Shown: piece by piece, positions 1 through 64,000 of the stretch | How positions within the stretch are numbered: the stretch's first letter is position 1 | How the letters are laid out: every line of letters starts with the position of its first letter | Origin: Pedobacter segetis | GTDB taxonomy: Bacteria; Bacteroidota; Bacteroidia; Sphingobacteriales; Sphingobacteriaceae | Assembly: GCF_016623585.1 (NCBI RefSeq) | Contig: NZ_JAEHFY010000008.1 | Coordinates: 1-64,000, forward strand | Length of the DNA stretch: 64,000 nt | Reading direction: 5' to 3' | The notes under the pieces: model-generated | Told to the model about the DNA's origin: nothing | The model's database searches: none | Seen by the model: only the letters and a program-made list of their open reading frames with translations | Translations under genes and position numbers: made by a program

Positions 1-300
1 TTTCTAATAAAATTAACCCTGTTTGTTTTTGGTTTGCAATTAAGCAAAGCAATTAACTAGCAACTTGAATTAATTATCAAAAAATACCCAAAAAATAATG
101 GGTAAAGCTTCTTTTTAAAATTTATAGCGTATTTTTTGTTTTAGATCTCTGCGCAAATTATTTGATAAACTTTAATCAGGCTCTTTTTTTTGTTTCAAAA
201 AACAAGTCTCTAATGTTCTCTAATGTTAGAACAATTTTTGTTCTATACCAATTAACTTATAAAGAACAACAAAAAGCCTGCAATTGCGTAACTTTACAAT
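1..300. other. Intergenic region upstream of the CBS-type gene
   Basis: No coding sequence is visible in these 300 AT-rich bases on either strand. They hold a 10-base unit repeated twice in tandem (TCTCTAATGT, near 207-226) followed directly by a perfect 8-bp inverted repeat with a 3-base loop (TAGAACAA / TTGTTCTA, 227-245). A weak -7-like box (TAACTTTA, 289-296) lies four bases before the ATG at 301. The upstream neighbour is outside the window. Confidence 0.6.
227..245. promoter_or_regulatory. Small perfect inverted repeat, possible operator
   Basis: The sequence shows 8 bp (TAGAACAA) paired with TTGTTCTA across a 3-base loop, about 56 bases before the start of the cystathionine beta-synthase-like gene. 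It has no T-tract, so it is not a good terminator. A binding site for a dimeric regulator is one possibility, which is inference; no known consensus is recognised. Confidence 0.3.
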
Positions 301-1662
301 ATGTGGTACAATAATATTCTAGAAACGATCGGGAACACTCCTTTGGTAAAGCTCAATAAATTAACCAAAGATATAGAGGCAACTGTTCTCGCTAAAATAG
401 AAACTACCAATCCTGGGAATTCTATAAAAGACAGAATGGCCATTAAAATGATAGAGGATGCTGAAAGAAATGGCAAATTAAAACCCGGCGGAACCATTAT
501 TGAAGGTACCTCTGGAAATACCGGAATGGGCTTGGCCATCTCAGCCGTAATAAAAGGGTATAAATGTATTTTTACAACCACAGATAAGCAATCTAAAGAA
601 AAAGTAGATGCTTTAAAAGCATTTGGTGCCGAGGTAATTGTTTGCCCAACAGATGTGGAACCAGAAGATCCCCGTTCTTATTATTCGGTTTCCACACGTT
701 TAGAACGAGAAACACCAAATTCTTGGAAACCAAACCAATACGATAACCTTTCAAATTCTGCGGCACATTATGAACAAACAGGGCCAGAGATTTGGGAGCA
801 AACCGAAGGGAAAATTACACATTTAGTAGTTGGGGTGGGTACCGGGGGTACAATTTCTGGAACCGGAAAATATTTGAAAGAGAAAAACCCCAATATCAAA
901 CTTTGGGGGATTGATACCTACGGATCGGTATTTAAGAAATATAAAGAAACAGGTATTTTTGATGAGAAAGAGGTTTATCCTTATATTACCGAGGGGATAG
1001 GAGAAGATTTTTTGCCCAAAAACGTGAATTTTGATTTGATCGATAGGTTTGAAAAAGTAACTGATAAGGATGCTGCCTTAATGACAAGGGAAATTGCCCG
1101 TAAAGAAGGAATATTTGCCGGTAACTCTGCCGGTGCCGCAATTGCCGGTTTGTTGCAGTTAAAAGAGCATTTAAAGCCCCAAGACTTGGTAGTGGTAATT
1201 TTTCATGATCACGGCTCGCGGTATATGGGAAAAATGTTTAATGACGATTGGTTAAGAGAACGCGGTTTTTTAGAAGATGAAAAGCTTACCGCAAAATCTA
1301 TTTTAGCCAAAAGAGAGCCTCAAGAAATGGTTACCATTGATAGTGAGAAAACCGTTTTAGAAGCAATTAATACCATGAAAGCGTTGTATATCTCTCAAAT
1401 ACCCGTTACACAAAAAGGGATGGTTATTGGGCGAGTTACAGAAAGCGATATTTTAAATGCCTTGTTAGAAAATCCTGCTATAAAATCATCTAAGGTATCT
1501 AGCATCCAAACGGCGTCTTTTCCTTTTGTAGATCTAAATACGTCTATCGATAAAATATCTGGACTGATAAATAAGGAGAATTCTGCAGTTTTGGTAGAAG
1601 ATATTGACGGGAAAATAGAAATTATTACCCAATATGATATTATTGGGGCTATATCTGGCTAA
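301..1662 (+). CDS. Cystathionine beta-synthase-type PLP enzyme
   Basis: This 453-residue protein belongs to the fold-type II PLP enzymes of the cysteine synthase/cystathionine beta-synthase family. The N-terminal catalytic part (about 1-325) has the PLP-lysine motif SIKDR (Lys43), the substrate/cofactor loop GTSGNTG (69-75) and the glycine-rich phosphate loop GTGGT (about 180). The last ~120 residues look like a pair of CBS domains (VLEAINTMKALYISQIPV, then a second half), which favours cystathionine beta-synthase over plain O-acetylserine lyase. It would condense serine or O-acetylserine with homocysteine or sulfide; the substrate cannot be decided from sequence. It stands alone, with no cystathionine lyase next to it. 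The start is the first ATG, four bases after a weak -7 box, so the mRNA may be leaderless. Confidence 0.88.
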   Translation: MWYNNILETIGNTPLVKLNKLTKDIEATVLAKIETTNPGNSIKDRMAIKMIEDAERNGKLKPGGTIIEGTSGNTGMGLAISAVIKGYKCIFTTTDKQSKEKVDALKAFGAEVIVCPTDVEPEDPRSYYSVSTRLERETPNSWKPNQYDNLSNSAAHYEQTGPEIWEQTEGKITHLVVGVGTGGTISGTGKYLKEKNPNIKLWGIDTYGSVFKKYKETGIFDEKEVYPYITEGIGEDFLPKNVNFDLIDRFEKVTDKDAALMTREIARKEGIFAGNSAGAAIAGLLQLKEHLKPQDLVVVIFHDHGSRYMGKMFNDDWLRERGFLEDEKLTAKSILAKREPQEMVTIDSEKTVLEAINTMKALYISQIPVTQKGMVIGRVTESDILNALLENPAIKSSKVSSIQTASFPFVDLNTSIDKISGLINKENSAVLVEDIDGKIEIITQYDIIGAISG

Positions 1663-1687
1663 AAGCAAGTCAATTTTTTCGAAAGAT

Positions 1688-1723
1688 TTAGCAGGCACCT
1701 AATTTTTGGTGTTTGCATTTTGT
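1688..1723 (+). terminator. Weak terminator after the CBS-type gene
   Basis: An imperfect hairpin (GGCACC with GGTG.. and outer GCA/TGC) is followed by a T-rich run about 30 bases after the stop codon. The stem is short and interrupted, so this is tentative. Confidence 0.35.
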
Positions 1724-1764
1724 TTTTTAATTGATACCTTGTGGCTAGCAATACAGAGTAGAAA

Positions 1765-2001
1765 ATGAAAACACTTAAATCATATTATTTATTTGGAATG
1801 TTTATCATTTTGGCTGCCCATACAGTAATTCTTGGTACGATGTTGGCTAATGAAAAAAAAGTTAAAGCAAGCGAGGATAATAAAAACAACAATGTTTTTT
1901 ACCCTAAAAACAGTATAAAATTATATCCCAGCAATGATAGATATACCGATTCCCTTTTAAAAAGGCATCAGGTATTTGTAAAAGAATTTGTACTAAAGTA
2001 G
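1765..2001 (+). CDS. Small single-pass membrane protein, unknown function
   Basis: A 78-residue protein I do not recognise. Residues about 8-28 form one hydrophobic segment (LFGMFIILAAHTVILGTML), followed by a Lys/Asn-rich hydrophilic tail of about 50 residues ending in VFVKEFVLK. A signal anchor or uncleaved signal is likely. It starts with ATG and is followed ten bases later by a strong 12-bp inverted repeat, so it looks like its own transcription unit. Real coding is supported by its sensible composition and its terminator, but I cannot assign a role. Its neighbour downstream is a decayed response regulator on the other strand. Confidence 0.55.
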   Translation: MKTLKSYYLFGMFIILAAHTVILGTMLANEKKVKASEDNKNNNVFYPKNSIKLYPSNDRYTDSLLKRHQVFVKEFVLK

Positions 2002-2010
2002 TAAAATACT

Positions 2011-2063
2011 GGCTCACATCAAGATCTTGAATTCTTTTTATTTAAAGATGATTGATGTGAGCC
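2011..2063. terminator. Long inverted repeat, terminator
   Basis: A perfect 12-bp stem (GGCTCACATCAA / TTGATGTGAGCC) encloses a 29-base AT-rich loop, ten bases after the stop of the 78-residue ORF and just before the 3' end of the opposing pseudogene. It is placed to terminate both. Confidence 0.6.
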
Positions 2064-2069
2064 TTTCCA

Positions 2070-2492
2070 TCAGTCTAAGTTTTGCTCAATCGCAAATTTT
2101 ACCAATTCCGCAGTATTCTTAACCTCAATTTTTTTGATAATATTATTTCTGTGCGTATCTATCGTGAAAGTAGAAAGAAATAGCTTTTCAGCGATTTTTT
2201 GATATTACATAAAGTAGATTTTTTCTGCATAAATAGAAAACACCCATTTTTTACTTGAATTCAAGCTTCGATTTTACTCCCTTGAAGTTTTATTAGAATG
2301 CTCTTACCATCAAATTGTGGCATATCCAACTCTATGACAGCAATATCTGCGGTTAAGTTGCAGATATAATCTATTAAAGATTAACATCATTAAAAATAGC
2401 TTTAACGTTTAAATCCCCATCATCATTAAGGAGATGTTTGCTAAACCTTAAGCAAATAGCTTATGGTCATCCATAATAACAATATTAATCAC
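2070..2492 (-). pseudogene. Decayed LuxR/NarL-family response regulator
   Basis: Read on the minus strand, this stretch begins with a receiver-domain start (GTG, then INIVIMDDHKLFA) and meets an in-frame stop at 2448-2450. It continues in shifted frames with HLLNDDGDLNVKAIFNDVN and ADIAVIELDMPQFDGKS (the phosphoacceptor-strand region, with Glu where Asp is expected), then SIYAEKIYF. It resumes with a LuxR-type helix-turn-helix (IAEKLFLSTFTIDTHRNNII) and ends EQNLD with a stop at 2070-2072. The family is about 210 residues (~630 bp) but only ~420 bp remain, so the segment joining receiver and DNA-binding domain has been deleted. There are several stops and frameshifts. No sensor kinase is adjacent. 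Family assignment is firm; the exact lesions need an alignment. Confidence 0.85.
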
Positions 2493-2542
2493 GAGGCTGC
2501 TTTAAGGTTTAAAAATATAAGCCTAACCCGATCAGCAGGTAA

Positions 2543-3334
2543 TTACAAATTATTTTCTTTAGCGGTAATTTCTGCAATATCTAACACTTCTATTTCTTGT
2601 TCTTTGTTAAAATGCTTTACGCCATCGTTCATCATGGTCATACAGAACGGACAACTAACTGCCAAAACGTTTGCTTTAGATTCAAGAACATCTTCCATCC
2701 GTTCAATATTTACATCTTTTTTACCATTTTCTGGTTCTTTAAACATTTGTGCGCCACCCGCACCGCAGCACAAACCGTTAGATTTACATCTTTTAAGTTC
2801 TACCAAATCGGCATCTAAAATCTCTAATGCTTTTCGGGGTGCTTCATAAACACCGTTTCCTCTCCCTAAGTAACATGGGTCGTGAAAAGTTATTTTTTTC
2901 CCTTTAAAATTCCCACCTTCTGCTTTCAGTTTTCCATCATTAATCAGTTCTTGGATCAATTGCGTGTGATGGATAACTTCATAATTACCGCCTAAGCCCG
3001 GATATTCATTTTTAATGGTGTTAAAACAATGCGGGCAAGCGGTTACTATTTTTTTAACATCGTAACCATCCAAAACTTGGATATTAACCATTGCCTGCAT
3101 CTGGAAAAGGAATTCGTTTCCTGCTCTTTTTGCTGGATCGCCAGTGCAACTTTCTTCGGTACCTAAAACGGCAAATTTAATACCTACATGGGTTAATATC
3201 TTAGCGAAAGCCTTGGTAATGCGTTGCGCCCTTTCATCATAACTACCAGCACAACCAACCCAAAAAAGTATTTCTGGTTTTTCTCCGGCGGCCATCATTT
3301 CTGCCATTGTTGGTATTTTTATAGTTGAGTTCAT
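2543..3334 (-). CDS. CCG-domain Fe-S oxidoreductase subunit (HdrB-like)
   Basis: A 263-residue soluble protein with two cysteine-rich CCG domains of the kind found in heterodisulfide reductase HdrB, glycolate oxidase GlcF and lactate oxidase LutA. Visible motifs are WVGCAGSYDERAQR near the N-terminus, a TACPHCFNTI motif near 100, and the CCGAGG signature near residue 200 with an ASCPFCMTMM-like motif after it. Such subunits bind an unusual Fe-S centre and pass electrons to or from thiols or quinones. It is encoded downstream of the membrane Fe-S subunit at 3539-4837 on the same strand and probably works with it. The real substrate is unknown. The gap to its partner, unusually long for an operon (204 bp), is occupied by an interspersed repeat. 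Confidence 0.8.
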   Translation of the reverse strand: MNSTIKIPTMAEMMAAGEKPEILFWVGCAGSYDERAQRITKAFAKILTHVGIKFAVLGTEESCTGDPAKRAGNEFLFQMQAMVNIQVLDGYDVKKIVTACPHCFNTIKNEYPGLGGNYEVIHHTQLIQELINDGKLKAEGGNFKGKKITFHDPCYLGRGNGVYEAPRKALEILDADLVELKRCKSNGLCCGAGGAQMFKEPENGKKDVNIERMEDVLESKANVLAVSCPFCMTMMNDGVKHFNKEQEIEVLDIAEITAKENNL

Positions 3335-3414
3335 TGGTTCACTATTATTTAAGTTAATCAGTAAAAAAGTTCGTTTATCACTATTGAGATGAGTTTATTT
3401 GTTTTTAGTTATTT

Positions 3415-3532
3415 GCTTTAACGATTGGAACGGCATCCTTGCCTGTTTTTCGGGCAGGCTTTTTTGCCTTTTATCATTTATCAAATGGCAATAGAGATAT
3501 AGTGTAATCCGCCAGCTGGTGGATAAAACGCC
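3415..3532. repeat. Dispersed foldable intergenic repeat, copy 1
   Basis: The left flank reads TTTAACGATTGGAACGGCAT, followed by CCTT, and the right flank reads GAGATATAGTG followed by a terminal ATAAAACGCC. Between them sits a hairpin GCCTG..CAGGC and a second pairing TTTTTGCC/GGCAA. A small palindrome CCGCCAGCTGGTGG interrupts the right arm. It shares the core GGAACGGCATCC ... GATATAGTG with the copy near 49431 and the hairpin GCCTGTTTTT.GGGCAGGCTT with the inverted copy near 14560. It lies between the two Fe-S subunit genes. Confidence 0.75.
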
Positions 3533-3538
3533 CAAATT

Positions 3539-4837
3539 CTATTCCTTTTCTGCCCAGTTTAATCTATCTGCTGGAGAGTATTTCCATGGAGCCCCATTAT
3601 TTTCTACATTAGAGAACATGGCGTTCAAACTGCCGGTTACCTTAGATTCTTCCATTACCGCATACCTTCTCAAATCTATGATGATAGAAAGCGGATCAAT
3701 ATTTACAGGGCAAGCTTCTACGCAAGCGTTGCAGGTAGTACAAGCCCAAATTTCTTCCCTAGAAATAAAATCATCTAACAATGTTTTGCCATCATCATAA
3801 CCTTTGCCATGCTTTTCTGTGTTTTTGCCCACTTCATCTAATCTGTCTCTGGTATCCATCATAATCTTACGAGGTGAGAGCAATTTGCCGGTTTGGTTTG
3901 CAGGGCAAACGGAAGTACACCTGCCGCACTCTGTGCAGGTATAAGCATTCATTAGTTGCACCCAATTCAAATCTTGCACATCCTTTGCCCCGAAACGTCC
4001 GATAGCATCTGCTGGAGGAGGCGCAAAAGAAGGGTCTAGCATGGCTTTGACCTCATTGGTTACGGCATCCATATTATTGAATTTGCCTTTATTATTAAGG
4101 TTGCTGTACCAAGTATTGGGAAATGCCAAAATGATATGGAAGTGCTTTGAGAAAGGTAGGTAGTTTAAAAAAGCCAATATGCCTAGGATATGGAACCACC
4201 AGCAGCTTCTTTCTATTATTTCTAAAGACGATGCCGAATTGGGCAACAAACCAACTAAAAAACCAGAAATAGGAAAGCTGCCCGCTTTAATATAATGAGA
4301 GTAACCCAATATTTGTAATTTATGATCGGCGGCATTCATGGTTAAGAAAGCTAACATTAACAATACTTCTATCAATAAAATATAGAGGGCATCTGATTTT
4401 GGCCAAGCTGTCATTTCTACCCCAGAGAATCTTTTTAAGCCAATTATTAGCCTTCTGGCTAAAAACACCAGTACCCCAATTAAAACTAGCAAGGCTAAAA
4501 TCTCGAAAGAACCGATCAGGAAATTATAAAAACCGCCCAAAAATGAGAATATGCGATGTGTGCCAAATATCCCATCGATGATGATTTCTAATACTTCTAA
4601 ATTGATGATGACAAAACCAACATATACAAATATGTGCATGATCCCTGCCACAGGCCGAACCACCATTTTACTTTGGCCCAAGGCTATTTTAGCCATTATA
4701 CGCCATCTTTCTTTAGGGTTATCTGATCTATTGATGCTTTTCCCTAAGTTGATGTTGCGTATGATTTTTCTGACTTGCAGCGTAAAGCATACAACGGCAG
4801 CAATAAATATTAAAGAAAAAATAATTTGGCTTATCAT
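3539..4837 (-). CDS. Membrane-bound Fe-S oxidoreductase (HdrC/NarI-like)
   Basis: A 432-residue protein with an N-terminal membrane part (about 1-260; several hydrophobic helices starting MISQIIFSLIFIAAVVCF) and a C-terminal ferredoxin-like part. The latter has two classical 4Fe-4S cysteine sets, Cys301/304/307/311 (CTECGRCTSVCP) and Cys366/369/372/376 (CTTCNACVEACP). The arrangement matches the fused nitrate-reductase-gamma/HdrC type proteins that move electrons between the membrane quinone pool and a CCG-domain partner. That partner is the gene at 2543-3334 on the same strand. The electron donor or acceptor is not determined. The start ATG at 4837 gives a clean membrane helix. Confidence 0.82.
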   Translation of the reverse strand: MISQIIFSLIFIAAVVCFTLQVRKIIRNINLGKSINRSDNPKERWRIMAKIALGQSKMVVRPVAGIMHIFVYVGFVIINLEVLEIIIDGIFGTHRIFSFLGGFYNFLIGSFEILALLVLIGVLVFLARRLIIGLKRFSGVEMTAWPKSDALYILLIEVLLMLAFLTMNAADHKLQILGYSHYIKAGSFPISGFLVGLLPNSASSLEIIERSCWWFHILGILAFLNYLPFSKHFHIILAFPNTWYSNLNNKGKFNNMDAVTNEVKAMLDPSFAPPPADAIGRFGAKDVQDLNWVQLMNAYTCTECGRCTSVCPANQTGKLLSPRKIMMDTRDRLDEVGKNTEKHGKGYDDGKTLLDDFISREEIWACTTCNACVEACPVNIDPLSIIIDLRRYAVMEESKVTGSLNAMFSNVENNGAPWKYSPADRLNWAEKE

Positions 4838-5007
4838 ATATTGGCTTTATGGGTAGCTAAGATAAAGAAACAAGATTAGAAAATTTACTATGCAAGCATA
4901 ATATTTTTTATTTAATTCAAAATTAGCATTAGTATAGAATTTAATTGGTTGATTTTTAATTAATTGAGTTTTTGCTTGTTTTGAAGCCGTGATTTTTGAT
5001 AAAAGAA

Positions 5008-5038
5008 TTTGCTTTTTAACAAAAAGAGCCTACATTTG
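5008..5038 (+). promoter_or_regulatory. Promoter of tRNA-Phe (perfect Bacteroidota consensus)
   Basis: TTTG (5008-5011), exactly 19 bases, then TACATTTG (5031-5038) matches the Bacteroidota primary-sigma consensus TTTG-N19-TAnnTTTG. Transcription would begin near 5044, about 28 bases before the mature tRNA. Confidence 0.8.
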
Positions 5039-5071
5039 CAATCCCTAACAATTACCATTAGGGAATGGTAG

Positions 5072-5144
5072 GGTGCCTTAGCTCAGTCGGTAGAGCAAAG
5101 GACTGAAAATCCTTGTGTCGCTGGTTCGATCCCAGCAGGCACCA
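5072..5144 (+). tRNA. tRNA-Phe (GAA)
   Basis: All four arms fold: a 7-bp acceptor stem (GGTGCCT / AGGCACC), D arm GCTC/GAGC, anticodon stem AAGGA/TCCTT with loop CTGAAAA giving anticodon GAA, and T arm GCTGG-TTCGATC-CCAGC. The discriminator base is A5144. The 3' CCA is not encoded (the next bases are CAA). It stands alone with its own promoter and terminator. Confidence 0.97.
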
Positions 5145-5145
5145 C

Positions 5146-5181
5146 AAAAAAAGCCTCAATCGTTAGATCTGGGGCTTTTTT
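5146..5181 (+). terminator. Terminator of tRNA-Phe
   Basis: The stem AAAAAGCCTC / GGGGCTTTTT (one G-T pair) encloses a 15-base loop and ends in a T-tract. It begins two bases after the tRNA. Confidence 0.85.
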
Positions 5182-5247
5182 GTTGGCCTCTGTTATTCCC
5201 ATAAATTCCATTTTACCGTGTTTTCAATTTTAAGCTTTAGCAAAACT

Positions 5248-7011
5248 TTATCCTTTAAAGGGGAAAAAGAAAGGTATAATAACCACTAAAATTGCCATTA
5301 ATATAAAGGTTAAAATACCCCCAACCTTAACAAAATCAAAAAATTTGTATTTGCCTGGGCCATATACCAAAATACAGGAAGGTTCAAAAGGGGTAAGCAT
5401 AGATACCGATGCGGAAAGCATAATGGCAATGGCAAAAGTGAGTGGGCTTACACCCAATTGGTGTGCAGTTTGTAAACCGATGGGCAACACTACTAAAGCC
5501 GCGGCAGCATTACTTAAGGGTTGGGTAAGTAACACGGTAAGGATTATAAAGCCACTTAAAATACCATAAGTGCCCATAGGTTGGAAAATAGCGATGATAT
5601 AGTCTGCAACAAATTTATCTGCTCCGGTTTTTGTCATGGCAATTCCAAAGGCACTCATCCCACCAATTAAAACCAGCAAACGCCAATCTATATCATCGTA
5701 AATTTCTTCTGGGTTTATGCACCTAAAGGCCACGGTTAACAATGCGCCTATCAAAAATGATATAGATAAAGGAAGCATGCCGGTTGTACCTAAAATTATG
5801 GATAAGGCGAAGAACAGAAGTGTAAAGATCCCTTTTCTTTTTAAGTGAAGGTTTGGTTTATAATCTTCTAAAATAATAAAATCGTCTTCGTTGGTCCTTA
5901 TTAGATCTATGCTTTCTTTTTGGCCTTGTACCAAAATTAGGTCTCCAACCTTTAGCTTTAGTTTACCAATTTTTTCACGCATGGTTTTCCCTTTTCTGTA
6001 AATGGCCAAGATCCCCAGGCCGTAGCGTTGCCTAAAATTGATGCGCTCTATAGTGTTTCTTAAAGTTTCGGATCCCCCAACTACCATTAATTCGGCTAGA
6101 TGCAATTCGTTTTCTTCACTATCTAGGCCTAATAGATCTGCTTTAATTTCTACACCTTCTAGATCTTTTATCTTTAGAAGATCATCAACATTTCCTTTGA
6201 TTAAAACTACGTCGTTTACATTTATCTTGGTAAACATATTGGGGACAAAATTCTGTTTATCACGGATGATAGAAACAATCGTAAAACCTTGTTTCGAGAT
6301 ATCAGAATCTGCTATCTTTTGCCCTATCATTGGCGATTTTTCTAAAACTACGGCCTCGCTCAAATATTTTCTTACGCTATAATCATCCTCTAGATCTTCT
6401 TTAGAATTAACTGGCAACAAACTTTGGCCAATTGTCATCATATATAAAATGCCAACGCCTAAAAGTACGAGGCCGATGGGTAAAAAATCGAACATTCCAA
6501 TTCTTGGTAAACCTTGCTCGGCGATATAGCCGCTTACGGCAACATTGGTAGAAGTGCCAATTAAAGTACAAGTGCCACCCAAAATAGAGGCAAATGATAA
6601 AGGCATCAGCATCTTAGAAGGGGCAATGCCAGACATTTTAGACATCCCAATGGTGGGATTTAACATTAAGGCGGTTATTGTGGTGTTGTTCATAAACCCC
6701 GAAGTGAGGGCAGAAACAATCATCACAAAGAATAAGATAAGCTTTGGCGAATGTTTCTTGAAATTTACCAATCGGGCTATAAAAGTATCAATAACCCCGG
6801 TTTTCTTTAGCGCACCAACCATAATGAATATGGCGGCAAGGATGATGATGAAATCGCTAGAAAAACCATCAAAAGCTTCTTGTGGCGTGATGATTTTGAA
6901 GAGGCATAGCGCAATTAGGATAAAAACGGTAACCACATCAACGGTTACTATTTCTGTGGCAAAAAGGATTATTGCTAAAACTAATAATCCTAAGACTATG
7001 GCTATGCTCAT
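5248..7011 (-). CDS. SLC13/DASS-type anion transporter with two RCK_C domains
   Basis: A 587-residue polytopic membrane protein. Hydrophobic helices occupy about 1-190 and 395-587. The central loop (about 200-380) holds two TrkA-C/RCK_C-like domains, seen as VLEKSPMIGQKIADSDISKQ...VVLIKGN and the parallel LMVVGGSETLRNT...LILVQGQ. This layout is typical of the bacterial SLC13-family permeases for sulfate, dicarboxylates or similar anions. The FMNNTTITAL and GTSTNVAVSG segments correspond to the SNT-type substrate and sodium motifs of the family. The substrate cannot be read from the sequence. It is transcribed alone, convergent with the tRNA-Phe gene. Confidence 0.85.
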   Translation of the reverse strand: MSIAIVLGLLVLAIILFATEIVTVDVVTVFILIALCLFKIITPQEAFDGFSSDFIIILAAIFIMVGALKKTGVIDTFIARLVNFKKHSPKLILFFVMIVSALTSGFMNNTTITALMLNPTIGMSKMSGIAPSKMLMPLSFASILGGTCTLIGTSTNVAVSGYIAEQGLPRIGMFDFLPIGLVLLGVGILYMMTIGQSLLPVNSKEDLEDDYSVRKYLSEAVVLEKSPMIGQKIADSDISKQGFTIVSIIRDKQNFVPNMFTKINVNDVVLIKGNVDDLLKIKDLEGVEIKADLLGLDSEENELHLAELMVVGGSETLRNTIERINFRQRYGLGILAIYRKGKTMREKIGKLKLKVGDLILVQGQKESIDLIRTNEDDFIILEDYKPNLHLKRKGIFTLLFFALSIILGTTGMLPLSISFLIGALLTVAFRCINPEEIYDDIDWRLLVLIGGMSAFGIAMTKTGADKFVADYIIAIFQPMGTYGILSGFIILTVLLTQPLSNAAAALVVLPIGLQTAHQLGVSPLTFAIAIMLSASVSMLTPFEPSCILVYGPGKYKFFDFVKVGGILTFILMAILVVIIPFFFPFKG

Positions 7012-7063
7012 GTAATTCTAAAGATTTGAATTTTGATTTAACAATTAATAAACCATAAATCAA

Positions 7064-7108
7064 AAAAAAACCCAAAACCGATTTAAAATATTGATTTTGA
7101 GTTTTTTA
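7064..7108 (-). terminator. Probable terminator after the BadF-type kinase
   Basis: On the minus strand an imperfect stem (AAACTCAAAATC / GGTTTTGGGTTT) is followed by a run of T. It lies about 35 bases after the stop of the kinase gene. Confidence 0.5.
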
Positions 7109-7143
7109 TATTTTATCCAAAACGGATAAATTTCAATCTTAAG

Positions 7144-7995
7144 TTATACTTTATGTTCTTGGTGATAAATCACTAGATCATCAATAGGGGTGCGTAAAAT
7201 CTTACCCATTTTCATTCCGTACTCTAGGGCGGTTTCTTCTAAAACGTTTCTAAAGTTATAAGCAACAGAACCTATGCAATTAAATTCGTAATCTTGGTAG
7301 TTGGGGTAATGGCTCACTAAATTCTCGAAAAAATCTTTAAATGATGTTTTTACTATGTTTCTAGAGTACTCTATATTTACCGTAATATCATAAACAAATT
7401 TGCTGAAACTTGCGCAAAATCTATTGGGCAATGGTTTTTTATAGATAGCTTCTAAAATATCATCCGGGGTAAGCTTAAAGGTTTCCCAAAAAGAATCCCT
7501 AACGTTTTTGGGCATATAACCCCTTAAATAATCGCTCAATAATTTTTTGCCGATGTAACAACCGCTTCCCTCATCTCCTAAGATATAGGCTAAAGAATCT
7601 ATGTTCATCTCTAATCCTTCCCCATCATAGATACAAGTATTTGTGCCGGTGCCTAAAATTGCAGCAAAACCCCTTTTGTTCCCTAGTAATGCTCTTGCTG
7701 CGGCCATTAGATCGTGGTCTATATGTACTTTTGCTTTTTTAAATATAACTTCCATCGCTTTGGCAACAACTTCTGCTTTTTCTTCATTATGTACACCTGC
7801 GCCATAATAATGCACCTCTGTGATTTTATCTATGGGTAAATCTGAAGGCATATTTTTATTCATAGAATCTATAATATATTCTGTATCAGAAAAATAGGGG
7901 TTATAACCTTCGGTATGAAACATTATTTTTTTACCGCTTTCATCAATTAAGCACCAACTTGTTTTAGTGGAGCCGCCGTCTGCTATTAAAATCAT
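7144..7995 (-). CDS. BadF/BadG/BcrA/BcrD-family ATPase, likely N-acetylglucosamine kinase
   Basis: A 283-residue ASKHA-fold protein. The phosphate-1 motif ADGGSTKTSW is at residues 4-13, the second phosphate loop GTGTNTCIYDG near 115-125, and the adenosine-side motif GDEGSGCYIGK near 140-150. The length and these motifs match the bacterial BadF-type N-acetylglucosamine/N-acetylmuramic sugar kinases rather than the Fe-S 2-hydroxyacyl-CoA dehydratase activators, because no CxxC pair links the halves. It probably phosphorylates recycled amino sugars in the cytoplasm, which is an inference from the family. It is a single gene with its own terminator. Confidence 0.75.
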   Translation of the reverse strand: MILIADGGSTKTSWCLIDESGKKIMFHTEGYNPYFSDTEYIIDSMNKNMPSDLPIDKITEVHYYGAGVHNEEKAEVVAKAMEVIFKKAKVHIDHDLMAAARALLGNKRGFAAILGTGTNTCIYDGEGLEMNIDSLAYILGDEGSGCYIGKKLLSDYLRGYMPKNVRDSFWETFKLTPDDILEAIYKKPLPNRFCASFSKFVYDITVNIEYSRNIVKTSFKDFFENLVSHYPNYQDYEFNCIGSVAYNFRNVLEETALEYGMKMGKILRTPIDDLVIYHQEHKV

Positions 7996-8134
7996 TTTAA
8001 ATTTATTAGGTGGTCTAAATTAACAAAATCTTCTTATTGTACAAATTACACTAAGTAGGTTTTTTTGTTTTATCAAGATATAAAAAAAATCTCTTTTTAG
8101 ATAAAAAAACTTGATTGGGCATTTGTTGCGATCT

Positions 8135-9121
8135 TTAGTTAAAAAGGCATTGGTTTAATCCTTTTGCTAAAATATCCCTTCTCAATTTTTTTCCTATAAA
8201 AACCAGTTTGGTTTCTCTTGTTTCATTATCCTGCCATTCATCCCCATCAATAAAAACCGGTGCGGCTTTTACTGATTGTACGATTAATCTCTTGGTTAAA
8301 CCTTCAATATTTAATATCCCTTTTATCCTATAAAAAGAGCCTCCTTGTATAAATAGCATTACCGTTAAATAATGCCTCAATTTTATCAGATCAAAGCTTT
8401 CTTTAATAATAAAGCTTTGTGAAGCGATTTCGTTGTGGTGATTTTCTAGCTTTGCAGCAAGGATATTTGGTTTTTTTGATGAGCCGATGCCCAAGCGAAA
8501 AGGATTTTTTACTTTTTCATAAGCTTTTAAATTTAGCAGTTCTTTTGTATCGATTTTGGCAAAATCTGTAAAAGCGGTTGCCGCAAATGGGTTAACCTGT
8601 TGTATAATCTTTTTAACATTATGGATAAAACCCTTGTCAAACTCTGCACATTTATTAAACACCATATAATCTGCAAAAGCAATTTGTTTATTGGCTTCCT
8701 CATCAACACCCAAAACATCCAAAACGTTCTTTACATCTACCAAACAAACCGTCCCGTCTAATTTAAAGGCAGTTTGTACGTTAAAATCTTTCATAAAAGT
8801 TGCTGCAACGGCACTTGGATCTGCAATACCCGTGGTTTCTATAATTAAATGGTCGTAATGGTATTTTCCGGTAACCAGCTTGTTTAAAACCTCAAACAAA
8901 TCTCCGTTTAACGAGCAACATATACAACCATTAGAAAGTTCGAATATATTCTCATCGGTTTTTATAACCAGCTCACTATCAATATTTATTTCTCCAAACT
9001 CATTTTCAATTATCGCAAATTTGATATTGGGGTTTTCTTTGATGATATGGTTTAGCAGGGTGGTTTTACCCGCACCCAAAAAACCAGTTAAAATAGTTAC
9101 GGGAACTTGTTTAATTGCCAT
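8135..9121 (-). CDS. CobW/COG0523-family GTPase, putative metallochaperone
   Basis: From the chosen start the protein is 328 residues. It has a P-loop GFLGAGKT (13-20), the family metal motif CICC (Cys66, Cys68, Cys69), the Walker-B region ETTGIADPS and the base motif NKCAE (variant NKxD). A C-terminal CobW_C domain follows, ending VFIGKKLRRDIL. COG0523 proteins deliver zinc or cobalt to client enzymes; the metal and client are unknown here. The ORF could start five codons upstream (9136), but MAIKQVPVTILTG is the usual family start and a TATATTTG box (9125-9132 on the minus strand) overlaps the longer version. That leaves only three bases before this ATG, so the mRNA may be leaderless. Confidence 0.82.
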   Translation of the reverse strand: MAIKQVPVTILTGFLGAGKTTLLNHIIKENPNIKFAIIENEFGEINIDSELVIKTDENIFELSNGCICCSLNGDLFEVLNKLVTGKYHYDHLIIETTGIADPSAVAATFMKDFNVQTAFKLDGTVCLVDVKNVLDVLGVDEEANKQIAFADYMVFNKCAEFDKGFIHNVKKIIQQVNPFAATAFTDFAKIDTKELLNLKAYEKVKNPFRLGIGSSKKPNILAAKLENHHNEIASQSFIIKESFDLIKLRHYLTVMLFIQGGSFYRIKGILNIEGLTKRLIVQSVKAAPVFIDGDEWQDNETRETKLVFIGKKLRRDILAKGLNQCLFN

Positions 9122-9124
9122 TTG

Positions 9125-9132
9125 CAAATATA
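9125..9132 (-). promoter_or_regulatory. -7 box of the CobW gene
   Basis: The minus strand reads TATATTTG, a match to TAnnTTTG, three bases before the chosen ATG. No clear -33 TTTG is visible. Confidence 0.5.
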
Positions 9133-9197
9133 GCATAGCGCATTAGAATACAGATCAATTAATTTTAGTATCGTATAGCCCTCAACTAAAAATTATT

Positions 9198-9205
9198 TAC
9201 ATTTG
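9198..9205 (+). promoter_or_regulatory. -7 box of the DUF1015 gene
   Basis: TACATTTG matches TAnnTTTG and lies 20 bases before the ATG at 9226. The -33 element is not convincing. Confidence 0.5.
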
Positions 9206-9225
9206 GAGTTACCTATATAGCAAAT

Positions 9226-10458
9226 ATGCCCAATATTAAACCTTTTAAAGCAATTTTACCTCCTCAAAACAAAGCGGCAGATGTTGTGATAGGGCTAGAG
9301 AACTTAACAATTTCATCTGCAAAGGTAATAGGTGCCTTAAACCCCTCTAGTTTTGTGCATTTATTGGTCCCAAAGATTGAGAACTATTATTTGCGAGGCT
9401 CTAAACAAGAGATAGCATTTAAGAAAATAGCAGAAAACTTTGATGATTTTATCCAAAACGGAACATTAGTGAGAGACCGTACAGAATCTATTTATATTTA
9501 TGCTAAAACTTATAAAGGCAAGACTAAAACAGGGATCTGGGCAGTCTCTAACATAGAGGATTACCTTTCTAACAATATCAAAAGGCATGAATTAACACGC
9601 ATAGAACGTGAAAAAGGTTTAGTAGAATATTTGCAGCAAACTGGTTTAGATGCAAATCCGGTTTTGATTACCTATGCTAAAAATGATGATTTAGACCAAA
9701 TTATAGAAAAGGAAAAATTAAAACCTGCTGATCTAGATTTTTTTATAACTGATGAACAGCATCAAATCTGGAAGGTCTGTGATAGCGATATTGTTCTTGA
9801 GATCCAATCAATTTTTGCACAAATGCCAGCAACTTATATTGCTGATGGGCATCATAGGGCCGCAGCGGCCTGCAGCTTTGGCCAGCAGCGTAGGGTATTA
9901 AACCCTAAACATCAAGGCACAGAGGAATATAATTATTTTTCATCAGTTTACATTAGCGCTGATCAGTTAGAGATCCTCCCATTTCATCGTTTCCTGAAAC
10001 TAAACCATCTATTTGACCATATAGAAATACTTGAATTTCTTAAGGCAAATTTCGAGATCAAAGAGATAGATAAACGGGATATCATCCCCAAAAAAGAACA
10101 TTTAGTTGGGTTTTACTATCAGCAAAAAGCTTATCAGGTAAATCTAAATAGTTTTTTAAACAAAAATATTTTGCATGATTTGGATGTTAGCCTTTTACAA
10201 GAATTGATCTTGAAGCCACTATTTAACGTGGAAGACCCACGTGAAGACGAAAAGCTTTATTTTTTGGGAGGCAAAATAGATATAGAGCTTCATTTGCAAA
10301 TGATCGATAGCGGAAAATTTGATCTGGCTTTCTTCCTTTATCCAACTTCTGTAAATGATCTGATACAAATTGCTAATTTAGGGGGTACAATGCCACCAAA
10401 ATCAACTTGGTTTGAACCTAAATTTTTAGCAGGTTTGGTAACGCATGAGATTGATTAA
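9226..10458 (+). CDS. DUF1015 family protein
   Basis: A 410-residue cytoplasmic protein of the DUF1015 family, recognised by the N-terminal IKPFKAILPP start and the central ADGHHRAAAA motif (about residue 205-214), which is the most conserved element of the family. In other Bacteroidota this gene often sits beside serA/serC of serine synthesis; that context is absent here. No enzymatic activity has been firmly assigned to the family. The gene converges on a 47-residue ORF with which it shares the last four bases (TTAA). Confidence 0.85.
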   Translation: MPNIKPFKAILPPQNKAADVVIGLENLTISSAKVIGALNPSSFVHLLVPKIENYYLRGSKQEIAFKKIAENFDDFIQNGTLVRDRTESIYIYAKTYKGKTKTGIWAVSNIEDYLSNNIKRHELTRIEREKGLVEYLQQTGLDANPVLITYAKNDDLDQIIEKEKLKPADLDFFITDEQHQIWKVCDSDIVLEIQSIFAQMPATYIADGHHRAAAACSFGQQRRVLNPKHQGTEEYNYFSSVYISADQLEILPFHRFLKLNHLFDHIEILEFLKANFEIKEIDKRDIIPKKEHLVGFYYQQKAYQVNLNSFLNKNILHDLDVSLLQELILKPLFNVEDPREDEKLYFLGGKIDIELHLQMIDSGKFDLAFFLYPTSVNDLIQIANLGGTMPPKSTWFEPKFLAGLVTHEID

Positions 10459-10598
10459 TCCAAAGACTTTAATAAAACCCAATACCTATAAGCAATTAAA
10501 GCTTGTTCAATTTTGGTAAGTTTTAAAGGGTCTTTTTTAGAAAGTTTTGGTAAAACTTTCTTATTTAGGTTGTTAAGGGCTTTAAAAACAAACTTCAT
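10455..10598 (-). CDS. Small basic protein, 47 residues
   Basis: An ORF of 47 codons reads MKFVFKALNNLNKKVLPK at the start, has a central KLSKKDPLKLTK, and ends IAYRYWVLLKSLD. Its ATG lies five bases after the stop of the beta-CASP gene on the same strand, so the two are probably co-transcribed. The composition (about a quarter Lys, amphipathic helices, a Tyr-Arg-Tyr-Trp cluster) looks like a real protein. I believe similar short proteins occur in relatives, but that is memory, not a search. It shares four bases with the end of the convergent DUF1015 gene. Function unknown. Confidence 0.7.
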   Translation of the reverse strand: MKFVFKALNNLNKKVLPKLSKKDPLKLTKIEQALIAYRYWVLLKSLD

Positions 10599-10603
10599 AA
10601 CAG

Positions 10604-12010
10604 CTATAGTTCAAAAATCATTCCTTTTTTAGGGATAATAACCTCCAAATTTTTCTCCTCTAAGCTTTGTTTTAAAGCATCCATGCTATCGGGATCGCCG
10701 TGTACCAAAAACACTTTTTTTAGATAATTATTTGGAATAGCGGTAACATAATCAAGTAAATCTTGATGATCGCCATGGCCACTTAATAGATCGGTTTTTT
10801 TGATGGTTGCAAAAACAGAAAGCTCTCTCCCATTGATATTTACGATGGAATCTCCACGCAATAATCTATGCCCTAAGGTTCCCTTTGCACAATAACCGAT
10901 AAAAAAAATGGTTGCATAAAAATTTTGGATGTTGTAAAACAAATGATCTTGTATTCTCCCGCCTTCTAACATCCCTGCAGAGGAAATAATGATGCAAGGC
11001 TCAAAATGATCAGAAATTTCTTTGCTTTCTTTTAATTCTTTAACATAGCTGAGGTTTTCAAACTCAAACCCATCGCCTTTATCTTTATAAAAAGAACGGG
11101 ATTCTTGGCTCACAAATCTGTGGTGCTTTCTATAGGTCTGTGTGGCCATGGTTGCCATTGGGCTATCAACAAAAACAGGGATGGGGGGCAACTCTCTATC
11201 GGTAAAAATTTTGTTTAAAGAAAACACCAAAGATTGCGTACGCCCAACAGAAAACGCAGGAATAATCAATCTGCCTTTTTGGGCAATACAAGCTTCTTTA
11301 ATAGTTTTGATTAAAACATCCCTTAACTTTTCTTTATCAGAATGTAAACGCCCACCATAAGTAGATTCACATACTAAAAACTGCGTTTCTGGCAAATATT
11401 CTGGATCGTTTAAAACAGGATAGTCCTTTCTGCCAATATCGCCTGTAAAGGCAATGGTTTTAGTTTTTCCGTTTTCTGTAATGGTAAAATGGGCCGCTGC
11501 CGCACCCAATAAATGCCCAGTTGGTATCAGCTTAAGCGTAATGTTTTTATTGATCTCAAAAGCTTTATTAAAAGGGATGGTTATAAACCTTTCTGCGGTA
11601 TCATTTACGTGTTTTTGTAAATAAAGAGGTTGCACATTATTGAAAGCCCTGTTTTTATTGCGATGGAATTTTCTGTGACGCTTAGATTTGTCCTGCTTTC
11701 TCATAAAAATATTCACAGAATCTGAAAGTAATAGTTGGGTTAGATCTGCAGTGGGGTAGGTGCATAAAATCTGTCCCTCAAAACCGTTTTTTACCAAGGT
11801 TGGTAAATTGCCGCTATGGTCTATATGGGCATGGGTTAAAACCACAACATCGATATCTGAAGGATTAAACGGGAAATTTTCGTTTTGGCCCAATTCTACG
11901 CCGCCCTCATAATCAAGGCCGCAATCAATCAAGATCTTATAGCTATCTATTTCTAAAAGGTGCATACTTCCCGTAACTTGTTCGGCAGCACCCCATACGG
12001 TTAGTTTCAT
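10604..12010 (-). CDS. Metallo-beta-lactamase/beta-CASP RNase-like hydrolase
   Basis: A 468-residue protein. The metallo-beta-lactamase motif 2 is LTHAHIDHSG (about 58-67), with later metal ligands in PTGHLLGAA and the AFTGDIGRKD segment. The beta-CASP insertion shows IPAFSVGRTQSL and DSPMA, and the C-terminal HGDHQDL and VHGDPDSM segments supply the remaining histidines. This is the RNA-processing exonuclease family related to CPSF73 and YciR-type nucleases. The substrate is probably RNA, but no cleavage specificity can be inferred. It is upstream of the 47-residue gene and downstream (35 bp) of a glycosyltransferase on the same strand. Confidence 0.85.
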   Translation of the reverse strand: MKLTVWGAAEQVTGSMHLLEIDSYKILIDCGLDYEGGVELGQNENFPFNPSDIDVVVLTHAHIDHSGNLPTLVKNGFEGQILCTYPTADLTQLLLSDSVNIFMRKQDKSKRHRKFHRNKNRAFNNVQPLYLQKHVNDTAERFITIPFNKAFEINKNITLKLIPTGHLLGAAAAHFTITENGKTKTIAFTGDIGRKDYPVLNDPEYLPETQFLVCESTYGGRLHSDKEKLRDVLIKTIKEACIAQKGRLIIPAFSVGRTQSLVFSLNKIFTDRELPPIPVFVDSPMATMATQTYRKHHRFVSQESRSFYKDKGDGFEFENLSYVKELKESKEISDHFEPCIIISSAGMLEGGRIQDHLFYNIQNFYATIFFIGYCAKGTLGHRLLRGDSIVNINGRELSVFATIKKTDLLSGHGDHQDLLDYVTAIPNNYLKKVFLVHGDPDSMDALKQSLEEKNLEVIIPKKGMIFEL

Positions 12011-12045
12011 TTTGGTATTTTAAAAAAGCATTACAATTTTAGAAA

Positions 12046-13161
12046 TCAAATGTTTTTGTAAAGCCGCATCAGGTCTTCGGCAATTTTTTCTTCCCTAAAG
12101 TTTAAAGCATATTCTTTGCCCTCTAAGATCATTTTTTCTTGTAGTATTTCATCGTTCCAAACCTTTAAAATGGCTTTGGCTAATTCGGTTTCGTTATCTG
12201 GGGAAACATAAATCGAATGGTTTCCGCCAGCTTCTTCTAAACAAGAACCTGTAGAGGCAATTACGGGTATTCCGCAATTTAGAGCTTCTAAAATAGGTAT
12301 CCCAAAACCTTCAAAGCGTGAAGTATAAATAAATATCTTGGCTAATTGATAAATGCTAGGTAAATCATTAAAAGGTACATCACACAATATCTTAACCCTA
12401 TTTTGCAATTGATTTTTTTCAATAAAATTGTTGATCGTTGTAAAATACCCTGTTTTTTTCCCAATTAAAACCAACTGAAAACTCTTTGGCAATTGCTTCA
12501 ATGATTTTAATATCAAGAGTTGATTTTTACGTTCTTCTAAAGTGCCAACGCATAACAAAAAATCAGTAGGCAAATTGTATTTTACGGTAATTGTTTTTTT
12601 AGCTTCCGCTGATATTGGCTCATAAAAAGCAGGATCACAACCTTGGTAAATTACCTTTATTTTTTGCTCATCCGTACCAAAAAAATGGATGATGTCTCTT
12701 TTTGTTTGCTCGCTTATGGCGATAATCTTATCGGCATTTTTACAAGCAGACCGAAATTTAAGACCATAGATTTTTCTATCCAGATATTTAAAGTAGTGAG
12801 GAAAGCGCAAAAAAATAAGATCATGTATGGTAACAACAGATTTGATATTTGCTTGCTTTAAACCTTTAGGCAATTCATGGCTTAAACCATGGTATAGTTC
12901 AATTTTATCTTTAATCAAATCTTTTACAACGCCTTTGCTACGCCAATAAGATCTTAGAAAACTGATTGGCGCAGTTCTGATGCGCACATTTTTTAAACCG
13001 AATAAAACACTTGTCCGTAGGTTGTTAGCGGCTTTTGGTGCGTAAAGAAAATATTTGTTTTGAGGTTGATGATCAGACAAAGTTTTGATCACAAAACGAG
13101 CATAATTACCCAAACCAGTAAAATTTTGGAAAGCCCTTTTAGCCTCAAATCCGATTTTCAT
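12046..13161 (-). CDS. Glycosyltransferase family 1 (GT4-type)
   Basis: A 371-residue GT-B enzyme. The N-terminal Rossmann half begins MKIGFEAKRAFQNFTGLGNY (acceptor side, with the glycine loop). The C-terminal nucleotide-sugar half has VGTLEERKNQLLIL and the donor-binding E-x7-E motif in SRFEGFGIPILEALNCGIP (about 287-305). It would transfer a sugar from a nucleotide donor to a lipid or polysaccharide. The acceptor is unknown and no polysaccharide cluster surrounds it. It sits between dapD and the beta-CASP gene, all on the minus strand. Confidence 0.85.
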   Translation of the reverse strand: MKIGFEAKRAFQNFTGLGNYARFVIKTLSDHQPQNKYFLYAPKAANNLRTSVLFGLKNVRIRTAPISFLRSYWRSKGVVKDLIKDKIELYHGLSHELPKGLKQANIKSVVTIHDLIFLRFPHYFKYLDRKIYGLKFRSACKNADKIIAISEQTKRDIIHFFGTDEQKIKVIYQGCDPAFYEPISAEAKKTITVKYNLPTDFLLCVGTLEERKNQLLILKSLKQLPKSFQLVLIGKKTGYFTTINNFIEKNQLQNRVKILCDVPFNDLPSIYQLAKIFIYTSRFEGFGIPILEALNCGIPVIASTGSCLEEAGGNHSIYVSPDNETELAKAILKVWNDEILQEKMILEGKEYALNFREEKIAEDLMRLYKNI

Positions 13162-13175
13162 GTATTTTATGGAGA

Positions 13176-13227
13176 AAGGTAAAAGGTTTAAGATCTAAGG
13201 CGTTCAAAACCTTAAACCTTTTACCTT
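13176..13227. repeat. 17-bp perfect inverted repeat of the CCTT simple-repeat family
   Basis: AAGGTAAAAGGTTTAAG (13176-13192) pairs perfectly with CTTAAACCTTTTACCTT (13211-13227) over an 18-base loop, between dapD and the glycosyltransferase. It could terminate dapD transcription on the minus strand. The words (ACCTTTTACCTT) are those of the longer simple repeat at 15741-15846. Confidence 0.6.
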
Positions 13228-13243
13228 ACACCAAATATCTTAT

Positions 13244-14062
13244 TTAAACTGCCACATTATGCTCTCTTAAAGCATCGTTAAGTGAGGTTTTTTTATCTGT
13301 TGATTCCTTTCTTTTCCCGATGATCAGGGCGCAAGGCACTTGGTACTCGCCGGCAGGGAATTTTTTGGTATAAGAACCAGGGATAACAACAGAGCGTTCT
13401 GGCACTACCATTTTATGTTCTATCGGTTCTGGGCCGGTAACATCAATAATTTTTGTGGAAGCTGTTAATACTACGTTTGCGCCTAAAACCACTTCTTTCT
13501 CTAGCCTAACGCCCTCTACAACAATGGCCCTAGAGCCTAAAAAACAGCCATCTTCTATAATAACAGGTGCAGCTTGCACAGGCTCTAAAACGCCGCCAAT
13601 ACCAACGCCACCGCTCAAATGTACATCTTTGCCAATTTGCGCACAAGAACCAACGGTAGCCCAAGTATCAACCATGGTTCCGCTATCTACATAAGCACCA
13701 ATGTTTACATAAGAAGGCATCATAATTACCCCTTTTGCCAAATATGCGCCATAGCGGGCTAACCCATGCGGTACAACCCTAACGCCCGTTTTTTTGAAAT
13801 CGGTTTTCAATTTCATTTTATCATAAAAAACAAAAGGGCCAACCTTAATCTCTTCCATCTCTCTGATAGGGAAGTACATGATTACGGCTTTCTTGATCCA
13901 ATCGTTTACATGCCAAATGGTGCCTACCTTTTCTGCAACCCTAAGTTCGCCAATGTCTAATCTATAAATTATGCGTTCTATGGTATCAATATATTCTTTA
14001 AAATTGAGCAGGTTTCTATCGTCCCATGCTTCTTCAACGGCTTTTTTTAATTCGGCTATCAT
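13244..14062 (-). CDS. dapD: Tetrahydrodipicolinate N-succinyltransferase (DapD)
   Basis: A 272-residue protein that matches DapD, which succinylates 2,3,4,5-tetrahydrodipicolinate from succinyl-CoA in the lysine/diaminopimelate pathway. Helical N-terminus (1-100) is followed by a left-handed beta-helix of hexapeptide repeats (about 105-230), seen in VNIGAYVDSGTMVDTWATVG and GGVGIGGVLEPVQAAP, and ends with ALIIGKRKESTDKKTSLNDALR. Length and motifs are full. It is divergent from the S4-domain gene, whose start is only 74 bases away. Diaminopimelate is needed for peptidoglycan, so the gene should be essential. Confidence 0.95.
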   Translation of the reverse strand: MIAELKKAVEEAWDDRNLLNFKEYIDTIERIIYRLDIGELRVAEKVGTIWHVNDWIKKAVIMYFPIREMEEIKVGPFVFYDKMKLKTDFKKTGVRVVPHGLARYGAYLAKGVIMMPSYVNIGAYVDSGTMVDTWATVGSCAQIGKDVHLSGGVGIGGVLEPVQAAPVIIEDGCFLGSRAIVVEGVRLEKEVVLGANVVLTASTKIIDVTGPEPIEHKMVVPERSVVIPGSYTKKFPAGEYQVPCALIIGKRKESTDKKTSLNDALREHNVAV

Positions 14063-14122
14063 GCTAATTTTTTGTTTTGGTGCAAATTAAAGGTTTTTTT
14101 GCCAATGAAGGGAATTTTGCTT

Positions 14123-14130
14123 TATTTTTG
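14123..14130 (+). promoter_or_regulatory. -7 box of the S4-domain gene
   Basis: TATTTTTG matches TAnnTTTG and ends six bases before the ATG at 14137, which suggests a leaderless or nearly leaderless mRNA. Confidence 0.55.
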
Positions 14131-14136
14131 GATGCA

Positions 14137-14535
14137 ATGGCAGAAAAATTAAGGATCGATAAATATTTATGGTCGATAAGATTATTTAAAACACGTTCTT
14201 TAGCTACCGATGCTTGTAAAGCAGGAAGGGTTAAAAAAGAAGGCACCAATATAAAGCCGAGCCATGAAGTAAAAGTTGGTGAGGTTTACCAGGTTTCTAA
14301 GGCCATAGAAAAGAAAACCATCAAAGTTTTAGAATTGTTGCCAAGCCGTGTAGATGCAAAAAAAGCGGTTTTGGCTTACGCCGATTTAACGCCGCCAGAA
14401 GAAACCGCAAAATATAAATCGATGTTCCACTCACCGGTATTAAAAAGAGATAGGGGCACCGGAAGGCCAACTAAAAAAGACCGCCGTGATATTGACGAGT
14501 TAAGTGATGGTTTTTTTGGGGATGATGAAGATTAA
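14137..14535 (+). CDS. S4-domain RNA-binding protein, Hsp15-like
   Basis: From the start MAEKLRIDKY the protein is 132 residues. An S4 RNA-binding domain (about 5-60) carries LRIDKYLWSIRLFKTRSLAT and the AGRVKKEG loop, followed by a basic tail rich in Lys/Arg (VLKRDRGTGRPTKKDRR). This is the layout of Hsp15 (HslR)-type proteins that bind stalled 50S subunits carrying peptidyl-tRNA. The longer ORF begins 20 codons earlier, but that would place the start upstream of the -7 box TATTTTTG at 14123-14130, so the ATG at 14137 is chosen. Confidence 0.82.
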   Translation: MAEKLRIDKYLWSIRLFKTRSLATDACKAGRVKKEGTNIKPSHEVKVGEVYQVSKAIEKKTIKVLELLPSRVDAKKAVLAYADLTPPEETAKYKSMFHSPVLKRDRGTGRPTKKDRRDIDELSDGFFGDDED

Positions 14536-14559
14536 AAAATGTGATATAATAAACCTGTG

Positions 14560-14665
14560 TTTTGGGCGCAACCGTGATGAAAAATTGGGGTGGGGCTATA
14601 CAATCAATCTTTTTGTTAGAAACAAAAAGCCTGCCCTAAAAACAGGCGGTGATTTCTGCTGCTAT
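14560..14665. repeat. Dispersed foldable intergenic repeat, copy 2 (inverted)
   Basis: Read on the minus strand this region contains GGGATAGCAGCAGAAATC, then the hairpin GCCTGTTTTTAGGGCAGGCTT, then TTTTTG/CAAAAAG pairing and GATTGATTGTATAGCC. The hairpin differs from that of copy 1 by one base. It lies between two convergent genes. The right arm is more diverged than in the other copies, so the exact ends are uncertain. Confidence 0.55.
14609..14629. terminator. Bidirectional terminator-like hairpin
   Basis: CTTTTTGTT / AACAAAAAG is a perfect 9-bp stem with a 3-base loop, sitting between the convergent S4 and Gfo/Idh genes. It is part of the repeat copy described separately. Confidence 0.5.
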
Positions 14666-14668
14666 CCC

Positions 14669-15640
14669 TTACGTAGTAAAGCTTTCCATAATTTTTAAAC
14701 TTAATAACGCATCTTTTAAAGAACAAGGATTTTCTTCTTTGCCCAAAAAATGCTTTACTGTTTTCTTAATCATATTTTGTTGTATATGATATGGGTTTTC
14801 AAAACTAAAAACTTCCGTTTGCCCGTTTTTTACCAAAGCCATTTCATTACCAAAGAAAGAGAATATTATTTTCCCCTGGCTCCCAATAATCTCACATTGT
14901 TCAATCTCATTATCAGGATGAGCGTTAAAATTCCAAATCCCATTAAAAACAATATCTTTTTTAAAAAGCATTTGCCCAATGGTTACATCATCAGCAGCGG
15001 TTTTTCTGGTCTGGTTTACAGAAAACCCAAAACTCTTTTCTGGGGCACCAAATATTTGTACCAAAATATCTAGTTGGTGCGGAGCCAGGTCATAAAACAA
15101 ACCACCGCCAGAAATCTCTGGGTTCAGTCGCCAATTTTCATCTGTTTTGGCGATCATCTCAGAATTGGGTTTTTGCAAAAGTTTTAAATCTATCAGCCTA
15201 ACATCGCCAATTATTTGATGATCAATAAGTTCTTTTAGTTTTATAAATAGGGGTAAAGCTCTTCTATAATGAGCCACGGTAACTTTTTTGCCAGTTTGTT
15301 TTTCTACCTCGATCATTCTGTTTAATTCTGCAACATTTAACGCTACTGGTTTTTCTATGTAAACATTTTTACCGGCCTTCATCGCTTGTATGGCAAATTC
15401 TTTATGAAAGGATGGGGGTGTTGCTATATAAATCGAATTGATTTTATCATCATTCATCAGATCATCAGCGGAAGCGTAAAATTTTTCTATTTGATGCCTC
15501 TTGGCGTAATCAGCAGCTTTTTCTGCATTGCGGCGCATTACCGCTTCAATTTTAGAATTGGCAACCTTGTTAAAAGCCGGGCCGCTTTTTACCTCGGTTA
15601 CATCGCCGCAACCCAATATTCCCCAAGTTATATTTTCCAT
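14669..15640 (-). CDS. Gfo/Idh/MocA-family oxidoreductase
   Basis: A 323-residue NAD(P)-dependent dehydrogenase. The N-terminal Rossmann domain starts with WGILGCGDVTEVKSGPAF (dinucleotide loop), continues with the family motif EKPVA near residue 97, and the second alpha/beta domain holds HQLD near residue 190. Substrate unknown, likely a cyclitol or sugar derivative. It is a single gene with no pathway neighbour. The region upstream (15641-15844) is filled with simple repeats, so the promoter may lie beyond or within them. Confidence 0.8.
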   Translation of the reverse strand: MENITWGILGCGDVTEVKSGPAFNKVANSKIEAVMRRNAEKAADYAKRHQIEKFYASADDLMNDDKINSIYIATPPSFHKEFAIQAMKAGKNVYIEKPVALNVAELNRMIEVEKQTGKKVTVAHYRRALPLFIKLKELIDHQIIGDVRLIDLKLLQKPNSEMIAKTDENWRLNPEISGGGLFYDLAPHQLDILVQIFGAPEKSFGFSVNQTRKTAADDVTIGQMLFKKDIVFNGIWNFNAHPDNEIEQCEIIGSQGKIIFSFFGNEMALVKNGQTEVFSFENPYHIQQNMIKKTVKHFLGKEENPCSLKDALLSLKIMESFTT

Positions 15641-15656
15641 GTTTTGTTTTTTAGTA

Positions 15657-15729
15657 TCAAGATTTGAGTATCTAGTATCAAGATGATGAAGCGAGAATTA
15701 AGAATCAAGATTCAAGTATCGAGATTCAA
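15657..15729. repeat. Degenerate simple repeat of ATCAAGAT-type units
   Basis: Units such as ATCAAGAT, AATCAAGATTCAAG and GTATCGAGATTCAAG recur at varying spacing. A related piece (ATCTTGATACTTGGCTCTTAA) lies at 28022-28042 in the opposite orientation. Confidence 0.6.
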
Positions 15730-15740
15730 GAAGAAAATAG

Positions 15741-15846
15741 ATTAACCTAAAACTTTGAACTTTCAACCTAAAACCTTATACCTTCAACCTTCAACCTAAA
15801 ACCTTCAACCTTATACCTAAAACCTTCAACCTAAAACCTTATACCT
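15741..15846. repeat. Tandem simple repeat of ACCTAAAACCTTCAACCTT type
   Basis: About nine loosely conserved units of AACCTAAAACCTTCAACC and ACCTTATACC words follow each other directly, with C and A confined to the plus strand and T only in short runs. It ends at the stop codon of the guanine deaminase gene. No ORF crosses it. It could form triplex-like or slipped structures; that is inference. Confidence 0.75.
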
Positions 15847-16318
15847 AATAATCCACTTTATTCACGCATTTCTCCCATAGATTAAATGCTTCAATGGCTT
15901 CGCTTGCGAGAATTTGTTCAGATTTCAATTTCCTGTCTTGAGGTTTTAAATCTAACTCATCGTAGATAAAAGCATCATCAAAACCAACTTTTGCGGCATC
16001 TCTTTTTGTGTTTGCATAATACATTTTATCTAGCCTGGCCCAATAAATTGCACCTAAACACATTGGGCAGGGTTCGCAGCTGGTATAAATAATGCAGCCT
16101 TCTAAATTAAAAGTGTTCAGTTTTTTACAGGCCAACCTAATTGCCGCAACTTCTGCATGGGCGGTTGGATCGTTTGTAGTGGTAACCGTATTAGCGCTTT
16201 TGGCAATAATTTCTCCGTTTTTTGTAATCACCGCCCCAAATGGCCCGCCTAGGCTTTTTTCTACATTTTCATGTGATAGCGCTATGGCCAACCTCATAAA
16301 CTCTTGATGTTTTTCCAT
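15845..16318 (-). CDS. guaD: Guanine deaminase
   Basis: A 157-residue cytidine-deaminase-fold enzyme. The zinc and catalytic motif HAEVAAI (about 53) and the PCPMCLGAIYW motif (about 82-92) are intact, and the region DAAKVGFDDAFIYDEL matches the C-terminal signature of Bacillus-type guanine deaminase, including its typical length near 156. It would convert guanine to xanthine in purine salvage. A tRNA-adenosine deaminase (TadA) is the alternative but lacks this FDDAFIY tail. Single gene, upstream of simple repeats. Start is ATG at 16318. Confidence 0.88.
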   Translation of the reverse strand: MEKHQEFMRLAIALSHENVEKSLGGPFGAVITKNGEIIAKSANTVTTTNDPTAHAEVAAIRLACKKLNTFNLEGCIIYTSCEPCPMCLGAIYWARLDKMYYANTKRDAAKVGFDDAFIYDELDLKPQDRKLKSEQILASEAIEAFNLWEKCVNKVDY

Positions 16319-16329
16319 AATTAAAATTC

Positions 16330-16361
16330 AAAAAAAAAGCCTAGCTCTTGCTAGACTTTTA
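16330..16361 (-). terminator. Terminator of the OmpH-like gene
   Basis: A stem AAAAG.CTAGC / GCTAG.CTTTT with one mismatch is followed on the minus strand by a T-tract, between the OmpH-like stop and guaD. Confidence 0.7.
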
Positions 16362-16379
16362 AAATTATCAGCTACAAAA

Positions 16380-16985
16380 CTATTTTTTTTCTTTTTTGTA
16401 AGCCTCGTTTAAGCCAGCAATTACTTCTTTGGTAACGTCTAAGCTTTCATCGGCAAATAAGATGGTACTGTTTCCTTTAGAGTAAGTTAACACCATTTTG
16501 TATCCTTTATCCTTTGCATGTACCTTTAGGTATTCGGCTACTTTATTGTACAACTTTTCGTTTTCTTGTGCTTCTTCATTTTGCAAGGCAGAACCCGCAT
16601 TTTGTTGGTAGGTTTGTAATTCTTGTTGTTTACGGGCCAAGCGTTGTTCTGTTTGCTGTCTCTGGTCGGCACTCATATCTTTAGCACCTTGTTGGTAAGC
16701 CGCAACCTCACGTTGAAATGCCGTTCCTTTATCTTTTAAATCTGCTTCTGCTTGTTTAGATTTTCCTTCAAACTTAGCTTTGATCTCTTTAAAATATTCA
16801 TAATTGGTTAATAACGAATCGGAATTAACATATACGATACCACCTGTGGCACTTACTGCATTTTCTTTTGCTTCGGGTTTAGAAGCGTCTGCTGTTTTAG
16901 GCACTGGTTTGTTACAAGCTGCAACGGCTATAATTAAAGTTAATCCTACACCAGCCTTGCCAATTTTTAAAAAAAATTTATTCAT
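16380..16985 (-). CDS. OmpH/Skp-family periplasmic lipoprotein chaperone
   Basis: A 201-residue protein. The N-terminus has a lipoprotein signal (LTLIIAVAACNKP; lipobox AVAAC with Cys24), so it is membrane-anchored rather than soluble. A long coiled-coil helix (about 60-140; FEGKSKQAEADLKDKGTAF and QQRQQTEQRLARKQQELQ) matches the tentacle of Skp/OmpH (PF03938 type), followed by a short domain ending DESLDVTKEVIAGLNEAYKKEKK. Role: chaperoning of unfolded outer-membrane proteins in the periplasm. A -7 box (TATATTTG) lies at 17005-17012 on the minus strand, 19 bases before the ATG. Confidence 0.82.
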   Translation of the reverse strand: MNKFFLKIGKAGVGLTLIIAVAACNKPVPKTADASKPEAKENAVSATGGIVYVNSDSLLTNYEYFKEIKAKFEGKSKQAEADLKDKGTAFQREVAAYQQGAKDMSADQRQQTEQRLARKQQELQTYQQNAGSALQNEEAQENEKLYNKVAEYLKVHAKDKGYKMVLTYSKGNSTILFADESLDVTKEVIAGLNEAYKKEKK

Positions 16986-17175
16986 TTGATATTTTGATTT
17001 TGCGCAAATATAATCATTTGTTCAATAGTTCATTAATCAATAGTTTATTAGGTAAATCGAGTAGGTTGGGATAGCAATTGAGCTAACTTATTATAGAAAC
17101 CTTTCAATACTACGTGGTAAGAGCATAATAACATCGCTAAGGCATAAATTATTAATGGCAACAAATGATGGCCAT

Positions 17176-17207
17176 AAAAAAAGGCCCTAGTTTTTACCAG
17201 GGCCTTT
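17176..17207 (-). terminator. Terminator of trxA
   Basis: AAAGGCCCTGG stem pairs with CTAGGGCCTTT on the minus strand, ending in a run of seven T. It begins about 20 bases after the trxA stop codon. Confidence 0.9.
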
Positions 17208-17225
17208 ACCAATGCTTTTGAAAAA

Positions 17226-17546
17226 TTATGCTAATTGGGTATCCAATTTACCAGCTAAAACAGATTTTGGTACTGCCCCAATTTGCTTATCTACAATTTC
17301 GCCGTTTTTAAAGAACAATAAAGCAGGGATATTGCGAATACCGTAGTTCATAGATATTTGAGGGTTATGATCTACATTTACTTTCCCAACAACGGCCTTC
17401 CCATCATATTCTTTAGCTAATTCTTCTACAACTGGCCCAACCATTCTGCAGGGGCCGCACCATTCTGCCCAAAAATCTACCAGTACGGGTTTATCTGATT
17501 TTAAAACTAACTCATCAAAGTTAGCGTCTGTTATTTCTAATGCCAT
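17226..17546 (-). CDS. trxA: Thioredoxin
   Basis: A 106-residue thioredoxin with the active site WCGPC (29-33), the preceding FWAEW and the cis-proline region [10 protein letters not shown] (about 70-79). Full length, no signal peptide, so cytoplasmic. It reduces disulfides of ribonucleotide reductase and other client proteins. Monocistronic, with a promoter and a strong terminator. Divergent from TamB. Confidence 0.97.
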
Positions 17547-17571
17547 GATATAAATTTTAAAAAATGATGTT

Positions 17572-17603
17572 CAAATATAACGCCATTAGTTTAACCCACC
17601 AAA
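17572..17603 (-). promoter_or_regulatory. Promoter of trxA
   Basis: On the minus strand TTTG (17600-17603), 20 bases, then TATATTTG (17572-17579) matches TTTG-N19-TAnnTTTG with one extra spacer base. The -7 box lies 25 bases before the ATG. Confidence 0.7.
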
Positions 17604-17684
17604 TAGATAAAAGCGATTTACAAATAGTATTAGACTATTGTTTTTGGCGCAACCTTTGATTTATTTGATCTAAATTGCACATCA

Positions 17685-20600
17685 TTGAACAAATACCTAA
17701 AACTAAGTCTTAAAATATTTGCCTGGATCGTAGGCTCCATCATTGGGCTTTTTCTGTTGATAGTGGTGTTGATACAAGTCCCTGCTTTTCAAAACATCAT
17801 CAAAAACAAGGTGGTAACCTTTTTAGAAGGTAAATTTAAAACTCCCGTAAAAATTGATAAGATAGAAATTGGCTTGCCTAAAAAGTTAGTGCTTCGCGGC
17901 TTTTACTTTGAAAGCCAAACCAAAGATACCTTGTTGGCCGGGGATAAATTGGCGGTAGATATTTCATTGTTCAAAATACTGGACAATCAAATCGAGATCA
18001 ACTCTCTAGACCTAGAAGGCATTGTAACCAATATTAAAAGAAACCAAGATTCTGTTTTCAATTTTGATTACATGATAAAGGCTTTTGTGAGCGGCCAAAC
18101 CAAACCTGCCGCACCAACCGATACTTCGGCAGCCATGAAGTTTTCTATCAATAAAATAAATCTCGATAAAATTAGGGTTCGTTTTAATGATGCCATCACC
18201 AAAAATAATGTGGACGTTTATTTGAACCATTTTGATACCAACATCAAAAAATTTGATCTTGATAGCATGGATTTTAAAATCCCTAAAATCACTTTAAGCG
18301 GTTTAAATGTTAAGTTAAAACAAGGGTTAGTGGCGCAAACTGCAAAAATAACCGTTGCCGTGGCAGATTCTGCGGCTTCTTCGCCAGATTTGAAATTGGA
18401 TATTGGCACAGTTGATCTGCAAAAAATTGTTTTGGCTTACAACAATGCAGGTTCTAAGTTGATCACCAATTTAAACCTTGGAAAATTACTGGTCAATTTT
18501 AACCAGATCAATCTTAAAAAACAGTTAATAGATATTAAATCTGTTGAATTTACCGATACTAAAGGTAATTTGATTTTGGGCAAAGAAGAAAAAGCAGCAG
18601 TAAAAAATGCAATCTCGGCCGGTACTTCTGCCCAAGCAACAAACGCTAATTGGAAAGTAAACCTAAACAACGCCGATTTCAGTAATATCGCTTTCGCTTT
18701 TGACGATATGAATGCCCCACGCCAAAAGAAAGGAATGGATTTTATGCACTTAGATCTAAAGAACATCAATTTAAGTGCTGATAATTTTTATTACAGTTTA
18801 GATACCATTTCTGGCGGTATCAATAAATTTACGATGCAAGATAAAAGTGGTTTAAATGTTCAGGAGTTAAAAACCAATTTTTATTACGGGCCTAAAAATG
18901 CTTTCCTTAAAAATCTATACTTAAAAACACCCCAAACTTTATTGAAGGATGAAATAATTGTTAAATATCCTTCTGTTGCGGCATTGTCTAAAACCCCTGG
19001 AGACCTGTACATAGATGCCAACATCAACGGAAGTAAATTGGGCTTTAAAGATATTTTATTGTTGGTGCCAACATTATCTACAACTGCCCCTTTTAATACC
19101 ATGCCCAACGCGGTAATGCGTATCAATAGCAAAGTAATTGGGAAGGTTAAAGATTTACATATCCCTAAACTAGAGATTTCTGGCATCGGGAACACGAGGA
19201 TTGCGGCAAGTGGCAACATTAAGGGTTTGCCCGATGTTAATAAAGCTTATTTTGACTTACAGATCAAAGACTTTAGATCTACCGCAAAAGATATCAATGC
19301 CTTTGTGCCAAAAGGAACTATCCCCACTAATATCCAATTGCCATCTTCATTTGGTGCGAAGGGATTTTTTAAGGGAGGTATCGATAATTTTAATACCAAT
19401 TTGGCTTTGGCAAGTAGTTATGGATCTGCCAAAATTAAAGCAAGTTTTGATCAGCGGGTTAAGAACAGCGAAAAATACCAGGCTGTTGCCGATATTAATA
19501 ATTTTGATGTTGGTAAATTGATAAAGAATGATTCTATCGGTAAAATCAGTTTAAGAGCCAATATAAAAGGCATCGGGCTTGACCCAAAAACTGCCAACGC
19601 TACTTTAAACGGTACACTGATAAAAGCCGAATACAATAAATACACCTATAAAAATTTAGCATTAAAAGGGAATATCGCAAACGGTTTGTTTAAGGCTGCC
19701 GCCGATATGAAGGACCCCAATCTTTATTTTGATTTAGCTGCAAACGGCAGTTTTACAGGGAAATATCCGGCTGTAAAGATGAAATTGAACTTGGATAGCG
19801 TAGATCTAAAGGCATTAAACTTATATAGCACCCCGCTTAAAGTGAGGGGTGTTGTTGATGCTGATATAAAAACTGCCGACCCCAATTATTTGAACGGAAG
19901 TATTTATTTGACAAAATTACTGATCGCAGACGATAAACAACGTTATCAATTAGATTCTGTGAAGGTAATATCATCGGCTACGGCCAACAAAAACAGTTTA
20001 AAGCTTACTTCACAGATTTTATCTGCAAGTTTAGAAGGCAAATATCAGTTGACCGAGGTAGGAACTGCTTTAAGCAATACGATATCTAAATATTACGATA
20101 CCGGGACTTCCACTACCAAACCCGATACTTTAAAAGCGCAACAATTTGCTTTTACATTAAACGTATCAGACGATCCTATTCTTTATTCTTTGGTGCCATC
20201 ATTAACCAGGATACAACCTATTGCAATAAAAGGAAGGTACAACAGCAGAGGCGATACCTTGACGGTAAACGGTACCATGCCTAAAATTATTTACGCCGGG
20301 AACACCGTTACCAACGGAAGATTAAATATTAAAACTGATAGTTCTGCTTTAAAATATAGTTTGTTGTTTGATCAGATTAAAAGCGCTTCGTTACAATTGA
20401 ATAAAACAAGTTTAACTGGCCAGCTTAAAAACAACCTATTAGATTATCGTTTACAGGTATTGGACAAAGCCGATAAAGAGCAATATTTAATTGCCGGAAA
20501 TTTAAAGGCATTACCAAATAGCGATAGCGAGTTTAGGTTAAATTTAGATGGTTTAAAATTGAACTATCAACCTTGGAAAGTAAGTAATGATAATGTGATA

Positions 20601-22694
20601 AAATTTGGTGCAAACGGGATCAATGCCAATAACTTTGTGCTTAGCAATGCGGGTCAGTCTATAAAAATACAATCGCAACAAACATCGGCAAACTCGCCTT
20701 TGGCCATAGATCTAAGCAATTTCAAGATAGAAACCATCACCAACATCATTTCAAAAGATTCTTTATTGGCGGGTGGGGTTATCAACGGGAATATTGTAGC
20801 TAAAAATTTAGCTGCTACACCAACTTTCAATGCCGATTTGAACATCAAGGATTTCAATTTTATGACGGATACCGTTGGTAATGTTGCCGTAAAAGTGAAC
20901 AACAATACTCCAGACGTATTCAACGCCGATGTTGCCATTACCGGTAACGGAAACCAAGTAAATTTAACCGGTTTATACAACACCAGCAGCAGTAGTTTTG
21001 ATATGAATTTGGATATGCAAAGGCTAAACCTTAAAAGCATACAAGGCTTTACCTTGGGCAACATCACGGATGCCAAAGGTTTTTTAAACGGTGCTTTTAC
21101 CATAAAAGGAACTACAACCGCACCGCAAGTTTTAGGGGATGTGGCTTTTAATAATGCCGCTTTTAGGGTAACCCCGCTAAATTCTTATTTTAAAGTTGGC
21201 ACAGATAAGATCGTTTTTAATGGGGATGGGATTTTGTTTAATCAATTTTCTTTGGCAGATTCTGCCGATAATAAACTATCGCTTAACGGAGCCATTTATA
21301 CCAAAACATTCACAGATTTTAGGTTTAACCTAGAGGTTAAGGCAAAAAACTTTATGGCCGTAAATTCTACCGAAAAGGATAACGACCTTTATTATGGTAA
21401 ACTGTTTTTTGATACCAAATTGCGCATCAAAGGAGATTTGAACAACCCTTTGATTGATGGGAATTTGAAAATCAATAAAGACACTAAACTTACCTTGGTG
21501 CTGCCACAGTCTGATCCGGGCATTGCAGATAGGGAAGGGATAGTAGAATTTATTGATCAAGATGATCCAGCGTTTAACAAAGCCTTTGTTTTACCAGATT
21601 CTTTAAATAAAACCAAGGTTACCGGGATCAATCTATCCATGAACATAGAAGTTGATCCTGAGGCAGAGCTAACCGTGGTAATAGATAAAGGGAACGGAGA
21701 TTTTGTGAAATTAAGGGGGCAGGCTAATTTAAGTGCCGGCATTGATCCATCTGGTAAAATAAGCTTAACGGGTAAATATGAATTGCAAGAGGGTTTTTAT
21801 GAAATGTCTTTCAATTTTATCAAACGTCAGTTCCAGATCCAGAAAGGAAGCACCGTTCTTTGGACGGGCGATCCACTATCCGCAAATTTAGATGTTACCG
21901 CAATTTACGTAGCTGAAACCGCACCCATAGATCTAGTTAGCGATCAGTTAGGTTCAGAAAATCAAGCACAAAGAAATACCTATAAGCAAAAACTGCCTTT
22001 CAATGTGTTATTGATGATGAAAGGCGAATTATTAAAGCCCGAGATTTCTTTTGATGTTACCCTGCCAGATGGTAATTATAATGTCCCAACAGATGTTCTA
22101 TCAACCTCAAGAACCAAATTGGCGCAACTAAGGGAACAACCTTCAGAATTGAACAAACAGGTTTTTGCACTTTTATTATTGAACAGGTTTATTGGCGAGA
22201 ATCCGTTTGCAAGCGAAGCAGGTTCTGGCGGGGCGCAAACTTTGGTAAGGCAAAGCGTAAGTAAAATTATCTCGCAACAATTGAATGATCTTGCCGGCGA
22301 TTTGATCGGCGGCGTAAACCTGAATTTTGATTTGCAATCTACTAATGATTACTCAACAGGGAACCGCCAAAACAGAACCGATTTAAACGTTGGGCTTTCT
22401 AAAAGTTTGTTAAATGATCGGTTAAAAGTAACCATTGGCAGTAGTTTTGGATTAGAAGGGCCGCAACAAAGCAACCAAAAATCAAATAATATTGCTGGCG
22501 ATGTTTCGGTAGATTACTCGTTATCTAAAGACGGTAGGTATTTGCTGAGGGCTTATCGTAAAAACCAATACCAAGTGGCGTTACAAGGGCAAGTGATAGA
22601 AACAGGCTTGGGCTTTATCATCACTATGGATTATAACAAGTTTAAACAACTGTTCGAGAAATCGAAACAACAGAAAAAAGATAAAGAACAATAA
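17685..22694 (+). CDS. tamB: TamB-family translocation and assembly protein
   Basis: A 1669-residue protein, beginning with a TTG codon (MNKYLKLSLKIFAW, then a membrane helix GSIIGLFLLIVVLIQV at about 17-32) and continuing as a very long beta-strand-rich periplasmic chain (the AsmA/TamB beta-taco). The C-terminal DUF490-like domain is visible in PEISFDVTLPDGNYNVPTDV and LREQPSELNKQVFALLLLNRF (about 1450-1520). TamB bridges the inner and outer membrane and takes part in outer-membrane protein and lipid transport. Its partner, a TamA-like lipoprotein, follows 19 bases downstream. No upstream in-frame ATG fits better than the TTG. Confidence 0.9.
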   Translation: MNKYLKLSLKIFAWIVGSIIGLFLLIVVLIQVPAFQNIIKNKVVTFLEGKFKTPVKIDKIEIGLPKKLVLRGFYFESQTKDTLLAGDKLAVDISLFKILDNQIEINSLDLEGIVTNIKRNQDSVFNFDYMIKAFVSGQTKPAAPTDTSAAMKFSINKINLDKIRVRFNDAITKNNVDVYLNHFDTNIKKFDLDSMDFKIPKITLSGLNVKLKQGLVAQTAKITVAVADSAASSPDLKLDIGTVDLQKIVLAYNNAGSKLITNLNLGKLLVNFNQINLKKQLIDIKSVEFTDTKGNLILGKEEKAAVKNAISAGTSAQATNANWKVNLNNADFSNIAFAFDDMNAPRQKKGMDFMHLDLKNINLSADNFYYSLDTISGGINKFTMQDKSGLNVQELKTNFYYGPKNAFLKNLYLKTPQTLLKDEIIVKYPSVAALSKTPGDLYIDANINGSKLGFKDILLLVPTLSTTAPFNTMPNAVMRINSKVIGKVKDLHIPKLEISGIGNTRIAASGNIKGLPDVNKAYFDLQIKDFRSTAKDINAFVPKGTIPTNIQLPSSFGAKGFFKGGIDNFNTNLALASSYGSAKIKASFDQRVKNSEKYQAVADINNFDVGKLIKNDSIGKISLRANIKGIGLDPKTANATLNGTLIKAEYNKYTYKNLALKGNIANGLFKAAADMKDPNLYFDLAANGSFTGKYPAVKMKLNLDSVDLKALNLYSTPLKVRGVVDADIKTADPNYLNGSIYLTKLLIADDKQRYQLDSVKVISSATANKNSLKLTSQILSASLEGKYQLTEVGTALSNTISKYYDTGTSTTKPDTLKAQQFAFTLNVSDDPILYSLVPSLTRIQPIAIKGRYNSRGDTLTVNGTMPKIIYAGNTVTNGRLNIKTDSSALKYSLLFDQIKSASLQLNKTSLTGQLKNNLLDYRLQVLDKADKEQYLIAGNLKALPNSDSEFRLNLDGLKLNYQPWKVSNDNVIKFGANGINANNFVLSNAGQSIKIQSQQTSANSPLAIDLSNFKIETITNIISKDSLLAGGVINGNIVAKNLAATPTFNADLNIKDFNFMTDTVGNVAVKVNNNTPDVFNADVAITGNGNQVNLTGLYNTSSSSFDMNLDMQRLNLKSIQGFTLGNITDAKGFLNGAFTIKGTTTAPQVLGDVAFNNAAFRVTPLNSYFKVGTDKIVFNGDGILFNQFSLADSADNKLSLNGAIYTKTFTDFRFNLEVKAKNFMAVNSTEKDNDLYYGKLFFDTKLRIKGDLNNPLIDGNLKINKDTKLTLVLPQSDPGIADREGIVEFIDQDDPAFNKAFVLPDSLNKTKVTGINLSMNIEVDPEAELTVVIDKGNGDFVKLRGQANLSAGIDPSGKISLTGKYELQEGFYEMSFNFIKRQFQIQKGSTVLWTGDPLSANLDVTAIYVAETAPIDLVSDQLGSENQAQRNTYKQKLPFNVLLMMKGELLKPEISFDVTLPDGNYNVPTDVLSTSRTKLAQLREQPSELNKQVFALLLLNRFIGENPFASEAGSGGAQTLVRQSVSKIISQQLNDLAGDLIGGVNLNFDLQSTNDYSTGNRQNRTDLNVGLSKSLLNDRLKVTIGSSFGLEGPQQSNQKSNNIAGDVSVDYSLSKDGRYLLRAYRKNQYQVALQGQVIETGLGFIITMDYNKFKQLFEKSKQQKKDKEQ

Positions 22695-22713
22695 AACACA
22701 GAGGGCAAATAAC

Positions 22714-25005
22714 ATGAAATTTAAGCAAATTATATACACCATAACTTTAGCTGTATTTATTGCCTCATGTAGCAATACCAAATATTTGCCCAAAGGCGAG
22801 TTGCTTTATGTGGGCGCAAAAATAAAGATAGAAGGAGACAGCGTTACCAAAAGAGAGAAATCTATTTTGGATGCAGAACTTGAGAGTATCTTAAGACCTC
22901 GCCCAAACTCTTCCATTTTAGGTTTACGCCCAAAATTATACATCTATAACATCACCAAAACAGACAAGAAAAAAGGATTGAAACATTACCTAAATACCAA
23001 GCTTGGGCAAGCCCCGGTTTATTTTTCTAAGGTAGATTTAGATTATAACGTAAAACTGATTGAGAACAGGTTGGATAACAGAGGTTATTTTAAAGGAAAA
23101 GCAATTGCAGATTCTACCTCCAAAAACAAAAGGGCAACGGCTATTTATACCGTTACACCAAATTTCCAATATAAAATAAGGAACGTAAAATACCCAACAG
23201 ATTCTAGCAAATTAGGAAAAGCGATTACCGCTTTGAAGGAAAGCAGTTATTTTAAACCCGGCGAACCTTATGATTTGGATAAGATCAAGGCAGAAAGAAC
23301 AAGGATAGATGCAAAATTGAAAGAACAAGGTTTTTTCTACTTTGGCCCAGATTATTTATTGGCGCAGGTAGATAGTACGGTTGGTAAACATCAGGTTGAT
23401 ATTATCCTTAAAGTTAAAAACCAAACTCCGCAGCAAGCGGCAAACGTATATACCATAGGCAATATTTATGTTTACCCAGATTATAGTTTAAGAAAAGATA
23501 GCGCACAAAAAAACTTGGATTCTGCCACGGTTTATAAAGATTTGATCATAGAGGACCCAAAGAAAAAATTTAAACCCCAAATTTTTGATAGGGCTTTACA
23601 GTTTAACAAAGGCGATATTTATAATAGGACCAACCATAACCTTTCTTTAAACAGATTGGTAAATGTGGGTGCTTTTAAATTTGTGAAAAACGAGTTTAAA
23701 CCATCAGATTCTTTAAAAAGCGCTTTAGACGCTTATTATTATTTAACGCCTTTGCCCAAAAAATCCATCAGGTTAGAGCTTTTGGGAAAAACAAATTCTG
23801 CCAATTATACAGGTTCAGAAATTAACCTGAATTGGACAAATAGAAATGCTTTTAGGGGTGCAGAGCAACTTACCGTTACCGCTTTTGGTGGAATAGAGAC
23901 CCAAGTTTCTGGGCAAAACAGCGGTTATAATGTTTTGCGTTTTGGTGGTGATGCAAGCTTAACCTGGCCAAAGTTCATCACTCCATTTGTTCATTTTAAT
24001 TCGGTAGGGGCTTATACGCCAAAAACGGTGGCAACTTTAGGTTTCGAGTATCAGAACAGGGCTAAATTATATTCTTTAAATACTTTTAGAGGTTCTTTTG
24101 GTTATTTATGGAAAGAAAACACCAGAAAAGAGCACCAGTTAAAACTAACTGAAATTACTTACACCAACTCTTCTAACATTTCAGCAGAATACCAGGCACA
24201 GGCAGATACGGTGCCAAGTTTGCAAAGGGTAATTGATAAGCAATTGATCTTTGGCCCTTCTTATAGCTATACTTATACCACAACTGCCGAGGCACAAAGA
24301 AAAAACACCGTTTACTATAAAGGCCAAGTAGATTTGGCAGGTACCCTAGCAGGTTTAATTAATAAGGGAGATGTTTTAAATGGAGATACTTCAAGGATAT
24401 TTCAAGTACCGTTTAGCCAATATGCTAAAGTAGAAAGCGATTTTAGGGATTATCTTAAGATTGGATATAAATCTACCATTGCAACTAGGATCATTGCTGG
24501 TATAGGTTTGCCTTATGGTAATTCTGGGCAATTGCCCTTTATCAAGCAATTTTTTATAGGCGGTACAAATAGTTTAAGGGGTTTTAGGGCAAGGTCCATT
24601 GGCCCCGGCACTTTCAAAGAAAACGTAGATGCGAGTTCTTTTTTGCCCGATCAATCCGGAGATATAAAATTAGAGCTAAACGCAGAATATCGTTATGATT
24701 TCACATCGATATTTAAAGGTGCAATATTTACAGATGCAGGTAATATCTGGTTATTAAATGCAGATGCGGGCAAACCCGGCGCAAAATTTAGCAATCAGTT
24801 TTTAAGTGAATTAGCTGTTGATGCAGGGGCCGGTTTAAGGTTAGATCTATCTTTCTTAATATTAAGATTAGATCTAGCGTTTCCGTTAAGGCAACCTTAT
24901 TTGCCTAAAGGGGATAGATGGGTAATCAATGATATTAGATTTGGCGATAAAGCATGGAGAAAACAAAATTTAGTGTTTAATTTGGCAATCGGATATCCTT
25001 TTTAA
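22714..25005 (+). CDS. TamA/BamA-like outer-membrane beta-barrel, lipoprotein form (TamL)
   Basis: A 763-residue protein that opens with a lipoprotein signal (FIASCSNTKYLPKG; Cys19), then POTRA-like soluble domains (about 30-340) and a C-terminal 16-strand barrel. The barrel shows the conserved loop-6 motif in GGTNSLRGFRARSIG (about residue 625), the VRGF-type signature of Omp85 proteins, and ends on VFNLAIGYPF. It is the Bacteroidota lipidated TamA-like protein (TamL) in family terms, and would insert outer-membrane proteins together with TamB. It follows tamB by 19 bp, clearly one operon, with tamB first. Confidence 0.88.
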   Translation: MKFKQIIYTITLAVFIASCSNTKYLPKGELLYVGAKIKIEGDSVTKREKSILDAELESILRPRPNSSILGLRPKLYIYNITKTDKKKGLKHYLNTKLGQAPVYFSKVDLDYNVKLIENRLDNRGYFKGKAIADSTSKNKRATAIYTVTPNFQYKIRNVKYPTDSSKLGKAITALKESSYFKPGEPYDLDKIKAERTRIDAKLKEQGFFYFGPDYLLAQVDSTVGKHQVDIILKVKNQTPQQAANVYTIGNIYVYPDYSLRKDSAQKNLDSATVYKDLIIEDPKKKFKPQIFDRALQFNKGDIYNRTNHNLSLNRLVNVGAFKFVKNEFKPSDSLKSALDAYYYLTPLPKKSIRLELLGKTNSANYTGSEINLNWTNRNAFRGAEQLTVTAFGGIETQVSGQNSGYNVLRFGGDASLTWPKFITPFVHFNSVGAYTPKTVATLGFEYQNRAKLYSLNTFRGSFGYLWKENTRKEHQLKLTEITYTNSSNISAEYQAQADTVPSLQRVIDKQLIFGPSYSYTYTTTAEAQRKNTVYYKGQVDLAGTLAGLINKGDVLNGDTSRIFQVPFSQYAKVESDFRDYLKIGYKSTIATRIIAGIGLPYGNSGQLPFIKQFFIGGTNSLRGFRARSIGPGTFKENVDASSFLPDQSGDIKLELNAEYRYDFTSIFKGAIFTDAGNIWLLNADAGKPGAKFSNQFLSELAVDAGAGLRLDLSFLILRLDLAFPLRQPYLPKGDRWVINDIRFGDKAWRKQNLVFNLAIGYPF

Positions 25006-25039
25006 TTAACTTATTTACTTTCTTTTTTTAAATTTAAAA

Positions 25040-25714
25040 TTGGCTCACCTTCTCGACAACCCTATTTATAACGCTTTAATTTCTAATCATACCCAATTTT
25101 CTGGTGCAATTGAAGGCCCAATGTTTTACCAAAGAGATATAGCTGCTTTTGCCGGGATGCAAACTTATGATGAACGTAGTTTTGCCAAGCTTTACCAACA
25201 ATTACCAGAATTCTTTGTGTTATTTCATCCGGCAGAGTTAAATATTCCCCAACAATTTAAGCTTACCAGAAAGCTAGAAATGCGTCAGTTTGTTTATGAT
25301 CATTCATTTTTGCCTAAAGGCGATGATTTACCGATCGTAGATTTGAAACAAGATGATGTACCAAAGATGATAGAACTGGTAAACCTTACCCAACCTGGCC
25401 CGTTTTTAATCAATACCATCGCCTTAGGTAATTACACAGGTATTTTTAAAGATGATAAATTGGTAGCCATGGCAGGTCATCGTTTTCATCCATTCAATTA
25501 TGTAGAAGTTTCCGCCGTTTGTTGCCATCCAGATCATTTGGGGAAAGGCTATGCTCATGCAATCATCAGAGAGCAGATCAAAAGGATTTTAGCTTCAGGT
25601 AACATTCCGTTTTTACATGTAAAAAAAGATAATTATGGGGCTATTAAACTTTATGAGAAGCTGGGGTTTAAAGAAAGAACCAAAATGAATGCTTATGTGA
25701 TAGAGAAAATCTAA
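25040..25714 (+). CDS. GNAT-family N-acetyltransferase
   Basis: A 224-residue protein starting at TTG (MAHLLDNPIYNALISN). The C-terminal half is a GNAT fold, with the acetyl-CoA loop in VCCHPDHLGKGYAHAIIREQI (about 160-181; Q/RxxGxG/A variant HLGKGY) and the final KLGFKERTKMN strand. The N-terminal ~85 residues look like a second, degenerate GNAT-like or family-specific domain. The substrate is unknown. It is 34 bp downstream of the TamA-like gene and may be co-transcribed, though the T-rich gap makes this uncertain. Confidence 0.75.
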   Translation: MAHLLDNPIYNALISNHTQFSGAIEGPMFYQRDIAAFAGMQTYDERSFAKLYQQLPEFFVLFHPAELNIPQQFKLTRKLEMRQFVYDHSFLPKGDDLPIVDLKQDDVPKMIELVNLTQPGPFLINTIALGNYTGIFKDDKLVAMAGHRFHPFNYVEVSAVCCHPDHLGKGYAHAIIREQIKRILASGNIPFLHVKKDNYGAIKLYEKLGFKERTKMNAYVIEKI

Positions 25715-25976
25715 GGAGTGATCAACCCTTAGAATTAAACCGTTTGTATCCAAAACTTTTTTATGGATGATCAATATAATTTTTTCTGTTTTAAAGCAAG
25801 AAACAATTTTTATTCTTGATAGCTTACAAATTGGATAAAGCAAACCCCTCCAACACAAATGGCAAAGCCCTTGATTGGGCATTTCTATATTCTTTAAGTT
25901 TACTTAATGTTGGTAAGCTACCAAAAGAAATGTTACCCTAATGACCGATTAAATTTCTCAAAAACACATTAATTAT

Positions 25977-25984
25977 TAATTTTG
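25977..25984 (+). promoter_or_regulatory. -7 box of the PurF-type gene
   Basis: TAATTTTG matches TAnnTTTG, 22 bases before the ATG at 26007. A -33 TTTG is not seen. Confidence 0.45.
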
Positions 25985-26006
25985 TGAGCTTCATTAAAAA
26001 ACTATA

Positions 26007-27911
26007 ATGAGCGATCAAATCAAACACGAATGCGGTATCGCATTCATCAGATTGTTAAAACCACTATCATTTTACCAAAAAAAATACGGCACATCTCTTT
26101 ATGGCCTAAACAAGCTGTACCTGTTGATGGAAAAACAGCATAACCGTGGGCAAGACGGTGCTGGTATCGCTACCATTAAATTAGATGTAAAACCCGGTAA
26201 CCGATATATCAGCCGCCATCGGTCTATGGAGAAAAATGCCGTCCAGGATATTTTTTCTTATGTGATGCGCAAGTTTGCCGCTATAGAAAGTGAGCATCCA
26301 GAACTTCTGAAAAATGCCGATTGGCTAAAAGAAAACGTAAGTTTTACAGGCGAGGTTTTATTGGGGCATTTAAGATACGGTACGCATGGTAACAACAGTA
26401 TAGAAGCCTGCCATCCGTTTTTGCGCCAAAATAATTGGATGACCCGTAACCTGATGATCGCTGGTAATTTTAACATGACCAACGTTGATGAGCTTTTACA
26501 GCAGTTATATGACCTTGGCCAACACCCAAAAGAAAGAGCAGATACGGTTACCGTTTTAGAGAAAATAGGCCACTTTTTAGATGATGAAAACCAGTTCTTG
26601 TTCAATAAATTTAAAAGAGAAGGTTATGATAATAATGAGATTTCCCAATTAATTGGCAATCATTTAAACGTGAACCGGATTTTACAAAAATCTGCAAAAA
26701 CTTGGGATGGCGGTTATACCATAGCAGGTATTTTTGGCCATGGTGATGCCTTTGTTTTGAGAGACCCGGCAGGTATTAGGCCCGCATATTATTACCATGA
26801 TGATGAAATTTTTGTAGCAGCATCTGAAAGGCCTGCCTTGCAAACCGCTTTCAATATAAAAATTGGGCAGGTTAAGGAAATAGAACCCGGTCATGCTTTG
26901 ATCATAAAGAAAGATGGTACCATCTCTGATGAGGTGTTTAGGGAACCAGTAGAAAAGAAAGCTTGTTCTTTTGAGAGGATTTATTTTTCTAGAGGTAGCG
27001 ATGCCGATATCTATAAAGAGCGCAAAAAATTAGGAAGGCTGCTTTGCCCTAAAATATTAGATCATGTTAACCATGATTTAGAACATACCGTATTTTCTTA
27101 TATCCCAAACACCGCCGAAGTTTCTTTTTATGGACTGGTAGAGGGTTTACACGCTTACACCAAAAACACACAAAGAGATGCTTTGGTGCACAGTAGGGAT
27201 AACCTAACAGATGAGGAACTAGACCGCATCTTGAGAATAACCCCACGGGTAGAAAAACTGGCCATAAAAGATGTGAAGATGCGTACTTTTATTACGCAAG
27301 ATGCAGAACGTAGCGATATGGTTGCCCATGTTTACGATACCACCTACGGCCTGATAAAAAGAGATGTGGATACCTTGGTGGCCATGGATGATTCTATTGT
27401 ACGTGGCACAACCTTAAAGCAAAGCATATTGAGGATTTTTGATCGCCTTGGTCCAGTAAAAATAGTTATTGTTTCTTCGGCACCACAAATACGTTACCCA
27501 GATTGTTACGGGATCGATATGAGTAGGATGGGAGAGTTTGTGGCCTTTGAGGCAGCGATCTCTTTATTGCGGGAACGTAAAATGGACGATTTAATCACTG
27601 CCGTTTATAACAAATGTAAAGACCAGGCCAATGCCCCAAAAGAGGAAGTAATCAATCATGTTAAAGAGATTTACGCTCCGTTTACACCAGAAGAAATCTC
27701 AGATAAGATTGCTCAGATCATTACCCCAAAAGAGATTTCCGCAAAAGTAGAAGTAATCTATCAAACTTTAGAGGGTTTACATGAAGCTTGTCCAAATCAT
27801 TTGGGCGATTGGTATTTTTCTGGGGATTACCCAACACCCGGAGGAAACAAAGTGGTTAACCGAGCTTTTATGAACTGGATGGAAGGTAAGAACGCAAGAG
27901 CTTATTTATAA
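26007..27911 (+). CDS. PurF-type amidophosphoribosyltransferase, long form
   Basis: A 634-residue protein with an N-terminal class II glutamine amidotransferase domain, seen in MSDQIKHECGIAF (nucleophile Cys9 after a short propeptide-like leader), RGQDGAGIA, and HLRYGTHG. A C-terminal phosphoribosyltransferase domain follows with the PRPP loop VAMDDSIVRGTT (about 460-471). It would make phosphoribosylamine in purine synthesis. It is longer than the usual ~500-residue PurF, with insertions in both halves, so it may be a paralogue. I give no symbol because a canonical purF may lie elsewhere. No pur genes flank it. Confidence 0.75.
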   Translation: MSDQIKHECGIAFIRLLKPLSFYQKKYGTSLYGLNKLYLLMEKQHNRGQDGAGIATIKLDVKPGNRYISRHRSMEKNAVQDIFSYVMRKFAAIESEHPELLKNADWLKENVSFTGEVLLGHLRYGTHGNNSIEACHPFLRQNNWMTRNLMIAGNFNMTNVDELLQQLYDLGQHPKERADTVTVLEKIGHFLDDENQFLFNKFKREGYDNNEISQLIGNHLNVNRILQKSAKTWDGGYTIAGIFGHGDAFVLRDPAGIRPAYYYHDDEIFVAASERPALQTAFNIKIGQVKEIEPGHALIIKKDGTISDEVFREPVEKKACSFERIYFSRGSDADIYKERKKLGRLLCPKILDHVNHDLEHTVFSYIPNTAEVSFYGLVEGLHAYTKNTQRDALVHSRDNLTDEELDRILRITPRVEKLAIKDVKMRTFITQDAERSDMVAHVYDTTYGLIKRDVDTLVAMDDSIVRGTTLKQSILRIFDRLGPVKIVIVSSAPQIRYPDCYGIDMSRMGEFVAFEAAISLLRERKMDDLITAVYNKCKDQANAPKEEVINHVKEIYAPFTPEEISDKIAQIITPKEISAKVEVIYQTLEGLHEACPNHLGDWYFSGDYPTPGGNKVVNRAFMNWMEGKNARAYL

Positions 27912-27959
27912 TCAATTGGATAAATAGTTAGTTTTTTCTAAGCATTAGGTAATTAACAT

Positions 27960-28006
27960 TTGTTTGGTGATAATTTTAGTATTAACCCAATATTATCACC
28001 AAACAA
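27960..28006. terminator. Strong inverted repeat, bidirectional terminator
   Basis: A perfect 15-bp stem (TTGTTTGGTGATAAT / ATTATCACCAAACAA) with a 17-base loop sits between the convergent PurF-type and FG-GAP lipoprotein genes. Confidence 0.75.
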
Positions 28007-28042
28007 GTTCTTTGCTTTTGCATCTTGATACTTGGCTCTTAA

Positions 28043-29533
28043 CTACTTTTTATTAAACAATCCGTTATTGTTGATCCATTCCAAACCGTAAGATTTATCA
28101 TCTGTGGTAATGTCTAGATCGCCATCATTATCTACATCTTGTACCCTAACCCAGTTAATGTAATTTGCTGAAGCATCGCTATTTCCTGATAAGGCAGTTT
28201 TGCTAACATCCTCAAAGCTATTTCCGTTATTTTGCAATAACTGTAAATAATAACCTTTATAATAAGGTTGTGATCCTCCACCATCACCGGTACGGGTTAG
28301 CAATAAATCTATTTTGCCATCTTTGTTATAGTCTATAAAATCTATATCCAAAACAACTCCAAAACCCTCTACCTTGGGTAAGTTTGCCATTCTATCGGTA
28401 ATATAATTACCACTGGCATTACCCAATAAAACCATGCTTTTTGCGCCCAATTGCTCGTTGCCTGCATTTACTAAATCTAAATACCCATCTCCGTTAATAT
28501 CATATAGTTCAGATACAAAATACCTTTGGTTGTAAAATGAATTTGGGTAAATATCACTAGCGTAAGTGAAGTTGCCGTTACCATCATTTAGCATAAACTT
28601 ACTGGTTGATTGGTTGGTGGTTACAAATAGGTCTATATCTCCATCGTTATCAATATCCCCAGCGGTTACAGAACCGTAATATTCCGGTTTTAATCCCAGA
28701 TCCTTGGTTTCAAACTTCCCGTTTCTGTTCATCAAAATTTTGATCGTCTCGCCAGAGAAAGGGCTTTTGTCAAAACCTGTGCCGGCAATAACAACATCTA
28801 GCCAACCATCTTTATTCAAATCGGCAACTATTATTTTTTTAGCGTTTAACATTTTTGGCGCACCGCCAGTAAAAACGCTCTGGTCTTTATCAAACTGAAA
28901 GGTGTTATTCTTAAAATATTCCACATCAACACCAGAATTTCCGTAAGGGTTTGCGGCAGCGGCAATAATATCCATGTCGCCATCCTTATCAAAATCGGCG
29001 TAGGCCCTAGCTACGTAAGATTCTTTGGTATAACCAGTTTTAAAAATAGTAGTTGGTATGGCATAAGATAGATCAACGTATAAATTATTATTTACATAGT
29101 TTTGATAAGACGTTGTGGCGTTTATGTTTTCATTAGGGGTAATCCCGATTGAGATTACGCTAGGGAAATATTTTTGGGTAAGCTTGTAATTTTGCGCCAA
29201 AACAGTAAAAGCTATGCTTTTGGTTAAATCTATCGGTGTCTTATCGCTTATTAATTCTACATCCCCGATCTTCAACGTGGCTTTATCAGAGATTTTGAAA
29301 GAGGGGATCATACTGCTAAGGTTAATTCCCTTTGGCATTGCGATGTTTACATTTTGCCCCTCAATAGTTGCGCTGTAATCTTTATCTAAACTTGGGTTAT
29401 TAACCTTTAAAAAGCTCAATTCTATTAATTGCTTTTCAGATGAGTATGGAGAAACCCCTGGTAATTGTTCTGTATTACAGGCCGTGACCAAAACGGCCAT
29501 CATAAAATATAAAAAGTAAAATTGCTTTTTCAT
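28043..29533 (-). CDS. FG-GAP/VCBS-repeat lipoprotein
   Basis: A 496-residue exported protein from the start MKKQFYFLYFMMAVLVTAC, whose lipobox (VTAC, Cys19) indicates a lipoprotein. The longer ORF (start 29632) is rejected because it places 33 residues before this signal. Residues about 170-490 contain at least six FG-GAP/VCBS calcium-binding repeats (DFDKDGDMDI, DLNKDGWLDV, DIDNDGDIDL, DINGDGYLDL, DYNKDGKIDL, DVDNDGDLDI), forming a beta-propeller. Function unknown; such proteins often bind glycans or are secreted adhesins. Divergent from gyrB and with its own transcription unit. Confidence 0.85.
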   Translation of the reverse strand: MKKQFYFLYFMMAVLVTACNTEQLPGVSPYSSEKQLIELSFLKVNNPSLDKDYSATIEGQNVNIAMPKGINLSSMIPSFKISDKATLKIGDVELISDKTPIDLTKSIAFTVLAQNYKLTQKYFPSVISIGITPNENINATTSYQNYVNNNLYVDLSYAIPTTIFKTGYTKESYVARAYADFDKDGDMDIIAAAANPYGNSGVDVEYFKNNTFQFDKDQSVFTGGAPKMLNAKKIIVADLNKDGWLDVVIAGTGFDKSPFSGETIKILMNRNGKFETKDLGLKPEYYGSVTAGDIDNDGDIDLFVTTNQSTSKFMLNDGNGNFTYASDIYPNSFYNQRYFVSELYDINGDGYLDLVNAGNEQLGAKSMVLLGNASGNYITDRMANLPKVEGFGVVLDIDFIDYNKDGKIDLLLTRTGDGGGSQPYYKGYYLQLLQNNGNSFEDVSKTALSGNSDASANYINWVRVQDVDNDGDLDITTDDKSYGLEWINNNGLFNKK

Positions 29534-29727
29534 TTTGGGTAATTTTTTGTGCTTAATGGATGATATAAATTTTATTGTTGGGTGTTTGTACGATGATCCT
29601 GTTGATTTGGTTACCTCGATAATTTCCGACACAAAGATTGATTATCGGTTAGCTGGGCAACCGTTAATTGCCTTTTGCCCCTGCTTATTATTTTCTCCAC
29701 AAGTTTCTATATATGCGGGCAAAAGCG

Positions 29728-29735
29728 TATTTTTA
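29728..29735 (+). promoter_or_regulatory. -7-like box of gyrB
   Basis: TATTTTTA differs from TAnnTTTG in the last base and lies 21 bases before the gyrB ATG. Confidence 0.35.
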
Positions 29736-29753
29736 CGGGTAAGACTTAAATAG

Positions 29754-31715
<1,962 letters not shown>

Positions 31716-31740
31716 GTAAACATTTCGATCGCATAAATCA

Positions 31741-31774
31741 AAAGTCAATCTTTTAATTAAGGTTGGCTTTTTTT
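31741..31774 (+). terminator. Terminator of gyrB
   Basis: AAAGTCAATCTT pairs with AAGGTTGGCTTT (two G-T pairs) and a T-tract follows, about 25 bases after the gyrB stop. Confidence 0.7.
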
Positions 31775-31803
31775 GTTTTCAATGGTATAACATTTATCAT
31801 CAA

Positions 31804-31840
31804 CAAAAAAAGCCATTTCCCTTATCAGAAAATGGCTTTT
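31804..31840 (-). terminator. Terminator of rpsO
   Basis: AAAAGCCATTT and AAATGGCTTTT form an 11-bp stem, and the minus-strand product ends in seven T. It begins 19 bases after the rpsO stop. Confidence 0.85.
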
Positions 31841-31858
31841 AAATAAAATCTATTTAGA

Positions 31859-32143
31859 TTAGATAGATTTGATGATATCCCTTAATCCTAAATCTTTGAT
31901 AATCGCTCTGTATCTTTCAATGTCCTTTTTGTAAAGGTAAGCCAACAAGGCTCTTCTTTTACCCACCAGTTTTTGTAAAGACAATTGAGTGCCAAAATCT
32001 TTTCTGTTTTGTTTTAAATGTTCTGTTAGGTGTGCAATCCTATAAGTGAATAATGCAACCTGGCCTTCGGCAGAACCGGTGTTTGTTTCAGCACCTCCGT
32101 GTTTTGCGAAGATTTCTTTCTTCTTTTCTGTACTTAAATACAT
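31859..32143 (-). CDS. rpsO: 30S ribosomal protein S15
   Basis: A 94-residue S15, recognised by TGSAEGQVALFTYRIAHLTEHLK (split here as TGSAEGQVALFTYRI plus AHLTEHLK), the RKDFGTQLSL loop and the KRRALLAYL helix. It binds the 16S rRNA central domain early in assembly. The sequence is complete. It has a matching promoter just upstream (32188-32217 on the minus strand) and its own terminator. Confidence 0.97.
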   Translation of the reverse strand: MYLSTEKKKEIFAKHGGAETNTGSAEGQVALFTYRIAHLTEHLKQNRKDFGTQLSLQKLVGKRRALLAYLYKKDIERYRAIIKDLGLRDIIKSI

Positions 32144-32187
32144 TCTTGAATAATATTAAAGTGTTAAATAAATAATTAATAAGGCTG

Positions 32188-32217
32188 CAAAAGTACAATT
32201 ATTATTTATTAATCAAA
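32188..32217 (-). promoter_or_regulatory. Promoter of rpsO
   Basis: On the minus strand TTTG (32214-32217), 18 bases, TACTTTTG (32188-32195) fits TTTG-N19-TAnnTTTG with one base less. A 45-base leader follows, which could hold autoregulation by S15, though no such structure is clear. Confidence 0.7.
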
Positions 32218-32222
32218 AGTAT

Positions 32223-33011
32223 TTATTTGGCAAAGTTATCTATATCCAATGTCCAATCATAAGGGCCGTAGGTAATTTTAGGGTCACTATTCTCTGGTAT
32301 TAATTTAAAATCTTTTAAGATAGTTTTCTGACCAGATTTTCCGCCAAAGTCTCCCCTAAAATAACTCATTAACACGCTGCTTTCCACCTGGTTTTTCTCT
32401 TTATAGTATTTTGTATGATCTGTTAAATAAGCTTTGGCGGCATTTTCTAATTGATCGTATAAGCCGTCTGGTTTATAAACCCTCACAGGCGGGCAACTTT
32501 TTGCACCACAATTAATGGTAAAATGGATACGGAAATCCCTATCATCTACCCTTAAATGACGTTCAAAGGCAGAAGGTAAAATTTTACGTATATATCCTAA
32601 GCCAAATTTATACTGTGATTTACGTATCATCCCATTTTCTATATCGTCAAAGCTTAAAGTATGGCCAGCAATCTTTACTTGTTTTTTAGCAAAAAAAGCG
32701 TTCCTATCTTTATACTGGCTTTTATCTTTCTTTAAAATGGCAATGATATACCCATTGTAAACATTGATCCAAAACGATTTTCTATTGGCATCATCAGGTA
32801 AACCTTTTCGTAAATCCTCCTCACTTACGTTGGCAAACTTATCCTGGATATCTTTAACAGATCTACCGGCCTTTAGATCCTCTACCATTTTCTCTGATAA
32901 ATCGTTATACATAGTAGATTTCACATCTGCATTTTTAGGCTTTTGTGGTTTCTTAATCCCACAGCTTGCAGCAAATATAGAGATGAAGGTAATCAGCGTT
33001 AAAGTTTTCAT
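32223..33011 (-). CDS. DUF547-domain lipoprotein
   Basis: From MKTLTLITFISIFAASC the protein is 262 residues; the lipobox FAASC indicates a lipoprotein (Cys17). DUF547 is recognised by NVYNGYIIAIL, the FDDIENGMIRKS segment and the IHFTINCGAKSCPPV motif, which includes conserved Cys and His. The family is of unknown enzymatic role, possibly a papain-like fold. The ORF could start five codons earlier (33026), which would only lengthen the signal peptide. Single gene. Confidence 0.8.
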   Translation of the reverse strand: MKTLTLITFISIFAASCGIKKPQKPKNADVKSTMYNDLSEKMVEDLKAGRSVKDIQDKFANVSEEDLRKGLPDDANRKSFWINVYNGYIIAILKKDKSQYKDRNAFFAKKQVKIAGHTLSFDDIENGMIRKSQYKFGLGYIRKILPSAFERHLRVDDRDFRIHFTINCGAKSCPPVRVYKPDGLYDQLENAAKAYLTDHTKYYKEKNQVESSVLMSYFRGDFGGKSGQKTILKDFKLIPENSDPKITYGPYDWTLDIDNFAK

Positions 33012-33143
33012 TTTTGTTATGTTCATGATTTTTATTTTAAATCTTATTTTATTTAAAAGACGTAATTTATGTTAGTTTAGATTTTTAATTGATTGATTTA
33101 TCGATAATTTTTTTTCTTTAAATTAATCTACTTTACAAGATTT

Positions 33144-33854
33144 ATGTTTTTAACCGTTATCATACCAACCTTTAATGAAAGTGAAAATATTCAAGAACTG
33201 TTACTCCATTTACAAGAAATAAGCCACAGAAATATAGAAATAATTGTGAGCGATGGAGGCAGCACAGATGGGACCCAAAAGCTTATAGAGCAACATCAAA
33301 ACGTGATTCTTTTAAATTCCCAAGAAAAAGGGAGGGCAAAACAAATGAACGCCGCTGCAAAAGTAGCAAAAGGCGATGTCCTTTATTTTGTACATGCCGA
33401 TACCTTGCCACCCAAATCTTTTTATGAAGATATAAAGTATTGTTTAGCAGAGGGTTTCCCGATTGGTTGCTATCGTTTTAAGTTTAATTCTGATAAAAGG
33501 ATATTAAAGGTTAACGCATATTTTACCCGTTTTGATAGGCTAATGTGCAGGGGCGGCGATCAATCATTATTTATTACCAGAAAATTATTTGATGAACTAA
33601 ACGGTTATTGTGAAAACCATAAAGTAATGGAAGATTACGATATTATTAGGAGGGCCAGAAAAAAGCATCCATTTAAGATTATCCCAAAAGACGTAATCGT
33701 TTCTGCCAGAAAATATGACTATAACAGCTATCTTAAAGTCAATTACGCAAATTTTGTTGCTTTTATGATGTTTTATGCAAAGGTAGATCACGATAAAATC
33801 ATCAAATTTTATAGAAAAACGTTAAACCATAAAAATAGCGAGCTGAAATATTGA
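33144..33854 (+). CDS. TIGR04283-type family 2 glycosyltransferase
   Basis: A 236-residue GT-A enzyme. Motifs: FLTVIIPTFNESENIQEL (N-terminal nucleotide-binding strand), SDGGSTDGT (the DGG variant of the DxD-preceding loop), FVHADTLPP (the metal-binding DxD-like DAD region) and the ED motif in VMEDYDIIRRAR. It resembles the TIGR04283 group named after an arsenosugar-pathway enzyme, but no arsenic genes are adjacent. It is separated by only three bases from the following VOC gene, so the two are likely co-expressed. Confidence 0.8.
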   Translation: MFLTVIIPTFNESENIQELLLHLQEISHRNIEIIVSDGGSTDGTQKLIEQHQNVILLNSQEKGRAKQMNAAAKVAKGDVLYFVHADTLPPKSFYEDIKYCLAEGFPIGCYRFKFNSDKRILKVNAYFTRFDRLMCRGGDQSLFITRKLFDELNGYCENHKVMEDYDIIRRARKKHPFKIIPKDVIVSARKYDYNSYLKVNYANFVAFMMFYAKVDHDKIIKFYRKTLNHKNSELKY

Positions 33855-33857
33855 TTT

Positions 33858-34916
33858 ATGAAAAAGAAAATTTGTGGCATTCAGCAGGTGGGCATAGGTT
33901 ATGGCAACATCAAAGAATCTTGGAGGTGGTATCGTAAATATTTTGGGATGAATGTCCCCGTTTTTGAGGATACCGCCGAGGCAGCTTTAATGTACCAATA
34001 TACCGGGAACAAAGTTCATCAGCGTTATGCCATATTGGCCATGAATATGCAGGGAGGAGGAGGTTTTGAACTTTGGCAGTTTAAAGACCGTAAGCCGGTT
34101 GATAATTACAACCCGATAAAAATCGGGGATTATGGCATCAACATCGTTAAAATAAAAACTAAGGATATTTCTAAAACGTATCATTTCTATCAATCTGAAG
34201 GGCTTGATCTAAAAACAGGGATTGTTAAATCGCCAGAAGGGAAACTCCATTTTTATTTGATGGATCCTTACCAGAATTTATTTGAGATCGTAGAAAGCGA
34301 TAACTGGTTTTCTGTAAATGACGATTTAACAGGGGGAACTTGTGGGATAACCATTGGTGTTTCTGATATTGATGTTTCTTTAAAATTGTATAAAGATATT
34401 TTAGACTATGATGTGATAGTTTATGATAAAACAGAAAGTTTTGAAGATTTAGGATCGTTAAATAAAGGCGATACTGATTTTAGAAGAGTTTTATTGAGGC
34501 ACTCTAAAGAAAATACAGGAGGGTTTAGTAAACTATTTGGGCATACAGAAATTGAGCTGATAGAGAGAAAAGATAAAGCCGGGACTAAAATATACCAAAA
34601 TAGGTTTTGGGGAGATACAGGCTATATACACGTTTGTTTTGATGTTATCGGGATGAATTTGTTGAAGGAAGAATGTGCCCTTGCCGGATTTGATTTTACC
34701 GTTGATAGCCAAAACAGTTTTGATATGGGTAAAGCGGCAGGTCATTTTTCTTATATCGAAGACCCAGATGGCACTCTGATAGAATTTGTGGAAACCCATA
34801 AAGTACCGATCTTAAAGAAATGGGGTATATATCTAAACATGAAAAGAAGAAATAGGGACAAAAATTTGCCAGATTGGATGGTAAAATTATTGGGCTTAAC
34901 CAAGGTTAAAGACTGA
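33858..34916 (+). CDS. VOC-superfamily (glyoxalase/dioxygenase-like) protein
   Basis: A 352-residue protein made of four betaalphabetabetabeta units, i.e. two VOC modules: about 5-150 (GIQQVGIGYGNIKESWRWY, LYQNLFEIVE) and 160-320 (CGITIGVSDIDVSLKLYKDIL, DPDGTLIEFVETHKV). Candidate metal ligands are the conserved His and Glu in QVGIGYG, FEIVE and IEFVE, though the first His is replaced by Val/Gly positions, so metal binding is not certain. Substrate unknown. It begins three bases after the glycosyltransferase stop. Confidence 0.75.
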   Translation: MKKKICGIQQVGIGYGNIKESWRWYRKYFGMNVPVFEDTAEAALMYQYTGNKVHQRYAILAMNMQGGGGFELWQFKDRKPVDNYNPIKIGDYGINIVKIKTKDISKTYHFYQSEGLDLKTGIVKSPEGKLHFYLMDPYQNLFEIVESDNWFSVNDDLTGGTCGITIGVSDIDVSLKLYKDILDYDVIVYDKTESFEDLGSLNKGDTDFRRVLLRHSKENTGGFSKLFGHTEIELIERKDKAGTKIYQNRFWGDTGYIHVCFDVIGMNLLKEECALAGFDFTVDSQNSFDMGKAAGHFSYIEDPDGTLIEFVETHKVPILKKWGIYLNMKRRNRDKNLPDWMVKLLGLTKVKD

Positions 34917-34970
34917 TTTGGGCTGAAAGCATAAAGCCAAATGCTTAAAGCAAAGAAGTTAGCGCAATAA

Positions 34971-36179
34971 TTACAACAGATTTATCAATACCTTAATTTC
35001 TGTTCTAAGTTTGATAAGTTCGGGCATTTTTTTACTAACCAAAAAACCTTGAAATGATAATTTTTTATAATCAGATCTTGTAATATAAAAGATTATGATC
35101 ATTAGCGCCATCCACTTTAAACCAAAAAAGCAATAGGTAATAAACAAAATAATTGGAACATAAATAATGTAAACAAACATTCCAAAGATCATCCTTACAG
35201 CGCCTTTAAATTGCAATTGTTTAATTTTCTTATCTATCAAACCAGAGATCAAGGTTGTTGGCAAATAATGTATCGCTTCCCCCAAATAATAAAACGGTAT
35301 TGATAAAAAAACAAAGAATTTATTTGTTTTATTGTACATAACCATCATTTCATCGCTAATTTTAAGGGCGTTTATTTGGGCAAAATAGAAAGCGGTCTTA
35401 ATTTTCAATTCATTAAATCGCTCAATGTCTTGCTCTTTGATCTCGTTTAATCTTTCAATTAATTTTAGTTGTGAAGAAACAAAACCAACTTTTAGATCGG
35501 TTAGGTTAATTTCTAATGCTTGTTCATAAAACCTGTCCTCGCCTTCAGGTATTATCAACATATCGTTACTGATGCCTTCAATAGTTTTGGATAATAAAAC
35601 TTTAGAAAAGGATATATAATCGTTTTGGGTTTGTTCTTTAATAATTTGAATAGCTATTGGCTTTTGAAACTTTAAAGATACTTGGGAATAAAATTCTAAA
35701 GGTTTAGAGTAATTGATGGTTACAGGTAAAACCTGCAAATCTGTTTTTTTACAAGCAAAGGCCATTTGTAAAAACCCGGCCTTAAAAGTTCTCAAACGTT
35801 TCTCTACCACGCAATTCCCTTCCGGGAAAATTAAAATCGCACCGTTATTCTCTAAAATACTTTGGCACTTATCAAAAATCGCATCGTTGTTTTTAAGCAC
35901 TTCCCTGCCGTCCCTGATCCTATAAACGGGCATCATATTTATTTTACCTAAAAACCATTTTTTAAAAGGTGTATTAAAAGCATCGGCCCTGGCCAAAAAA
36001 TGAAGTTTTCTTTTAAATATCACGGCCATTAAAATAGCGTCCATAAATGAATTTCCGTGGTTGGCACAAATAATCAAAGGTTTACTTGGGCTTACGTTTT
36101 CATAATCATAAACCTTTATTTTTTTGAAATAAAGCTTGCAGGTAATTTTTAAAAGATGGTAAAAGAAAAAATACGTCAT
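34971..36179 (-). CDS. PlsC-type lysophospholipid acyltransferase
   Basis: A 402-residue integral membrane protein. The acyltransferase motif is NHGNSFMDA (about 39-47; H-x5-D variant of the HX4D box), followed by MMPVYRIRDGRE and the third motif IFPEGNC (about 118). The C-terminal third has membrane helices (FVYIIYVPIILFITYCFFGL). It would acylate a lysophospholipid or glycerol-phosphate. It is convergent with the VOC gene and divergent from the methyltransferase at 36238. The exact acceptor is unknown. Confidence 0.8.
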   Translation of the reverse strand: MTYFFFYHLLKITCKLYFKKIKVYDYENVSPSKPLIICANHGNSFMDAILMAVIFKRKLHFLARADAFNTPFKKWFLGKINMMPVYRIRDGREVLKNNDAIFDKCQSILENNGAILIFPEGNCVVEKRLRTFKAGFLQMAFACKKTDLQVLPVTINYSKPLEFYSQVSLKFQKPIAIQIIKEQTQNDYISFSKVLLSKTIEGISNDMLIIPEGEDRFYEQALEINLTDLKVGFVSSQLKLIERLNEIKEQDIERFNELKIKTAFYFAQINALKISDEMMVMYNKTNKFFVFLSIPFYYLGEAIHYLPTTLISGLIDKKIKQLQFKGAVRMIFGMFVYIIYVPIILFITYCFFGLKWMALMIIIFYITRSDYKKLSFQGFLVSKKMPELIKLRTEIKVLINLL

Positions 36180-36237
36180 ATATTAGGGCTTAAAGCTAAC
36201 ATTCTTTTAATTTTATATTGCTAAAAATTAATGGTTA

Positions 36238-36960
36238 TTGATGAAAAAAGAGGCTATCAAAACATATTTTAAACAGAATTTTAAACTTGATCAAGAGAAA
36301 AGAGATTACCTAAAAATTCATGCTAAACGTTTTGAAACTGTTTTAAACATCTTAGGCCACCAAGAATTTAACGCCATCTTAGATATTGGCCCTTCTTTTT
36401 TGAGCGAATTGTTGTTTCAAAAATTTGGCAATAGGTTAACGCTGTTAGGCTTTGATGGGGAAGAAAGCGAGGGTGGGCATTTACCCAGTTCTTCTATTTT
36501 GAACAAAACAAAACTCATCAAACAAGATCTTAATTTTTTTGGGCCCAAGGCCGATGTTTTTAAAACCTATGATCTGATTGTTTGTGCCGAAGTGATGGAG
36601 CATCTTTATACTTCCCCATTTCAATTATTTGATAGTTTGAGCAGCCTGTTAAACAAGAACGGTCTATTGATTATCCAAACGCCAAATGCCGTGGCTTTAA
36701 GAAAACGCTTGGCTATGCTTTTCGGGAATAATCCTTTTGAGATACCACGGCAAAACTTGCAAAACCCAGGGCATTTTAGAGAATACACGGCTAAAGAATT
36801 GATCAACTTTGGAGAATACGGGGGTTTAGAAATAAACAGAATTATTTACGATGAATATTTTGAATATCCATCAGTTTTATCAAAATTTTACCGTTCCTTT
36901 AAAGCCATCATCCCCAAAAAAATGAAAAGCGGTATCACCATTGTATATAAGAAACCATGA
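36238..36960 (+). CDS. Class I SAM-dependent methyltransferase
   Basis: A 240-residue protein with a Rossmann-type methyltransferase core: motif I NAILDIGPSFLSELL (about 42-56), the acidic strand end TLLGFDGEE, and IVCAEVMEHLYTSP (about 110-123, motif IV, with the NGLLIIQTPN strand after it). Substrate unknown, possibly a lipid or quinone. It overlaps the thioesterase gene by four bases (ATGA), so they are translationally coupled. Confidence 0.8.
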   Translation: MMKKEAIKTYFKQNFKLDQEKRDYLKIHAKRFETVLNILGHQEFNAILDIGPSFLSELLFQKFGNRLTLLGFDGEESEGGHLPSSSILNKTKLIKQDLNFFGPKADVFKTYDLIVCAEVMEHLYTSPFQLFDSLSSLLNKNGLLIIQTPNAVALRKRLAMLFGNNPFEIPRQNLQNPGHFREYTAKELINFGEYGGLEINRIIYDEYFEYPSVLSKFYRSFKAIIPKKMKSGITIVYKKP

Positions 36961-37373
36961 TCCCAACTTACAGCAGATTTAAAACAGAACATAAAGTTAG
37001 GCCCGATGATATCGATATGTTTAACCATGTGCACAACAGCAAATATTTTGATTATGTGCTAAATGCCCGTTATGAGCAAATGGAGCTTTTTTACGGCATG
37101 AGCATGGAAAAATTTTTGGAGATGGGTTTTGGCTGGGTGGTAAAAACTGTAATGATAGATTATAAAAGGCCATTGGGCTTAGGCGATTTTTTTATTGTTG
37201 AAACCGGTATTCAAAGCATCAACAGGAAAGGTTGCCGTGTTACTTTTGAGATTACCAGTAAGAAAACAAAAAAAACCAATACAGATGGCTGGTTTGATTT
37301 TGTGATGATTGATCTTAAAACCGGTAGAGGGGTAGAAGTGACCGAAGAAATGGTTAAACTTTACAGTATCTGA
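36957..37373 (+). CDS. Acyl-CoA thioesterase, hotdog fold
   Basis: A 138-residue 4HBT-type thioesterase. The N-terminal VRPDDIDMFNHVHNSKYFDYV (split as VRPDDIDMFNHV and HNSKYFDYV) carries the catalytic Asp and hydrophobic loop, and the long helix ARYEQMELFYGMSMEKFL plus the strands VVKTVMIDYKRPL follow. It would hydrolyse acyl-CoA or related thioesters. Its ATG overlaps the stop of the methyltransferase (ATGA). Confidence 0.85.
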   Translation: MIPTYSRFKTEHKVRPDDIDMFNHVHNSKYFDYVLNARYEQMELFYGMSMEKFLEMGFGWVVKTVMIDYKRPLGLGDFFIVETGIQSINRKGCRVTFEITSKKTKKTNTDGWFDFVMIDLKTGRGVEVTEEMVKLYSI

Positions 37374-37400
37374 TCAAATAAATATTTAACCTGGGCAAGG

Positions 37401-37487
37401 GTTTTAACGCTGCTATTTGGCTTAGCGGTGGAAGCGGCATCTTTTTTACCGCCAATTGGCGGTAAAAAAATATAGCGGACGACGCGA
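37401..37487. repeat. Dispersed foldable intergenic repeat, copy 3
   Basis: The left arm shows TTAGCGGTGGAAGCGGCATC and the right arm ATATAGCGGACGACGCG, around a perfect 28-bp palindrome at 37442-37469 (centre CCAATTGG, flanked by six T and six A). It shares the GGAA.CGGCATC ... ATATAG.GGA layout with copies 1 and 4. It lies after the thioesterase gene. Confidence 0.75.
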
Positions 37488-37510
37488 CCCAGCTTTTTTT
37501 CTAAGCTGGG
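37488..37510 (+). terminator. Terminator-like hairpin next to the repeat
   Basis: CCCAGCTT / AAGCTGGG forms a perfect 8-bp stem with a T-rich loop directly after the repeat copy. It is not followed by a long T-tract, so its strength is uncertain. Confidence 0.45.
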
Positions 37511-37565
37511 GAAGCCCCAAATTAATTTCGGTAAGCTTTTTGATAAAATTATTTAAAAACCAATT

Positions 37566-37766
37566 ATGGAAAACCCTAAAGGCCCAAAAGACTTAAAGAA
37601 TAATGCAGGCGATGTGAAAATAACTAATGTCGATGATAAAACTGTAAATAAAAAAACAGAAAATGTGCATGAAGCCACCAATAAAGAAGAGTGGGCGCAT
37701 GATGTTAACGAGCAGTTTGGTGATGATTTTATTTTACCAGAAGATGAGGACGATGTGAGAAATTAA
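37566..37766 (+). CDS. Small acidic soluble protein, unknown
   Basis: A 66-residue protein, Lys/Asn/Asp/Glu-rich (MENPKGPKDLKNNAGDVK at the start, EQFGDDFILPEDEDDVRN at the end). No domain is recognised and it looks largely disordered. It converges with the 279-residue gene, with which it shares the last four bases TTAA. Coding is plausible because its codon use is normal and it has a sensible start, but a role cannot be given. Confidence 0.5.
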   Translation: MENPKGPKDLKNNAGDVKITNVDDKTVNKKTENVHEATNKEEWAHDVNEQFGDDFILPEDEDDVRN

Positions 37767-38602
37767 TTCAGATCTTTATAAAATATCACTGCTTCTTTAC
37801 CCTCGCTAATGGTGTAAAAGTGTTTGGCATCTTTTGTAAAACCTATCGCTTCGCCTTGTGGCTCTGGTTTGTAAGGTATTATTTTATAAGGTTTTTTGAT
37901 ACAATCTATAAAACTTTCATTAGTTTTTCTGTTCCAATAAAATATATTACCATAAGATTTAATTAAAACCTGGGTCCCGTCTCTAGAAATATCCCCGGCA
38001 GTAATCCATTTTAAATGGATAACTCCCGGAAAAAACAAAGTTGCTTCTTTTTTTAATGTGGTAGGTTTATTAGGTGGGGTATCTATTGCTGCAGAATAAA
38101 CTTTTACGCTATCCTCTCTTTTAGAAACGATATAGATTTTTTTATCCAGTGGGTCAATCATCAAGCATTCTGCATCTTTTGGCCCATCTGGATATTTCAA
38201 TTTTATTTCTTTTGCATTTTTGATATCGATTTTATCTTTGGTCTTATGCGTATTTGGCTCTTCAAATTTATACAAGCTGATGTACTCACGTTTAGCTTTA
38301 TTATCGCCAATATCTCCTACAAATATTTCTGGTTTACCATTTTTCGCATGGTATAATGCAATGTCCTCACAATCTTTAACGTCTTTATGGTAATCTATCG
38401 TAGTTATTTTTTCTCCTTTATTATTGATGAGGTAAACATAACTTTTGTCGCCGCTATCATTATGCACCCACAAAAGATCATCGCTTTTAGTAGAAACAAC
38501 CAATCCCGAAAGCTCGTTGATGTTTTTATCTTGAAGATGATATTCTTGTGCGTAAGAAAAGGTTGCGGCAAAAATGGAAACGATAAAAAATAGATATTTC
38601 AT
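37763..38602 (-). CDS. Exported beta-propeller-like protein, unknown function
   Basis: A 279-residue protein with a signal peptide (MKYLFFIVSIFAATFSYAQ, cleavage after Ala-Gln). It has repeated propeller-like segments (SGDKSYVYLINNKGEKI, VGDIGDNKAKREYISLYKF, SKREDSVKVYSAAIDT) and ends with GEAIGFTKDAKHFYTIS. The pattern resembles SdiA-regulated/phytase-like propellers, but no catalytic residues can be named. Periplasmic or secreted. It is transcribed away from the dCMP-deaminase-like gene, which lies 16 bases upstream and may share its operon. Confidence 0.65.
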   Translation of the reverse strand: MKYLFFIVSIFAATFSYAQEYHLQDKNINELSGLVVSTKSDDLLWVHNDSGDKSYVYLINNKGEKITTIDYHKDVKDCEDIALYHAKNGKPEIFVGDIGDNKAKREYISLYKFEEPNTHKTKDKIDIKNAKEIKLKYPDGPKDAECLMIDPLDKKIYIVSKREDSVKVYSAAIDTPPNKPTTLKKEATLFFPGVIHLKWITAGDISRDGTQVLIKSYGNIFYWNRKTNESFIDCIKKPYKIIPYKPEPQGEAIGFTKDAKHFYTISEGKEAVIFYKDLN

Positions 38603-38618
38603 AATTAAGGGATTAATT

Positions 38619-39071
38619 TTATTCTGTTAACTTAAAGCACCTAACACCAAATTTGTTTAAAAATTCTACGCCTTCATCATTTGGTAAACCTTTGTATTCT
38701 GCATAAGAATGTCTAAACATCACCTCTTTTATCCCCGAAGAGAGGATCAGCCTTGCACAAGCGATACAGGGAGACAAGGTGGTGTACAAAGTTGCGCCCT
38801 GTATTTGTGTGCCGTTTTTTATACCATATAAAATAGCGTTTTCCTCGGCGTGTAACGCCAGAGAACAACTGTTTCTAGAATCTCTTGGGCATCCTTTTTC
38901 TGGCCATTCCTCGTCGCAATTATGGGTGTTTGCAGGTGGGCCGTTGTAGCCAATAGAAATTATACGGGTATCTTTTGTTAAAACTGCGCCCACTTGGTTT
39001 TTTACGCAATGAGAGCGTTTGGCCAAATCAGCGGCCAAATTCATGTATATCTGGTTAAAACTCAAATTCAT
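38619..39071 (-). CDS. dCMP-deaminase-family cytidine/deoxycytidylate deaminase
   Basis: A 150-residue zinc deaminase with HAEENAILYG (catalytic His/Glu, about 84-93) and the PCIACARLI cysteine motif (about 113). The extra C-H motif near the N-terminal (HNCDEEWPEKGC, residues about 50-61) is typical of dCMP deaminases, which bind a second zinc. It would convert dCMP to dUMP for thymidylate synthesis. ComE-type late competence deaminase is the alternative. The ATG follows no strong ribosome site. Sixteen bases separate it from the downstream exported propeller gene. Confidence 0.85.
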   Translation of the reverse strand: MNLSFNQIYMNLAADLAKRSHCVKNQVGAVLTKDTRIISIGYNGPPANTHNCDEEWPEKGCPRDSRNSCSLALHAEENAILYGIKNGTQIQGATLYTTLSPCIACARLILSSGIKEVMFRHSYAEYKGLPNDEGVEFLNKFGVRCFKLTE

Positions 39072-39262
39072 GTGATAACATTATTTTCTGATGTTGCGCA
39101 AAGTAACCTATAAAAATCAATATTAAAATCTCTAACATTTAAAATTTATCATTTCGATGATTGATAGAAACATCCCTCAAATTTCTACGTTTTAAATAAA
39201 TATCTATGTTTTTGCTTCTTAAAATTGCATATTCGCAATGAAGGGATACCAATAAATTATAC

Positions 39263-39892
39263 ATGCTAGAACTTATAGTTTCGGGAATTGGATTAGGGAT
39301 TGTGTTGTCTTTCTTAACAGGCCCCGTATTTTTTGCCCTTATTAAAACAAGTATAGAAAAAGGATTTTACGCTGGGGTTGCACTTGCAAGTGGGGTGGTA
39401 ATCAGTGATTTTATATACATGACCATTACCCTTTTTGGTACCTCGCTATTAAGTTTTGAGAGTACCTACCGTATGCCAATTGGCATTTTGGGAAGTGCCA
39501 TTTTATTGGGTATTGGTTTTTACTACTTATTCAAAAAAATAAAGATAAACTATAAAGATGAGCCATCTAGGCTAAAGCATGCCGGTTATTTTTTTAAAGG
39601 GTTTTTCATGTGCATTTTTAATCCTTTTATCCTTTTGTACTGGATCAGTGTTTCTAGCGGCGTATATTCTGTATATGGCGAACTTACCAGCAAACAAATA
39701 ATCCCTTTTTTTGGTGCTATATTGATTACTCTTTTTTCTATGGATAGCCTAAAAGCTTACCTAGCCCACAAAATGAGATATAAGATAAAAGAGAGGAGCT
39801 TGCAAAACCTAAATAAGATCGCAGGTATTATCATCATTATTTTTGCGCTAAAGCTGATTTACAACCTTATTTTTACGCATACGCTGATATAG
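39263..39892 (+). CDS. LysE-family amino-acid exporter
   Basis: A 209-residue membrane protein with six hydrophobic segments and the family start region GLGIVLSFLTGPVFFALIKTSIEKGF (split as GLGIVLSFLTGPVFF and ALIKTSIEKGF), including the conserved Gly-Pro after the first helix. LysE-type proteins export basic or neutral amino acids; the substrate is unknown here. Monocistronic, flanked by a divergent deaminase and a convergent L,D-transpeptidase-like gene. Confidence 0.8.
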   Translation: MLELIVSGIGLGIVLSFLTGPVFFALIKTSIEKGFYAGVALASGVVISDFIYMTITLFGTSLLSFESTYRMPIGILGSAILLGIGFYYLFKKIKINYKDEPSRLKHAGYFFKGFFMCIFNPFILLYWISVSSGVYSVYGELTSKQIIPFFGAILITLFSMDSLKAYLAHKMRYKIKERSLQNLNKIAGIIIIIFALKLIYNLIFTHTLI

Positions 39893-39954
39893 ATATATCT
39901 ATAACTATTGCCTTTTGTTTGAAAAGCTCAATAGATATTCTTTACAGCGATAAT

Positions 39955-40773
39955 TTAAGAAGTTGGGAAATTTGTTATTGTGGCTAACATCTTCTTTTGA
40001 TCCAGCAAAGCCGATTGATAATTTTCGCTTTTTCCGTTGATGAACAAACAGGTTTTATCTTTTATCAGGTTGATCACTTTCTCGTTAAGTTCTGGTGGTA
40101 CGGCAGGGCAGCCAAAGCTTCTTCCTAATCTACCTGTTTGTTTGATAAAGTTTTCGCTTACGTAATCTGCCCCATGCACTACAATGGCTCTTTCTCTTGC
40201 CAAGTCATTGATCCCCTTGTCTTGTCCATCTAATTTTAGAGATAAGCCATGTTTCCCAAAATAGGTTTCATTGGTTATAAAAAAACCTAGGCTGCTTTTA
40301 TGCGATTCTGCTTGGTTAGAAAACTCGGTAGCCAAATCATAACCGCTTCCTTGCCCATGCGCTACATAAGTGTTCAATAAAAGTTCTTTATTCTGTAAAT
40401 CTACGATCCACATTCTTTTAGAAGTACTTGCTTGGTTAAAATCAATTACGGTTAAAATCTGCTTATCTTCATTTAAGGCATGGCTATTTTTTAAATTTAA
40501 AAAACCGATCAGTGCTTTTTCAAATACCGGCAAGGCTAAATTAGCCTCTTTTAAGCCTGCTTTTTCATAAATATCTGTAACGTAATTAGAAAACAGGATG
40601 TCTTTATGAAGAATGGTGCCAGTAGAATCTAACTGCGTGATTTCGTCTTTCGATATACCTAAAATGGGATCCTTAGCGGTTTTCCAACTGATGTTTAAAA
40701 AGGTAAATAATAGGATAATGCTTAAAACGCTAGTAATGGAATAAACTTTTAATCTTTTTTTTCTTTTGAACAT
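39955..40773 (-). CDS. Murein L,D-transpeptidase-like protein, YkuD-like
   Basis: A 272-residue protein with an N-terminal membrane anchor or signal (VYSITSVLSIILLFTFLNIS). The catalytic motif is seen in IVVHGADYVSE (His) and GRSFGCPAVPPE (Cys about residue 226), the H-x-SxGC arrangement of the catalytic domain family related to L,D-transpeptidases (PF13645 type). It probably crosslinks or edits peptidoglycan in the periplasm. It has no obvious operon partner. Confidence 0.75.
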   Translation of the reverse strand: MFKRKKRLKVYSITSVLSIILLFTFLNISWKTAKDPILGISKDEITQLDSTGTILHKDILFSNYVTDIYEKAGLKEANLALPVFEKALIGFLNLKNSHALNEDKQILTVIDFNQASTSKRMWIVDLQNKELLLNTYVAHGQGSGYDLATEFSNQAESHKSSLGFFITNETYFGKHGLSLKLDGQDKGINDLARERAIVVHGADYVSENFIKQTGRLGRSFGCPAVPPELNEKVINLIKDKTCLFINGKSENYQSALLDQKKMLATITNFPTS

Positions 40774-41079
40774 AAAATTTGTTTTAAAAGGGTAGAAGAT
40801 GGGTTGTTTGTTTATAAATACGATAAAATAGGATTAGTAACCTTCTAAACCTTTATCATGACATAAATCAAACATCCCTAAAAAATTTAATGAATTTGGT
40901 TACTAATTCTTTATTCTTAAAAAGAGAGGTAAGGGTTGATGATGATCGATGTTTATTCCTTCGTAGATGGATTTTAGAACATCAAAAATTTTGTTTAAAA
41001 CGATGTGTATTAAAGTCATAAGAAGAGCTGTTATTTAAACCTTTTTATTATACGTTTAAAATCGGCCTTTATTATAAAC
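40774..41079. other. Intergenic region with a spaced inverted repeat and a possible short ORF
   Basis: These 306 bases hold no recognisable gene. They contain a perfect 10-bp inverted repeat, ATTAGTAACC (40833-40842) and GGTTACTAAT (40898-40907), 55 bases apart, and an ORF of 38 codons on the minus strand (40903-41019) whose 3' end runs into the right arm. They separate two minus-strand genes. Confidence 0.5.
40903..41019 (-). CDS. Possible very short ORF, 38 residues
   Basis: An ATG-started ORF reads MTLIHIVLNKIFDVLKSI, then YEGINIDHHQPLPLFLRIKN and a stop. It has a purine-rich stretch before the ATG and a plausible amphipathic helix, but no homolog is recalled, so coding status is open. 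Confidence 0.3.
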   Translation of the reverse strand: MTLIHIVLNKIFDVLKSIYEGINIDHHQPLPLFLRIKN

Positions 41080-41286
41080 TTAAAAATGGATCTTCAGATC
41101 ATCATGGTGATGATTTTTTGTTCCTTCTTCTCTGTTCTTCCTTTTAGAGAACAAAGCCAGAAAAAAAGCTATCAAGCTCAATTCTAGCAGGATAGTTCTA
41201 ACTAAAAGAGAGCAACCAAATGAAGCGATCACATTGATTAACGATCCTATCAATAAAGTAAAGATTAAAGCCCTGTATCGGTACAT
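41080..41286 (-). CDS. Small hydrophobic membrane protein, unknown
   Basis: A 68-residue ORF with two hydrophobic stretches (ALIFTLLIGSLINVIASFG and LLELSLIAFFLALF) and a charged tail with a His cluster (NHHHDDLKIHF). It could be a small two-helix membrane protein. There is no recognised family; a competing plus-strand ORF overlaps its 5' end, which lowers confidence. Confidence 0.4.
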   Translation of the reverse strand: MYRYRALIFTLLIGSLINVIASFGCSLLVRTILLELSLIAFFLALFSKRKNREEGTKNHHHDDLKIHF

Positions 41287-41420
41287 AAAATTAAATTTAA
41301 CTTTATACTCTACGATAGCTGTCTTAGAAGGTTACATCAATTTAATTTTTGATCTAAATAGATTTTTCAAAACTCAAAATAACTGCCCTAAAATTATAGT
41401 TTCTATGATTTATAAATAAA

Positions 41421-41464
41421 AAAAGGTAAAAAAAAGGACATATTTTTGCCTTCGTTTACCTTTT
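41421..41464 (-). terminator. Terminator of glyS
   Basis: AAAAGGTAAA / TTTACCTTTT is a perfect 10-bp stem with a 24-base AT-rich loop, about 25 bases after the glyS stop on the minus strand. Confidence 0.6.
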
Positions 41465-41488
41465 AATTTCGATGCTTATAAAGTTTCT

Positions 41489-42976
41489 CTAATTTGTGGT
41501 CAATAGATTTTTCCAACTTACTAGATTACCAATTATCTGCTGTAAATCTGCAATGGCAACCCTTTCTTGCTCCATACTATCGCGATGGCGTATGGTAACC
41601 GTGTTGTTATCTAATGTTTCATAATCTACGGTAATGCAAAAAGGAGTACCAATGGCATCTTGCCGGCGATAGCGTTTGCCGATAGAATCTTTCTCGTCAT
41701 AAGCCATGTTAAAGTCAAGCTTTAGTTGATCCATAATTTCACGGGCTTTTTCTGGTAATCCGTCTTTTTTGGTTAAAGGTAAAACAGCCGCTTTGTACGG
41801 CGATAATGCAGGGTGTAGTTTCAAAACAGACCGAGAATCTTGCTTTTCATCTGTGCTTAAATCTTGCTCTTCAAAAGCGTTAATCAAGGTTACTAGAAAG
41901 AAACGATCTAAACCAATAGAGGTTTCTATTACATAAGGCACATAATTGCCATAAGGCTTATTGGTTTGGGGGTTTACTTCTGCATCAAAATATTGCATTT
42001 TTTTGCCAGAAAATTCTTGGTGCTGGCTCAGATCAAAATCTGTTCTTGAGTGTATGCCCTCAACTTCTTTAAAACCAAAAGGGAATTCATACTCAATATC
42101 TACGGCGGCATTGGCATAATGCGCCAATTTTGCATGATCATGAAATTTATAGTTGGAAGGCTCTGTGCCTAAAGCCAAATGCCATTTTAAACGCGTTTCT
42201 TTCCATTTGTTATACCATTCCATTTCTGTACCGGGGCGAACAAAGAATTGCATTTCCATTTGTTCAAACTCACGCATACGCATAATAAACTGGCGGGCAA
42301 TCACTTCATTTCTAAAAGCCTTGCCAATTTGTGCAATCCCGAAGGGGATTTTCATCCTGCCAGATTTTTGAACGTTTAAAAAGTTAACAAAAATACCCTG
42401 GGCCGTCTCTGGGCGTAGGTAAACTTCTTCGGCACCTTCTGCCATGGCACCAAACTGGGTGGCAAACATCAAATTAAATTGGCGTACATCTGTCCAGTTA
42501 CAGGTTTTAGAAATTGGGCATTGTATCTTGTGCTCTTCTATCAATTCTTTTAACCGTGGCAAATCTTCCGCTTTAAGCGCATTATCCATTTCTGTTTGTA
42601 GGCTTTCGGCTTTTTGTACCTCTCCTTCCGTTTCATAAGCAGAAATCTTTTCTTCTAATAATTGATCTGCCCGGTAGCGTTTGTTAGAATCTTTGTTATC
42701 GATCATAGGATCGTTAAATCCGTCCACATGGCCGCTGGCTTTCCAAGTTTTTGGGTGCATAAATATCGCTGCATCAATGCCCACTATATTCTCGTTCATC
42801 TGTACCATGGCTTTCCACCAATAAGTTTTGATGTTGTTCTTAAGTTCGGAACCTAGTTGCCCATAGTCATAAACGGCACTTAAACCGTCATATATTTCGC
42901 TGCTTTGGAAAACAAAACCGTATTCTTTAGCGTGGGAGATTACATTTTTGAAAATTTCTTCGTTATTATTTGCCAT
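41489..42976 (-). CDS. glyS: Glycyl-tRNA synthetase, dimeric alpha2 type
   Basis: A 495-residue class II synthetase. Motif 2 lies in IGKAFRNEVIARQFIMRMREFEQMEMQFF (split as IGKAFRNEVIARQF and MRMREFEQMEMQFF), motif 3 in YVIETSIGLDRFFL, and the N-terminal catalytic region has LRPETAQGIFVNF and the anticodon-binding domain begins near 400 (HPALSPYKAAVLPL). It charges tRNA-Gly; the single-chain type differs from the alpha2-beta2 enzyme of many bacteria. A -7 box (TATATTTG, minus strand, 42984-42991) lies only seven bases before the ATG, so the mRNA may be leaderless. Confidence 0.95.
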   Translation of the reverse strand: MANNNEEIFKNVISHAKEYGFVFQSSEIYDGLSAVYDYGQLGSELKNNIKTYWWKAMVQMNENIVGIDAAIFMHPKTWKASGHVDGFNDPMIDNKDSNKRYRADQLLEEKISAYETEGEVQKAESLQTEMDNALKAEDLPRLKELIEEHKIQCPISKTCNWTDVRQFNLMFATQFGAMAEGAEEVYLRPETAQGIFVNFLNVQKSGRMKIPFGIAQIGKAFRNEVIARQFIMRMREFEQMEMQFFVRPGTEMEWYNKWKETRLKWHLALGTEPSNYKFHDHAKLAHYANAAVDIEYEFPFGFKEVEGIHSRTDFDLSQHQEFSGKKMQYFDAEVNPQTNKPYGNYVPYVIETSIGLDRFFLVTLINAFEEQDLSTDEKQDSRSVLKLHPALSPYKAAVLPLTKKDGLPEKAREIMDQLKLDFNMAYDEKDSIGKRYRRQDAIGTPFCITVDYETLDNNTVTIRHRDSMEQERVAIADLQQIIGNLVSWKNLLTTN

Positions 42977-42983
42977 GATGCTG

Positions 42984-42991
42984 CAAATATA
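42984..42991 (-). promoter_or_regulatory. -7 box of glyS
   Basis: On the minus strand TATATTTG ends seven bases before the ATG. The -33 element is not a clean TTTG. Confidence 0.5.
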
Positions 42992-43047
42992 GCATAGAGT
43001 TGAATGTTTGCTAAAAAATGAGGATTTATTTTAAAGAAAATAGTTGA

Positions 43048-43620
43048 TTAAAAAGAAGTCCTTGTTCCAGAACTGATGCTTATCATGCGGCTTAAACCGT
43101 TGTAAAAACCTATGTCATAACCTTGAAAATCAATACCTATATCAACAGAAGTTTTATTGAAACCAAAGAACTCGTCATTGCTTAAAGATGTGCTTACGCT
43201 AAAGCAATCGGTATAGGTAAAATCGCTAGATTTTGGATTGAGAGGGAAAACCCAACTTAATCTATTGCTTAAAGATTGCGATGCCGTTAATGGGTTTTTA
43301 CCTATTCTTTTAATTTCCATTTCTGTAGATGGCCCTGCAAATAAAGATAGCCTGGCCCCTTTGTTAACAGGAGATTTTATGAAAACGGCATTAATTTGCG
43401 GACCTGCATATAAATGGTTTGCTATCTTTTTGTTATAACCAAAATTTACGCCCATTAATGTTTTTATGCTGGTTGCAGACGATAAAGTAGCCACATTGAT
43501 GTCCAAACCTACAAATACGTATCCGCTTTTTTGATCAACCGTTTGGCCGTAAGAAGAATTAAACCCGAGAAAAAAAAAGAATAAAATAACCGGTTTTAGA
43601 AGGTAAAATCTTATTTTCAT
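43048..43620 (-). CDS. Exported protein, possible small beta-barrel, unknown
   Basis: A 190-residue protein with a signal peptide (LLKPVILFFFFLGFNSSYGQT; cleavage after Gly-Gln). The mature part alternates hydrophobic and polar residues (YVFVGLDINVATLSSATSI, LYAGPQINAVFIKSP, SVDIGIDFQGYDIGFYNG), which looks like short outer-membrane beta-strands. No family is recognised. It is a single gene in front of the S1/P1-like gene. Confidence 0.6.
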   Translation of the reverse strand: MKIRFYLLKPVILFFFFLGFNSSYGQTVDQKSGYVFVGLDINVATLSSATSIKTLMGVNFGYNKKIANHLYAGPQINAVFIKSPVNKGARLSLFAGPSTEMEIKRIGKNPLTASQSLSNRLSWVFPLNPKSSDFTYTDCFSVSTSLSNDEFFGFNKTSVDIGIDFQGYDIGFYNGLSRMISISSGTRTSF

Positions 43621-43687
43621 ACAATAGATATTTGGCCATTGTACGTTAATGGGTTATGTTAGGTTATATAAAATGTTTTATTTTAAT

Positions 43688-44653
43688 CTAATTTTCTGGC
43701 CTGCCTAAGGCCTTTCCCTTAAGGTAAAGTTGCTCTTCTTTCTCTGTCTTCTTTTTCTCTTCTAAAGTGATGGTTTCTTTGATCAGGTTTTTCATATCTG
43801 GTTGCCCGGCATCTACCCAGGCAGAGTACCAAAAACTCCCCACGTCTAAAATAGAGCTGCGCATTTGCCTTTCTACCATGCCATTCAATGCGTCGTGGTA
43901 TGCTTTGGCGTATGCGATAGAATATTCTTTAATTACCCGGTTGTTGCGTTCGTTAAAAGTATATTTCCTATCGGCGGGGAAACTTTTGCTAAGGTTTTTT
44001 TCTATGGTAAGGGTAGAATCTAGCATTGTGTTGGTATGCTCCACAATGTCCCAAGCCTTATTTAAAGGATCATTGATGTATTTTGCCTTCCCTACAAAAT
44101 AATCATAATCATCTGCAAAAAGTTCTGGCAACCTGCTTTCCCACAAACCATGTATGCCAACTTGGTTGGTCATTTGTCCGTTATAATTTTCTGATGTATG
44201 CAAAGGCACATGGGCATCTGCAATATAATGCCCCAGATTATCAGAATATTTTAGTATCAGAATAGAATCCCTATTTTTAAAGGCATAAACCAATTTGGTA
44301 TAAGTTCTTTGTATTTGCCAAGGAACAATTCCGTAAGCATATAAAGTGTCTTCAGATAATTTTGCGGCCGCTTCTTTCCAATTTCTAGGGATTACCTTAA
44401 AAGGCTCTTTGCCGTAATGGTCTGCATCTAAATAATGTCTCGGGGCCTCTAAAGAATCGGCATAACGGCGTTTATCGGGATCAACCGCATGTTCTGTAAT
44501 GTAATTGATGTTGCTTTTGTAAAAGCCTATCAAATCGCCCGGGAGGGTAAAAACCGCCAATCTATTGATCCTCATATGGGCAAAAAAGCCCCAAGAAGAA
44601 AAAAGCATTAAACAAGGTATTAAAAGCAATAAAAAGCAATTTCTAATTTTCAT
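43688..44653 (-). CDS. S1/P1 nuclease or zinc-phospholipase-C-like hydrolase
   Basis: A 321-residue protein with a signal peptide (LLLLIPCLMLFSSWGFFAHMRIN). The mature N-terminus begins WGFFAHMRI, the helix start of trinuclear-zinc hydrolases of the S1/P1 and phospholipase C fold. Other metal ligands appear in HYLDADHYG, DNLGHYIADAHVPLHTSENY and the Asp-His motifs. It would cleave phosphodiesters in the periplasm or outside. Nuclease versus phospholipase cannot be decided from the sequence. Monocistronic. Confidence 0.75.
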   Translation of the reverse strand: MKIRNCFLLLLIPCLMLFSSWGFFAHMRINRLAVFTLPGDLIGFYKSNINYITEHAVDPDKRRYADSLEAPRHYLDADHYGKEPFKVIPRNWKEAAAKLSEDTLYAYGIVPWQIQRTYTKLVYAFKNRDSILILKYSDNLGHYIADAHVPLHTSENYNGQMTNQVGIHGLWESRLPELFADDYDYFVGKAKYINDPLNKAWDIVEHTNTMLDSTLTIEKNLSKSFPADRKYTFNERNNRVIKEYSIAYAKAYHDALNGMVERQMRSSILDVGSFWYSAWVDAGQPDMKNLIKETITLEEKKKTEKEEQLYLKGKALGRPEN

Positions 44654-44720
44654 GTTATAAAATTAAACTAAGCTATTCATATATCGGACAAAAAAAGCAT
44701 TAATTTTTTTTAATTTTCAA

Positions 44721-44751
44721 TTTGTATTTAAAATTATTCAACCTATATTTG
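44721..44751 (+). promoter_or_regulatory. Promoter of rpsT (perfect consensus)
   Basis: TTTG (44721-44724), 19 bases, TATATTTG (44744-44751). The leader to the ATG at 44798 is about 40 bases and AT-rich. Confidence 0.85.
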
Positions 44752-44797
44752 CATCCCCTAATAAAGGGATATTAATCAAAGGAATAAAAAGCTTACA

Positions 44798-45049
44798 ATG
44801 GCAAATCATAAATCGGCATTAAAAAGAATCAGAGCTAACGCTACTAAACGTTTACGTAACAGGTATCAAGCAAAAACTACCAGAACTTTTATCAAAAGGT
44901 TGCGTAATGCGGTTTCTAAAGAAGAAGCAATTGCTTTATTGCCAAAAGTTACTTCTATGCTAGATCGCTTGGCAAAGAAAAATGTAATCCATAAAAATAA
45001 AGCAGCTAATAATAAGTCTAAACTTACTAAGTTCGTAAACTCTTTATAG
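44798..45049 (+). CDS. rpsT: 30S ribosomal protein S20
   Basis: An 83-residue, very basic protein (MANHKSALKRIRANATKRLRNRY split as MANHKSALKRIRANATKR and LRNRY; ending KNKAANNKSKLTKFVNSL) that matches S20, which binds the 5' domain of 16S rRNA. Full length, with its own promoter and terminator. Confidence 0.96.
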   Translation: MANHKSALKRIRANATKRLRNRYQAKTTRTFIKRLRNAVSKEEAIALLPKVTSMLDRLAKKNVIHKNKAANNKSKLTKFVNSL

Positions 45050-45066
45050 GTTCTCAAAAACATTTT

Positions 45067-45103
45067 AAAAAAGCAGGATTCTTAAAAGTGTCCTGCTTTT
45101 TTT
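45067..45103 (+). terminator. Terminator of rpsT
   Basis: AAAAGCAGGA / TCCTGCTTTT stem with a 12-base loop and a T-tract, 18 bases after the rpsT stop. Confidence 0.9.
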
Positions 45104-45270
45104 ATTGCAAGAATTTGGACGTTTACGCCAGCCGGCGGATGGCTAACCACAATAGTAACGATGAAAAATCGGCGGTCGGTGTTCCTGTTTTTATGTAAAG
45201 TTATTATTTAAAACCAAGAACCCCCTAATCCGCTACTTTAAAATCCCCGTCTTTTTATCTACCTTGGTTT

Positions 45271-45972
45271 ATGGATTTCCCTTACCAACAGAAGTTTACC
45301 ATAAAAGCTTGGGCAGAAGAAGACAGGCCAAGAGAAAAGCTTTTGCAACACGGCAGAAGAACACTATCCGATGCAGAGCTGATCGCCATTTTAATTGGTT
45401 CGGGTTCTACAACCGAGTCGGCGGTAGAACTCAGCAAAAGAATTCTCCATTCTTGCCAAAACGATATTAATTTACTCGGCAAATTATCGGTACAGGAACT
45501 TTGTAAGTTTAAAGGCATCGGTGAGGCCAAGGCCATTTCAATTATTGCTGCTTTAGAACTGGGGCGAAGGAGAAAAGAAATTGAATTGCCGCCCATCCAA
45601 AAAATAAACACATCTAAGGATATTTTTAATGTGCTATTGCCTTATTACAAAGATCTAACGCATGAAGAGTTTTGGATCTTGATCTTGGCAAAATCAAATA
45701 AGTTGACACATAAGATCCTGATCTCTAAAGGTGGGCAAGCCGGAACTATCGTTGACTCAAAAATAGTTTTTAAAGCAGCTTTAGATAATAATGCGGCCAA
45801 TATTATTTTGAGCCATAACCATCCTTCGGGTAACCTAAAACCTAGCCAAGCCGATATATCTTTAACAAAAAAACTGGTTGCGGCGGGTAGGCTAATGGAT
45901 ATTGGTGTTTTGGACCATGTGATCATCACTGATGATGGTTTTTATAGTTTTGCAGACGAGGGCATACTTTAG
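45271..45972 (+). CDS. radC: RadC/DUF2466 JAMM-domain protein
   Basis: A 233-residue protein with an N-terminal helix-hairpin-helix region (LSVQELCKFKGIGEAKAISII, about 68-88) and a C-terminal JAB/JAMM domain whose metal motif is SHNHPSGNLKPSQAD (about 180-194). The name RadC is historical; the family is not proven to repair DNA and some members help phage-defence or transformation systems. It starts with ATG at 45271. Downstream is a Uma2 gene with its own promoter. Confidence 0.88.
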   Translation: MDFPYQQKFTIKAWAEEDRPREKLLQHGRRTLSDAELIAILIGSGSTTESAVELSKRILHSCQNDINLLGKLSVQELCKFKGIGEAKAISIIAALELGRRRKEIELPPIQKINTSKDIFNVLLPYYKDLTHEEFWILILAKSNKLTHKILISKGGQAGTIVDSKIVFKAALDNNAANIILSHNHPSGNLKPSQADISLTKKLVAAGRLMDIGVLDHVIITDDGFYSFADEGIL

Positions 45973-45983
45973 CTAATTAATTG

Positions 45984-45991
45984 TATTTTTG
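45984..45991 (+). promoter_or_regulatory. -7 box of the Uma2 gene
   Basis: TATTTTTG matches TAnnTTTG and ends 15 bases before the ATG at 46007. It overlaps the TTG that would begin the longest ORF. Confidence 0.5.
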
Positions 45992-46006
45992 ATTAGAGAT
46001 TTTATT

Positions 46007-46591
46007 ATGCAATTCTCAGATTTAGACTTAGACAAAACATATTCTTATGCAGATTATCTTAAATGGAGGTTTGACGAGCGTTTGGAATTGATCAAAGGTA
46101 AAATCTTTAAAATGACACCTGTGCCTAACAGATTTCATCAGGATTATACAGGTTTTTTATATTATTCTATTTACAATTTTTTAAAACATCAATCTTGTAA
46201 GGTTTACATTGCGCCTTTTGATGTTCGTTTCCCGAAAGAATCTAAGTCTGATAAGCAAGTTTATACCGTGTTACAGCCAGATATTTGTGTAATCTGTGAT
46301 TTATCAAAGTTAGATGAAAGAGGTTGCATTGGTGCACCGGATATTGTAATCGAAATTCTTTCTCCTGGCAACAGTAAAAAGGAGATGAGCAATAAATTTG
46401 ATGTTTATCAAGAACATGGTGTAAAAGAATATTGGATGGTAAGCCCGATTGAAAAAAATTTAGTTAAGTATATTCTACATCCCGATGGTCTTTTTTATGC
46501 CAATCGTCCTTTTATAGAAGGGAATGTCTTAACAACAGCAGTTTTGCCTGGCTTTGAATTAAAAATAGAAGATATTTTTAACCAAGATTAG
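46007..46591 (+). CDS. Uma2-family putative restriction endonuclease (DUF820)
   Basis: From MQFSDLDLDKTYSYADY the protein is 194 residues. Uma2/DUF820 nuclease-fold motifs are RLELIKGKIFKMTP, the PD-(D/E)xK core QPDICVICD (about 99-107) and IVIEILSPGNSKKEM (about 120-135), with the Glu-x-Leu-Ser signature. These proteins are widely expanded in some bacteria; their natural role is unknown. The TTG six codons upstream lies in the -7 box, so it is not used. The gene stands alone between radC and pheT. Confidence 0.82.
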   Translation: MQFSDLDLDKTYSYADYLKWRFDERLELIKGKIFKMTPVPNRFHQDYTGFLYYSIYNFLKHQSCKVYIAPFDVRFPKESKSDKQVYTVLQPDICVICDLSKLDERGCIGAPDIVIEILSPGNSKKEMSNKFDVYQEHGVKEYWMVSPIEKNLVKYILHPDGLFYANRPFIEGNVLTTAVLPGFELKIEDIFNQD

Positions 46592-46832
46592 TTTCTTAGA
46601 ATGAGACAGGTTTTAAATGCTTTCCTTCTTTCTTGTCGTTTAGCTTTGATAACTTTGCGTCTCTGCAGTTAAATAAATTGTTTTAATCAGGGTTTATAGG
46701 ATGTTGAGATAAACAGGATTTTAACGTAAAAATATTTTATCCATCTAGCTGTGTGAAATTTGAGTCTTCAGCGGTTAATAAAAAATGTCTTAATCTAGAG
46801 TTATAGAATTTAATTGTACTAGAATAAACTCA

Positions 46833-46904
46833 TCATCCACCTCTGTTTTTTCTTTGCAAAAACTCTGCAAGCTCCTGTGGTTGCTCCAAAATCCAATCTA
46901 TTTC
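46833..46904 (-). pseudogene. Possible 3' remnant of an unknown gene
   Basis: On the minus strand 23 codons read EIDWILEQPQELAEFLQRK, then NRGG and a stop. A stop codon lies just before it, so there is no start. The composition looks like real protein, but the segment is too short to assign and chance cannot be excluded. Confidence 0.25.
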
Positions 46905-46905
46905 T

Positions 46906-46913
46906 TATTTTTG
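46906..46913 (+). promoter_or_regulatory. -7 box of pheT
   Basis: TATTTTTG lies 19 bases before the ATG. A TTG at 46881-46883 is 22 bases upstream, more than the consensus spacer. Confidence 0.5.
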
Positions 46914-46932
46914 CCTTTCAGAATAAAATTAC

Positions 46933-49329
46933 ATGAAGATTTCCTATAACTGGCTTAAAACCTTTCTAAATACAGATAAAAACCAAGACGAAATTTCTAC
47001 GATACTCACTGCAATAGGTTTGGAGGTAGAAAGTTTAGATAAAGTGCAAGCCATACCCGGTGGGTTAGAAGGTTTGGTAATAGGTTATGTTAAGGAATGT
47101 ACCCAACACCCCAACGCAGATAGGTTGCGCATTACAAAAGTTGATATTGGCAGTGGAGAGGATTTACAGATCGTTTGCGGCGCACCAAATGTAGCCGCTG
47201 GCCAAAAAGTGGTGGTTGCCACAGTAGGTTGCGATGTACACCCAACAGATGGCGAGCCTTTTAAGATCAACAAATCCAAGATCAGGGGCGAAGTTTCTGA
47301 AGGGATGATTTGCGCCGAGGATGAAATTGGCTTGGGCAAAGGGCATGATGGGATTATGGTTTTATCAGAAGATGCGCCGATAGGAACTTTAGCCAAAGAT
47401 TATTTTAAACTTAACGATGATTTTGTTTTCGAGATTGGTTTAACCCCAAACAGGGCCGATGCAGCCTCACACTTAGGTGTTGCCAGAGATTTGGCGGCTT
47501 ATTTAAAGACCAATATCATCAAACCTTCGGTTGATGCTTTTAAAGTTGCAAACCAAAATAATAAAATTGAAGTTGAGGTTTTGGATGTAGATGCCGCTCC
47601 AAGATATTCTGGCGTAACCATTTCTGGCGTTACCGTTCTGGATTCTCCAAAATGGTTAAAAGAAAAGTTAGCTTTAATTGGCTTGCGCCCGATAAACAAT
47701 ATCGTTGATATTACCAATTTTGTGCTGCATGATCTTGGGCAGCCTTTACACGCTTTTGATGCCGATGAAATTATCGGTAAAAAAGTAATCGTTAAAAAAT
47801 GTGCAGAAGGCACAAAATTTACCACTTTAGATGAGGTAGAAAGAACGCTTACCGCTGATGATCTGATGATTTGCGATGCCGAAAAACCGATGTGTATTGC
47901 CGGCGTTTTTGGTGGGGTAGGTTCTGGGGTAAAAGAAAGTACCAAGAATATATTTTTAGAAAGCGCTTATTTTAATGCGGTATCGGTAAGAAAAACCTCT
48001 AAAAGGTTTGGCTTAAAAACAGATGCCTCTTTCCGTTTTGAAAGAGGTACCGATCCAGAAATGACAGTTTTTGCGTTAAAAAGGGCGGCTTTTTTGATCC
48101 AAGAAATTGCAGGTGGGGAAATCAGTTCCGATATTTTTGACCATTACCCAAATCCGGTTGCTCCATTTGAAGTTGAGCTGACTTTTGACCGCGTTCAAAA
48201 ACTGATTGGGAAAGCCATTCCTAAAGGGGAAATTATTTCTATCATCAAATCTTTGGATATTGATATCATAAAAGAAACTACCGATGTACTTTCATTAAAA
48301 GTACCAACTTACAGGGTAGATGTTACCCGCCCTGTTGATGTGATCGAAGAGATATTGAGGATTTATGGTTATGATAACATCGAAATTCCCCAAAAAGTGA
48401 ATGCGTCTTTGAACGTTTCGCCAAAACCTGATAAAGAAACCCTACAAAATACCATTGCAGATATGTTGACTGCAAACGGTTTTTATGAGGTCCTGTCTAA
48501 TTCGTTAACAAAATCTTCTTACTCTAAAGATATTGATAAGGCCGTTAAAATTTTAAACCCCTTAAGTTCTGATTTAGACGTGATGCGCCAAAGTATGCTT
48601 TATTCTGGTTTAGAAGCGGTTGCTTATAACCAAAACCGAAGAACCGCCGATGTGAAGTTTTACGAGTTTGGCAAAACATATCAAACAGAAAACGGAAAGT
48701 ATAAGGAAGCCAACCATCTTGCTGTTTTTATGAGTGGCAAGGCCGAGGTAGAACAATGGAACCAAACCGGTAAAACAATCGGTTTCTATCATTTAAAGGC
48801 AGTTGTTGATGGAATTCTGAAAAGATTGAACATTGATAAATTACAATCCGATACTATTGAAAGTGATGGTTTTTCTTACGGGATTGCTTACAGAAAAGGT
48901 GCTAAAGCATTGGTTAGTTTTGGTGCGGTAGCTCCAAAAGAACTGAAAAAGGCCGATGTTTCCAAACCTGTTTTTTATGCGGATATTGATTGGGATATGT
49001 TATTGATGTTGGTAAAAAACAATAAAATAAGCTATCAAGAAGTTTCTAAATTCCCAGCGGTAAGAAGGGATTTATCTATGTTATTGGATAAGGCCGTTAA
49101 TTTTGAGGATTTAAAACGCATTGCCATAAAAACCGAAAAGAGTTTATTGAAAGAAGTAAACGTTTTTGATGTTTACCAAGGTGATAAATTACCTGAAGGA
49201 AAAAAATCTTACGCTTTGAGTTTTATCCTCCAAGATGAAGAGAAAACCTTAACAGATTCACAGATTGACGGTATTATGAAAAAATTAATTGCTAACTTCG
49301 GTAAAGAGGCGGGAGCGGAGATAAGATAG
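46933..49329 (+). CDS. pheT: Phenylalanyl-tRNA synthetase beta subunit
   Basis: A 798-residue protein with the N-terminal tRNA-binding domain (LVIGYVKECTQHPNADRLRI, about 47-66, and VCGAPNVAAGQKV), the B3/B4 editing region (about 210-380), the B5 domain, the catalytic-like core and the C-terminal FDX-ACB domain (KFPAVRRDLSMLLDKAVNF, about 703). It works with PheS, which is not in the window. Complete and of family length. Followed by an intergenic repeat. Confidence 0.96.
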   Translation: MKISYNWLKTFLNTDKNQDEISTILTAIGLEVESLDKVQAIPGGLEGLVIGYVKECTQHPNADRLRITKVDIGSGEDLQIVCGAPNVAAGQKVVVATVGCDVHPTDGEPFKINKSKIRGEVSEGMICAEDEIGLGKGHDGIMVLSEDAPIGTLAKDYFKLNDDFVFEIGLTPNRADAASHLGVARDLAAYLKTNIIKPSVDAFKVANQNNKIEVEVLDVDAAPRYSGVTISGVTVLDSPKWLKEKLALIGLRPINNIVDITNFVLHDLGQPLHAFDADEIIGKKVIVKKCAEGTKFTTLDEVERTLTADDLMICDAEKPMCIAGVFGGVGSGVKESTKNIFLESAYFNAVSVRKTSKRFGLKTDASFRFERGTDPEMTVFALKRAAFLIQEIAGGEISSDIFDHYPNPVAPFEVELTFDRVQKLIGKAIPKGEIISIIKSLDIDIIKETTDVLSLKVPTYRVDVTRPVDVIEEILRIYGYDNIEIPQKVNASLNVSPKPDKETLQNTIADMLTANGFYEVLSNSLTKSSYSKDIDKAVKILNPLSSDLDVMRQSMLYSGLEAVAYNQNRRTADVKFYEFGKTYQTENGKYKEANHLAVFMSGKAEVEQWNQTGKTIGFYHLKAVVDGILKRLNIDKLQSDTIESDGFSYGIAYRKGAKALVSFGAVAPKELKKADVSKPVFYADIDWDMLLMLVKNNKISYQEVSKFPAVRRDLSMLLDKAVNFEDLKRIAIKTEKSLLKEVNVFDVYQGDKLPEGKKSYALSFILQDEEKTLTDSQIDGIMKKLIANFGKEAGAEIR

Positions 49330-49717
49330 ATTTTCGCAGAAGACTTAAAGGTGTAAGTTCTAATGCTCATTAATGATTTATTGGTTAGAATTTATAAATA
49401 AATAACAGATTTATATTGCGACAATATAAGGCGTTAACGATAGGAACGGCATCCTTTTTTTGCTCTTGTCACTTAGCAAATAGCAAAAAAAGATATAGTG
49501 GATAGCGTGTTAAAACGCACAAATAATTATAAAAACTAAAGATTAAAAGTGAAGATAATATACTCTTCTCAATTGAAAATAGCTGAAAAAGCGAGTATTA
49601 GAAAAGTAGAAAGCTTAATTTTATTATTTCCGAAACGAAAAGATAAAACCGATAATAAAAACAACAAAAAAGAAATAATAATATCAACCAACAAAAAATA
49701 AAATTCAAATAAAATAA
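49330..49717. other. Intergenic region between pheT and the coiled-coil gene
   Basis: No gene is visible in these 388 bases. The first half carries the dispersed repeat copy 4 (49431-49518). The second half is A-rich with few structured elements and must hold the promoter of the zapB-like/zapA operon, though no TAnnTTTG box is evident. Confidence 0.6.
49431..49518. repeat. Dispersed foldable intergenic repeat, copy 4
   Basis: The cleanest copy: GCGTTAACGATAGGAACGGC, then ATCC and a run of T, an internal stem TTTTTTTGCT / AGCAAAAAAA, then GATATAGTGGATAGCG and GTTAAAACGC. The outer ends GCGTTAAC and GTTAAAACGC are imperfect inverted repeats, so the whole unit can form one long interrupted hairpin. 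Confidence 0.8.
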
Positions 49718-50008
49718 ATGTCTGTAATTGCTAAGAAATTAGATCAGGTGTTGGATCGCACCCAAAAGCTGGTAGATTTGTCTAAAGCTTTACAAGAGCA
49801 TAACGACTTGTTAAATCTGGAAAACGAGAGCTTGAAAGTAGCCTTGGAAACCAGTGAAAATAAGCGAAAAGATCTGGAAGAAAAGCTGCGGGTTTTGAAG
49901 ATAGCAAAAAGTTTAGAGGGAACTAGTGAGAAAACATTTGACATAAAGCAAAAAATTAACGAATTTGTGCGGGAAATAGATAAGTGTATTGTATTGCTTA
50001 ATAAGTGA
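49718..50008 (+). CDS. Coiled-coil protein, ZapB-like
   Basis: A 96-residue, almost entirely helical protein with a heptad coiled coil (LDQVLDRTQKLVDLSKALQE split as LDQVLDRTQKLVDLSK and ALQE; NENESLKVALETSENKRK). Its location directly before zapA suggests a ZapB-like cell-division factor that pairs with ZapA at the Z ring; there is no direct sequence proof. It overlaps the long version of the zapA ORF by four bases. Confidence 0.65.
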   Translation: MSVIAKKLDQVLDRTQKLVDLSKALQEHNDLLNLENESLKVALETSENKRKDLEEKLRVLKIAKSLEGTSEKTFDIKQKINEFVREIDKCIVLLNK

Positions 50009-50031
50009 TACATTGTGAACCTAATGCTAAG

Positions 50032-50328
50032 ATGGGAGAAATCTCGATAAAAATAAATATTGCCGACCGTGTTTATCCCTTAAAGATCAACATGGAAGAG
50101 GAAGAAGTGGTGAGGAGAGCTGCCAAATTGATCAATGACCGTATTAAAGAACTTCAAGAGAAGTATGCGGTTAAAGATAAACAGGACTTGCTTTCTATGT
50201 GTGTGTTACATTACGCCTCTGCAAGCATACATGCAGAAAAGAAGGCGAGTAATGAAGATACGGATGTAGCAGAGAAGGTTTACCAATTAGATAGCTTGTT
50301 AAACGATTTTTTTACCGACGCAAAATAA
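50032..50328 (+). CDS. zapA: Cell division protein ZapA
   Basis: From MGEISIKINIADRVYPL the protein is 98 residues. ZapA is recognised by the N-terminal strand pattern, the MEEEEVVRRAAKLINDRI helix and the coiled-coil C-terminus. It binds FtsZ and stabilises the Z ring. The longer ORF starts at GTG 50005 but the family start is here. It is followed by a predicted 6S RNA and rny, the same order seen in other Bacteroidota as far as I recall. Confidence 0.85.
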   Translation: MGEISIKINIADRVYPLKINMEEEEVVRRAAKLINDRIKELQEKYAVKDKQDLLSMCVLHYASASIHAEKKASNEDTDVAEKVYQLDSLLNDFFTDAK

Positions 50329-50349
50329 CGTTCTTTATATAAGCATATA

Positions 50350-50526
50350 AGATCTAACCGTGTTAGATTTTAGGTTTCACTATTAAAAAACTTAACACTT
50401 CGATATAAAGAAGGGTTACAAAAGCATCATTCATTTGGCATTTGCCATCTGTTTACGGCTTAAACCCTAAACGTGATCGATAAGTTTACGATACATGAGG
50501 TCTAAAATTTAATGCGGTTTTTTTTT
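50350..50526 (+). ncRNA. ssrS: Probable 6S RNA
   Basis: Between zapA and rny, 5' bases from 50356 (AACCG..TTA.ATTTTAG) pair with 3' bases ending at 50519 (CTAAAATTTAATGCGGTT) to form a long interrupted closing stem, and a run of T follows (50518-50526), giving an intrinsic terminator. Further in, AGGGTT pairs with AACCCT and ACTT..CGAT with ATCG..AAGT, leaving a central unpaired bubble. Size (~170 nt), rod shape, bubble and position next to zapA fit 6S RNA, which binds sigma70-type RNA polymerase. Sequence conservation was not tested. Confidence 0.7.
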
Positions 50527-50545
50527 ACAATTTTAATTACGATTT

Positions 50546-52108
50546 ATGGAAATATTGATTTACTTGATTATTGCAATAGTGGCCCTAGGGCTAGGTATTG
50601 TGATAGGAAGATTTTTATTAAGACAACTTTTGAAGCAGCAGGAAGTTGCGGCGCAGAATAAAGTTAAAAAGATTTTAAGGGAGGCAGAAAGCAAGGCCGA
50701 GATACTAAAAAAAGACAAACTTTTAGAAGCAAAAGAGAAATTTTTGCAAATGAAAGCCGATCATGAGCAAGAGATCAACCAAAAGAATGTTGCCGCCGCA
50801 CAGCGGGAAAACACTTTAAAACAGAAAGAACAATCTTTAAACGCAAAGATCGATAATGCTGCAAAAAGAGAGCAGGAATTAGAAAAAGCAAAGGAAAATT
50901 TCGAGCGACAAGCCGAGATCTTAAAGAACAAACAAGAAGAGGCTGAAACATTAAAAAGTCAGCATATTGTACAATTAGAGGCTATTGCTGGTTTATCTGC
51001 TGATGAGGCAAAAGAGCAATTGGTATCAAATTTAAAAGAAGAAGCCCGCACAAACGCAATGGCATCTATTAAAGATATTGTTGATGATGCAAGGTTAACA
51101 GCCGCAAAAGAAGCCAAGAAAGTGGTTATACAAACCATACAACGTACCGCAACAGAATCTGCAATTGAAAATACAGTTTCTATTTTTAACATAGAGAACG
51201 ATGAGATCAAAGGAAGGATCATTGGCCGCGAGGGTAGAAATATTAGGGCCTTAGAAGCTGCAACGGGGATCGAGATTATAGTTGATGATACGCCAGAAGC
51301 AATTATCTTATCGGGATTTGATCCGGTTAGAAGAGAGATTGCCCGTTTGGCGCTGCACCGTTTGGTAACCGACGGGCGTATCCACCCGGCCAGGATCGAG
51401 GAAGTTGTTGCCAAAACGCAAAAACAGATTGAAGAAGAAATAGTAGAGATCGGCGAACGTACGGTTATAGATCTTGGAATACATGGTTTGCACCCAGAAT
51501 TGATCAGGATGGTTGGCAGGATGCGTTACCGTTCTTCTTATGGCCAAAATTTGTTGCAACACTCTCGGGAGGTAGCCAATTTTTGCGCAACCATGGCATC
51601 TGAGCTGGGTTTAAATGCTAAAATGGCAAAAAGGGCTGGTTTGCTCCATGATATTGGTAAAGTGCCAGATGATAACCCAGAATTGCCTCACGCAATTTTA
51701 GGGATGCAACTGGCAGAGAAATATAAAGAACATCCCGAGATTTGCAACGCCATTGGTGCACACCATGATGAAATTGAGATGACTTCTATGATCTCGCCAA
51801 TTATCCAGGCCTGTGATGCTATTTCTGGGGCAAGGCCGGGCGCAAGACGTGAAGTGGTAGAAAGCTACATTAGAAGGTTAAAAGAGCTAGAGAGTTTGGC
51901 GTTATCTTACCCCGGTGTTGAAAAAACCTTTGCCATACAAGCTGGTAGAGAATTACGTGTAGTGGTAGAGAGCGAAAAAATAACCGATGCGCAATCAGAA
52001 ATCTTAGCGGCCGATATCTCTAACCGCATACAAACAGAAATGACCTATCCTGGACAGATTAAGGTAACCGTGATTAGGGAAACCAGGAGTGTAGCTTACG
52101 CTAAATAA
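50546..52108 (+). CDS. rny: Ribonuclease Y
   Basis: A 520-residue protein with an N-terminal membrane anchor ([18 protein letters not shown], about 4-21), a long charged coiled coil (about 25-200), a KH RNA-binding domain ([15 protein letters not shown], about 217-231) and the HD-domain catalytic motif [12 protein letters not shown]...LLHDIGK (His-Asp, about 355-373). It is the endoribonuclease that starts mRNA decay in many Bacteroidota. Complete. It lies 20 bases after the predicted 6S RNA. Confidence 0.94.
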
Positions 52109-52173
52109 AGAAATATATTTGAGACAGTAGGTTTGAGAACTTATTGCTATCTTTAAAAATAGATTTTGAAATT

Positions 52174-52485
52174 ATGGACGCTACATTAAAATTAAAAGTT
52201 TCAGAGATTTTTGTGAGGTATAAATTTTCAAACGAAGATGCTGGTTTTATTTCTGAAGTATTGGATGAGATTGATGATAGGCAACATCAAAAATTTGAAG
52301 TAAGCAAAGAATTATTTCTTACTCAAAAAGATAAAGTCGAATTAATTGATAGGATACAAAAAGCAGAAATTTCTCTGTCAGATAAAATTACTAATGTGCA
52401 TAAATCAATTTTTATAGTTGGTTTAGTTCAGTTTTTAGCTATTATCGGTTCTGTATTGGCTATCTTCAATTTTATGCTCAAATAA
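52174..52485 (+). CDS. Small coiled-coil protein with a C-terminal membrane anchor
   Basis: From MDATLKLKVSEIF the protein is 103 residues. It has charged helices (YKFSNEDAGFISEVLDEID; KVELIDRIQKAEISLSDK) and one C-terminal hydrophobic segment (SIFIVGLVQFLAIIGSVLAIF). The shape resembles tail-anchored proteins of unknown role; DUF1640-type proteins have the same layout but the match is not proven. Tandem -7 boxes (52114-52121, 52128-52135) lie upstream, so the ORF start 10 codons earlier is rejected. Confidence 0.55.
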   Translation: MDATLKLKVSEIFVRYKFSNEDAGFISEVLDEIDDRQHQKFEVSKELFLTQKDKVELIDRIQKAEISLSDKITNVHKSIFIVGLVQFLAIIGSVLAIFNFMLK

Positions 52486-52506
52486 TCACTTTCCCTAAAT
52501 ATTTTT

Positions 52507-52536
52507 AAAAGCGATGGTTTTTCATCGCTTTTTTTG
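52507..52536 (+). terminator. Terminator of the tail-anchored protein gene
   Basis: AAAGCGATG / CATCGCTTT stem, six-base loop and a T-tract, about 22 bases after the stop. Confidence 0.85.
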
Positions 52537-52722
52537 TTTAGTTAGATCGCTTAAATCTTTGATTTTTAAATTAATCGTATTCAAGAAAGTTTCATAACAT
52601 TCATACAGAATCCTATGTCTCAAACGATGAAGATAATCAAGCTCAATTTCAACATCAATGCACATAAATTTAATATTACCTTTGTTTCGGTTTCAATTAT
52701 GCTAAAAAAGTTAAGAGATAAT

Positions 52723-53223
52723 ATGAAAATAGAAGAAAAAAGAAAAATAGACATCCTTTTCGATAAGTATTCTGAAAGTCATCAAAACCCGACCAATAAA
52801 ATCATCCATTGGGTTTGTGTGCCATTGATAGTTTTTAGCATCATCGGTTTAATTACCGCTATCCCTTTCCCCCATATAGCTTTCTTAGGGAAATACAATA
52901 TGTTTTTAAATTGGTTTTCTTTGGTAATGGCAGCTACTATTTATTATTATTTAAGGCTTTCGCCGATATTATCTTACCTCATGCTTTTCTTTTTTGCAAT
53001 TTGTTATTTCTTTATTGTACAGTTAGAGCATTTAGAAAAAGCCGGTGGGCCAGATCTGTGGCAGGTAAGCTTAATTATCTTTGTTTTAGCCTGGATCGGG
53101 CAATTCATCGGGCATAAAATTGAGGGAAAAAAACCTTCTTTTTTGGATGATTTGAAATTTTTATTGATCGGGCCGCTTTGGCTGATGCACTTTATCTTGA
53201 AAAGATTGAAAATCAGCTATTAA
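52723..53223 (+). CDS. DUF962/Mpo1-like membrane protein
   Basis: From MKIEEKRKIDILFDKY the protein is 166 residues. The start SESHQNPTNKIIHWVCVPL carries the conserved His-x-N and HW motifs of the Mpo1 (DUF962) family, and four hydrophobic helices follow. Yeast Mpo1 is an Fe(II) dioxygenase that alpha-oxidises 2-hydroxy fatty acids; bacterial relatives probably work on lipids, which is inference. The upstream ORF extension to 52615 is rejected because a -7 box (TACCTTTG, 52677-52684) lies inside it; ATG 52699 is a less likely alternative. Confidence 0.75.
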   Translation: MKIEEKRKIDILFDKYSESHQNPTNKIIHWVCVPLIVFSIIGLITAIPFPHIAFLGKYNMFLNWFSLVMAATIYYYLRLSPILSYLMLFFFAICYFFIVQLEHLEKAGGPDLWQVSLIIFVLAWIGQFIGHKIEGKKPSFLDDLKFLLIGPLWLMHFILKRLKISY

Positions 53224-53232
53224 AGTGTATAA

Positions 53233-53310
53233 TTAACGTTAAATTAACATTGTAGTGATGGTTAATTAATCTTTACATAACAAGCCCGTAACATTAGCCT
53301 AATACTTTTG
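53233..53310 (+). promoter_or_regulatory. Six-site 11-bp phased array and promoter of the TonB receptor
   Basis: Six half-sites occur at exact 11-bp steps: TTAACG (53233), TTAACA (53244), GTGATG (53255), TTAATC (53266), ATAACA (53277) and GTAACA (53288). The last begins 15 bp before the -7 box TACTTTTG (53303-53310) and takes the place of a -33 element. Direct repeats with 11-bp period are how PhoB/OmpR-family regulators bind; the TTAACA word resembles the Bacillus PhoP site. The regulator is not in the window. Confidence 0.7.
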
Positions 53311-53331
53311 CAGCAACTAAAACATGCAAAA

Positions 53332-56109
53332 GTGAAACAAAAGTTCTTTCTAAAATCTATAAAAATCAGTATTGTTCTAATTTTGATTACAACGTCTGTT
53401 TTTTCGCAAACAGGCAAAATTGCGGGTAAAGTAACCGATAAAAAAACAGGTGAAACCTTAATTGGTTTAAGTATTGGTATTGAAGGGACAAATAAAGGCA
53501 GCGCTACCGATGTGGAGGGTAGGTTTGTTATCCCTAATCTTATTCCTGGTAAATACAATGTAACTTTTAGATACATAGGTTACCAAACCAAAAGCATTAC
53601 TGGAGTAGAAGTGAAATCAGGTGCGGTAACAAGCTTAAACATTATCATGGAAGATGCTGCTACGCAAGCCTTAAACGAAGTTGTGGTAACCGCTTCTTAC
53701 AGAAAGGCTTCTGTTGGGGCTTTGTATGCACAACAGAAAAACAATATTAGTATCTCAAGCGGCATCTCATCAGACATCATTAAAAGATCGCCTGATAAAA
53801 ACACCTCAGAAGTTCTAAAAAGAGTAAGCGGTGCATCAATTCAGGATAATAAATTTATAGTAGTTAGAGGGTTATCTGATAGGTATAACTCTGCCATGCT
53901 AAATAATGCCGTGTTGCCAAATACGGAAGTTGATAGAAAAGCATTTTCTTTCGATATCATCCCTTCAAATTTAATTGATGCAATTGTAGTTAACAAAACC
54001 GCATCGGCAGATATTCCGGGTGATTTTTCTGGTGGTGTTGTTCAGGTAACCACTAAAGATTTCCCCGATTCAAAGTTCCTAAATCTTTCATTAGGTACTT
54101 CTTACAACACGCAATCAACTTTTAAAGATTTTTTGACCGCTCCTAAAAGCGGAAACGAAATTTTTGGTTTTTATGATAAAGGCAGGGATATTCCTTCAAG
54201 CTTTCCTTCAAAAGCCGAGTATTTGGCTTTACCGAGCCAAGGGCCAGAGCGATTTGAACTTTCAAGAGCTTTTAAAAATAATTGGGGCTACAATAATGTA
54301 ACTTCTAAATTAGGGCCAATTTTCCAGGCAAATTATGGGAACAGCAAGATTTACGATAACAATAATAAATTCGGGACGATCTTGTCTCTTTCTTATCGCT
54401 ATGACGAGCGTTTAAAAGACGTTAACCAAATAGCTTACACAGGGCAAAACGTGGGAGACAAGTTTAATGACCAAGTTTATAGCTATAATACCAATATCGG
54501 CGGGCTGGCAAACTTTGCGTATTCATGGGGGAACAACAAAATTGCCCTAAAAAATCTATACAATAGAGTTTTAGAAAGTCAATTTACCAATAGGATCGGT
54601 GTAGATGAAAGTAGTCAGCCGTTTTCTAGAACTGCGAATTATTTATTACAGCGTTCATTGATTAGCGACCAGCTTAGCGGCGAACATTTGCTTTCTGAAG
54701 CAAGAAAGGTAAAATTAGATTGGAACCTTAACTATGCAAATACAGATAGGAAAGAACCTGGGTTTAAAAGGATGGAATATTCACAGGGTATAGCTTCGGT
54801 GCCAAACGGATCTTCTGATCCAAGATTGGGGGGTAACTTTTCATCGCTATTAAATGAAAACTCTTACGGAGCTGCAACAAACGTTGTTTTTCCTGTAAAA
54901 TGGTTTAGAGACAACAATAAGCTAAAATTCGGATATTTTGGCCAGCTAAGAAAAAGAAACTTTAAAGCAAGGGTAATAGGTTTTATTAAGGATGTTAATT
55001 TTGATGATAACGCTGCATTATCATTACCGCAAGATCAGATATTTGCTGCCGATAACATCAGGCCTAAAGGTTTTGTTTTAGATGAGATAACAAACGGGAG
55101 CGACGCCTATGATTCTAGATCTTTGTTAAATGCCGGTTATGTAATGTTTGATGGCTTTGTGAAGGAAAAATTAAGGGTGGGGGCAGGTGTAAGGCTTGAA
55201 TCTTACAGGCAACAACTTACAAGTGCCGATAATTCATACACACCTATTATAGTTGATACCACCTACGTAAATGTGCTTCCTTCTGTTAACTTGATCTATA
55301 ATTTAACAGAAAAATCTAATTTTAGGTTATCTGGGTCAAAAACAATTGGAAGGCCAGAGTTTAGGGAAATAGCGCCTTTTTCTTTTTACGATTTCAATAA
55401 AAATATTTCTGTACAGGGAAATTCTAAACTAAAACAATCAAGTACTATCAATCTAGATCTTGGATTTGCAACCTATCCCAACAACGGAGAAACATTTTCT
55501 ATATCGGCGTTTTTCAAAAGTTTTGATTTGCCCATAGAGCAAACTTTGCAATTGGGCACCAGCGGGCGTACGGTTGGGTATTCAAATGCTAAATCTGCCA
55601 CGCTTTTTGGAGTAGAAGCAGAAATCAGGAAATCTTTAGGTTTTATTGGCGACAGATTTAAAAACATAACATTTAGCGCAAATGCCTCATATATCAAATC
55701 TAGAGTTGTTGTATCAAAGTTGGTAAATAAAGATGGTTTTAGACCGCTTCAAGGCCAGTCGCCATATCTGATAAATACCGGTTTACAATATATTTCGCCT
55801 TCAATTAATCCCTTTGGCCTTAGTTTATTGTATAATAGGATAGGGAAAAGGATTTATGCCGTAGGAAATGTCCTAGATGGGGATATTTATGAGAACCCAC
55901 GTAATATTTTAGATTTCCAACTTTCAAAAAAGGTGGCTAATTCTAAAGGAGAGTTTAAGATAAATTATAGCGATATACTAAACAATAAAGGTATTTTTTA
56001 TCAGGATGCCAATAAAAACGGAAGCTTTGATAAAAATTCTGATTATATAAATATCTCGGAGAGATATGGATCTAGTGTGTCTTTGAGCTTTGCCTATACT
56101 TTTAAATAA
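53332..56109 (+). CDS. TonB-dependent outer-membrane receptor
   Basis: From the GTG at 53332 (MKQKFFLKSIKISIVLILIT) the protein is 925 residues with a cleaved signal peptide ending VFSQ. A carboxypeptidase-regulatory-like domain follows (GKIAGKVTDKKTGETLIGLS, about 29-105), then a plug (about 115-230; VVVRGLSDRYNSAMLNNAVL-like) and a long beta-barrel ending SVSLSFAYTFK. The longest ORF starts at TTG 53308, inside the -7 box, so it is not used. Its ligand is unknown. No SusD-like lipoprotein is present; instead a beta-helix lipoprotein with the same promoter array follows. Confidence 0.88.
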   Translation: MKQKFFLKSIKISIVLILITTSVFSQTGKIAGKVTDKKTGETLIGLSIGIEGTNKGSATDVEGRFVIPNLIPGKYNVTFRYIGYQTKSITGVEVKSGAVTSLNIIMEDAATQALNEVVVTASYRKASVGALYAQQKNNISISSGISSDIIKRSPDKNTSEVLKRVSGASIQDNKFIVVRGLSDRYNSAMLNNAVLPNTEVDRKAFSFDIIPSNLIDAIVVNKTASADIPGDFSGGVVQVTTKDFPDSKFLNLSLGTSYNTQSTFKDFLTAPKSGNEIFGFYDKGRDIPSSFPSKAEYLALPSQGPERFELSRAFKNNWGYNNVTSKLGPIFQANYGNSKIYDNNNKFGTILSLSYRYDERLKDVNQIAYTGQNVGDKFNDQVYSYNTNIGGLANFAYSWGNNKIALKNLYNRVLESQFTNRIGVDESSQPFSRTANYLLQRSLISDQLSGEHLLSEARKVKLDWNLNYANTDRKEPGFKRMEYSQGIASVPNGSSDPRLGGNFSSLLNENSYGAATNVVFPVKWFRDNNKLKFGYFGQLRKRNFKARVIGFIKDVNFDDNAALSLPQDQIFAADNIRPKGFVLDEITNGSDAYDSRSLLNAGYVMFDGFVKEKLRVGAGVRLESYRQQLTSADNSYTPIIVDTTYVNVLPSVNLIYNLTEKSNFRLSGSKTIGRPEFREIAPFSFYDFNKNISVQGNSKLKQSSTINLDLGFATYPNNGETFSISAFFKSFDLPIEQTLQLGTSGRTVGYSNAKSATLFGVEAEIRKSLGFIGDRFKNITFSANASYIKSRVVVSKLVNKDGFRPLQGQSPYLINTGLQYISPSINPFGLSLLYNRIGKRIYAVGNVLDGDIYENPRNILDFQLSKKVANSKGEFKINYSDILNNKGIFYQDANKNGSFDKNSDYINISERYGSSVSLSFAYTFK

Positions 56110-56112
56110 AGC

Positions 56113-56190
56113 TTAACATTGGCTTAACCAAAAGTAACAGGTTTCTTAATCTTAAAATAACCTTAAGGTAATTTAGCTAGGATATTTTTA
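56113..56190 (+). promoter_or_regulatory. Second 11-bp phased array and promoter of the beta-helix lipoprotein
   Basis: Half-sites TTAACA (56113), TTAACC (56124), a shifted GTAACA (56134), TTAATC (56146), ATAACC (56157) and GTAATT (56168) repeat the layout of the array at 53233, including the order TTAAC, TTAAC, G.., TTAATC, ATAAC, GTAA. The last site is again 15 bp before the -7 box TATTTTTA (56183-56190). The array begins four bases after the TonB receptor stop codon. Confidence 0.7.
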
Positions 56191-56213
56191 CAAAAAAAAA
56201 CAAAGACGAAAAA

Positions 56214-57614
56214 ATGAAAAACTTTAAATCGAAAATTTTCTTAGCCTCTGTAATCGGGATCTCTGTATTTGCATCTTGTAAAAAAACCTCAAGTGGTGGC
56301 GACCCAGTAATCATAGGTGATAATTCTGAAAGTTTAAATAGTTCTTTCTTTGAGAGAGTGAATTATAAAGGTGCTTTTGGTAATACAGACTGGACTTCTG
56401 GTTGGGCTAATTACAATCCTCAGAATACTGATTATCCAGCTACAAATGCAACATTATCGGGAAATATAACTACAAACACCACTTTAGATGCTTCTAAGGT
56501 TTATTTATTATCCGGATTTGTTTACGTAAAATCTGGCGTTACCTTAACTATCCCGGCAGGTACTATTTTAAGAGGCGACAAATCTAGTAAAGGAACCATC
56601 ATTGTACAACAGGGTGCTAAAATTGCTGCCGAAGGTACAGCCTCTAAACCAATTATATTTACTTCAAATTTGGCAAAAGGTTCAAGGTCTCCTGGTGATT
56701 GGGGAGGGGTTATTTTATTAGGTAAAGCACCTAACAATATACCAGGTGGTGTTGGCGTGATTGAAGGAGGGGTAAACGTTACTACCGAAGGTAACCATGG
56801 TGGTACAGATCCTGCGGATAACTCTGGGATTATGAAATACGTTCGTATCGAGTTCCCTGGCATCGCTTTTCAACCAAACAATGAAATAAATGGATTAACG
56901 TTTGGCTCTGTTGGTACGGGAACCACGATAGATTACGTTGAAGTTTCTTTTTCTGGTGACGATTCTTATGAATGGTTTGGCGGTACGGTTAATTGTAAGC
57001 ACCTAATTTCTGTTTCTAATGTAGATGATTCTTTTGATTTTGATAACGGCTTTGTTGGTAAGCTGCAATTCTGCGTAGGCCAAAGAGATCCCCAATTAGC
57101 AGACCAAGCAGGGCAATCCAATGGTATCGAATCAGACAATTCTGAATCTGCTTTTACCACAACACCAAGAACTCGCCCGGTTATTTCAAACATGACCATT
57201 ATTGGCCCGGTTTCAAGTTCAGCGGCTTTGGCTTCGGTTGATCCAAAACATGAGCATGCAAATCTTTGGAGAAGGGGTTCTAAAATGATCCTAGGAAATT
57301 CAATCTTTATAGGTTTCAAATACGGTTTAAATATTCGTGATAAGGAAACCGGAGATGCTTTAACCGATGGTTCATCTTTGATCACCAATAATATTTACCA
57401 ATCTTATGTCCCTAATTTAGATATAATCGCATCAGGTTCAATTCCTTCATTCGCTTCGGTTGATCTATTGAAATCTTATTTTACTTCTAAGGGTAATTTG
57501 AATATAAACGAGGCTACTTCCCAGACTTTATTAAACTCACCTTTTAGTTTAACAGCACCTAATTTCACATTAAAAACAGGTTCTTCTGCTGCCACCGGAG
57601 CGAAATTTAATTAA
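56214..57614 (+). CDS. Beta-helix surface lipoprotein, TonB-receptor partner
   Basis: A 466-residue protein with a lipoprotein signal (IGISVFASCKKTSS; lipobox FASC, Cys22). The mature part is a long parallel beta-helix of short strands (TLTIPAGTILRGDKSSKGTI, GVILLGKAPNNIPGG, SVGTGTTIDYVEVSFSGDDS) about 60-400. No enzymatic motif is seen. Paired with the TonB receptor directly upstream and carrying the same promoter array, it is probably a surface-exposed ligand-binding partner of that receptor. Family names in databases vary and are not reliable. Confidence 0.7.
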   Translation: MKNFKSKIFLASVIGISVFASCKKTSSGGDPVIIGDNSESLNSSFFERVNYKGAFGNTDWTSGWANYNPQNTDYPATNATLSGNITTNTTLDASKVYLLSGFVYVKSGVTLTIPAGTILRGDKSSKGTIIVQQGAKIAAEGTASKPIIFTSNLAKGSRSPGDWGGVILLGKAPNNIPGGVGVIEGGVNVTTEGNHGGTDPADNSGIMKYVRIEFPGIAFQPNNEINGLTFGSVGTGTTIDYVEVSFSGDDSYEWFGGTVNCKHLISVSNVDDSFDFDNGFVGKLQFCVGQRDPQLADQAGQSNGIESDNSESAFTTTPRTRPVISNMTIIGPVSSSAALASVDPKHEHANLWRRGSKMILGNSIFIGFKYGLNIRDKETGDALTDGSSLITNNIYQSYVPNLDIIASGSIPSFASVDLLKSYFTSKGNLNINEATSQTLLNSPFSLTAPNFTLKTGSSAATGAKFN

Positions 57615-57638
57615 GTTATAACAGTAATTTAAAATACA

Positions 57639-57664
57639 GGGAAGCCAAACGGCTTCCTTTTTTT
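57639..57664 (+). terminator. Terminator of the beta-helix lipoprotein gene
   Basis: GGAAGCC / GGCTTCC with a 4-base loop and seven T, 25 bases after the stop. It also separates the convergent gluconokinase gene. Confidence 0.9.
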
Positions 57665-57684
57665 GTTGTAACAGAAAACTCAAT

Positions 57685-58185
57685 CTATAATTTGGAAATG
57701 CAATCACTAACCACCATTTCTGGTTTTTTACCGGCATCTATAAAAATCACATCGGTTTCTTGAGATGATGGATTTTCTAAAGCTTCTATTTGGCTGTGCA
57801 ACAACGAGGAAGGCATAAAATGATCTTCCCTATGCTTTAAACGTTTTGCAACCTCTTCTTCAGAAACATTTAAAAATAAAAACCGAATGTTCCCAGCCTC
57901 TCTCAATAAATCTCTATAAGCAACCTTTAAGGCAGAACAGCTTAATACAAAACTTTTTTTAGCAACTATTTTAGCAGATATTTTTTCTTTGATGATATTT
58001 AACCAAGGCCATCTATCACTATCATTTAAAGCAATCCCAGATTTCATTTTATCGATGTTCGCTTTTGGGTGAAGATCATCGCCCTCCATAAATTCGATAG
58101 CTAATGCTTTCGCCAACATTTTGCCAATTAGCGTTTTACCACTTCCAGAAACACCAATAACGATAATATATTTTTCTTTTTCCAA
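57685..58185 (-). CDS. gntK: Gluconokinase
   Basis: A 166-residue P-loop kinase starting at TTG (MEKEKYIIVIG) with the P-loop GVSGSGKT (11-18), GDDLHPKANIDKMKSG (the substrate-binding motif of gluconokinase, about 35-50) and the LSCSALKVAYRDLLRE region (about 83-98). It would phosphorylate gluconate to 6-phosphogluconate. Length matches the gluconokinase family. It is downstream of the OlsF-like gene with a G-rich repeat in the gap. Confidence 0.85.
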   Translation of the reverse strand: MEKEKYIIVIGVSGSGKTLIGKMLAKALAIEFMEGDDLHPKANIDKMKSGIALNDSDRWPWLNIIKEKISAKIVAKKSFVLSCSALKVAYRDLLREAGNIRFLFLNVSEEEVAKRLKHREDHFMPSSLLHSQIEALENPSSQETDVIFIDAGKKPEMVVSDCISKL

Positions 58186-58201
58186 ACCTTAAGCTTTATC
58201 T

Positions 58202-58237
58202 CCCAACCCCAACCCCAACCCCAACCTCAACCTCAAC
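58202..58237 (-). repeat. GGGGTT tandem, G-quadruplex-capable leader repeat
   Basis: On the minus strand three GGGGTT units and a final GGG follow two GAGGTT units, i.e. four G-runs of 3-4 bases separated by TT. The tract begins right at the stop codon of the OlsF-like gene and ends about 17 bases before the TTG of gluconokinase, so it lies in the sense strand of that mRNA's leader. The GGGGTT word is the ciliate telomere repeat, but here it is a short local tandem. Confidence 0.8.
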
Positions 58238-59992
58238 CTAAAGATTCTTCCCTAGTTTCTCCAACATATCGGTGGGTACGCTTTCAAGATCTAAAACCAA
58301 AAATCCGTCTAAACAATCAGAAAATTTGGGGTCTATGTTAAAGCAGATTATTTTTGCATTTAATGCGATATATTGCCTCAACAAAACGGGCACTTTGATG
58401 TGCGATGTTTCAATCTCGCCGATAAGGCTATCTAAATTTTTTAAAGAGCTACTGCTCGCCGTCAAAATATCGGCATCTATTTTAGAAAAATCTACCTTAA
58501 ATTGTTTACGGGGTTTTACCATTTGCGCCATCTCCGCATCAAAATGATTGCGATAAATAAAGTTGACAATCAAAGATTTTGAGAATTTACTAAAAGCATT
58601 GCTTATAGAAACCGGGCCGATCAGATATTTATATTTCGGATTATCGATCAAATATTTTAAGATCCCTTTCCACAATAAAAATAAAGGCAGGGGGCGTTGC
58701 TGATACTCTTTTCTGATCCAAGACCTTCCCAATTCTAAACTTTGCCTTAAAATTGGGTAAAATTGTTCTTTGATCTTAAAAAGCTCATAAGTGTAAAACC
58801 CTTTTTTCCCGTAGCTATAATAAATCTCATCGCCTTTACCAATTCTGTAGGCACCTACGATCATTTTTGCCTCAAAATCCCATATAAATAGATGGTTATA
58901 GTAAATGTCATAAGCATCCAGATCTGATGATTTATTGGTTCCCTCGCCAACTTCCCTAAAAGTAATTTCTCTTAACCTACCTATTTCTTTGATGATATTG
59001 GTAATATGGATGGTAGGGGTTATAAAAACCTCGTAGTTTTTCTCTGTCCAAACTAGGTAGTTTTCTCTTAGGTTTTCTACTTCGCCTTCAATCAGTTCTT
59101 GTGAAATAGGCTCGGCCAAATCATCAGGTTGTTTATTAACCTTAAAAAGGTTCTGGTGATTAAAGATCTTTCTTTCATTTTCTAAACCGGCACCTAAAGC
59201 ATAGGTTTTAGCCCTTAAATAGGCTAACATGCTGGTATTGTTGGTATTATCCGGAATGTCGTTAAAAGCTATTGGCTTCCCAATTCTTACTCTAATGGTA
59301 TGTCCTTTTTTATTAAACAATTCAGAAGGTAATTTTGCGGTTCTTAAAGTTGGGTGTATCAATGCCAATAGGTTAAATAACAAGCCGTTGTTGCCGTGGA
59401 AATAAATGGGCAGCACCGGAGCCTTTGCCTTGTTAATTATTTTGCCCACTACCGGGTGCCATAGTTTATCTGTAACTTGTTGTTGGCCCAATTTATACGT
59501 AGAAACTTCGCCCGCGGGGAAAATACCAATAGGAGTGCCCGATTTTAATAAACCCAATGTGGTTTTAATACCACTGATGCTTGATGAATGCTCTATATTT
59601 TCAAAAGGGTTTACCGCTACAAAAAAATCGCTAAGGTTAGGGATCTTTTTGAGGATAAAATTGGCCATTACCTTGGCATCTGGCCTAATGGTACACAAAA
59701 CCTTAATTAAAATAAGCCCTTCTATTCCTCCATAAGGATGATTGGCTATTGCAGTAAAAGCACCCTCTAATGGGATGTTTTTCCAATCGTTTTCGCTAAT
59801 TTCTACTTTAACGCCAACTAATCTAAGTATTTCATCTACAAACTCAACACCTTCAAAGTTCTCGGCTGCTTCAAAAGTATCGTTAATGTCGTTTATCTTC
59901 ATAATCTCCATCAACAATGAAGCAAGCCCGGGCATTCTTAATTTATTTAGCTTGGTTGCTTTTGCAAATTCTTCTGAGGTAATGATCTTCAT
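58238..59992 (-). CDS. Fused acyltransferase, OlsF-type ornithine/glycine lipid synthase
   Basis: A 584-residue fusion. The N-terminal PlsC-like domain has IANHPYGGIEGLIL (about 82-95, H-x-x-x-x-E/D box), AGEVSTYKLGQQQVTD and PVLPIYFHGNNG. The C-terminal half is an OlsB-type GNAT (LREITFREVGEGTNKSSDLD, YYNHLFIWDFEAKMIVGAYR and KYKYLIGPVSISNAF). This order and length match OlsF, which N-acylates ornithine (or glycine) and then O-acylates the product to make membrane aminolipids. The amino-acid substrate is unknown. Separated from gluconokinase by a GGGGTT repeat. Confidence 0.75.
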   Translation of the reverse strand: MKIITSEEFAKATKLNKLRMPGLASLLMEIMKINDINDTFEAAENFEGVEFVDEILRLVGVKVEISENDWKNIPLEGAFTAIANHPYGGIEGLILIKVLCTIRPDAKVMANFILKKIPNLSDFFVAVNPFENIEHSSSISGIKTTLGLLKSGTPIGIFPAGEVSTYKLGQQQVTDKLWHPVVGKIINKAKAPVLPIYFHGNNGLLFNLLALIHPTLRTAKLPSELFNKKGHTIRVRIGKPIAFNDIPDNTNNTSMLAYLRAKTYALGAGLENERKIFNHQNLFKVNKQPDDLAEPISQELIEGEVENLRENYLVWTEKNYEVFITPTIHITNIIKEIGRLREITFREVGEGTNKSSDLDAYDIYYNHLFIWDFEAKMIVGAYRIGKGDEIYYSYGKKGFYTYELFKIKEQFYPILRQSLELGRSWIRKEYQQRPLPLFLLWKGILKYLIDNPKYKYLIGPVSISNAFSKFSKSLIVNFIYRNHFDAEMAQMVKPRKQFKVDFSKIDADILTASSSSLKNLDSLIGEIETSHIKVPVLLRQYIALNAKIICFNIDPKFSDCLDGFLVLDLESVPTDMLEKLGKNL

Positions 59993-60136
59993 TAAAAAAA
60001 ATTGAGCTAAAATTGGTCTTAACTAAAAGGTAAAAATACTAGATGATCTTCAAATTTAAACAAATTAATTTTTTTACTTCATAACTTACTTATTTATAGG
60101 ATTGTTGGTACATTAGGAAAAATAAAGCACAATTTA

Positions 60137-61048
60137 GTGAATAAAAAAGTAAAAGGATTTTTTGAGTTTACGCCCGGCGAGATGAGAGGCTTGGTAGTTT
60201 TTCTTTTTGTAATGGCACTTTTTTATATTACCCCCTATGTTTGGGAAAAATTTACCTATCAACCTGTAAAGGTTACGGTAGAAAATTTACGGCCCCAAAT
60301 TAAAGAGATAGAAAAATTTAAGGATAAAAACGATCTATATAGTAATGATGGTGATCATGCCGAAATAGGAAAGCATAGAGCAGATCTTTTCAATTTTAAT
60401 CCAAACAACCTATCCGTACAAAATTGGATGAAGCTTGGTTTATCAGAAAAACAGGCAAACAGTATAAAAAGCTATGAAGCTAAAGGCGGTAAGTTTAGAA
60501 GCAAAGCAGATGTTAAAAAGATGTTTGTGATATCGGCAGAAAAGTTTGAGGAAATAGAACCTTATATTAAAATCCCTGAAGATCAAAACACCGTAAAATC
60601 TTTTGATTATCCCGGTTCTAAACCAGCTTATCCACAAAAACATAAACAAGGTGTAATGGTAGAAATCAATACTGCCGATTCTACCACTTTAACAACTATC
60701 AGCGGGATAGGCCCATCTTTTGCATCACGCATCATCAAATACAGAAATAAATTAGGCGGTTTCATAAATATCAACCAATTAAGAGAAGTTTATGGCCTAG
60801 ATTCTCTAAAATTTGAACAAATTAAGCCACAAATAAAGGTTGATGATAGTAATCTCACTTTTATTAACATCAACGAGTGTACTTTTGATGGGCTTAAAAA
60901 TTTCCCATATCTCAATTATAAGCAATCTAATGCCATCATTGCCTACAGAAAGCAGCATGGAAATTATAAAAACGCTAATGATTTGAGTAAGATTGTAATC
61001 CTAAACCCAGAAATAATCCAAAAAATAACGCCATATCTCAAATTCTAA
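60137..61048 (+). CDS. Helix-hairpin-helix, ComEA-like membrane protein
   Basis: A 303-residue protein starting at GTG (MNKKVKGFFEF). One N-terminal membrane helix (MRGLVVFLFVMALFYITPYVW, about 15-36) is followed by three helix-hairpin-helix repeats: WMKLGLSEKQANSIKSYEAK, NTADSTTLTTISGIGPSFASRI (about 178-199, the classical HhH) and FDGLKNFPYLNYKQSNAII. ComEA-type proteins bind DNA during uptake; a general DNA-binding or secretion role is equally possible. It overlaps the apt start by one base. Confidence 0.78.
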   Translation: MNKKVKGFFEFTPGEMRGLVVFLFVMALFYITPYVWEKFTYQPVKVTVENLRPQIKEIEKFKDKNDLYSNDGDHAEIGKHRADLFNFNPNNLSVQNWMKLGLSEKQANSIKSYEAKGGKFRSKADVKKMFVISAEKFEEIEPYIKIPEDQNTVKSFDYPGSKPAYPQKHKQGVMVEINTADSTTLTTISGIGPSFASRIIKYRNKLGGFININQLREVYGLDSLKFEQIKPQIKVDDSNLTFININECTFDGLKNFPYLNYKQSNAIIAYRKQHGNYKNANDLSKIVILNPEIIQKITPYLKF

Positions 61049-61578
61049 TGTTAGAAAACCAAATTAAAAATGCCATCAGAGACATTCCAGATTTCCCAAA
61101 GCCGGGTATCATATTTAAAGACATCACCCCGATTTTAAAAGACCAAAAACTTTGTACCGATATAGTTGATGCCTTGGTAAAACAAACCCAAGACCTAGAT
61201 TTTGATGCAATTGCAGGTATAGAAAGCCGGGGTTTTTTATTTGGATTGATGTTGGCAAACAAATTAAACAAACCTTTTATCCCGATAAGGAAAGCAGGGA
61301 AACTGCCTTTTAAAACCATCCAACAATTTTATGATTTAGAATACGGTACGGCAACCATAGAAATCCATGAAGATGCTTTTGAAAAAGGCGCAAAAATCCT
61401 AATCCACGATGATTTATTGGCAACTGGAGGAACCGTTGTGGCAACCTCACAACTCATAGAAAAAATGGAAGGTAAAATTGCAGGCTATTCTTTTTTGATC
61501 AGCCTAGATTTTTTGAACGGAAACGAAAGATTGGAAAAATATTCTGAAAATAATTTATCGCTCGCCCGCTATCAATAA
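61048..61578 (+). CDS. apt: Adenine phosphoribosyltransferase
   Basis: A 176-residue type I PRTase: IRDIPDFPKPGIIFKDITPIL at the N-terminus (split as IRDIPDFPKPG and IIFKDITPIL), GIESRGFLFG (about 55-64), YGTATIEIH and the PRPP loop ILIHDDLLATGGT (about 117-129). It converts adenine to AMP in purine salvage. Complete. Start ATG at 61048 overlaps the stop of the HhH gene by one base (TAATG). Confidence 0.95.
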   Translation: MLENQIKNAIRDIPDFPKPGIIFKDITPILKDQKLCTDIVDALVKQTQDLDFDAIAGIESRGFLFGLMLANKLNKPFIPIRKAGKLPFKTIQQFYDLEYGTATIEIHEDAFEKGAKILIHDDLLATGGTVVATSQLIEKMEGKIAGYSFLISLDFLNGNERLEKYSENNLSLARYQ

Positions 61579-61702
61579 AATACCTTTAAATAATATCCGC
61601 TAAATATTTAGACTAAAAACCAAATCGGCTTTAATTCGTACATAAAATTGATACAAAGAATTACCTAATTTATAGGTACTTTGAGGGTTAACCAAATATT
61701 TT

Positions 61703-62869
61703 ATGACCGATAATAAAGCACAACAAGGATACAATTTTACCCAATCAGAAAGCCAGACCATGATTGCCCAAATGGTTAGGGACTTTGCCCAAAAACATAT
61801 TAAACCCCACGTAATGGAGTGGGATGAGGCACAAACTTTCCCCATAGAGCTTTTTAAAAAACTAGGCGAACTAGGATTAATGGGTGTTTTAGTGCCAGAA
61901 GAATATGGCGGTTCTGGCTTTGGTTATTTAGAATATGTAAAAGTAATAGAAGAAGTTGCCAAAGTTTGTGGCTCAATCGGCTTATCGGTTGCGGCACATA
62001 ATTCTTTGTGTACAGGGCACATTTTAACCTTTGGCAACAAAGAACAGAAGAAAAAATGGCTGCCCAAACTGGCTACTGCAGAATGGATCGGGGCTTGGGG
62101 CTTAACCGAAGCAAATACAGGTTCTGATGCCTTGGGGATGAATACCACAGCGGTTTTACAAGGCGACCATTATATTGTTAACGGCTCTAAAAACTGGATT
62201 ACCCATGGTAAATCTGGTAACATTGCCGTAGTAATGGTGCGTACCGGAGAAAAAGGAGATTCTAAAGGGATTTCTGCAATAGTTATTGAAAAAGGAACGT
62301 CAGGATTTTCTGCAGGTAAGAAAGAAAATAAATTGGGGATGAGGGCTTCAGAAACCACAGAACTAATTTTTGATAATGTAAGAGTACCCAAAGAAAACCT
62401 ATTGGGCAACCAAGGAGATGGTTTTAAGCAAGCCATGAAAATATTAGACGGAGGTAGGATCTCTATTGCCGCACTTTCTTTAGGTATTGCAAAGGGAGCT
62501 TACCAAGCCGCTTTAGATTACTCAAAAGAACGCCACCAATTTGGCCAGCCCATTTCCAGTTTTCAAGCAATTGCTTTTAAACTGGCAGATCTAGCAACAG
62601 AGATAGAAGCATCAGAATTGTTGATTTATCAAGCTGCCGATATGAAAAACAGAGGTGTAAACGTCACTAAACAATCTGCCATGGCAAAATATTTCGCCTC
62701 AGAGGTTTGCGTAAAAGCGGCAACAGAAGCCGTACAGATATTTGGTGGCTACGGTTATACAAAAGATTTCCCCGTAGAGAAATACTATCGCGATAGTAAG
62801 CTCTGTACCATCGGCGAAGGCACAAGCGAGATACAAAAAGTGGTAATAGCCAGGGAAATATTAAGATAA
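61703..62869 (+). CDS. Acyl-CoA dehydrogenase
   Basis: A 388-residue flavoprotein. Family signatures: WIGAWGLTEANTGSDALG (about 132-149), the substrate/FAD contact segments KNWITHGKSGNI and DNVRVPKENLLG (about 222-233), and QIFGGYGYTKDFPVEKYYRDSK (split as QIFGGYGYTKDFPVE and KYYRDSK), with the catalytic Glu expected in EGTSEIQKVVI near the end. It would oxidise short or medium acyl-CoA or branched-chain acyl-CoA. It stands alone, with no electron-transfer flavoprotein genes next to it. Confidence 0.9.
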   Translation: MTDNKAQQGYNFTQSESQTMIAQMVRDFAQKHIKPHVMEWDEAQTFPIELFKKLGELGLMGVLVPEEYGGSGFGYLEYVKVIEEVAKVCGSIGLSVAAHNSLCTGHILTFGNKEQKKKWLPKLATAEWIGAWGLTEANTGSDALGMNTTAVLQGDHYIVNGSKNWITHGKSGNIAVVMVRTGEKGDSKGISAIVIEKGTSGFSAGKKENKLGMRASETTELIFDNVRVPKENLLGNQGDGFKQAMKILDGGRISIAALSLGIAKGAYQAALDYSKERHQFGQPISSFQAIAFKLADLATEIEASELLIYQAADMKNRGVNVTKQSAMAKYFASEVCVKAATEAVQIFGGYGYTKDFPVEKYYRDSKLCTIGEGTSEIQKVVIAREILR

Positions 62870-62875
62870 ATTTGA

Positions 62876-62918
62876 AAAGCAGGGGCTGGCTTTCATAACA
62901 ATGTCAGTCCTGCTTTCC
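62876..62918 (+). terminator. Terminator of the acyl-CoA dehydrogenase gene
   Basis: AAAGCAGGGGCTG pairs imperfectly with CAGTCCTGCTTT over an 18-base loop, just after the stop. The T-tract is short. Confidence 0.55.
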
Positions 62919-62924
62919 CTCCAA

Positions 62925-62964
62925 GTCCGCTCGCACTCCCCTGCGGGCTTTCCGTACAATCAGG
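62925..62964. repeat. Possible partial copy of the dispersed intergenic repeat
   Basis: On the minus strand this reads GATTGTACGGAAAGCCCGCA, then GGGGAGTGCGAGCGGA. It shares the GATTGTA.CGGA layout with the other copies but is GC-richer and lacks the terminal GCGTTAAC words, so kinship is uncertain. Confidence 0.4.
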
Positions 62965-63176
62965 TTTATCAACTTCTGCCATTACTTTTTAATAAAGGTT
63001 AAAAAACTAAGATTTTTTGATTTTATACCTTTACCAATAGAAACCGCTTTCCTTTAAAACATTTTATTTTTCTTTTGAAGCTTTAAATCAAGTAATTTGC
63101 ATCGAAATCAAAATAAAGGAAACCATCTCCTTAGTAAGATACAATTTTAGCTTTTACAGGATATAATTTAACCCCA

Positions 63177-64000
63177 TTGAAAAGTAAAGTAAGAGAAAAC
63201 CTGAATAACTCTTTTGGTAAGATCAAAGATGATTATTTCAATTTTAGCCAAATAGAAAAGTATTTCAGAAAAAAAGACCAAACAGGAGCTTACCAAGTTT
63301 TAAGTGATAAAACCTGTAACGATCTAGATTTTCAAGATCTATTTATAACCTTAGATAGAACAACCTCCAAAGTTGGGCAGCAATATTATTATCATCTTTT
63401 AAGAACAATCCCTCAACACCCATCAGAAAAAATAAAGACTAGAGAAGAAATACTTTATTTATTAAAAGAACGCCCAAGTTTTAGGCTAGATGTGCAGATG
63501 CAACTCTCCAAACTAAAAAACGATAACTCTTTTTATATCAGCAACTTATTTCAAGATCAACACATAGAACGGCCAAAATGGTTTCCCATGGTCAATTTAT
63601 TGGCCTTTACCAGTTTGGCCTCTTTTGTTTTGATGTTCTTTAATGCACATCTGTTTTTTGTTTTCTTAGCTACTTTTATCATCAATTTAGGAGTGCATTA
63701 TTGGAATAAAAGCAATCTGAACGCTTATTTAGCCTCATTGCCTCAGTTACTCAACTTGCACCAAGTAGCTTTCACATTGTTTAAGAACAGTAATTTCCAA
63801 AAAATAAACCTCAACCTTCAGCAAGCGCTCAATTCGGTTGGGGGTCTAAAAAAACGCATGATCATTTTTCGTATGGAGAATAATGTTCAAGGCGATCTTG
63901 CGGTAATTGTTTGGGCTTTTTTAGAACTCTTAAAAATAATGTTTCTGTTGGAACCTATGATGCTTTTCGGTATTTTAACCCGTTTGGATAATAAGAGAAA
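63177..64000 (+). CDS. Membrane-anchored MutS-family protein, 5' part, cut by window end
   Basis: An open frame starts at TTG 63177 (MKSKVRENLNNSFGK) and runs to the window end (274 codons). It is not seen complete. The first ~130 residues match the core/lever region of MutS-like proteins (DLDFQDLFITLDRTTSKVGQ, then YYYHLLRTIPQHPSEKIKTR), and about 140-180 are two hydrophobic helices (NLLAFTSLASFVLMFF and HLFFVFLATFIINLGV). The ATPase domain would follow beyond the window. This is the membrane-anchored MutS-like family of Bacteroidota, not the mismatch-repair MutS itself. Confidence 0.7.
   Translation, partial: MKSKVRENLNNSFGKIKDDYFNFSQIEKYFRKKDQTGAYQVLSDKTCNDLDFQDLFITLDRTTSKVGQQYYYHLLRTIPQHPSEKIKTREEILYLLKERPSFRLDVQMQLSKLKNDNSFYISNLFQDQHIERPKWFPMVNLLAFTSLASFVLMFFNAHLFFVFLATFIINLGVHYWNKSNLNAYLASLPQLLNLHQVAFTLFKNSNFQKINLNLQQALNSVGGLKKRMIIFRMENNVQGDLAVIVWAFLELLKIMFLLEPMMLFGILTRLDNKR

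Follow-up and report, generated by a model that had tools for sequence, protein, structure and literature searches.

The locus and its two promoter arrays

Within the window, which is the whole 64,000-nucleotide stretch of Pedobacter segetis DNA analysed here, a gene for a TonB-dependent receptor of 925 amino acids (53332–56109, plus strand, its GTG start being inferred) is followed by the gene for a lipoprotein (56214–57614, plus strand). The receptor contains Plug, CarboxypepD_reg-like, and OMP_b-brl_3 domains (Pfam PF07715, PF13715, PF13620, and PF14905). The lipoprotein (56214–57614) has no Pfam family match and is predicted to be a right-handed β-helix of the pectin-lyase-like kind on the basis of its AlphaFold model (mean pLDDT of 80) and Foldseek, in which the best matches were AlgE epimerases (AlgE4), tailspikes, and pectate lyases, all of them weak (best E of 1.5e-3) and with low TM-scores.

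Directly upstream of the receptor gene, in a region of 73% A+T, lies array 1 (53233–53293, plus strand), comprising the 6-bp words TTAACG (53233), TTAACA (53244), GTGATG (53255), TTAATC (53266), ATAACA (53277), and GTAACA (53288) in steps of 11 bp. The first-pass annotation had described six words at exact 11-bp intervals; the spacing is indeed exactly 11 bp, whereas the quality of the words is uneven, five of the six being good matches to NTAAY and the third (53255–53260) a weak one that reads GTGATG in the window and is NTNA-like among homologues. The −7 promoter box TACTTTTG (TAnnTTTG; 53303–53310, plus strand) had likewise been placed 15 bp beyond the array, a distance that holds when counted from where the last word begins but not from where it ends (53293), the gap there being 9 bp. 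The position of this box predicts a transcript start and short leader at 53315–53331 on the plus strand. The longest receptor reading frame begins at a TTG (53308) inside the −7 box, the GTG at 53332 being the likelier receptor start. The same in-frame TTG was seen again in relatives, giving reading frames that begin with MQQLN, MCKLK, or MLQIK.

Array 2 (56113–56173, plus strand) sits 3′ of the receptor gene and 5′ of the lipoprotein gene in the same phase as array 1, with the words TTAACA (56113), TTAACC (56124), TTAATC (56146), ATAACC (56157), and GTAATT (56168), all on the plus strand. These five are perfect, while the remaining slot at 56135 is off by one base, as GTAACA sits at 56134. 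A −7-like box, TATTTTTA (56183–56190, plus strand), follows, its distance from the first base of the last word being again 15 bp.

When matches to NTAAY were summed across six phased words (maximum of 24), array 1 scored 23 with five perfect words, and array 2 (56113), at 21 with five perfect words, was the next best place in the window among those listed, shifts of array 1 aside. A score of 23 was reached in none of 200 simulated 64-kb windows (first-order Markov, both strands), where the largest was 22, and five perfect words occurred at a single place across all 200. Short patterns behaved differently. In genome-wide scans, the TTAAC-N6-TTAAC pair showed no enrichment (25 matches versus 33 for the backward pattern), and neither did two units plus the −7 box with up to two mismatches (92 versus 122), while a four-unit pattern with up to three mismatches gave 14 versus 11. 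Short patterns are thus of no use across the genome, and what stands out is solely an array that is long, phased, and linked to a promoter.

Conservation of the receptor promoter

A match to the lipoprotein was found in 52 of the 60 genomes searched, P. segetis included, and one stretch was taken from each of 40 relatives. Exact TAnnTTTG was present in 22 of 34 receptor upstreams (the window included) and missing from the other 12, one of which (L106) is cut by a contig end. Eighteen of the 22 promoters, from the window and 17 genomes, formed a gap-free alignment; the four excluded (L119, L131, L133, and L140) keep the register of the words but have fewer good ones. The layout is kept without gaps across all 18, although single words fail in single rows, such as the first word in L115.

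Information content, calculated on 17 rows after dropping a near-duplicate, peaks at word bases 2–5 (means of 1.95, 1.42, 1.89, and 1.37 bits versus 0.44–0.92 elsewhere), and a period of 11 gives the largest information spread (permutation p of 5e-5, 17 rows). In the third word, bases 2 and 4 are conserved and base 3 is not (17 rows). A normal −33 element had been reported as lacking, and this holds throughout the alignment, as TTG or TTTG occurs 17–24 bp before the −7 box in none of 17 aligned promoters. Array 1 thus holds a fixed position in the window and relatives, just 5′ of the promoter core and occupying the −35/−33 place. Its reality as a feature is confirmed.

Matching promoters in the P. 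segetis genome and its relatives

Two models were built from the receptor promoters alone, one reading them forwards (R1) and the other backwards (R2, as a control). After the receptor itself, R1 ranked the lipoprotein (E of 1e-4) and DUF47 (0.04) promoters in the P. segetis genome, with that of PlcP at 1.4; since the best match of the backward control reached an E of 0.18, R1 matches above about 0.2 are not trusted alone. A third model (R3) was trained on 42 promoters, all taken from other genomes (16 receptor, 14 DUF47, and 12 PlcP). Its top rank in P. segetis went to the operon of DUF47 and the PiT transporter (3.4e-7), with the receptor second (8.5e-7), the lipoprotein third (0.008), and a metallophosphatase operon of the PlcP type fourth (0.019). 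This ranking should be read with the composition of the training set in mind, as orthologues of the receptor, DUF47, and PlcP promoters were included, having been placed after the sites in P. segetis had been seen, and the lipoprotein is the sole held-out family. By Pfam, the first operon encodes DUF47 (PF01865) and PiT (PF01384) with a histidine kinase upstream of DUF47, and the PlcP-type operon encodes a metallophosphatase (PF12850) and then a glycosyltransferase.

Next in rank to the PlcP match, similar to it in strength and without a link to phosphate, are a good array-like sequence between nadA and nadB (L250; C11:118973–119014, minus strand; E of 0.024) and a match at C22 (E of 0.037) that overlaps coding sequence. 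The nadA/nadB, C22:183364, C8:5892, and C6:113209 matches were all taken as noise or unproven. A second pair of TonB receptor and lipoprotein genes (L072:7853–12049; C33:23.8 kb) is preceded by five words in phase, of which two are imperfect; it was weak with R1 (E of 1.2) and, on the coding strand, absent from the R3 list.

The same promoters were also scored in relatives. DUF47 upstreams, examined in 28 of 29 fetched loci with a score of two words plus the −7 box (maximum of 14), reached at least 13 in 21 of 28 cases, as against 0.05% of Markov resamples. In the stretches of the 40 relatives, a score of at least 13 was found for 22 of 178 gene upstreams, divided between 21 of 73 upstreams of the receptor/lipoprotein type and 1 of 105 others, namely the PhoB-like gene of L132. 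For PlcP, where 420-bp upstreams from 27 of 30 fetched loci were scored to a maximum of 18, at least 15 was reached by 26 of 27, where real upstreams from other genes did so in 6 of 99 cases, and at least 17 by 11 of 27 versus 1 of 99. Real upstreams are the proper comparison here, as Markov resamples understate chance at this length (1.3% versus 6/99 at 15 or more). Both the DUF47 and PlcP sites were placed via a best-scoring search, and close relatives among these loci are not independent. An array in the same phase is common to the DUF47/PiT, PlcP, receptor, and lipoprotein promoters of P. segetis and its relatives. The expectation in the first-pass annotation that 11-bp-phased TTAAC clusters would be commoner at phosphate genes is thereby borne out, both by the four top R3 ranks (DUF47/PiT, receptor, lipoprotein, and PlcP) and by the contrast between 21/28 DUF47 upstreams and 1/105 others.

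Lipoprotein loci across the phylum

The best 80 of at least 594 relatives of the lipoprotein were fetched as named loci, of which L350 and L355 are labelled as other phyla and the rest as Bacteroidota or close kin. A receptor was present in 75 of the 80, and 20 included a PhoB-like regulator sharing 50% identity or more, while a PiT-like protein, as judged by eye, follows the receptor in three (L345, L351, and L354). When three words were scored at different periods, 11 came out strictly ahead for 49 of 76 lipoprotein upstreams, compared with 33 of 228 upstreams of other genes, and each of the other periods led in 0–1 of the 76. In these loci, 11 was strictly best for phoB upstreams in 12 of 21 cases and for receptor upstreams in 13 of 58.

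Exact TAnnTTTG was found in only 12 of the 76 lipoprotein upstreams within the stretch searched, and in these 12 the three-word score peaks 15 and 26 bp from the box, at 8.6 and 10.6. Peaks at the same two distances (7.8 and 8.3) were seen in nine phoB upstreams. For the receptor gene that follows, six upstreams showed no clear peak with distance from TAnnTTTG, and 52 other upstreams were flat at 4.3–5.0. The phoB group does not amount to independent evidence because these genes are mostly divergent neighbours of the lipoprotein gene: 17 of the 21 named cases have the divergent orientation, with 15 of these genes directly adjoining it.

Related regulatory systems

The E. coli PHO box has the word CTGTCAT, and its regulator PhoB replaces the upstream promoter element. 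In Bacillus subtilis, PhoP sites read TT(A/T)ACA with an 11-bp period and several repeats; array 1 is very similar in word, period, and use of repeats, and differs in phylum and promoter core. Riemerella anatipestifer is itself a member of the Bacteroidota. Its PhoPR is described as up-regulated in phosphate starvation, with a DAP-seq motif for PhoP whose most conserved nucleotides are TTTAACA and with EMSA on its own promoter as well as on that of a TonB receptor (PMC9603813). The site resembles the array word and a TonB-receptor promoter is likewise a target, but the portions of that report dealing with PhoP say nothing of spacing, of array length, or of the phase relative to a −7 box. E. 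coli PhoB binds two 11-nt direct repeats head to tail (PMC4415409), from which array 1 departs in its TTAAC word, its TAnnTTTG core, and its six units in a row. For Bacteroides fragilis, PhoB is described as binding the pstC promoter, with no motif given where this binding is described (PMC3547664).

Counterparts of the gene pair are documented in Flavobacterium johnsoniae, where the receptor Fjoh_0545 (pf07715, pf13715, and pf14905) and the lipoprotein Fjoh_0546 (IPR011050) are listed in a PhoBR operon, with fold-changes of 8.0 and 9.9 under Pi depletion, these being log2 values going by the usage of the text (PMC8115612). They are likened to the pair in the window by domain make-up, namely the same three receptor Pfam domains and the pectin-lyase label. 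The word “promoter” does not appear in the main text on Fjoh_0545/0546, whereas array 1 is a promoter feature. The same source reports that plant-associated Bacteroidota lack PstSABC and take up phosphorus via outer-membrane receptors and SusCD-like complexes (PMC8115612).

Apart from the Riemerella motif, no phased TTAAC array or Bacteroidota PHO-box consensus was found among the matches listed in the open-access literature. The array is a PHO-box-like operator and hence of a known kind; as far as the literature searched goes, the phase rule relative to TAnnTTTG and the spread across Bacteroidota are new.

Candidate regulator and proposed mechanism

Array 1 most probably serves as the operator of a promoter activated by phosphate starvation: a PHO-box array, read by a PhoB-type regulator, that would stand in for the −33 element and switch on the receptor. 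A phosphate-starvation (or similar) promoter for outer-membrane uptake had been proposed from the window at the outset, and the phosphate interpretation gains support from the recurrence of the array at phosphate genes.

The best candidate for the regulator is a PhoB-like response regulator of 228 amino acids (C12:40297–40977) with a PF00072 receiver and a PF00486 winged-helix domain, a choice that rests on its genomic context together with the TTTAACA motif described for PhoP in Riemerella. The receptor/lipoprotein pair adjoins a PhoB-like regulator in several relatives, and the C12 protein shares 63% identity with the regulator that neighbours the pair in L129. Phased TTAACA, TTAATG, and TTAATC words precede the C12 gene, where the R3 match is weak (E of 0.7, rank 15) and no clear −7 box lies at 15 bp. 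The histidine kinase beside DUF47 is not adjacent to this candidate. PhoU (TIGR02135) had no match at an E of 0.001 in the P. segetis genome, while 13 of the 14 control genomes did give one, so phosphate sensing in this genome probably operates without Pst-PhoU.

Under low phosphate, an OmpR/PhoB-type response regulator, for which the C12 protein is the best candidate, would be phosphorylated and would then bind the 11-bp-phased half-sites head to tail, probably with a maximum of three dimers lined up along a single face of the helix. The −7 box TAnnTTTG is described as spanning −12 to −5 in Flavobacterium psychrophilum (PMC9723704), by which array 1 would cover about −82 to −22, the place of the absent −33 element included. 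Since the proximal half-sites cover that place, the bound regulator may be expected to bring RNA polymerase to the TAnnTTTG box and so switch on the TonB receptor, and array 2 would act likewise for the lipoprotein. What the sequence shows is the array itself, how it is conserved, its constant phase relative to the −7 box, and its reappearance at phosphate genes; we infer which regulator is involved, that it is phosphorylated, that it activates, and what the ligand is.

A small chance is left for another member of the OmpR/PhoB family, responding to iron, envelope stress, or redox, as the reader of the array. Direct repeats of 11 bp serve several members of this family, and at least four other response regulators of the genome align over their full length (ranks 2–5). 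A resemblance to the ArcA motif has also been noted for the Riemerella PhoP motif (PMC9603813). What speaks against a regulator unrelated to phosphate is the array shared by the PiT/DUF47 transporter, the PlcP-type phosphatase, and the receptor/lipoprotein pair, together with the PhoB-like nature of the regulator adjoining the pair in relatives and the reported response of the Flavobacterium counterparts to phosphate rather than to iron or nitrogen limitation (PMC8115612). Repression or dual control, in which the bound array would block RNA polymerase at high phosphate, is improbable: the array overlaps the −33 place, where a repressor could also sit, but without a −33 element a repressor would have nothing to compete for. 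In addition, the array keeps a fixed phase to the −7 box, and induction on phosphate starvation is reported for the Flavobacterium counterparts (PMC8115612). That the words merely reflect chance or a periodicity of DNA structure, with A/T tracts at each helical turn and no protein involved, is barely conceivable even in a region of 73% A+T and was rejected in view of the simulated windows (0/200), the centring of conservation on the word bases, the period of 11 rather than 10 or 12, and the flat upstreams of other genes.

Returning to the array as a phosphate-responsive operator, a wider and decidedly speculative reading is that the Bacteroidota share an ancient PHO-box grammar of 11-bp TTAAC half-sites register-locked to TAnnTTTG at 15 or 26 bp. 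Each promoter might then owe its activation threshold to the length of its array and to a single half-site kept deliberately weak (the third in array 1), such that uptake at the outer membrane, PiT transport at the inner membrane, and the turnover of lipids would switch on in order without PhoU. Word, period, and fixed distance to the core would together allow phosphate regulons to be predicted from sequence only, genes of unknown function included.

Beyond the lipoprotein gene, the window encodes an OlsF/GlsB-like aminolipid acyltransferase (58238–59992, minus strand; NCBIfam NF052615, below cut-off). It was rejected as a target of the array, and its upstream does not figure among the six best minus-strand places in the window. 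An OlsF-like gene is present in 7 of the stretches from the 40 relatives and fits with the use of phosphorus-free lipids.
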